The position numbers and the translations under genes were made by a program. Below the pieces are notes generated by a model that saw only the letters and a program-made list of their open reading frames with translations, made no database searches and had not been told where the DNA came from. Positions 1 through 23,437 of a DNA stretch of 23,437 bases are shown here, piece by piece (position 1 is the stretch's first letter; each line of letters starts with the position of its first letter). Location: positions 1 to 23,437 of the forward strand of contig JAGLBH010000007.1 in the NCBI GenBank assembly GCA_018260285.1, written 5' to 3'. Origin of the DNA: Arthrobacter sp. (GTDB lineage: Bacteria; Actinomycetota; Actinomycetes; Actinomycetales; Micrococcaceae).

Positions 1-2
1 AG

Positions 3-791
3 AGCCTGACCGGCTTTGACGGCACGTCGGCCTTTTTCCAGGACGACGTCTACGCCAAGGTGAAGAATCGCCCTGAGTCCTTTGCCAAGACCGGCGTCGA
101 GAAGATCAGCGACGACTATGTCAAGGTGAACGGAACGGTCAAGCAGAAAGGCCGGGATCTCGACGCGAAGTTCACGGTGAAGAAGATCGGCGGCCAGTGG
201 AAGATCCAGCCGGGCTACACCTCCCTCATCGCGCCGAGCACCTCCTCTCTGCCCCAGGGCACGCCGGTCCTCGTCAACGGGGCGGAGTCCGGGACGAACG
301 ACCGGATCCTCACCGGCCTGCTGCCGGGCGACTACGATTTCAGCGCCAAGTCCACGAAGTACTTCACCTCGAACACCGTGACCCGCACGGTGTGGGCAGA
401 CGGAACCGATGAGGGCAGCACCGGCGCCTCGAGCCTGGTCGTCAAGGCCACCCCGGAGGCTGAGAAGGCCGTGGCCGCCGCTGTGGCCTCCACCCTGACC
501 ACGTGCGCAGAGAAGCAGGACGTGGTCACGTGCGGCTCCGCCTTCAAAGTCAAGGGGTACGACTTCACCCTGACCGACCTCAAGGTCTCCGTCAAGAAGC
601 AGCCGACGCTCCTCATCAAGTCCTCGTCCTACGACCCGAGCAGCTTCACCTTCGATACGGATACCCCGGGCACCATCCACTACGACTACAAGGCGAACGG
701 GACTCCCGATCAGCGGGACAAAGACCTGAAGCCCACGGGCCGCGTCCGGATCGGCGTCGACGGCTCCGTCAAGGAGATCAAGGTCTACTGA
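3..791 (+). CDS. C-terminal part of an exported or membrane-anchored protein (5' end outside window)
   Basis: The reading frame is open from the window edge, so the gene starts upstream; an internal GTG at 60 is probably not the true start. About 262 residues are visible. They are rich in Lys, Thr, Ser and Asp and contain no membrane segment. There are two Gly/Pro turn-containing beta-type stretches (around 'LVNGAESG' and 'LLPGDYDF') and one Cys pair 10 residues apart (TTC...VTC), which could form a disulfide outside the cell. The pattern of an NTF2-like segment followed by an 'x-VNG-x...G-x-LPG-x-Y-x-F' module recalls TcaA-type extracellular domains of zinc-ribbon membrane proteins. That family link is a weak inference from pattern only. 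The gene ends with TGA and converges on ppk2 across 45 bp with no clear terminator. Confidence 0.75.
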   Translation, partial: SLTGFDGTSAFFQDDVYAKVKNRPESFAKTGVEKISDDYVKVNGTVKQKGRDLDAKFTVKKIGGQWKIQPGYTSLIAPSTSSLPQGTPVLVNGAESGTNDRILTGLLPGDYDFSAKSTKYFTSNTVTRTVWADGTDEGSTGASSLVVKATPEAEKAVAAAVASTLTTCAEKQDVVTCGSAFKVKGYDFTLTDLKVSVKKQPTLLIKSSSYDPSSFTFDTDTPGTIHYDYKANGTPDQRDKDLKPTGRVRIGVDGSVKEIKVY

Positions 792-836
792 CCGAGATCT
801 GCCCCGCTCCTCTCTGAGTCCGCGCGGGCCGGGACG

Positions 837-1757
837 TCAGTCGTCGACGGCGTCCCGGCCGCGCTGGACGATCAGCTCGTCCGGCGCGTAGACCACTGAG
901 GTGTCCTTGTTCGGGTAGTCGAACTGGTTGAGGAAGTAGCGCATCGCGTTGAGGCGGGCGCGCTTCTTGTCATTGGACTTGATCGTGATCCACGGAGCGT
1001 GATCGGTGTCCGTGCGCTTGATCATCTCCTCCTTGGCCGCCCCGTACTCGTCCCAGCGGTCCAGGGACTCGAGGTCCATGGGGGAGAGCTTCCACTGGCG
1101 CACCGGGTCCAGCTGGCGAATCGCGAAGCGGGTGCGCTGCTCCTTCTGCGTCACGGAGAACCAGAACTTGGTCAGGTGAATGCCGGAGTCCACGAGCATC
1201 TGCTCGAAGAGCGGCACCTGCTTCATGAACTTCTCGTACTCCTCGTCCGTGCAGAAGCCCATGACGCGCTCGACGCCGGCCCGGTTGTACCAGGAGCGGT
1301 CGAAGAGGACGATCTCGCCGGCGGTGGGGAAGTGCTGGATGTAGCGCTGGAAGTACCACTGGCCCTGCTCGCGGTCACTCGGCTTGTTGAGGGCGACGAC
1401 GCGCGAGGTGCGGGGGTTCAGGTGCTCCGTGAAGCGCTTGATCGTGCCGCCCTTGCCCGCGGCGTCCCGGCCCTCGAAGACGATGATGTGCTGCTGGCCC
1501 GTGTCCTCCACCCAGTACTGGAACTTGAGGAGCTCGATCTGGAGGTAGTACTTCTCGAGCTCGTACTCGTCGCGCTCCATGCGGGCGGCGTAGGGGTAGC
1601 CCTCCTGCCAGGTCTCCACGGCGCGGCCCATGGGGTCGATGAGGTCGGGGTCATGGGTGTGCCCGTCCGAGATCGTGTATCCCTCGTTGAACATCTTGTC
1701 GATGAACTCGCGGAGGTTCTCCTTTTTGGAGTTTACGGTGAGGTCAATCTCTTTCAT
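837..1757 (-). CDS. ppk2: Polyphosphate kinase 2 (PPK2 family)
   Basis: PPK2 enzymes transfer phosphate between inorganic polyphosphate and nucleotides in the cytoplasm (NDP to NTP or the reverse), linking polyP stores to nucleotide energy. Counted from the upstream ATG at 1763, the P-loop (Walker A) is FEGRDAAGKGG at residues 96-106 and the Walker B segment IVLFDRSWYNR is at 151-161. The lid region follows with the family-typical run QLDPVRQWKLSP, then DRWDEY and the late block APWITIKSNDKKRARLN. One domain of about 306 residues fits single-domain PPK2 (class I-like). I prefer the ATG at 1757: AAGGG lies 6 nt upstream of it, whereas the same AAGGG directly abuts the ATG at 1763. The gene is monocistronic and divergent from the methyltransferase. 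Whether it favours ADP or GDP cannot be read from sequence alone. Confidence 0.95.
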   Translation of the reverse strand: MKEIDLTVNSKKENLREFIDKMFNEGYTISDGHTHDPDLIDPMGRAVETWQEGYPYAARMERDEYELEKYYLQIELLKFQYWVEDTGQQHIIVFEGRDAAGKGGTIKRFTEHLNPRTSRVVALNKPSDREQGQWYFQRYIQHFPTAGEIVLFDRSWYNRAGVERVMGFCTDEEYEKFMKQVPLFEQMLVDSGIHLTKFWFSVTQKEQRTRFAIRQLDPVRQWKLSPMDLESLDRWDEYGAAKEEMIKRTDTDHAPWITIKSNDKKRARLNAMRYFLNQFDYPNKDTSVVYAPDELIVQRGRDAVDD

Positions 1758-1809
1758 GGCCATCCCTTATGACGTGTGTGTCTCTTCGTGGTGCGTCGAG
1801 TCTGTGACC

Positions 1810-1815
1810 ATCCTA
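1810..1815 (-). promoter_or_regulatory. Candidate -10 box for ppk2
   Basis: On the minus strand this reads TAGGAT, about 50 nt upstream of the ppk2 start. No convincing -35 hexamer is seen at 16-18 bp. It lies in the 150-bp divergent spacer shared with the methyltransferase gene. Confidence 0.3.
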
Positions 1816-1866
1816 GACACGGTTCCGTGAACGGCATCTGAACAGGCCGGGGGCGGACGCCGTTCG

Positions 1867-1872
1867 TAGACT
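1867..1872 (+). promoter_or_regulatory. Candidate -10 box for the methyltransferase gene
   Basis: TAGACT, the same hexamer seen before rpsF, the DUF305 lipoprotein gene, the peptide ABC operon and the DUF2200 gene. It predicts a 5' leader of about 35 nt. No clear -35 is visible. Confidence 0.35.
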
Positions 1873-1913
1873 GCCTGTGAGACACAGCAGGCACAGGGGA
1901 GGGCTTTGCGCGC

Positions 1914-2459
1914 ATGGACTGGGAAGAGAGGTACGCCCGTTTCGGGCGGGTCTTCGGCGACCACCCGACGCCTTTCCTCTCGAGCCTCCTCGAATCCGGG
2001 TTTCTGAGTGAAGGCTTCTCGGCGGCCCTTGTTCCCGGGGACGGGTACGGGCGCAACGGGCTGGCCCTCGCGCGGGCCGGGGTGGCGGTGACCGCCTGCG
2101 ACCTCTCTCCCACCGCGGTCCGCCGAGCCGCAGAGCAGGCCCGCCGAGAGAGCCTGCCCTATGTCTCGCGGGCAGCAGACCTGGCGGACGCGAGCCAGGC
2201 AGAGGCCTTCGCGCGCAGCGTCGCCCCAGCAGACCTCCTTGCCTCTCTCTGGTTTCGCATCCCAGACGAGGCTGCCGGCTGCCGCTGGAACGCCCTGGCC
2301 TGCCGGGCGCTGCGCCCAGCGGGCGTCATCCTTGTCGTCACGGCTCAGGGCCTGGCGAGTCCTCGCGAAGAGCAGTCCCGCTGGCCGTCCGGGATCGTGT
2401 GGGAGGACCGGTCAACGACTGAGGAAACCCGGCTCATCGGCCGGCTTCCCCTGGGCTGA
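1914..2459 (+). CDS. Small class I SAM-dependent methyltransferase
   Basis: A 181-residue protein with the SAM-binding motif I ALVPGDGYGRNG at residues 38-49 and the acidic end of strand beta-2, ACDLS, at 61-65, as in class I (Rossmann-fold) methyltransferases of the tellurite/thiopurine-like Methyltransf_25 type. The C-terminal half keeps a motif-IV-like stretch (PADLLASLWFRIP) and a motif-VI-like stretch (LACRALRPAGVILVVT). The N-terminus 'WEERYARFGRVFGDHP' is typical of small-molecule methyltransferases of this group. The substrate cannot be predicted. AGGGGAGGG lies about 10 nt before the ATG, and no in-frame start exists close upstream. It is monocistronic and followed by a GC-rich hairpin. 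Confidence 0.85.
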   Translation: MDWEERYARFGRVFGDHPTPFLSSLLESGFLSEGFSAALVPGDGYGRNGLALARAGVAVTACDLSPTAVRRAAEQARRESLPYVSRAADLADASQAEAFARSVAPADLLASLWFRIPDEAAGCRWNALACRALRPAGVILVVTAQGLASPREEQSRWPSGIVWEDRSTTEETRLIGRLPLG

Positions 2460-2461
2460 CG

Positions 2462-2494
2462 CCGCCCCTCGGCCGCCCTGCGGGGCAGGGGCGG
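2462..2494 (+). terminator. GC-rich hairpin after the methyltransferase gene
   Basis: CCGCCCCT (2462-2469) pairs perfectly with AGGGGCGG (2487-2494), and an inner stem CCGC/GCGG (2473-2476 with 2480-2483) lies in the loop. It starts 3 nt after the stop codon and has no U-tract, as is common for actinobacterial terminators. Confidence 0.5.
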
Positions 2495-2544
2495 TGTGCG
2501 GGACGGCCCCGCCGTCGTCGTTCTCGGGGAGAAAACGGAAATGA

Positions 2545-2550
2545 TAGACT
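2545..2550 (+). promoter_or_regulatory. Candidate -10 box of the rpsF operon
   Basis: TAGACT preceded by an A-rich spacer (GAGAAAACGGAAATGA). It predicts a leader of about 115 nt that contains the SD-masking hairpin at 2619-2661. The -35 region is not recognisable. Confidence 0.4.
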
Positions 2551-2618
2551 GAAAGACCGGCGCGTTCGCGTGCCCGGACGTTCCATGACGCCCGGGTGAG
2601 CGCGCCAGCACAACTGAA

Positions 2619-2661
2619 CCTCCTGTTGCGGAAAGACCGCGACCGTTTAGCCCGAAGGAGG
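2619..2661 (+). promoter_or_regulatory. rpsF leader hairpin that masks the Shine-Dalgarno (S6:S18-type autoregulatory element)
   Basis: CCTCCT at 2619-2624 is the exact complement of the ribosome-binding site AGGAGG at 2656-2661. Between them GTTGCGG (2625-2631) pairs with CCGCGAC (2637-2643) around the loop AAAGA, leaving a large 3'-side bulge (2644-2655) and a CCG at 2643-2645. A stem with an asymmetric 3' bulge carrying CCG in front of rpsF is the known layout of the mRNA element bound by the S6:S18 complex. The pairing is seen directly; regulation by S6:S18 is inferred from the family. Confidence 0.6.
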
Positions 2662-2670
2662 TGGGTTCAC

Positions 2671-2982
2671 ATGCGTGCATACGAGCTCATGACCCTGATC
2701 GACCCTGAGGTCGACGAGCGCACAGTCCAGCCGACGATCGAAAAGTTCCTCACCGTTGTCACCAACGGTGGCGGCACTGTCGACAAGATCGACATCTGGG
2801 GCCGTCGTCGCCTTGCGTACGACATCCAGAAGAAGAACGAGGCCATTTACGTGGTCGTCAACTTCACGGCGGAGCCCGCTGTTGCGGCCGAGCTTGATCG
2901 CCAGCTGTCTCTCTCCGAGACGATCATGCGCACCAAGATCATCCGCCCGGAGGATCAGAAGATCGTCGCTGACGCTGAATAA
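2671..2982 (+). CDS. rpsF: 30S ribosomal protein S6
   Basis: 103 residues beginning [20 protein letters not shown], with the S6 ferredoxin-like pattern including [34 protein letters not shown]6 binds S18 on the platform of the 30S subunit. The ATG at 2671 is set by AGGAGG 9 nt upstream. A more upstream in-frame GTG (2596) would place a translated extension across the leader hairpin and matches no S6. First gene of the operon rpsF-ssb-rpsR-rplI. Codon use is biased to GTT/GCT/ATC/AAG, typical of highly expressed genes. The spacer to ssb is 37 bp. Confidence 0.98.
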
Positions 2983-3019
2983 GCGACTTCTTCCCACCGA
3001 AACACCGTAGGAGCACATC

Positions 3020-3559
3020 ATGGCAGGCGAAACCGTCATCACCGTGGTCGGAAACCTGACTGCAGATCCCGAACTTCGATTCACCCCCTCGGGCTCTGCT
3101 GTCGCGAACTTCACGATCGCCTCGACGCCCCGCACGTTCGATCGCCAGTCCAATGAGTGGAAGGACGGGGAAACCCTGTTCTTGCGCGCATCGATCTGGC
3201 GGGACGCTGCCGAGAATGTCGCGGAGACCCTCACGAAGGGCACCCGCGTCATCGCTCAGGGCCGTCTCCGGACGCGCTCCTACGAAACCAAGGAAGGCGA
3301 GAAGCGCACGTCGATGGAACTCGACGTTGACGAGATCGGTCCTTCCCTGCGGTACGCATCCGCGTCCGTGAAGCGCACCCAGCGTTCAGCTGGCGGCGGC
3401 AACTTCAACGGAGGCGGCGGCGCCCCGCAGAGCGGCGGCGGGAACTGGGGAGCACCCCCGGCCCAGACGCAGCAGCCGGCAAGCGACCCGTGGGCAACCC
3501 CGGGCGCCAACACCGGCGGATGGGGCAACGGCCCGGACATGTCCGAGCCGCCTTTCTAA
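3020..3559 (+). CDS. ssb: Single-stranded DNA-binding protein
   Basis: 179 residues. The OB-fold spans residues 1-115 (start [25 protein letters not shown], later [31 protein letters not shown]). A flexible Gly/Gln/Pro-rich linker covers about 123-170, and the acidic-aromatic tail MSEPPF is the partner-docking tip that recruits replication and repair proteins. SSB coats single-stranded DNA at forks; its place between rpsF and rpsR is the usual bacterial order. GTAGGAG sits 6-7 nt before the ATG. The tail has only one acidic residue before PPF, weaker than the DDDIPF of E. coli but normal for actinobacteria. Confidence 0.98.
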
Positions 3560-3611
3560 AGGGCGCCTTCCACCACATGACACAGGGGTCCTCCGTGGCC
3601 CCACCACCATC

Positions 3612-3632
3612 CCGTGGACAATGACCACGGGC
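3612..3632 (+). promoter_or_regulatory. Small hairpin in the ssb-rpsR spacer
   Basis: CCCGTGG (3612-3618), loop ACAATGA, CCACGGG (3626-3632): a perfect 7-bp stem ending 25 nt before the rpsR start. It could be a processing or attenuation site separating ssb and rpsR output. No U-tract follows, so it is probably not a full terminator. Confidence 0.35.
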
Positions 3633-3657
3633 TCCAACAAGATTGAGGAGCACCACG

Positions 3658-3897
3658 ATGGCTAAGGCTGAACTCCGCAAGCCCAAACCAAAGTCCAACC
3701 CCCTGAAGGCCGCTGACATCACCGTCATCGACTACAAGGACGTCGCCCTTCTCCGCAAGTTCATTTCTGAGCGCGGAAAGATCCGTGCGCGTCGCGTCAC
3801 GGGCGTCACTGTTCAGGAGCAGCGCAAGATTGCCCAGGCAATCAAGAACGCTCGCGAAGTCGCATTGCTGCCGTACTCCGGCGCAGGCCGCGGCTAA
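3658..3897 (+). CDS. rpsR: 30S ribosomal protein S18
   Basis: 79 residues beginning [42 protein letters not shown], followed by the conserved [30 protein letters not shown]18 pairs with S6 on the 30S platform. GAGGAG lies 6 nt before the ATG at 3658; a TTG at 3643 is in frame but overlaps this SD and is rejected. There is no Cys, so this is a zinc-independent (C-minus) form; some actinobacteria carry a second, zinc-binding S18 elsewhere. Spacing to rplI is 20 bp with its own SD. Confidence 0.97.
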
Positions 3898-3917
3898 GGG
3901 AGAGGGAGAGAACCACT

Positions 3918-4367
3918 ATGGCAAAGCTCATTCTGACCCACGAAGTGACCGGTCTCGGCACTGCTGGCGACGTTGTCGAGGTCAAGAACGGTTACGCACG
4001 TAACTACCTTCTTCCCCGCGGCTTCGCTCTCACCTGGACGAAGGGTGGCGAGAAGCAGGTCGAAGAGATCCGCGCCGCTCGCGAAGCCCGCGCCGTTGCA
4101 TCCCTCGAGGACGCAAAGGCACTCGCGGCCAAGCTTCAGGAAGCCCCGGTTTCCCTGAAGGTCAAGGCTGGCGACTCCGGCCGCCTCTTTGGCAAGGTCA
4201 AGGCCGCCGATGTCGCTGCAGCTGTTGAGGCCGCTGGCCTCGGCAAGCTCGACAAGCGCACGATCGAGCTGGACGACGTCAAGTCGCTCGGCACCCACTC
4301 GGCAACCGTTCGTCTCCACGAGTCGGTTTCCGCAGCGATCAAGCTCAACGTCATCGCTGGCAAGTAG
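3918..4367 (+). CDS. rplI: 50S ribosomal protein L9
   Basis: 149 residues. The N-terminal rRNA-binding domain (1-50) carries the L9 signature [23 protein letters not shown] long connecting helix follows ([22 protein letters not shown]), and the C-terminal domain has [17 protein letters not shown] and the end [23 protein letters not shown]9 sits near the L1 stalk and helps maintain reading frame. It is the last gene of the operon, followed by a strong terminator. Confidence 0.98.
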
Positions 4368-4400
4368 GCAACTGCTCGGGCCCCGTGCCCGCAGCTGAAA

Positions 4401-4435
4401 GGCTCCCTCTCGGTTCGCCGAGGGGGAGTCTTTTT
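4401..4435 (+). terminator. Intrinsic terminator of the rpsF-rplI operon
   Basis: A 13-bp stem (4401-4413 with 4418-4430, two G-U pairs), the ultra-stable UUCG tetraloop (4414-4417) and a run of five T (4431-4435). It is the most canonical terminator in the window. Confidence 0.93.
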
Positions 4436-4821
4436 GTGTGCCTGGGGCTGGGCGGGGGAGCGAGGGAGGCAGGGGGGGACGGCGGGGACGAGGACTTTGA
4501 GAAGGGGCGGCCTGTTGCTTGTCCGTGCTGCTTTGCTGTGTTCCGTTGCCGGGCTCCTCGCCGAAGCCGCGCAGCTCCGACCCCAGGGGGCTGTTCCCCT
4601 CCGGGGCCGATCCAGATGACGGCCGCCTTCTCCAGATCACGGACACCTTCGGCTCGATTTCCGCGGATCCGGGCCTGAAGGAGGCCGTGGTCTGGACAAG
4701 GCGGCCAAACGGTGGACGCTGCCCGGCGAGGAGACGCGCGGAGGGTGTGAAGAGACGCTGCGGAGGCCTGCTCCTGTGGGGAGGGTGGGCATTGCGGCGC
4801 ACAGCGTTGTCGGCTCACCCG
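4436..4821. other. About 390 bp without a convincing gene
   Basis: The stretch starts with a G-rich tract (4443-4490, several GGG/GGGG runs). Open frames exist on both strands, but none has a good SD, a recognisable domain or the expected third-position GC pattern. A plus-strand frame through about 4600-4857 contains a normal-looking stretch (RLLQITDTFGSISADPGLKEAVVW) and ends in the left arm of the inverted repeat at 4822. It could be the relic of a decayed gene, but I do not recognise it. Confidence 0.5.
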
Positions 4822-4880
4822 GATTTTGGGGCGAAGGGGGCGGCTCAGCGGTCGTGAGCCGCCCCCTTCGCCCCAAAATC
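4822..4880. terminator. Perfect 26-bp inverted repeat at the 3' end of the vanZ-like gene
   Basis: The left arm 4822-4847 and right arm 4855-4880 are exact reverse complements around the 7-nt loop GCGGTCG. The right arm lies inside the coding end of the vanZ-like gene, and its stop codon (4845-4847) is in the left arm. There is no separate U-tract, but each arm carries A/T-rich outer ends (GATTTT...AAAATC). It probably works as a terminator in both directions. Confidence 0.7.
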
Positions 4881-5261
4881 CTGGGAGGGACGGGAGGTGC
4901 GGGAAGCGGCGAGGAGGAGAGCGGCCAGGACGCCGAGGATGTCCGCCAGGGCGTCCCCCCAGGACCCGTCCCGGTTGGGCAGGAAAGCCCCCTGGATCAC
5001 TTCAGAGAGGACTGCGTGGAGGATGAAGACAGAGCCAAGCAGCCTGGGGGAGACCCCTGTCAGACGAAAGAGGAAGACGGGAGCCGCGAAGAGCAGGAAG
5101 TGAACCACCTTGTCCTCCCCCTCGAAGAAGGAGGGGAGTGAGGACGAGTCAGGGGCAGGGTTGTAGAGCCCATAGAGCTGGAGGGCCAGGGCGGCGAACG
5201 CTGCGATGAGCAGAAGGGTTCGGGCAGGCGCGTGGGTCGGGCGATCGGGGGAATGGGGCAT
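4845..5261 (-). CDS. VanZ-like family membrane protein
   Basis: 138 residues with the VanZ-like layout: TM1 (about 13-32, LLLIAAFAALALQLYGLY), DKVVHFLLFAAPVFLFRL as TM2 (about 50-67), HAVLSEVIQ after a third hydrophobic stretch, and the family motif SWGDALADILGVLAALLL as the last helix. VanZ-like proteins are small membrane proteins linked to teicoplanin resistance in the founding member; most have unknown roles. The last residues (DFGAKGAAHDR) are encoded by the 26-bp inverted repeat and are not conserved family sequence, suggesting the original end was replaced. No SD is present; the -10 box TACAAT ends 6 nt before the ATG, implying a leaderless mRNA. Confidence 0.88.
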   Translation of the reverse strand: MPHSPDRPTHAPARTLLLIAAFAALALQLYGLYNPAPDSSSLPSFFEGEDKVVHFLLFAAPVFLFRLTGVSPRLLGSVFILHAVLSEVIQGAFLPNRDGSWGDALADILGVLAALLLAASRTSRPSQDFGAKGAAHDR

Positions 5262-5267
5262 GTCTGC

Positions 5268-5273
5268 ATTGTA
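5268..5273 (-). promoter_or_regulatory. -10 box giving a leaderless vanZ-like transcript
   Basis: The minus strand reads TACAAT, and the seventh base downstream is the A of the ATG at 5261, so transcription should begin at the start codon. No SD is present. A poor -35 (TTACCC at 5293-5298) lies 19 bp upstream of it. Confidence 0.6.
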
Positions 5274-5317
5274 TGAAGGGGAGGTGACGCCCGGGTAACC
5301 GGGTAGTTATCACCCGT

Positions 5318-5605
5318 TGTGTATAACTTCTGTGGATAACAGCCTCATCAATTGTGGACAACTCGATCTAGTGCAGATCCCACCCTGTGTCAAACGAGGG
5401 AGACCGGGGTGCCCTGAGTGGTGCCCCCATTCCCAGCGTTGGGTTGTCCACAGACAAAAACCCATAAAAACCCCGGGAAATCAAGGGATTGAATCACACG
5501 AACGATCTTGTCCACAGCCAGTGCCCACAGGTATGCACACGACACGCCGCAGTATCCACACCCCTGGAGCGGCGTGTGTGGATAATTTCCCGCACCTGTG
5601 GACAA
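5318..5605. other. DnaA-box cluster between the vanZ-like gene and dnaB
   Basis: Six exact TTRTCCACA nonamers: minus strand at 5331-5339, 5353-5361, 5577-5585 and 5597-5605; plus strand at 5444-5452 and 5508-5516. Two more have one mismatch: 5318-5326 minus (TTATACACA) and 5552-5560 plus (GTATCCACA). A/T-rich DNA lies between them (5454-5470, ACAAAAACCCATAAAAA). The boxes fill 288 bp of the 484-bp spacer between divergent genes. TTGTCCACA/TTATCCACA is the known DnaA site in actinobacteria. It could control dnaB, titrate DnaA, or be part of an origin-like region; no dnaA or dnaN is present in this window. Confidence 0.85.
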
Positions 5606-5677
5606 CTTACCGCGTTCTCCCCGCCCGCTCGGCCCTCTCACGGAGGCTGTGACAGGGGCAAACAGCTCGGGCCGACC

Positions 5678-5683
5678 TAGAAT
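5678..5683 (+). promoter_or_regulatory. Candidate -10 box of dnaB
   Basis: TAGAAT, 62 nt before the dnaB ATG and 72 bp downstream of the last DnaA box, so DnaA bound there would sit just upstream of RNA polymerase. The -35 is not recognisable. Confidence 0.4.
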
Positions 5684-5745
5684 CTTAAGAGCTGGCGCGC
5701 GGCCTCTCTCCTGGCGAGGCGTGCAGCACGAGGGATGGAGTCACC

Positions 5746-7116
5746 ATGTCAGAGTTCAACGGAAGCAGCGCGTCCCACGGGCGAACCCCGCCGCAGGATC
5801 TCAACGCCGAGGAGTCGGTGCTCGGCGGAATGCTCCTGTCCAAGGACGCCATCGCGGACTGCGTGGAGGTGCTCCGCGGCAACGACTTCTATCTCCCCAA
5901 GCATGAGGCGATCTACGAGGCGATCATCGACCTCTACGGCCACGGAGAGCCGGCCGATGCCGTCACTGTGGCAGACCAGCTGCAGAAGAACGGGGAGCTG
6001 CAGAAGGTCGGCGGTGCCACGTACCTGCACCACCTCATCCAGTCGGTGCCGACGGCGGCCAACGCCAACTTCTACGCGGAGATCGTCCGGGAGCGCTCGG
6101 TGCTGCGCAAGCTCGTCGAGGCAGGCACCCGCATTGTCCAGATGGGCTACGGCACGGACGGCGAGGTCGAGGACATCGTCAACCAGGCCCAGGCAGAGGT
6201 CTACCAGGTGGCAGAGCGCCGCTCCACGGAGGACTACGTGCGACTCAACGAGTTCATGGAGTCCGCCGTGGACGAGATCGAGGCTGCCGGTGAGCGCGGC
6301 GAGGGCATGACGGGCGTCCCGACGGGCTTCTACGACCTGGATGATCTGACCCACGGCCTCCACGGAGGCCAGATGATCGTCATCGCAGCGCGCCCCGCCG
6401 TCGGAAAATCGACGTTCGCCCTGGACTTCGCCCGCTCGGCCGCGATCCGGCACGGCCTGACCACCGTCTTCTTCTCGCTCGAGATGGGCCGCAACGAGAT
6501 CGGGATGCGCCTGCTCTCCGCGGAGGCCTCCATCCCGCTGCAGAACCTGCGCAAGGGCACGGTGAACTCGGAGGAGTGGTCCAAGATCGCCCAGACGCTC
6601 GGCGAGCTCAACGAGGCCCCGCTCTTCATCGACGACTCCCCGAACATGTCCCTCATGGAGATCCGGGCCAAGTGCCGCCGGCTCAAGCAGAAGCACGACC
6701 TCAAGCTCATCGTCCTCGACTACCTCCAGCTCATGAGCTCGGGCAAGCGCGTGGAGTCCCGCCAGCAGGAGGTCTCGGAGTTCTCGCGCTCGCTCAAGCT
6801 CCTCGCGAAGGAGCTCGACGTGCCGCTCATCGCGCTCTCGCAGCTCAACCGCGGGTCCGAGCAGCGCACGGACAAGAAGCCCATGGTCAGCGACCTCCGA
6901 GAGAGCGGCTCGATCGAGCAGGACGCCGACATGGTGATCCTCCTCCATCGCGAGGACATCTATGACAAGGAGTCCCCGCGGGCCGGCGAGGCGGACGTGA
7001 TCGTGGCCAAGCACCGCAACGGCCCGACGAAGACGATCACCGTGGCCTTCCAGGGCCACTACTCGCGCTTCAACAACATGTCTCCCGCGGCGGACGGCGG
7101 GGGAAGCGGCTTCTGA
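5746..7116 (+). CDS. dnaB: Replicative DNA helicase DnaB
   Basis: 456 residues, the usual length. The N-terminal collar domain (about 14-115) starts PPQDLNAEESVLGGMLLS. A linker helix (about 160-190) leads to the RecA-like motor domain, with Walker A ARPAVGKST at 215-223, SLEMG with catalytic Glu at 246, Walker B LIVLDYLQLM at 321-330, ALSQLNRG at 363-370, and the late KHRNGPTKT with the arginine-finger region near 424. The hexamer unwinds DNA at the fork in the cytoplasm and binds primase. No intein interrupts it, although actinobacterial dnaB genes often carry one. An AGGGATGGAG-type weak SD precedes the ATG. Its promoter region holds the DnaA-box cluster. Confidence 0.98.
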   Translation: MSEFNGSSASHGRTPPQDLNAEESVLGGMLLSKDAIADCVEVLRGNDFYLPKHEAIYEAIIDLYGHGEPADAVTVADQLQKNGELQKVGGATYLHHLIQSVPTAANANFYAEIVRERSVLRKLVEAGTRIVQMGYGTDGEVEDIVNQAQAEVYQVAERRSTEDYVRLNEFMESAVDEIEAAGERGEGMTGVPTGFYDLDDLTHGLHGGQMIVIAARPAVGKSTFALDFARSAAIRHGLTTVFFSLEMGRNEIGMRLLSAEASIPLQNLRKGTVNSEEWSKIAQTLGELNEAPLFIDDSPNMSLMEIRAKCRRLKQKHDLKLIVLDYLQLMSSGKRVESRQQEVSEFSRSLKLLAKELDVPLIALSQLNRGSEQRTDKKPMVSDLRESGSIEQDADMVILLHREDIYDKESPRAGEADVIVAKHRNGPTKTITVAFQGHYSRFNNMSPAADGGGSGF

Positions 7117-7154
7117 GCGCGACGACGACGGCGACGGCGGGGGAAGCGGCTTCT
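7093..7154. repeat. 22-bp direct duplication at the dnaB 3' end
   Basis: The 22 bp at 7093-7114, encoding the GGGSGF tail of DnaB, recur exactly at 7133-7154, 40 bp later and beyond the stop codon. It looks like a recent local duplication of the gene end. Confidence 0.85.
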
Positions 7155-7412
7155 CGGGGAAGGGCGCCTGTCCCGGGCTGTCCTTGTCCCGGACTGTTCC
7201 GGGGCCCCTGGGCCAGGAGGGCGCCTCAGGGGCACCAGGGAGGTTCTGGGCCGTGGTCTGGGAGTTGTCTGGATATTTGCCTGAAAAGTTTCATTCTCGC
7301 TTGAAACGCCCGCCCGGGTTGTTAGATTGGCTATAGATGCGAGACCGAAGAAATTCCAACTCGTGATCCGTTTTACAAATCCATCCCCACGAAAAAATTG
7401 GAGTGAATCAGC
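7155..7412. promoter_or_regulatory. Spacer and promoter region of the PRC-barrel/DUF2382 gene
   Basis: Base composition changes from GC-rich (to about 7260) to A/T-rich. TTGAAA (7301-7306) followed 15 bp later by TTAGAT (7322-7327) is the best -35/-10 candidate; TATAGA at 7332-7337 is an alternative -10. The leader would be about 75-80 nt and has GGAGTG 7 nt before the ATG. The exact promoter and sigma class are uncertain. Confidence 0.35.
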
Positions 7413-8279
7413 ATGACTGACTTCCAGAACCTCGACACCCTCCACGGTGCCACCCTTTTCGGCAACGATGGCGAAAAGATCGGCAAGATCGGCGAGGTCT
7501 ACCTCGACGACCAGACCAACCAGCCGACCTTCGCAACGGTCAACACGGGTCTCTTCGGCATGAACGAGTCCTTCGTTCCTCTCGACCAGGTCCAGAAGAC
7601 GGCTGACGGCTACACCGTTCCGTTCACGAAGGAATTCGTGAAGGACGCTCCGAACATCGCAGCCGACGGCGACCTCTCCCCCGAGGAAGAGCAGCGCATC
7701 TACGACTACTACGCTGGTCACCGCGCCACCGTTGCAGGCGTCGACTCCACGCACGAGGCTCACACCGCTGAGACCCGTGAGGGCTACGGCGTTGCTGACG
7801 CTGACCGCACGCACGCTGCAGACGCACACCACGCAGCTGCCGCTGACGTCCGCCACGACGCAGTCGCAGGCGCTGAGGGCGACGTCGTCGCTCACGCCGA
7901 GCGCCTTGTGACCGGTGACACGGTTCAGCAGCGCGAGACGGGCCGCGTCCGCCTCCGCAAGCAGGTCGTCACCGACACCCAGACCGTTGAGGTCCCGGTT
8001 CGCCGCGAAGAGGTTCACATCGAGCGCGAGGTCATCGACCCCAACTCCGCCGAGGCACGCGTTGCCGGCGACCACGCCTTCCAGGGCGACGGTGAAGAGG
8101 TCGTCATCACCACGCACGAAGAGCGCCCGGTTGTCACGACCGAGACCGTCGCCACGGAGCGCGTCTCCCTCAGCAAGGAAGCCACGCAGCACACCGAGCA
8201 GGTTTCCGCTGACGTTCGTCACGAAGAGATCATCGTTGACGAAGACGGCGCTGCACGCGATGCACACAAGGGCCTCTAA
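7413..8279 (+). CDS. PRC-barrel and DUF2382 domain protein (stress-type)
   Basis: 288 residues in three parts. An N-terminal PRC-barrel (about 5-90) starts LHGATLFGNDGEKIGKIGEVYLDDQTNQPTF. A low-complexity linker rich in His, Ala and Asp follows (about 105-155, with HAADAHHAAAADVRHDA). The C-terminal DUF2382 (about 160-280) has RETGRVRLRKQVVTDTQTVEVPVRREEVHIERE, VVITTHEERPVVTTETVATERVSL and the HEEIIVDE end. Proteins of this architecture are common in actinobacteria and often linked to stress response; the biochemical role is unknown. No signal peptide or membrane segment is present. Codon use (GTT, GCT, CGT, CTC, AAG) resembles the ribosomal genes here, so it is probably abundant. Monocistronic, with its own promoter region and a strong terminator. 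Confidence 0.92.
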   Translation: MTDFQNLDTLHGATLFGNDGEKIGKIGEVYLDDQTNQPTFATVNTGLFGMNESFVPLDQVQKTADGYTVPFTKEFVKDAPNIAADGDLSPEEEQRIYDYYAGHRATVAGVDSTHEAHTAETREGYGVADADRTHAADAHHAAAADVRHDAVAGAEGDVVAHAERLVTGDTVQQRETGRVRLRKQVVTDTQTVEVPVRREEVHIEREVIDPNSAEARVAGDHAFQGDGEEVVITTHEERPVVTTETVATERVSLSKEATQHTEQVSADVRHEEIIVDEDGAARDAHKGL

Positions 8280-8315
8280 GCCTGAGCTGTCTGTCTAACG
8301 GGTCTCTGACCTGAA

Positions 8316-8352
8316 GAAATCCCCGCCTCCCTTCTCGGGAGGCGGGGATTTC
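8316..8352. terminator. Bidirectional terminator between convergent genes
   Basis: A perfect 16-bp stem (8316-8331 with 8337-8352) with loop TTCTC. The A/T-rich outer arms provide GAAAT/ATTTC on either strand. It lies between the DUF2382 gene (plus) and the M6 protease gene (minus). Confidence 0.9.
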
Positions 8353-8392
8353 TGTGTTCGGGGATCCTGTTCAGGGTGCGGCCCGCAGGCCT

Positions 8393-8424
8393 CGGGCAGA
8401 GCCCCCGTCAGAGGGCTCTGCCCG
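8393..8424 (-). terminator. Terminator hairpin of the M6 protease gene
   Basis: CGGGCAGAGCCC (8393-8404) and GGGCTCTGCCCG (8413-8424), a perfect 12-bp stem with an 8-nt loop, starting 6 bp beyond the protease stop codon. No U-tract. Confidence 0.7.
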
Positions 8425-8430
8425 GCGGCG

Positions 8431-10695
8431 TCAGCGGGGGTTGACGACCTTCACCGTGACCGAGCCGTCCGCGTTCTGGCCCGTCACCTGCACCTGCACG
8501 CCTCGGCCGGAGACCTGGACGGAGTGGTAGGGCAGATTCACCGAGTCGTAGTACGCGTTCGGGTTCTTGTCATTGAAGAGGGAGCTCTGCGGCGCCTCCG
8601 GGGCGCACGGGGTCACGACGCCGGTGGCCGTCTCCCGGGGCAGGCAGAGCTTGGAGTAGGAGCCCAGCCCGAAGGTGGCGTCGTAGCCCTGGCGGCGCCC
8701 GCCCTTGGGCATGACGCCCTCAGGGGAGACGATCGGGGCAACGCGCGCGTCCACGGGCAGGGCCATGCCGGCCCCCGGGTGCTCGGACGTGTTGTTGTCC
8801 GTGTAGGCGCGGTCGATCATCCAGATGAGCACGCCCGGGGTGTAGGAGTAGAACTGAACCCAGTTCGGGCGGCTCAGCGGGGTGCCGAAGTTGTACGGGC
8901 CCGTCTTGAGCACGGCGTCGTACCCCTGGAACTGGCGGTTCTCCACGAGGTAGAAGCGCTCCGTGGAGCGGTCCACGTAGCCCTTGTTCATCCCCCAGTT
9001 GGCGTCGACCGTCACGCCCTTCTTGGTCTTGCGGGTCTCCGCGTTGTCCACGAGGATCACGCCGCGCTCGCTGGAAATGCGGATCGTGTCGATGAGCGCT
9101 CCGGGGCGGCTCACGGCGCCGTCGGTCTCGTAGCGGTAGCGGAAGAGGCTCGGGCGGCCGCCGGTCTCGTACTCGTACTTGACGCTGACCCACGCGTCCG
9201 AGCTCGTTCCGGTGATCGGCTCGGCCTTGCCCGTGAGGGTGTTCGTGGCGGTCTTCCACGTCTTGCCGCCGTCGAGGGAGTACTCGGGGTAGAGGAAGTC
9301 GTACCCGTCCTCGATGTCCCACCAGAGGGAGGACGTCACGGTGATGTGGCGGCGGGCCGGGACGGTGGCGGTGTAGGAGCCGTTGAGGCGGTCGGCGGAG
9401 CCGGTCCACCAGGCCTTGCGGCCCTGGGCCGGTTTGCTGAAGGTCTCGCGGGTCACCTTGTTGGGCAGATCGACTCGCACGGCCTGGTCCTGCCCGCTCA
9501 CGTGGAACTGGGAGGGGTTGAGCGTGCGGCTCTGCGTGGCGCCCACGGGCACGTTGGAGCCGCGGAGCCAGCCGAGGTAGAGCTTCTCGTCCGGGCCGAA
9601 GCCGCCGGGCTCGTCCCCGGTGCCGGGCACCTCGCTGCGGCCGAGCCACGAGCCGGCGCTCATGATCGTCCAGTAGCCGGTGCCGTTCTCCTGGGCGTTC
9701 GTGGTGTCGTAGTAGTCCTTGAGGCCCAGGTCGTGGCCGTACTCGTGGGCGAAGACGCCGAGGCCGCCGTTCTCCGGCTCGGTGGTGTAGTCGCCGATCC
9801 AGTACTTCGAGCTGCCGATCCGGGTTCCGCCGGCCAGGTTCGCCGCGGGCCCGGTCTGCCCGGCCTGGTCGCCGAAGGCGTACCAGCGGTGGGACCAGAT
9901 CGCGTCCTCCGAGGCCCCGGCCTCTTCGCCCTCTCCGGAGTGCACGGCCTGGAAGTGGTCGATGTACCCGTCCGGCTCGTTGTAGTTGCCGTCGCCGTCG
10001 TAGTCATAGCGGTCCCAGACGTCGAACTGGGCCAGGTAGGCGTCGATCTGGGCAGGCGTCTTGCCCGCCTTGATCTGCGCGTCGTACCACGCGTTGCCCG
10101 AGTCCTGGATGAACTTCCAGGCGCCTCCGGTGTGCTCGACGTCGTTGGCCCCGTACGCGGCCTGGTTCCCCGGAACCTGAACCCAGTTCTCCACCTGGGT
10201 GCTCACGGAGTAGACGCCGTTGGACTGCTTCTCGTAGTAGTCCTTGAGGGAGTCCTTCGGCCCGTTGAAGAGGCTGTTGTAGTAGGAGGCGCTGAAGTCC
10301 TTCTGCCACAGGGTGGAGTTGTCCTTGGTGCGGTCCGGCTCGGGGATCTGGTTGTGCTGCGGACCGGAGCCGCCGAACTCCGCGAGGATCGTGAAGATCT
10401 TGTCGCTGCGCGAGGTGGTGGTCTCCGCGAAGCTCTTCGAGTCCACCTGGACCACGCCCTTGGAGTTGGGCGTGGCCTTGCCTGCGCGGACGAGGCGCTG
10501 GGCCTCGAGTCGCATGGCGTCCTGCTTCTCGGAGAAGGGGCCGGGCATGTTGTCCCGGAGCGCGGGGGCAGACGCGGGCGCCTTCTCCTGGGCGGCGGCC
10601 CCGGGGTCTTGGCTGGTAACAGCCTGGGCAGGGAGAGCCGCGGCAGCCAGGGCGGCTGCGGTGGCCAGGCCAACGGTGATTCTGCTCAAGGTCAT
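8431..10695 (-). CDS. Secreted M6 family (immune inhibitor A-like) zinc metalloprotease
   Basis: 754 residues. A Sec signal peptide (MTLSRITVGLATAAALAAAALPAQA, about 1-25, AxA cleavage) is followed by a propeptide-like region to about 95. The catalytic domain has the zinc motif HEYGHDLGLKD (H317, E318, H321, D327) and a downstream IMSAGSW with Met345 in a Met-turn-like position. An Asp-rich loop DYDGDGNYNEPDGYID (231-246) looks like a calcium site. The C-terminal 350 residues are beta-rich (QDQAVRVDLPNKV, YRYETDGAVSRPGALIDTIRIS), as in InhA accessory domains. It should degrade proteins outside the cell. It has no LPxTG anchor, so it is released. AGGAG lies 5 nt before the ATG. Substrates and any role in host interaction are not visible in the sequence. 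Confidence 0.95.
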   Translation of the reverse strand: MTLSRITVGLATAAALAAAALPAQAVTSQDPGAAAQEKAPASAPALRDNMPGPFSEKQDAMRLEAQRLVRAGKATPNSKGVVQVDSKSFAETTTSRSDKIFTILAEFGGSGPQHNQIPEPDRTKDNSTLWQKDFSASYYNSLFNGPKDSLKDYYEKQSNGVYSVSTQVENWVQVPGNQAAYGANDVEHTGGAWKFIQDSGNAWYDAQIKAGKTPAQIDAYLAQFDVWDRYDYDGDGNYNEPDGYIDHFQAVHSGEGEEAGASEDAIWSHRWYAFGDQAGQTGPAANLAGGTRIGSSKYWIGDYTTEPENGGLGVFAHEYGHDLGLKDYYDTTNAQENGTGYWTIMSAGSWLGRSEVPGTGDEPGGFGPDEKLYLGWLRGSNVPVGATQSRTLNPSQFHVSGQDQAVRVDLPNKVTRETFSKPAQGRKAWWTGSADRLNGSYTATVPARRHITVTSSLWWDIEDGYDFLYPEYSLDGGKTWKTATNTLTGKAEPITGTSSDAWVSVKYEYETGGRPSLFRYRYETDGAVSRPGALIDTIRISSERGVILVDNAETRKTKKGVTVDANWGMNKGYVDRSTERFYLVENRQFQGYDAVLKTGPYNFGTPLSRPNWVQFYSYTPGVLIWMIDRAYTDNNTSEHPGAGMALPVDARVAPIVSPEGVMPKGGRRQGYDATFGLGSYSKLCLPRETATGVVTPCAPEAPQSSLFNDKNPNAYYDSVNLPYHSVQVSGRGVQVQVTGQNADGSVTVKVVNPR

Positions 10696-10797
10696 GCGAG
10701 CTCCTGGAGGGAAGGCGACGGAACCTGGCGGTGGAGCATGGTGGGTGCCGGGCGGTCCCTGAAGGGGACACAGGTCACAGTTTATGAATTTCCTGTG

Positions 10798-10839
10798 ATC
10801 CTACTCTGAGAAGCCTGAGTCCAGTCAAGCCTTTCTCAG
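10798..10839 (-). promoter_or_regulatory. Candidate promoter of the M6 protease gene with an overlapping inverted repeat
   Basis: The minus strand has TTGACT (10823-10828) and TAGGAT (10798-10803) with a 19-bp spacer. The inverted repeat CTGAGAA (10806-10812) / TTCTCAG (10833-10839) brackets the -35 and spacer, so it could be an operator. The leader is about 100 nt. Confidence 0.45.
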
Positions 10840-10865
10840 CATGTATTTCGGATTTTTCGGTCACC

Positions 10866-10871
10866 TAGACT
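10866..10871 (+). promoter_or_regulatory. Candidate -10 box of the DUF305-type lipoprotein gene
   Basis: TAGACT, 71 nt before the ATG, in the divergent spacer with the protease gene. No clear -35. Confidence 0.35.
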
Positions 10872-10941
10872 GGCGAGGAGCCTCCGATTTTCCGCAGGGC
10901 TCCTCTCCGCCCCGCCCGGGGCTCAGCAGAAGGGAAGTGAT

Positions 10942-11556
10942 ATGAAGACCTTTATCCGCTCAGCCGCTGGGCTCTCCGCTGTGATCCTCCTGTCCGCGTG
11001 CGGCGGCACCCCCGTGGACACCGCCACTTCCGACCCGCAGGCGCCCACGCCGGTCGTCACCTCGACGGGCACGCCCAGCCCCGGGGCCTCCGACGTCGCC
11101 CCCGTGCACAACGCCGCGGACACGGTCTTCGCCCAGGCGATGATCACCCATCAGCAGCAGGCCGTGGACGCGAGCGAGGCGCTGCTGGCCAAGGACGGAA
11201 TCGCCCCGGACGTGCGCACTCTCGCCACGGAGATCAAGCGGGAGGAGGGCGCGCGCATCCCCACGCTGCAGGGCTGGCTCGCGGCCTGGGGCGAGCCGGA
11301 GCGGACGACATCGACCGAGCCCGTGCCGGGAAACCTCGCGGATGAGGATGTGACCGCTCTCGAGAATGCCACGGGCGCCGAGGCGGCGCGGATCTACCTC
11401 ACGGCGATGGCTGCCTACTACGACGGCTCCCTGCAGATGGCCCAACAGGAAGCGACCGCCGGGAAGAACCCGGCGGCCGTCAGCCTTGCCCAGAATGCGG
11501 CCTCGTCGGCCCAGGCCCGATCGGCGAGGGTGAACGAGATTCTGGCGGTGTCGTAG
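10942..11556 (+). CDS. DUF305-type lipoprotein with substituted His motifs
   Basis: 204 residues. The lipoprotein signal peptide ends in the lipobox LLSAC with Cys20, followed by a Thr/Pro/Ser linker to about 55. Two DUF305 helical repeats follow: FAQAMITHQQQAVDASEALL (63-82) and YLTAMAAYYDGSLQMAQQEA (152-171). DUF305 proteins are ferritin-like helical proteins usually carrying M-x-x-HH in each half, a likely metal site. Here the first pair is HQ (70-71) and the second is YY (159-160), so the classical metal ligands are mostly lost. It should sit on the outer face of the membrane. The SD is AAGGGAAGTG. It ends 4 bp from the convergent AI-2E-type gene, with no terminator between. Confidence 0.85.
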   Translation: MKTFIRSAAGLSAVILLSACGGTPVDTATSDPQAPTPVVTSTGTPSPGASDVAPVHNAADTVFAQAMITHQQQAVDASEALLAKDGIAPDVRTLATEIKREEGARIPTLQGWLAAWGEPERTTSTEPVPGNLADEDVTALENATGAEAARIYLTAMAAYYDGSLQMAQQEATAGKNPAAVSLAQNAASSAQARSARVNEILAVS

Positions 11557-11560
11557 AGGG

Positions 11561-12697
11561 TCAGGCGCCTGCGGGGGCCTTGCTCTCTGCGGTGCTCTCG
11601 TCCGGAGCTGCGGCGAGGGCGGCTGCGGCCTCCTCCTCCGTGGGGAAGAGGGAGTCCCGAGCGTCGATGAGCGTCTTGCTGATGGCCCAGAGAACGGCCG
11701 TCATCGGCACGGCCACGATCGCCCCCGAGATGCCGCCCGAGTGGGCGCCGATCGCCAGCGCCACGAGGATCACAGCGCCGTGAATGCCGAGCGAGTGGCC
11801 CATGACGCGGGGCTGGAGAATGTGGTGCTCGATCTGGTTGACGATGACGACGACCGCGACGAGGACGAGCGCCGGAACCGGGCCAAGCGTCACGAGGGTG
11901 ACCAGGGTGGCGAAGAGGCCGGTCGTCAGGGCACCGAGGATCGGCACGAAGGCGCCGAAGAAAATGAGCACGCCGAGCGGAACCGCGAGCGGCGCCCCCA
12001 TGATGAGCATGGCGATGGTGTCCACGACGGCGGCGAAGAGCGCAATCGCCGTCGTCCCGCGGACGTATGCGCCGAGGACGCGCACGCTGTTGAGGCCGGC
12101 GCGGTCTGCCTCGGGGCGGTGGCGCACGGGGATGAAGCGCTTGATGAAGGACCACATGCGGTCGCCGTCGTAGAGGAAGAAGAAGAGGAGCACGAGGGTC
12201 AAGAGCGTGCCGGTGACGATCTCGCCCACGGTGGCCACGCCGTTGAGGGCCTTCTGGCTGAGCTCGCTCGTGCTGCCGGCGGCGGAGAGGTTCTTCTCCC
12301 ACTTGTCGAGGCTGTCCAGGCTGATGTTGATGCCGAGACGGGCCAGCCAGGCCTGCAAGCGGTTCGCGCCCTCGATGCCTCGCTGCATGAGCTCGCCGCT
12401 CTGGTGGTAGATGGACATGGTCACGAGTGCGAAGATGCCGATGAGTCCCAGCAGCGCCCCGGCAAAGGTGACGACGGTGGAGCCGGTGCGCCCCAGTCCG
12501 CGGCCGCGGAGGAACTTGAGCACCGGCTGCAGGGCGCACGTGATGATGACGGCAATGAGGATGGGAAGCGTCACGAGCGCCTGGGCCGTCAGCGCCCAGA
12601 CGAGAACGGCGATGCCCGCGCAGAAGATGAGGGACTGGAGCACGCGGGTGCTCGCGCGCCCGAAGCCGTCTGTCCAGAGGGATGCGGTCTTGTGCAT
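11561..12697 (-). CDS. AI-2E family transporter (UPF0118-type membrane protein)
   Basis: 378 residues with about eight membrane helices: two near 18-60, one near 70-95, then a soluble/amphipathic segment (100-150), then several in the second half. Family-typical features include LLFFFLYDGDRMWSFIKRFIP, VLGAYVRGTTAIALF, a GAFVPILGALTTGLFATLVTL loop and NQIEHHILQPRVMGHSLGIHGAVILVALAIGAHSGGISGAIVAVP. Members are annotated as AI-2 exporters after TqsA, but some act as Na+/H+ antiporters, so the substrate is open. The acidic/Ala C-terminal tail (SLFPTEEEAAAALAAAPDE) is cytoplasmic. AAAGG about 7 nt before the ATG is the SD. The upstream spacer is the long repeat array. Confidence 0.9.
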   Translation of the reverse strand: MHKTASLWTDGFGRASTRVLQSLIFCAGIAVLVWALTAQALVTLPILIAVIITCALQPVLKFLRGRGLGRTGSTVVTFAGALLGLIGIFALVTMSIYHQSGELMQRGIEGANRLQAWLARLGINISLDSLDKWEKNLSAAGSTSELSQKALNGVATVGEIVTGTLLTLVLLFFFLYDGDRMWSFIKRFIPVRHRPEADRAGLNSVRVLGAYVRGTTAIALFAAVVDTIAMLIMGAPLAVPLGVLIFFGAFVPILGALTTGLFATLVTLVTLGPVPALVLVAVVVIVNQIEHHILQPRVMGHSLGIHGAVILVALAIGAHSGGISGAIVAVPMTAVLWAISKTLIDARDSLFPTEEEAAAALAAAPDESTAESKAPAGA

Positions 12698-12790
12698 GGG
12701 GAAGCCTTTGCTGGGAGGGGGTTTGGTTCCAGTTTAGGTTGTCTAACTCATCGGGCGGAATTGGGGGGGTGCCGATAGCGGTGGGGCGTG

Positions 12791-12828
12791 GCGGGCGGTG
12801 TGGTGCGGGCGGTGTGGTGCGGGTGGGG
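12791..12828. repeat. 14-bp G-rich tandem repeat
   Basis: GCGGGCGGTGTGGT at 12791-12804 and 12805-12818, with a partial third copy from 12819. With the flanking G runs (seven G near 12763-12769, GGGG at 12783 and at 12824) the plus strand could form a G-quadruplex. Confidence 0.75.
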
Positions 12829-12906
12829 CCGCGGCTGCTCCCTCCGCTCAGTCGGCTCCCGCCGTCTGGTACTCCTCCGCCCAGCAGCCTTCCGGAACAC
12901 CCCCGG

Positions 12907-12949
12907 ATATTCCATAGACCCCCGTAATTTGCAGGGGTGTATGGAATAT
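12907..12949. repeat. Large stem-loop next to the hairpin array
   Basis: ATATTCCATAGACCCC (12907-12922) faces GGGGTGTATGGAATAT (12934-12949) with one mismatch in 16 bp, loop about 11 nt. The A/T-rich outer stem differs from the GC-rich surroundings. It lies 22 bp before the first unit of the 32-bp array. Confidence 0.8.
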
Positions 12950-12970
12950 GTGGGGGTGCATGGTCTTGCG

Positions 12971-13116
12971 CCCCCGAAAAGTCGGGGGTGCAGCGAGGTG
13001 TGCCCCCGAGAAACCGGGGGCGGATCCAGGCAGGCCCCCGAAAAGTCGGGGGCGGATCCAGGCGGGCCCCCGAGAAACCGGGGGCGGATCCAGGCAGGCC
13101 CCCGAAAAATTGGGGG
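12971..13116. repeat. Tandem hairpin array with an exact 32-bp period (five units)
   Basis: Five 18-nt hairpins start at 12971, 13003, 13035, 13067 and 13099, each 32 bp apart. Types alternate: CCCCCGAAAAGTCGGGGG (1st, 3rd), CCCCCGAGAAACCGGGGG (2nd, 4th), and a diverged CCCCCGAAAAATTGGGGG (5th). The 14-bp linkers are CGGATCCAGGCAGG or CGGATCCAGGCGGG in three of four cases, each with a GGATCC palindrome. The linkers are not unique, so this is not CRISPR. The period is not a multiple of 3, so it is not a coding repeat. It lies between the acyl-CoA ligase and AI-2E-type genes, both on the minus strand, so it could act as stacked terminators or as a structured RNA. Confidence 0.95.
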
Positions 13117-13121
13117 TGCAG

Positions 13122-13157
13122 CCGACGCAACCGACGCAGCCGACGCAGCCGACGCAA
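13122..13157. repeat. 9-bp tandem repeat CCGACGCAR
   Basis: Four exact-length units (ending A, G, G, A) run from 13122 to 13157, followed by a degraded copy CCGGTGCG. They sit between the hairpin array and the acyl-CoA ligase stop codon. Confidence 0.9.
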
Positions 13158-13187
13158 CCGGTGCGCCCCGCGCCCCGCAGCCGCCCC

Positions 13188-14681
13188 TCAGCGGCCCGAC
13201 TCCCGGACCTCCCGGCGCAGGATCTTCCCCGTGGGCCCCTTGGGCAGCGAGTCCATGATCCACACGACGCTCGGCTTCTTGTACGCGGCCAGGCGCTCGC
13301 CCACAAACGCCCGGATCTCCTCCGGCGTGGCCTCCGAGCCGGGCGCGAGGCTCACGGCCACCGCCACGTTCTCCCCGTACTTCTCGTCCGGAATGCCGAC
13401 GACGGCTGCCTCCCGCACATCCGGGTGCTCGTAGAGGACTTCCTCCACCTCGCGCGGGTAGACGTTGTACCCGCCGTGGATGATCATGTCCTTCTTGCGG
13501 TCCACGATCGTGAGGTAGTCCTCGTCGTCCATGCGGCCCAGGTCGCCCGTGCGGAACCAGCCGTCCGGGATCGCGGCGGCGGTGGCCTCGGGGTTCTCCC
13601 AGTAGCCGGCCATGACGTTCGCGCCGCGCACAGCCACCTCGCCCACCTCGCCGCGGGGCAGCTCGCGCCCGGCGTCGTCCACAACCCGCACCTCGACGTC
13701 GTCCACCGGAACGCCGACCGTTCCCGGGCGCCGCTCGCGCGTGGGCATGTTGAACGTGGCCACGGGGGAGGTCTCGGAGAGGCCGTAGCCCTCGAGGATC
13801 ATGCAGCCGAACTCGGTCTCGAAGGCCTTCATGACCTCGATCGGCAGGGCCGAGCCGCCGGAGATGCAGGCCCTCAGCGCGGTGACGTCCGGCGTGCCGC
13901 CCTGGGCGTGTGCGGCTGCGAGCAGGCCCTGGTACATCGTGGGGACGCCCTCGAAGAGCGTGACCCGGTCCCGCGCAAGGATCTCGAGGGCCTTGTCCTG
14001 CGCGAACCTCGGCAGCAGCGTGAGCCGCGACCCCGTGATGACGCTCGCGTTGAGCCCGCACGTCAGCCCGAAGACGTGGAACAGCGGCAGGCAGCCCATG
14101 ACCACGTCCTCCGGGGTCAGGCTGAGAATGCGCCGCGCGGAGAGCTCGGCGTTGTGGAACATGTTGCGCTGCGTGAGCCGGGCGCCCTTGGGCCGGCCCG
14201 TGGTGCCGGAGGTGTAGAGGATCACGCAGTCGTCGTCGTCCGCCCGCGGGGCGGGGGCGAGGGGCGCGGGGGTGCGGTTCGCGAGGTGGCTCGCCAGTGC
14301 GTCCACCGCATGGACGACGACGCCGGAGGGCGCCCCGGCACGGACCTGATCGTCCATGCCGGCCAGCGCGAAGACGGCCCGTGCGCCGGAGTTCTCCAGG
14401 TGGTAGGCGACCTCGCGCTCGCGGAGGAGCGGATTCATGGGCACGGCCACGAGGCCCGCGAGCTGCAGCCCGTAGAAGTGCACGGCGAAGGCGGGGACGT
14501 TCGGGAGGACCAGCCCCACCCGATCGCCCGGGCGAAGGCCGGCGGCCTGGAGGTCCTCGGCGACGGCGCTGGCCATGCGGGCGAAGTCCCCGTAGGCCAG
14601 GGTGAAGTCGTCCAGGCTGAGCGCCACGGCGTCGGGGGTGCGCTCGGCGGTGGCGAGCAGGGCGTCGGCGAGCGTGGTCAT
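13188..14681 (-). CDS. Fatty-acyl-CoA ligase (AMP-binding, ANL superfamily)
   Basis: 497 residues. ATP-binding P-loop LYTSGTTGRPKG at 155-166, adenine-contact motif GYGLSETSP at 298-306, GWFRTGDLG at 374-382, hinge DRKKDMIIHGGYNVYPREVEE at 394-414, and catalytic Lys486 in PTGKILRR. It activates a carboxylic acid, most likely a medium or long-chain fatty acid, to acyl-AMP and then acyl-CoA in the cytoplasm. The length and the GGYNVYPREVEEVLYEHPDV block fit FadD-like long-chain ligases; chain-length preference is not deducible. GGAGG lies 4 nt before the ATG. It is divergent from the peptide ABC operon; the shared spacer holds a 10-bp direct repeat. Confidence 0.93.
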   Translation of the reverse strand: MTTLADALLATAERTPDAVALSLDDFTLAYGDFARMASAVAEDLQAAGLRPGDRVGLVLPNVPAFAVHFYGLQLAGLVAVPMNPLLREREVAYHLENSGARAVFALAGMDDQVRAGAPSGVVVHAVDALASHLANRTPAPLAPAPRADDDDCVILYTSGTTGRPKGARLTQRNMFHNAELSARRILSLTPEDVVMGCLPLFHVFGLTCGLNASVITGSRLTLLPRFAQDKALEILARDRVTLFEGVPTMYQGLLAAAHAQGGTPDVTALRACISGGSALPIEVMKAFETEFGCMILEGYGLSETSPVATFNMPTRERRPGTVGVPVDDVEVRVVDDAGRELPRGEVGEVAVRGANVMAGYWENPEATAAAIPDGWFRTGDLGRMDDEDYLTIVDRKKDMIIHGGYNVYPREVEEVLYEHPDVREAAVVGIPDEKYGENVAVAVSLAPGSEATPEEIRAFVGERLAAYKKPSVVWIMDSLPKGPTGKILRREVRESGR

Positions 14682-14720
14682 GGGTCCTCCGGGTGATCTG
14701 GGTCACTGAATGTTTCTCAA

Positions 14721-14740
14721 GGGTAATGCAGAGTAATGCA
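14721..14740. promoter_or_regulatory. 10-bp direct repeat in the divergent promoter region
   Basis: GGGTAATGCA (14721-14730) followed directly by GAGTAATGCA (14731-14740). A 10-bp period puts both copies on one DNA face, as expected of a regulator site. It lies 40-60 bp upstream of the acyl-CoA ligase start and just upstream of the peptide operon -10 box. Confidence 0.5.
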
Positions 14741-14767
14741 AATTTCCCCCCAGGAGACTGCGAGGAC

Positions 14768-14773
14768 TAGACT
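14768..14773 (+). promoter_or_regulatory. Candidate -10 box of the peptide ABC operon
   Basis: TAGACT, giving a leader of about 48 nt to the ATG at 14828. The -35 is weak. Confidence 0.4.
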
Positions 14774-14827
14774 CAGAACCCACATTCACTGTGTGACCGC
14801 TCTCACTGATCTCAAGGACAGGTGCCC

Positions 14828-16453
14828 ATGCGTCAGAAATCACTCGCAGCACGCTCCATTGCTGTCGTCGGCCTCGCCACCCTGGCTCTCACGGCCTGCA
14901 CGGGCCCCTCGGGCGGGGGAACTGCCTCATCCTCCGGATCCTCGGCTCTGACTGTCGGAACCACGGACAAGGTCACGTCCCTTGACCCGGCCGGCTCGTA
15001 CGACAACGGCTCGACCATGCTGCAGAAGCAGGTCTTCGCCTACCTCCTGTCCGCCAAGCCGGGCAGCTCTGAGGTCGTTCCGGACGCGGCTGAGTCCGCC
15101 TCCTTCACGAAGCCCACGCAGTACACGGTCAAGCTCAAGAGCGGCCTCAAGTTTGCCAACGGGCACGTCCTGGACTCCAAGGACGTGAAGTTCAGCTTCG
15201 ACCGCATCAAGAAGATCAACGACCCGAACGGCCCCGCCTCGCTCCTCGGCAACCTCGTGAGCGTGGAGACCCCGGACGCCACGACCGTCGTCTTTAACCT
15301 CAAGGCCCCCAACGACCAGACGTTCCCGCAGATCCTCTCCACCTCGGCCGCGCCGATCGTGGACGACGAGGTCTTCCCGGCGGACAAGGTCCTCCCGGAT
15401 GCGGACGTCGTCAAGGCGAAGGCCTTCGCCGGCCCGTACACGATCGACTCGTACAACCTCAACACCCTCGTCTCCTTCAAGGCGAACCCCGAGTACAAGG
15501 GGATGCTGGGGAAGGCCAAGACGGACACCGTCAACCTCAAGTACTACTCGGACTCGAACAACCTCAAGCTGGACGTCCAGCAGGGCAACATCGACGTGGC
15601 GTGGCGCTCCCTCACGGCCACCGACGTCGAATCCCTCGGCAGCGACAGCAAGCTGACCGTGCACAAGGGTCCGGGCGGGGAGATCCGCTACATCGTCTTC
15701 AACTTCGACACTCAGCCCTTCGGCGCGAAGGCCGAGGGGGCCGACCCGAAGAAGGCTCTCGCCGTTCGCCAGGCGGTCGCCAACCTCGTGGACCGCGAGG
15801 CCCTCTCCAAGGACGTCTACAAGGGCACCTACACCCCCCTGTACTCCTACGTGCCGGACGGTTTCACGGGCGCCACCACCCCGTTCAAGGAGATGTACGG
15901 GGACGGCTCCGGCAAGCCGAGCGCCGACAAGGCCAAGAAGGCCCTGACGGACGCGGGCATCACGACGCCGGTGACCCTCCAGCTTCAGTACAACCCGGAT
16001 CACTACGGCAAGTCCTCGGGCGACGAGTACGCCAAGATCAAGTCCCAGCTCGAGGGCTCGGGCCTCTTCAAGGTGGACCTCAAGTCCACTGAATGGGTGA
16101 CCTACGCCAAGGAGCGCACCAAGGACGCCTACCCGGCCTACCAGCTCGGCTGGTTCCCGGACTACTCGGATGCGGACAACTACCTGACGCCGTTCTTCAC
16201 GAAGGACAACTTCGTGGCGAACCACTACGACAACGCCACGGTCCAGCGCCTCATCGGCGAGCAGGCGGTCAACCCGGACAAGGCGGCTCGCACCAAGCAG
16301 ATCGGGGAGATCCAGACCGAGGTGGCCAAGGACATCTCCACTCTGCCGCTCCTCCAGGGATCGCAGGTCGCGGTCTCCGGCAAGGACGTCAAGGGAGTGG
16401 ACGAGACCCTCGACCCGTCCTTCACCTTCCGGCTGGCCCTGCTCAGCAAGTAG
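14828..16453 (+). CDS. Family 5 extracellular solute-binding lipoprotein of a peptide-type ABC transporter
   Basis: 541 residues. A lipoprotein signal (MRQKSLAARSIAVVGLATLALTAC, lipidated Cys24) is followed by a Gly/Ser linker and the SBP_bac_5 fold. Visible family features are TSLDPAGSYDNGSTMLQKQVFAYLL, KSGLKFANGHVLDSKDVKFSFDRIK (about 100-125), the later YIVFNFDTQPFGAK...VRQAVANLVDREAL block and AYQLGWFPDYSDADNYLTPFF. It captures the substrate outside the cell for the permeases encoded next. The ATG at 14828 is chosen because AAGGA lies 9 nt upstream; the in-frame GTG at 14822 is only 3 nt from it. The substrate is probably an oligopeptide, but nickel, glycosides or other solutes are possible in this family. 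Confidence 0.94.
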   Translation: MRQKSLAARSIAVVGLATLALTACTGPSGGGTASSSGSSALTVGTTDKVTSLDPAGSYDNGSTMLQKQVFAYLLSAKPGSSEVVPDAAESASFTKPTQYTVKLKSGLKFANGHVLDSKDVKFSFDRIKKINDPNGPASLLGNLVSVETPDATTVVFNLKAPNDQTFPQILSTSAAPIVDDEVFPADKVLPDADVVKAKAFAGPYTIDSYNLNTLVSFKANPEYKGMLGKAKTDTVNLKYYSDSNNLKLDVQQGNIDVAWRSLTATDVESLGSDSKLTVHKGPGGEIRYIVFNFDTQPFGAKAEGADPKKALAVRQAVANLVDREALSKDVYKGTYTPLYSYVPDGFTGATTPFKEMYGDGSGKPSADKAKKALTDAGITTPVTLQLQYNPDHYGKSSGDEYAKIKSQLEGSGLFKVDLKSTEWVTYAKERTKDAYPAYQLGWFPDYSDADNYLTPFFTKDNFVANHYDNATVQRLIGEQAVNPDKAARTKQIGEIQTEVAKDISTLPLLQGSQVAVSGKDVKGVDETLDPSFTFRLALLSK

Positions 16454-16475
16454 CATCAGCCCAGCCCCACCCCCT

Positions 16476-16505
16476 GCGGCGGCAGCTCTCACCGGCTGCC
16501 GCCGC
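16476..16505 (+). terminator. Intra-operon hairpin after the binding-protein gene
   Basis: GCGGCGGCAGC (16476-16486) and GCTGCCGCCGC (16495-16505), a perfect 11-bp stem with an 8-nt loop, followed only by CTTTC. A partial terminator or 3'-stabiliser here would give more binding protein than permease, the usual need in such operons. Confidence 0.65.
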
Positions 16506-16537
16506 CTTTCTGACACGGTCCCCTGCGAAGGAACAAC

Positions 16538-17635
16538 ATGACAGCCATGGTTGAAGCGCCCAGCGCATCGACTGAGCCCGTGGGAGCCGCCTCGGCTCGC
16601 GCGGCCAAGTCCTCGGGAGGGCTGGGGAAGTACATCCTCATCCGGTTCCTCCTCATCTTCCCCACGATCTTCATCCTCGTGTCCATGGTCTTCTTCCTCA
16701 TGCGCCTCACGGGGGATCCCATCACCGCCGCCCAGGGCGGCCGCCTGCCGCAGGAGCAGCTGGACAAGCTCATTCACGACGCCGGCTACGACCGCCCCCT
16801 GGCCGTGCAGTACGCCGACTACCTCGGCCGCATCCTCCGGGGCGACCTCGGCACCACGATCTCCGACAACCGGCCCGTGACGAGCATGCTGGCCACCTTC
16901 GGCACGGCGACGCTTGAGCTGACGATCAACGCGCTCGTCGTCGCGCTCCTCGTGGGCATCCCGCTGGGGATGCTCGCCGCGAAGCACCGGGACAAGACCC
17001 CGGACGCGCTCCTGCGCTTCCTCGCGATTCTCGGGTATGCCACGCCGGTCTTCTTCGTGGGCCTGCTCCTCAAGCTCGTCTTCTCCGTCTGGCTGGGCTG
17101 GCTCCCGGTCGCGGGCCGCGCGTCCACGGGCACCGAGCTGGCGATGACCAGCCTCGCGGCGCCCTCGGGCATCTACTGGCTCGATGCGCTGCGCTCCGGC
17201 AACATGGAGGCCTTCCAGGACATCGTCAAGCACGCCGTGCTCCCGGCACTGGCCCTGGGCCTGCTCACCGCGGGCGTCTTCCTGCGCCTCGTGCGCACGA
17301 ACCTCATCGGCACGCTCTCCCGGGACTACGTGGAGGCCGGGCGCTCGCGGGGCGTCTCCGAATACCGGCTGACGACCAAGCATGCGTACAAGCCGGCCCT
17401 CATCCCGATCATCACGGTCATGGGCCTGCAGATCGCCCTCATGCTCGGCGGGGCCGTCCTCACGGAGACCACCTTCGAGTGGAAGGGCCTCGGGTTCCAG
17501 CTGGCCCAGTACCTGACGGCCCGCGACTTCGTGGCTGTCCAGGGCATCGTCGTCATGCTGGCGATCATCGTGGCCGTGACCAACTTCGTGGTGGACATTG
17601 TCGCTGCGCTCATTGACCCCCGAGTGAGGTACTGA
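16538..17635 (+). CDS. Peptide-type ABC transporter permease (DppB-like)
   Basis: 365 residues. A cytoplasmic N-terminal extension of about 35 residues (Ala/Ser-rich) precedes TM1 (KYILIRFLLIFPTIFILVSMVFFLM) and the family mark GDP. The BPD_transp_1 domain has DLGTTISDNRPV, about six helices in all, and the EAA loop YVEAGRSRGVSEYRLTTKHAYKPALIPI that docks on the ATPase. It ends ALIDPRVRY as DppB proteins do. GAAGGA about 5 nt before the ATG is the SD. Its stop overlaps the start of the next permease by one base (TGATG), so translation is coupled. It forms the membrane pore with the next gene product. Confidence 0.95.
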   Translation: MTAMVEAPSASTEPVGAASARAAKSSGGLGKYILIRFLLIFPTIFILVSMVFFLMRLTGDPITAAQGGRLPQEQLDKLIHDAGYDRPLAVQYADYLGRILRGDLGTTISDNRPVTSMLATFGTATLELTINALVVALLVGIPLGMLAAKHRDKTPDALLRFLAILGYATPVFFVGLLLKLVFSVWLGWLPVAGRASTGTELAMTSLAAPSGIYWLDALRSGNMEAFQDIVKHAVLPALALGLLTAGVFLRLVRTNLIGTLSRDYVEAGRSRGVSEYRLTTKHAYKPALIPIITVMGLQIALMLGGAVLTETTFEWKGLGFQLAQYLTARDFVAVQGIVVMLAIIVAVTNFVVDIVAALIDPRVRY

Positions 17636-18570
17636 TGAAACTGCGCGAACCCTCTTCCTGGCCCGTCGTCTCCCACTGGAACCGATCGGTCGGCTGGCAG
17701 CGCGTCATGCTCGCGCTCGGCCTCTTCCTGACGGCCCTCCTTCTTCTCTGCGCGCTGTTCGCGCCGCTCATCGCGCCCTACGGCTACGGACAGCTCTCCG
17801 GGCCGGGCGGCAGCTTCCCCACCCAGGCGCCTCCGAGCGCGGAGCACCTCTGGGGCACCACCGTCAGCGGCTATGACGTCTTCTCCCGGGTGATCTGGGG
17901 GACGCGCACCGCCGTCGTCGTCATTGTCGTCTCGGTGCTCATGTCCATCGTGGCGGGCGTGCTGCTCGGCCTCGTCTCGGGCTACATCGGGGGGTGGCTC
18001 GACCGCGTGCTCGTGGTCATCGCGGATGCCGTCTACGCGTTCCCGTCGCTGCTCGTGGCCATTGTCGTCTCGATCGTCATCTCCGGCGGGCAGTCCTCCC
18101 TGTGGGGCGGCATCTTCTCCGCGGCCGTCTCCATCACCGTGGTCTTCATTCCGCAGTACTTCCGGGTGATCCGCGCTGAGACCGTGCGCCTCAAGGCGGA
18201 GCCGTTCGTGGAGTCCGCGATGGTGGTCGGCACCCCGGTCAGCCGCATCATCTTCAAGCACATCTACCGGAACGCCACGCGCACCCTTCCGCTGATCTTC
18301 ACGCTCAACGCGTCCGAGGCGATCCTCACCCTCGCGGGTCTCGGGTTCCTGGGCTTCGGCATCGAGCCGACGGCGGCCGCCGAGTGGGGCTTCGACCTCA
18401 ACAAGGCCATGTCCGACGTCACGGCCGGCATCTGGTGGACGGGCATCTTCCCGGGCATCGCCATTGTGCTCACCGTGCTCGGCCTGACCCTCGTCGGCGA
18501 GTCCCTCAACGATCTGTCCGATTCCAAGATCCGCACCCGCCGCAAGGCCAGCACGAAGGAGACGGCATGA
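17635..18570 (+). CDS. Peptide-type ABC transporter permease (DppC-like)
   Basis: 311 residues. A short cytoplasmic N-terminus, TM1 (VMLALGLFLTALLLLCALFAPLIAPYG), then HLWGTTVSGYDVFSRVIWGTRTAVVV, which is the DppC/OppC signature. The EAA loop is VESAMVVGTPVSRIIFKHIYRNATRTLPLIFT, and the end is GIFPGIAIVLTVLGLTLVGESLNDLSD. It pairs with the DppB-like permease. The start overlaps the upstream stop (TGATG) and the stop overlaps the downstream start (ATGA), so all three cistrons are coupled. Confidence 0.95.
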   Translation: MKLREPSSWPVVSHWNRSVGWQRVMLALGLFLTALLLLCALFAPLIAPYGYGQLSGPGGSFPTQAPPSAEHLWGTTVSGYDVFSRVIWGTRTAVVVIVVSVLMSIVAGVLLGLVSGYIGGWLDRVLVVIADAVYAFPSLLVAIVVSIVISGGQSSLWGGIFSAAVSITVVFIPQYFRVIRAETVRLKAEPFVESAMVVGTPVSRIIFKHIYRNATRTLPLIFTLNASEAILTLAGLGFLGFGIEPTAAAEWGFDLNKAMSDVTAGIWWTGIFPGIAIVLTVLGLTLVGESLNDLSDSKIRTRRKASTKETA

Positions 18571-20261
18571 GCCACGCATACGAGCCGGCCAAGCCCACAG
18601 CGGCCAGCCTGACCGCACCGGGAGAGTCGGCGGAGCGCGTCGTCGACATCTCGGACCTGGACGTTACCTTCTCCACCGACTCGGGGGAGGTGCGGGCCCT
18701 CAAGGGGATCGACCTGCAGATCCGCCGGGGGGAGATCCTCGCCGTGGTCGGCGAGTCCGGCTCCGGCAAGTCCGTGACGGCCAAGACGATCATGGGCCTG
18801 CTGCCCGAGACGGCGGAGAGCCGCGGCGTGGTCATGGTCTCCGGCAGCAATGTTGTTTCCATGACGGGCAAGCAGCTGCGGGAGTACCGCGGCAAGGACG
18901 TGGCCATGGTCTTCCAGGAGCCCTCCACGGCCCTCAACCCGGTCTTCACGGTCGGCTGGCAGATCATGGAGGGCCTGCGCGCGCACGGCGGAGTGAGCGG
19001 GGCCGAGGCGAAGAAGCGCGCCATCGAGGCGCTCCGGCAGGTCGGCATCCCCGAGCCGGAGAAGCGCGTCAACTACTACCCCCACCAGTTCTCGGGAGGG
19101 CAGAAGCAGCGCGTGGTCATCGCGGCGGCGCTCGCCCTCAAGCCGGAGATCATCGTGGCGGATGAGCCGACGACGGCCCTCGACGTCACCGTCCAGGCCG
19201 AGATCCTGGCCCTGCTGCGGAAGCTGCGGGACGAGACCGGCACGTCCATTCTCCTCATCACCCACAACATGGGCGTGGTGGCCGACCTGGCCGACCGCGT
19301 GGTGGTCATGTACCGCGGGGACATCGTGGAGCAGGCGCCCGTGGCCCAGCTCTTCGCCCAGCCTCGCGAGGAGTACACGCGCGCGCTCCTCTCTGCTGTG
19401 CCGCGCGTGGGGGCGAAGTCGGCCTCTGCGGGCGCGACCGAGCGGGTGCACTCGGGCGAAGTGCTCGTCTCGGCGCGCGGACTCGAGATTCAGTACCCGG
19501 GACGCCTCGGCTCCCCGGGCTTCAAGGCCGTGCGCGGGGTGGACTTCGACATCCATGCGGGCGAGGTCTTCGGCCTCGTGGGCGAGTCCGGCTCCGGCAA
19601 GACGACGATCGGCCGCGCGATGGCCGGGCTCAACCGGGCCACAGGCGGCTCCCTCACGGTTCTGGGCCACGAGATGGTCGGCTTCAAGGAGCGCGCGTTC
19701 AAGCCGCTCCGCAAGGACATCGGGTTCGTCTTCCAGGACCCGGCCGCCTCCTTCAACCCGCAGATGACCATCGGGGAGTGCGTGGCAGAGCCGCTGCACG
19801 TCCACACCCAGCTGTCCGGGGCGGACGTGCGCTCGCGGGTGGGGGCGCTTCTGGAGCAGGTTCAGCTTCCGGCGTCGTACGCCGACCGCTTCCCGCACGA
19901 GCTCTCCGGCGGCCAGCGCCAGCGCGCCTCCCTGGCCCGAGGCCTGGCCCTGGACCCGAAGCTGCTCATCGCGGACGAGCCCACCTCGGCGCTGGACGTG
20001 TCCGTCCAGGCGAAGGTGCTCGAGCTCTTCCGCGAGATCCAGCGCGAGCGCGGGTTTGCGGCGCTCTTCATCTCCCATGACCTGGCTGTGGTGGACGAGC
20101 TCTCCCACTGGGTGGGCGTGCTTCTGCGCGGCGAGATGGTGGAGCAGGGCGTCTGCTCGGCGGTGCTCTCCGCACCCCAGCACGAGTACACCCAGCGGCT
20201 TCTGCGCTCCCTGCCCGTGCCGGACCCGGCGGAGCAGGCCCAGCGGCGCCTGGCGGTGTAG
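18567..20261 (+). CDS. Fused double ATP-binding protein of the peptide ABC transporter (DppD-DppF type)
   Basis: 564 residues with two complete ABC ATPase domains in one chain. Domain 1: Walker A GESGSGKS at 62-69, signature FSGGQKQR at 175-182, Walker B IIVADEPTTALD at 195-206, switch His in ITHNM near 233. Domain 2: Walker A GESGSGKT at 339-346, signature LSGGQRQR at 446-453, Walker B LLIADEPTSALD at 467-478, switch His in ISHDL near 504. In many bacteria these are separate OppD and OppF proteins; fused forms are common in actinobacteria. It powers import through the two permeases. The ATG at 18567 overlaps the previous stop (ATGA). All catalytic motifs look intact. It is the last gene of the operon; no terminator is visible before the HIT relic. 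Confidence 0.96.
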   Translation: MSHAYEPAKPTAASLTAPGESAERVVDISDLDVTFSTDSGEVRALKGIDLQIRRGEILAVVGESGSGKSVTAKTIMGLLPETAESRGVVMVSGSNVVSMTGKQLREYRGKDVAMVFQEPSTALNPVFTVGWQIMEGLRAHGGVSGAEAKKRAIEALRQVGIPEPEKRVNYYPHQFSGGQKQRVVIAAALALKPEIIVADEPTTALDVTVQAEILALLRKLRDETGTSILLITHNMGVVADLADRVVVMYRGDIVEQAPVAQLFAQPREEYTRALLSAVPRVGAKSASAGATERVHSGEVLVSARGLEIQYPGRLGSPGFKAVRGVDFDIHAGEVFGLVGESGSGKTTIGRAMAGLNRATGGSLTVLGHEMVGFKERAFKPLRKDIGFVFQDPAASFNPQMTIGECVAEPLHVHTQLSGADVRSRVGALLEQVQLPASYADRFPHELSGGQRQRASLARGLALDPKLLIADEPTSALDVSVQAKVLELFREIQRERGFAALFISHDLAVVDELSHWVGVLLRGEMVEQGVCSAVLSAPQHEYTQRLLRSLPVPDPAEQAQRRLAV

Positions 20262-20266
20262 GGCGG

Positions 20267-20610
20267 TTGCCCTGGCGCGATGACCGGGTCGGCGCAGCGC
20301 GGCTCACTGATCTGCCCCGGCCCGAGCGGATGGCGTATCTCGCCGGGGTGGAGGCGCTCGCCGAGGCGGTGGAGACCGTGTGCTCCGCGCGCGACGCCGG
20401 CTTTCGCCGCGTGAACATCGAGATCCTCGGGAACAAGGACCCCTTCTTGCACGCGCACATCTGGCCCCGCTACGCGTGGGAGGCGGATGCGATGCGGGAG
20501 AAACCGGTGTGGCTGTACCCGGCGTCGCACTGGAGCGATCCAGCCTGGCAGCTCGGGGCCCAGCACGACGACCTGCGGGCGCAGCTCGCGGCGGCGCTCA
20601 GGGAAGGTCA
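20267..20610 (+). pseudogene. 5'-truncated HIT-family (diadenosine polyphosphate hydrolase-like) gene relic
   Basis: The readable part runs RVGAARLTDLPRPERMAYLAGVEALAEAVETV, then FRRVNIEILGNKDPFLHAHIWPRYAWEADAM, then KPVWLYPASHWSDPAWQLGAQHDDLRAQL. This matches an actinobacterial HIT-superfamily type with HAHIWPRYxWE as the active-site segment. The N-terminal part of the domain is missing: the homology begins right after the ABC gene stop, and only a TTG (20267) without a good SD could start it. After about 20610 the frame leaves the family and runs antisense through the hipA relic to a stop at 20660-20662. It is probably non-functional. Its 3' end is duplicated at 21287-21361. Confidence 0.7.
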
Positions 20611-20738
20611 GGCAGAGCCAGGGACAAAGAAGCGCTGTAGTCCAGTCCTGGAAGATAGGTGATCTTCTTGGCGCCATCGTCGTTTTGGGGCAGATCAGCG
20701 ACAAACTGGGCGTGCAGGGGCACTCGAAGCTTTTTCAT
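20598..20738 (-). pseudogene. Truncated hipA toxin gene (46 residues remaining)
   Basis: Reading on the minus strand from the ATG at 20738-20736 gives MKKLRVPLHAQFVADL, then KITYLPGLDYSASLSLALP, then a stop at 20600-20598. This is the N-terminal (HipA_N, 'couple_hipA') pattern: a short strand-rich start, then Tyr..SLSL.LP. Full HipA kinases are about 400 residues, so the kinase domain is gone. The start overlaps the hipB stop as ATGA, the coupling normal for hipBA. The homology ends where the 37-bp HIT repeat begins (20610), so the toxin was cut at that junction. It cannot be an active kinase. Confidence 0.7.
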
Positions 20739-21187
20739 GCGCGGCCTTGAGGATTGCCGTCGTCTTCTTTCGCCGGAAGTCTCTGCTCCTGTGACTTCTG
20801 GGGCTTCTGCTGGTTTAAGGCCGCAGTGATGCCAGAGGGAGCAGCCCAGGCGGCTATTTGTGCTTGAAGGATGTTCTTGACCCCAAGATCAAACGTGTTC
20901 AGGTAGGGGGTAGAGAACTTCTGGGGCTTGATCGTCGCTTCAGGATCTGCTTCCGACAAGGGGGTGCGCGCCGGCTCATCAAAGATCATGGGGGTGTTCA
21001 GGGCGGAGAGAAGGGCGAAGATCTTGCTCATCTCCGCGCCGCTTCGCTTGCCCTGTTCCACTCCGATCAGCCAGCTGCGAGAGACACCTGCCTGCTCGGC
21101 CAGCTGCTGCTGGGTGAGTCCTTGCACGGTGCGCGCGTCCTTGATGAATGCGCCGAGGGTGCGGGCGTTGAAGACCATGCGTGCCAT
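20735..21187 (-). CDS. HipB-like XRE-family antitoxin/regulator
   Basis: 150 residues. An XRE-type HTH covers about 8-65: RTLGAFIKDARTVQGLTQQQLAEQAGVSRSWLIGVEQGKRSGAEMSKIFALLSALNTPMIFDE. The 'xLGxFIxDARxxxGLTQQxLAExAGVSRSWLxxxExGKR' form is that of HipB antitoxins, which bind DNA and neutralise HipA kinase. The C-terminal 80 residues (KFSTPYLNTFDLGVKNILQAQIAAW...) are longer than classical HipB and lack a known domain. The toxin partner downstream is only a 46-residue relic, so this may be an orphan antitoxin or free regulator. GAGG lies about 8 nt before the ATG at 21187; the ATG at 21178 has no SD. It is lower in GC than its neighbours, consistent with transfer. Confidence 0.85.
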   Translation of the reverse strand: MARMVFNARTLGAFIKDARTVQGLTQQQLAEQAGVSRSWLIGVEQGKRSGAEMSKIFALLSALNTPMIFDEPARTPLSEADPEATIKPQKFSTPYLNTFDLGVKNILQAQIAAWAAPSGITAALNQQKPQKSQEQRLPAKEDDGNPQGRA

Positions 21188-21232
21188 CTGGCCTGCCTCA
21201 CTCTGGAGAGAAACATCGAAGAGTCGATGAAC

Positions 21233-21286
21233 GTATACATTCTTAGATGTATACGAACTGAGACATCCTGAAAAGTCTCAGTTCGT
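21233..21286. promoter_or_regulatory. Two adjacent palindromes upstream of hipB (likely operators)
   Basis: GTATACAT-TCTTAG-ATGTATAC (21233-21254) is a perfect 8-bp palindrome. ACGAACTGAGAC (21253-21264) and GTCTCAGTTCGT (21275-21286) form a perfect 12-bp one with a 10-nt centre. They touch at 21253-21254. A minus-strand -10 candidate (TATACA) falls in this region, so binding by HipB would block its own promoter. It could alternatively be a structured RNA or a recombination site. Confidence 0.6.
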
Positions 21287-21361
21287 AGACATCTGGCCCC
21301 ACCACACGCGGGAGGCGGATGTTGTGCGGGCGCAGCTCGCGGCGGCGCTCAGGGAAGGTCA
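21287..21361 (+). pseudogene. Second, internally deleted copy of the HIT gene 3' end
   Basis: In frame it reads IWPHHTREADVVRAQLAAALREGQ, equivalent to the HIT segment IWPRYAWEADAM fused directly to LRAQLAAALREGQ, with about 80 bp missing. The last 37 bp are identical to the first copy, while the first half has diverged. The stop codon of the neighbouring HTH gene (21359-21361, minus) lies at its edge. Confidence 0.75.
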
Positions 21362-21628
21362 AGCGGCGAGGTCTTTGTAGCGCTGCCGAACAGCCTCGCC
21401 TGAAGTGCCAATAATTCCGCCGATGACGGCCCACGTCACTCCCCGCTTGCGGGCTTCGCGGATGGCTTCAATCATGTGACGCTCAGCAAGACTCCGCTCC
21501 GCGGTGGCGTTCCGAAGGCGGAGAAGGGCAGCGACGTTAATTTCATCCTCAGCGCGGGGATCGTCATTCTCACACTGTTCGACCAGGACTTCTGCGTGGT
21601 CGAGAATCTCTTGGACTGTGCGGGGCAT
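21359..21628 (-). CDS. Small HTH-domain protein
   Basis: 89 residues starting MPRTVQEILDHAEVLVEQCENDDPRAEDEINVAALLRLRNATAERSLAERHMIEAIREARKRGVTWAVIGGIIGTSGEAVRQRYKDLAA. The last 35 residues form a sigma-4/Xre-like HTH (REARKRGVTWAVIGGIIGTSGEAVRQRY), preceded by a helical, possibly dimerising region with many charged residues. Small proteins like this often act as regulators or antitoxins; no toxin gene is visible next to it. GAGGTGAT lies 7 nt before the ATG, a strong SD, and an in-frame stop just upstream fixes the start. Its stop codon coincides with the HIT repeat, so its C-terminus may have been trimmed by the same event that cut hipA. Confidence 0.75.
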   Translation of the reverse strand: MPRTVQEILDHAEVLVEQCENDDPRAEDEINVAALLRLRNATAERSLAERHMIEAIREARKRGVTWAVIGGIIGTSGEAVRQRYKDLAA

Positions 21629-21652
21629 ACTCGAATCACCTCAAGAACTTCT

Positions 21653-21671
21653 TGGAGGTATCCGACCTCCA
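21653..21671. promoter_or_regulatory. Inverted repeat upstream of the small HTH gene
   Basis: TGGAGGT (21653-21659), centre ATCCG, ACCTCCA (21665-21671), 25-43 bp upstream of the ATG. It is a candidate operator for self-regulation. A TTGACA hexamer on the minus strand (plus-strand TGTCAA at 21777-21782) lies far upstream with TAGACC 19 bp below it and may be the promoter. Confidence 0.4.
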
Positions 21672-21840
21672 GGAGGATCGCCGCTTGGTTTGCCCCACGG
21701 AGCATTGTCACCCCGTCGCCCATGCTTATAGGCCGAAGGTGCAACAAGCGGGTCTAGCGTGAATCCAAGTTACCTTGTCAAAAGGCTGGCGGCAATGGAC
21801 ACGAAAATCTGTTGCCGCAGCCGACGGTCCCCGCCCGGGC

Positions 21841-21846
21841 TAGACT
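21841..21846 (+). promoter_or_regulatory. -10 box giving a leaderless DUF2200 transcript
   Basis: TAGACT followed by CCCCGC and then the ATG at 21853, so the +1 expected seven bases below the box is the A of ATG. No SD is present. Confidence 0.6.
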
Positions 21847-21852
21847 CCCCGC

Positions 21853-22194
21853 ATGAGCAGAATCTTCACCACGAGCGTGGCCTCCGTGTACCCGCTGTAT
21901 GTCGCCAAGGCCGAGCGGAAGGGCCGCACGCAGGCCGAGGTGGACGAGGTGCACCGCTGGCTCACGTGCTTCACGCAGGAGCAGATCCAGGAGCACCTGG
22001 ACGCGGGCACCACGTTTGAGGACTTCTTCGCGGCCGCCCCCATGAATCCCAGCGCCCCGCTCATCAAGGGCGTGGTCTGCGGGGTGAGGGTGGAGGACGT
22101 CGAGGACCCGCTCATGCAGAAGATCCGCTGGCTGGACAAGCTCGTGGACGAGCTCGCCAAGGGCAAGGCCATGGAGAAGATTCTGCGCAGCTGA
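21853..22194 (+). CDS. DUF2200 family protein
   Basis: 113 residues: [39 protein letters not shown], then [59 protein letters not shown]. This is the conserved DUF2200 domain over its full length ([42 protein letters not shown]). It is small, soluble and cytoplasmic, with unknown function; it is found widely in bacteria as a single-domain protein. It appears to be translated from a leaderless mRNA. It converges on the FBP-domain gene across a 23-bp gap containing a run of nine G. Confidence 0.92.
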
Positions 22195-22217
22195 GCGGGC
22201 CCTCGGGAGGGGGGGGG

Positions 22218-22718
22218 CTACTTGAGCTTCTCCGCCACGGAGGCGATGAGTCGCTGGACGTTGCCGAGCGTGCGCTCGATGCGCTCCTCCTGCGTGAGGG
22301 TCTCCTCCATCTGGCGCACGCCCTCGGGCTTCTTGGTGCCGAGCGTGTAGTCGACGCACGCCAGGTCCGTGCAGATGTACCCGCCGACGCTGCCGTAGCT
22401 GTCCTTGCTGGACTTGGTCGTGGGGATCGAGACCATGGACACGCCCGTGGAGGAGTGGAGCGCCAGGCACAGCTGGCACATCCGGGCGCCGCCGGAGCCC
22501 TTGGCGCTGCGCTTCTCCATGCTGATGCCTCGCAGGCCGTCCTCGGTCTCTGCGACGACGTACGCGTTCTGCGGCGACTTGGGGTCGCTCCAGGCGAGGA
22601 AGAACTGCTTGTCCCAGTCGGCGTCGAGCACGGCGGGCGGAATGCCGATGCGGGAGGCCGCTCCCTTAGAGCAGTTGATGAAGGATTTTCGGACGGATGC
22701 TTCGGTCTGTGGCTGCAT
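22218..22718 (-). CDS. FBP domain protein with C-terminal treble-clef zinc finger
   Basis: 166 residues. The N-terminus is MQPQTEASVRKSFINCSKGAASRIGIPPAVLDADWDKQFFLAWSDPKSPQNAYVVAETEDGLRGISMEKR. The zinc finger follows with MCQLCLALH and YICTDLACVDY, giving a C-x2-C plus C-x4-C set of four ligands, and the C-terminus is a helix (TQEERIERTLGNVQRLIASVAEKLK). The layout matches the actinobacterial FBP domain family, whose finger resembles that of the EF-G-binding (FusB-like) protein; a link to translation or fusidic-acid response is possible but unproven. AAAGG is 7 nt before the ATG at 22718. Longer in-frame starts upstream lack an SD and add unlike sequence. Confidence 0.88.
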   Translation of the reverse strand: MQPQTEASVRKSFINCSKGAASRIGIPPAVLDADWDKQFFLAWSDPKSPQNAYVVAETEDGLRGISMEKRSAKGSGGARMCQLCLALHSSTGVSMVSIPTTKSSKDSYGSVGGYICTDLACVDYTLGTKKPEGVRQMEETLTQEERIERTLGNVQRLIASVAEKLK

Positions 22719-23018
22719 GAGGGTGCCTTTCGGGCGGTGGGAGGTCAGACAGGGGCGGCGGATGGCGCCTGCTTCACACGCAGGCGCGGCATCAGGCACG
22801 GATTCTCTCTGGTTGAGGCGCGCATTGCGCAGCCGGCCTCCTGACGCCCTCTCGGGCTGTTCGCACCGCAGCTCGGCGTTCCGAACGCTCAGTGCCACGA
22901 AAAGTTTCCGTCTGCACCGTAGCACAGCGGGGGCGGACGACGACGGCGGGGCCGCGAACGTCAGGCAGAAAGTGTACAAACGTCCCATCATGAAGCGTCA
23001 ATAAAGGGATAAATTGTG
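22719..23018. promoter_or_regulatory. Divergent spacer between the FBP and AlbA_2 genes
   Basis: No gene is seen in about 300 bp. It contains a perfect 8-bp hairpin GCGCCTGC-TTCACAC-GCAGGCGC (22765-22787), which would lie in the FBP leader. A possible extended -10 for the FBP gene on the minus strand is TGCTACGGT (22916-22924). Two GTGTACAA copies occur at 22972-22979 and 23016-23023, 44 bp apart. Confidence 0.45.
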
Positions 23019-23026
23019 TACAATTT
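23011..23026 (+). promoter_or_regulatory. Leaderless promoter and overlapping palindrome of the AlbA_2 gene
   Basis: TACAAT at 23019-23024 is a -10 whose expected +1 is the A of the ATG at 23031; no SD is present. It is embedded in the palindrome AAATTG-TGTA-CAATTT (23011-23026), so a protein bound there would block transcription. Confidence 0.6.
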
Positions 23027-23030
23027 GTTC

Positions 23031-23437
23031 ATGACTATGGACACTCGTCTTCTTGCGCAGACCATCAGTGACTTGAGAGCGAGGGGCGGAGACACCCTGG
23101 ATGTTGAGGCAAAGAGGGCGACGGGGGGAACCCCGGACTTGAAGCCCACGCTCTGTGCGTTTGGAAACTTGCCCTCCGGGGGAGTCATCATTTTAGGGCT
23201 GGATGAAGACGATAACTTTCGAACAGTGGGTGTCCACAACGTTCCCTTGGCTGAGCAGGCAGTTGCGTCTCAGGCCCGCAAAGGGGTAGTGCCTCCTGTC
23301 CAGGTGGAGTTCACCGCGACGCCCTTTGAAGGGGAGACGCTTCTGGTCGTCCAAGTTATGCCTTTGCCTTCGGCCGCGAGACCGTGTTTCACCAAGGGCA
23401 AAGCCTATCTGCGCCAGAGCGACGGTGATTATGAGAT
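23031..23437 (+). CDS. Schlafen/AlbA_2-domain protein, 5' part only
   Basis: About 135 residues are visible before the window ends. After MTMDTRLLAQTISDLRARGGD comes the AlbA_2 pattern: LDVEAKRATGGTPDLKPTLCAFGNLPSGGVIILGLDEDDNFRTVGVHN, with the E-x-K of the putative nuclease core and the GGxIILGxD strand, then QAVASQARKGVVPPVQVEFTATPFEGETLLVVQV and RPCFTKGKAYLRQSDGDYE (the Y-x-R-x-G/S-x block). AlbA_2 proteins bind nucleic acid; bacterial forms act as regulators or in defence and RNA cleavage, and often have a C-terminal winged helix that would lie outside this window. The gene is divergent from the FBP gene. A specific function cannot be assigned. Confidence 0.85.
   Translation, partial: MTMDTRLLAQTISDLRARGGDTLDVEAKRATGGTPDLKPTLCAFGNLPSGGVIILGLDEDDNFRTVGVHNVPLAEQAVASQARKGVVPPVQVEFTATPFEGETLLVVQVMPLPSAARPCFTKGKAYLRQSDGDYE

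Follow-up and report, generated by a model that had tools for sequence, protein, structure and literature searches.

What is the array of five short hairpins that lies between two genes of an Arthrobacter sp. contig, and to what kind of element does it belong? The array was noticed in a window of 23,437 nucleotides, by which we mean the whole stretch of DNA analysed. A sequence-only reading described it as five hairpins at an exact 32-bp period, of two alternating types, between two genes on the same strand. Our analysis confirms these points: the hairpins lie at the expected regular positions (Table 1), the two types alternate, and both neighbouring genes are on the minus strand. The same reading placed a GGATCC palindrome in the linkers, which holds for three of the four linkers and not for all. 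TRF reports the 32-bp period (score 189) together with a higher-order period of 64 bp (score 252). The latter stems from the alternation of the hairpins and suggests that the array grew through the duplication of blocks of two hairpins. The region 12890-13125 is markedly more stably folded than its shuffled versions, with z-scores of -9.6 on the plus strand and -8.2 on the minus strand.

Directly 5' of the array we observe a 67-nt imperfect palindrome that the first reading had overlooked and that we refer to as the head. It ends 9 bp ahead of hairpin 1 and is composed of four C/G-run half-sites, with two direct copies in each arm and the arms inverted around an AT-rich core. The half-site copies within an arm, TACACCCCCGG-like C-runs, are about 19 to 21 bp apart, and the heads of the window's genome are of the CTACACCCCCGG type. 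The small hairpins share the start and the end of the head (TGCACCCCCG...CGGGGGTGCAG), as if its middle were missing.

Table 1. Features of the hairpin array and its surroundings in the window, and DUF559-type genes found beside heads in related genomes (listed by locus and genome).
Feature	Position or locus	Strand	Evidence or remark
AI-2E transporter family gene	11561..12697	-	5' end toward element; PF01594 E 1.4e-55
Head, 67-nt imperfect palindrome	12895..12961	.	Fold; ungapped alignment with 36 other copies; model R1
Small hairpin 1	12971..12988	+	CCCCCGAAAAGTCGGGGG
Small hairpin 2	13003..13020	+	CCCCCGAGAAACCGGGGG
Small hairpin 3	13035..13052	+	Sequence identical to hairpin 1
Small hairpin 4	13067..13084	+	Sequence identical to hairpin 2
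Small hairpin 5	13099..13116	+	CCCCCGAAAAATTGGGGG
Four 14-bp linkers	12989-13002, 13021-13034, 13053-13066, 13085-13098	.	Stretch 12989..13098; GGATCC in the last three
AMP-binding acyl-CoA ligase gene	13188..14681	-	3' end ~72 bp from array; PF00501 E 5.6e-94
DUF559-type gene	L110 (G145)		Heads on both sides
DUF559-type gene	L138 (G320)		Heads on both sides
DUF559-type gene	L147 (sister G001)		Head ~50 bp past stop codon, second head beyond other genes
DUF559-type gene	L166 (G061)		Head <10 bp away
DUF559-type gene	L113 (G370)		Frame-broken copy

The head is dispersed through the assembly from which the window derives (G000; 1.98 Mb in 395 contigs, 82% complete). R1, a covariance model of the head built from 37 copies, yields 88 matches in G000, corresponding to 44 places found on both strands (full length in 42 cases), and a DNA search with the array region returns 43 matches. 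Other copies, on which the first reading had made its claim depend, are thus present in G000 as these 44 head places; arrays of this sequence are absent from relatives. The window and 37 stretches around matches contain 38 heads, one of them cut by Ns, and 133 small hairpins by strict criteria. All 35 clusters checked lie between genes, as called by a simple custom codon-usage caller. The proposal of an amplified repeat is therefore borne out, and the array is, as had been stated, neither protein nor CRISPR, with intergenic clusters and with linkers that are too short and partly repeated. When five clusters are added to the 35, 28 of the 40 have a 3' end as their nearest gene end and 12 have a gene start, with gaps of up to hundreds of bp. 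The flanking genes of these 40 clusters are tandem in 20 cases, convergent in eight and divergent in two; the other ten are one-sided, mostly through contig ends. From this dispersal we infer that the element is mobile.

At five loci (L028, L037, L050, L051 and L053), two or three heads lie within a few hundred bp of each other and some of their arrays are near-identical, which corresponds to local duplication of the whole element. A phage or plasmid origin was considered and rejected: the array sequence has no match in viral contigs (exact pattern) or in plasmids (blastn), and protein P0090 has no phage match. A scan of GTDB 220, in which G000 itself was possibly not included, gave two matches to the exact head pattern, in a Saprospiraceae and an Acaryochloris assembly, and these are taken as chance.

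The small hairpins almost always point outward from the head. In the window and the 37 stretches, 61 hairpins to the right of a head have the '+' orientation, two the '-' orientation, and two are undecided; to the left, 52 are '-' and two are '+'. Neighbouring hairpins have the same orientation in 84 of 89 pairs. The distance between these neighbours (less than 70 bp) is 32 bp in 59 pairs, 31 bp in 26, 42 bp in three and 62 bp in one, and a more inclusive count among strict hairpins brings in four further pairs, at 63 bp. The 42-bp spacing occurs as three successive steps, each with a linker 10 bp longer, in a single array (L049, 2970-3117; G000:C306).

Linkers measure 13 or 14 bp in 85 of the 89 cases, and the identity of their cores is 34% from one array to another and 52% within an array. 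For the hairpins, the corresponding identities are 84% and 86%. The contrast between 84% and 34% indicates that the hairpins and their spacing are kept while the linkers drift. Conservation of the loop letters (A 127, G 112, A 127 and A 121 of 131 hairpins) nearly reaches that of the stem. Three helical turns at 10.5 bp amount to 31.5 bp, and at this pitch the mean spacing is 0.18 bp off a whole number of turns. This phase is suggestive only, since narrow distributions always give a high vector length (0.960 at 10.0 and 0.961 at 10.5 bp per turn), and it rests on few independent events because spacings are inherited by duplication.

The array is not due to chance: the two-hairpin pattern has 55 matches in G000 (reversed control, 0) and none in the 394 other genomes of the family, that is, it occurs in 1 of 395. 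In the sister species G001 (98% complete, in a single contig), the half-site has a dialect form of its own, GTTTGCCCCC. This sequence is present 32 times in G001 (against 3 for the reversed control), once in G000 (control also 1), not at all in G002 (same genus, 99% complete), twice in G104 and nine times in G145 (control, 2). The heads of G001 have the same length and layout as those of G000, and outward arrays of the arm G-run are visible by eye in several of them (L131, L143, L144 and L151). A scan of G001 with a loose motif gave 47 gaps below 60 bp, of 19 bp in 26 cases, 21 bp in six, 18 bp in four, 17 bp in two, and 11, 15, 27, 28, 30, 31, 34, 41 and 53 bp once each; the motif has 184 matches in shuffled loci, and single gaps may be chance. 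The main spacing of 19 bp is 2 bp under two turns, which counts against a helical phase. In two of the ten G001 stretches fetched for the motif (L148 and L152), it lies outside any palindrome. A DNA uptake sequence was rejected, since the half-site of G001 occurs only 32 times, mostly clustered at palindromes, and not hundreds of times.

R1 itself finds five places in G001 and, at E 0.001, no head in G002. Within the family, 58 of 395 genomes have a match at E 0.01, G000 included, and 26 of 395 at E 1e-4; an order-level control at E 1e-4 gives matches in 6 of 396 genomes, including two family members. The stronger family matches are palindromes of 66 to 73 nt with different stem sequences; among the weaker matches are also shorter hairpins, of which some look like ordinary terminators (L083 and L084). 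As R1 selects for C-runs and a stem, we do not claim homology of the heads beyond the genus. Heads of G000 and G001 have few neighbours in common: comparison of 32 flanking proteins of G001 with 69 of G000 revealed one common gene at 60% identity and two more at 27-29%. The ligase gene of the window has an orthologue in G001 whose 3' end, judged by eye, is not accompanied by an array.

Stacked hairpins between genes could act as RNA, and the sequence-only reading had named a multi-step terminator and a structured small RNA among its candidates. Neither is supported in G000. The region 12690-13200 contains no intrinsic terminator (stem-loop followed by a T run; 0 sites) and no sigma-70-type promoter, and the best Rfam matches reach 18-19 bits against cut-offs of 70-100. 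The arrays show no transcription orientation, with 19 sense and 17 antisense to the gene. Compensatory changes in heads or small hairpins of G000 do not exceed those in shuffled controls, and several head pairs are mostly broken (columns 20-48 are unpaired in 24 of 37 copies and columns 23-45 in 31 of 37). Together with the conserved loops, these observations favour a DNA site over an RNA structure. We therefore reject a terminator or small RNA for G000, and retain RNA function as a rival because the heads of relatives covary and lie close to stop codons. In this form the element would be a bidirectional transcription terminator or a protector of mRNA 3' ends, acting past stop codons. The preference for gene 3' ends speaks for it, being seen not only in G000 but also in all 16 clusters of G001 and in 72 of 81 heads examined in relatives (17 of them from G001; a subset of all matches). 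So does the strong stem covariation in 12 heads of relatives (several of them the same locus from related species), where both partners have changed in 15 pairs, compared with 9.3 (sd 1.4) in shuffles, and 93.9% of the cells are paired. However, covariation beyond shuffles is not found in G000, a T run is not found in 12690-13200, the 12 clusters nearest to a gene start and the long gaps fit poorly, and a separate, ordinary-looking terminator hairpin is seen by eye beside the head at L127 and L128 (G001) and at L132 (G145). We regard this explanation as unlikely.

The array could also be bound by a protein of the host chromosome without being mobile itself, in the way that gyrase or IHF bind the BIMEs of E. 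coli. A spacing near whole helical turns, the conserved loop letters and the position at gene 3' ends would all suit such a role, but the species dialects and the scarcity of common neighbours point to turnover and not to fixed sites, and we consider it rather doubtful. Alternatively, the arrays might be a neutral satellite, functionless products of slippage on a palindrome. The 64-bp higher-order repeat, the number of units (mostly 1 to 8 per cluster) and the restriction of arrays of this sequence to G000 among 395 family genomes would suit such a process. Slippage alone does not readily account for hairpins that stay so alike between arrays as the linker cores diverge, nor for the nearly constant linker length, making this explanation improbable. 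The reading as a dispersed palindromic DNA element, in contrast, is one that we hold with some assurance: the array is quite probably part of an element similar to REP.

Among known repeats, CRISPR arrays are accompanied by cas genes and have longer repeats, between which lie unique spacers of about 30 bp; a CRISPR array was rejected here, as the palindromes are 18 bp long and the linkers are 13-14 bp and partly repeated. No cas family was found among 14 distinct proteins of the window, nine of which were scanned with NCBIfam and seven with Pfam. Palindromic MITEs and foldback elements are, like the present element, small, non-coding, inverted-repeat and dispersed between genes, but the element has outward arrays and is without transposase-matching terminal repeats or a demonstrated target duplication. 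The dRS3/RS mosaic repeats of Neisseria likewise combine short palindromes and spacers in intergenic arrays, and differ in that the element described here has 31/32-bp spacing and a polarity centred on the head.

The closest known system is that of REP sequences and BIMEs with their RAYT transposases (PMC2817692, PMC3733652). In the main texts of these two papers, Actinobacteria are not named among REP hosts and the word itself is absent. The element resembles REP/BIME in consisting of dispersed, extragenic, imperfect palindromes that are present in many copies, form regular clusters, are species-specific and lie preferentially near gene 3' ends. In related bacteria, the likeness extends to an enzyme gene with palindromes on its flanks and to additional copies of that dialect at other genomic sites. 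There are also clear differences. Most REP families carry a GTAG (or CGTC) tag at one end of the palindrome in over 90% of cases, according to the survey text (PMC2817692, PMC3733652), whereas no such tag is conserved here: among 37 aligned heads, nine end in GTAG, nine begin with CTAC, none begins with GTAG, and one holds CGTC. The units of the element point one way from the head, while those of REP/BIME alternate in orientation, and the head is 67 nt long with two half-sites per arm. Furthermore, the gene adjacent to the palindromes is AbiEi/DUF559-like and not a Y1 transposase. A search for the latter (PF01797) was negative in all three genus genomes, G000, G001 and G002 (82, 98 and 99% complete), and positive in 5 of 14 controls. 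Lacking the Y1 transposase, the GTAG tag and alternating units, the element does not belong to the REP class itself.

Genes located between heads in relatives include some that encode an AbiEi_4 winged helix joined to a DUF559 part. A profile built from the proteins of L110, L138 and L147 and applied at E 0.001 to the loci fetched for heads retrieves these three together with L166 and L113, giving five loci in five genomes and four genera (Table 1). The curated Pfam cut-offs of both AbiEi_4 and DUF559 are exceeded by the G320 protein (L138) alone. The L110 protein is below the AbiEi_4 cut-off, and the near-identical P0001 is below those of DUF559 and MTES_1575. The proteins of L147, L166 and L113 match no Pfam family at E 0.01, and their membership is based on the profile and on the 24 to 46% identity seen in alignments. 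A second profile gave weak extra matches at L159, L162 and L165 (E about 0.004) and at the control L174 (E 0.007), which were not counted. Two of the five genes had escaped the gene caller and came to light in ORF listings and tblastn searches. Proteins that are 50-65% identical to that of G145 are labelled as coming from Rothia, so that group g3 is probably Rothia and the family Micrococcaceae. In G001, the DUF559-type gene of L147 adjoins a palindrome of its own genome's dialect.

In an alignment of 36 homologues, E201, D233, E244 and D246 (numbering of the first sequence) are invariant, as expected of a PD-(D/E)XK nuclease. A DUF559 protein of Caulobacter has been assigned to this superfamily (PMC12907096). 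In the titles and abstract openings of the open-access papers searched, we found no description of DUF559 or AbiEi paired with palindromes or inverted repeats. In G000, 42 stretches amounting to 197,884 of 1.98 million bases of the 82% complete assembly contain no DUF559-type gene.

The pairing of palindromes with such genes was examined in further sequences. Four tblastn searches of a plasmid collection provided eleven distinct genes (15 matches, of which four duplicates were dropped), and two more DUF559-type genes are contained in forty control stretches (799 kb). A palindrome was counted if it scored at least 14 and lay within 200 bp of the gene, a rule that was settled after the first eight genes. 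By this rule, 7 of 13 DUF559/AbiEi genes have a palindrome at either end, compared with 84 of 428 control genes (p 0.0075). Palindromes at both ends are found for 4 of 13 (L192, L200, L213 and L217) and for 4 of 428 control genes (p 3e-5), one of these four control genes lying next to the L192 gene and having a palindrome in common with it. Both genes from the control stretches have palindromes at both ends. For the genes of the plasmid collection alone, the counts are 5 of 11 for either end (p 0.051) and 2 of 11 for both ends (p 0.008). The remaining 6 of the 13 have no flanking palindrome by the rule. Among the last five genes, only that of Collinsella (L222) is positive, at one end, and a second palindrome with the same motif lies 262 bp upstream. 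L223, where the gene belongs to a usual AbiE pair together with an AbiEii gene, is not a DUF559 case.

In three of the four two-sided cases, the sequences on both sides are alike (55/59 at L192, 45/57 and 55/64 at the others); this does not apply to L200. The genome of Arthrobacter sp. StoSoilB13 has one palindrome dialect at 38 places and another at 10, perhaps representing about 19 and 5 loci, as a palindrome can match on both strands. The second dialect flanks the L213 gene, and the first looks similar to the palindrome next to the L215 gene when compared by eye. The L217 palindrome occurs at 20 places in eight records, all from Tsukamurella and one of them under an annotated gene, and the Collinsella palindrome matched its own record only. 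The palindromes that flank AbiEi/DUF559 (Vsr-like) genes look like a REP-RAYT arrangement with a different enzyme.

These observations lead to a model in which the head provides four C-run half-sites, and the small 18-nt palindromes would represent the ends of the head without its middle, repeated outward. As 31.5 bp make three turns of 10.5 bp, a protein may bind the half-sites along a single face of the helix. The 64-bp higher-order unit suggests that arrays could grow by tandem duplication while being kept in phase. The palindromes would be copied and dispersed by a cognate DNA-cutting protein, and the most likely disperser may be the AbiEi-winged-helix/DUF559 (Vsr-like) nuclease, whose genes are palindrome-flanked in the sister species and in other Actinomycetota. 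That the head and array together form one copy of a non-autonomous, dispersed, palindromic REP/BIME-like element, spread by such a cognate protein, is the interpretation towards which we lean. We are more hesitant to name a DUF559-type nuclease as its partner in the window's species, putting this at somewhat under an even chance because no gene of this type is present in the 198 kb examined from G000.

REP-type repeats have been tied to a single enzyme class, the Y1 transposases, and the consulted text of two surveys names no actinobacterial hosts (PMC2817692, PMC3733652). We tentatively propose that Actinomycetota may possess a second, independent system of this kind, in which an AbiEi-winged-helix/DUF559 (Vsr-like PD-(D/E)XK) nuclease would bind and cut the species-specific palindromes flanking its own gene and spread non-autonomous copies, the head and array of the window being a BIME-like product. 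If another nuclease family does keep palindromes of its own, the genes annotated as 'DUF559' and 'AbiEi antitoxin domain' in Actinomycetota would gain a testable role, and phased outward arrays would offer a natural read-out of repeat growth.

Several other arrangements were observed around heads. At L103, L066 and L136 (G104 and G020), heads lie on both sides of a FAD-oxidoreductase/Rieske gene, apparently at the same place in two g19 genomes, and at L114 (G286) head-model matches flank a stretch with an HSDR_N-domain gene. In G001, two near-identical elements are located 1.3 kb apart around the frame of a PadR-family regulator (L144; G001:C1:527900-531100). ABC-transporter and alcohol-dehydrogenase genes recur beside heads and were set aside as large families. 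In the window, TRF detects a 9-bp tandem repeat (GCAGCCGAC, 4.8 copies) at 13118-13160, abutting the end of the hairpin array, and a perfect 14-bp tandem repeat of 2.4 copies at 12791-12823, which also lies between the two neighbouring genes, upstream of the one for the AI-2E transporter. At the end of the contig, a gene with a Schlafen/AlbA_2 domain begins (23016-23435).
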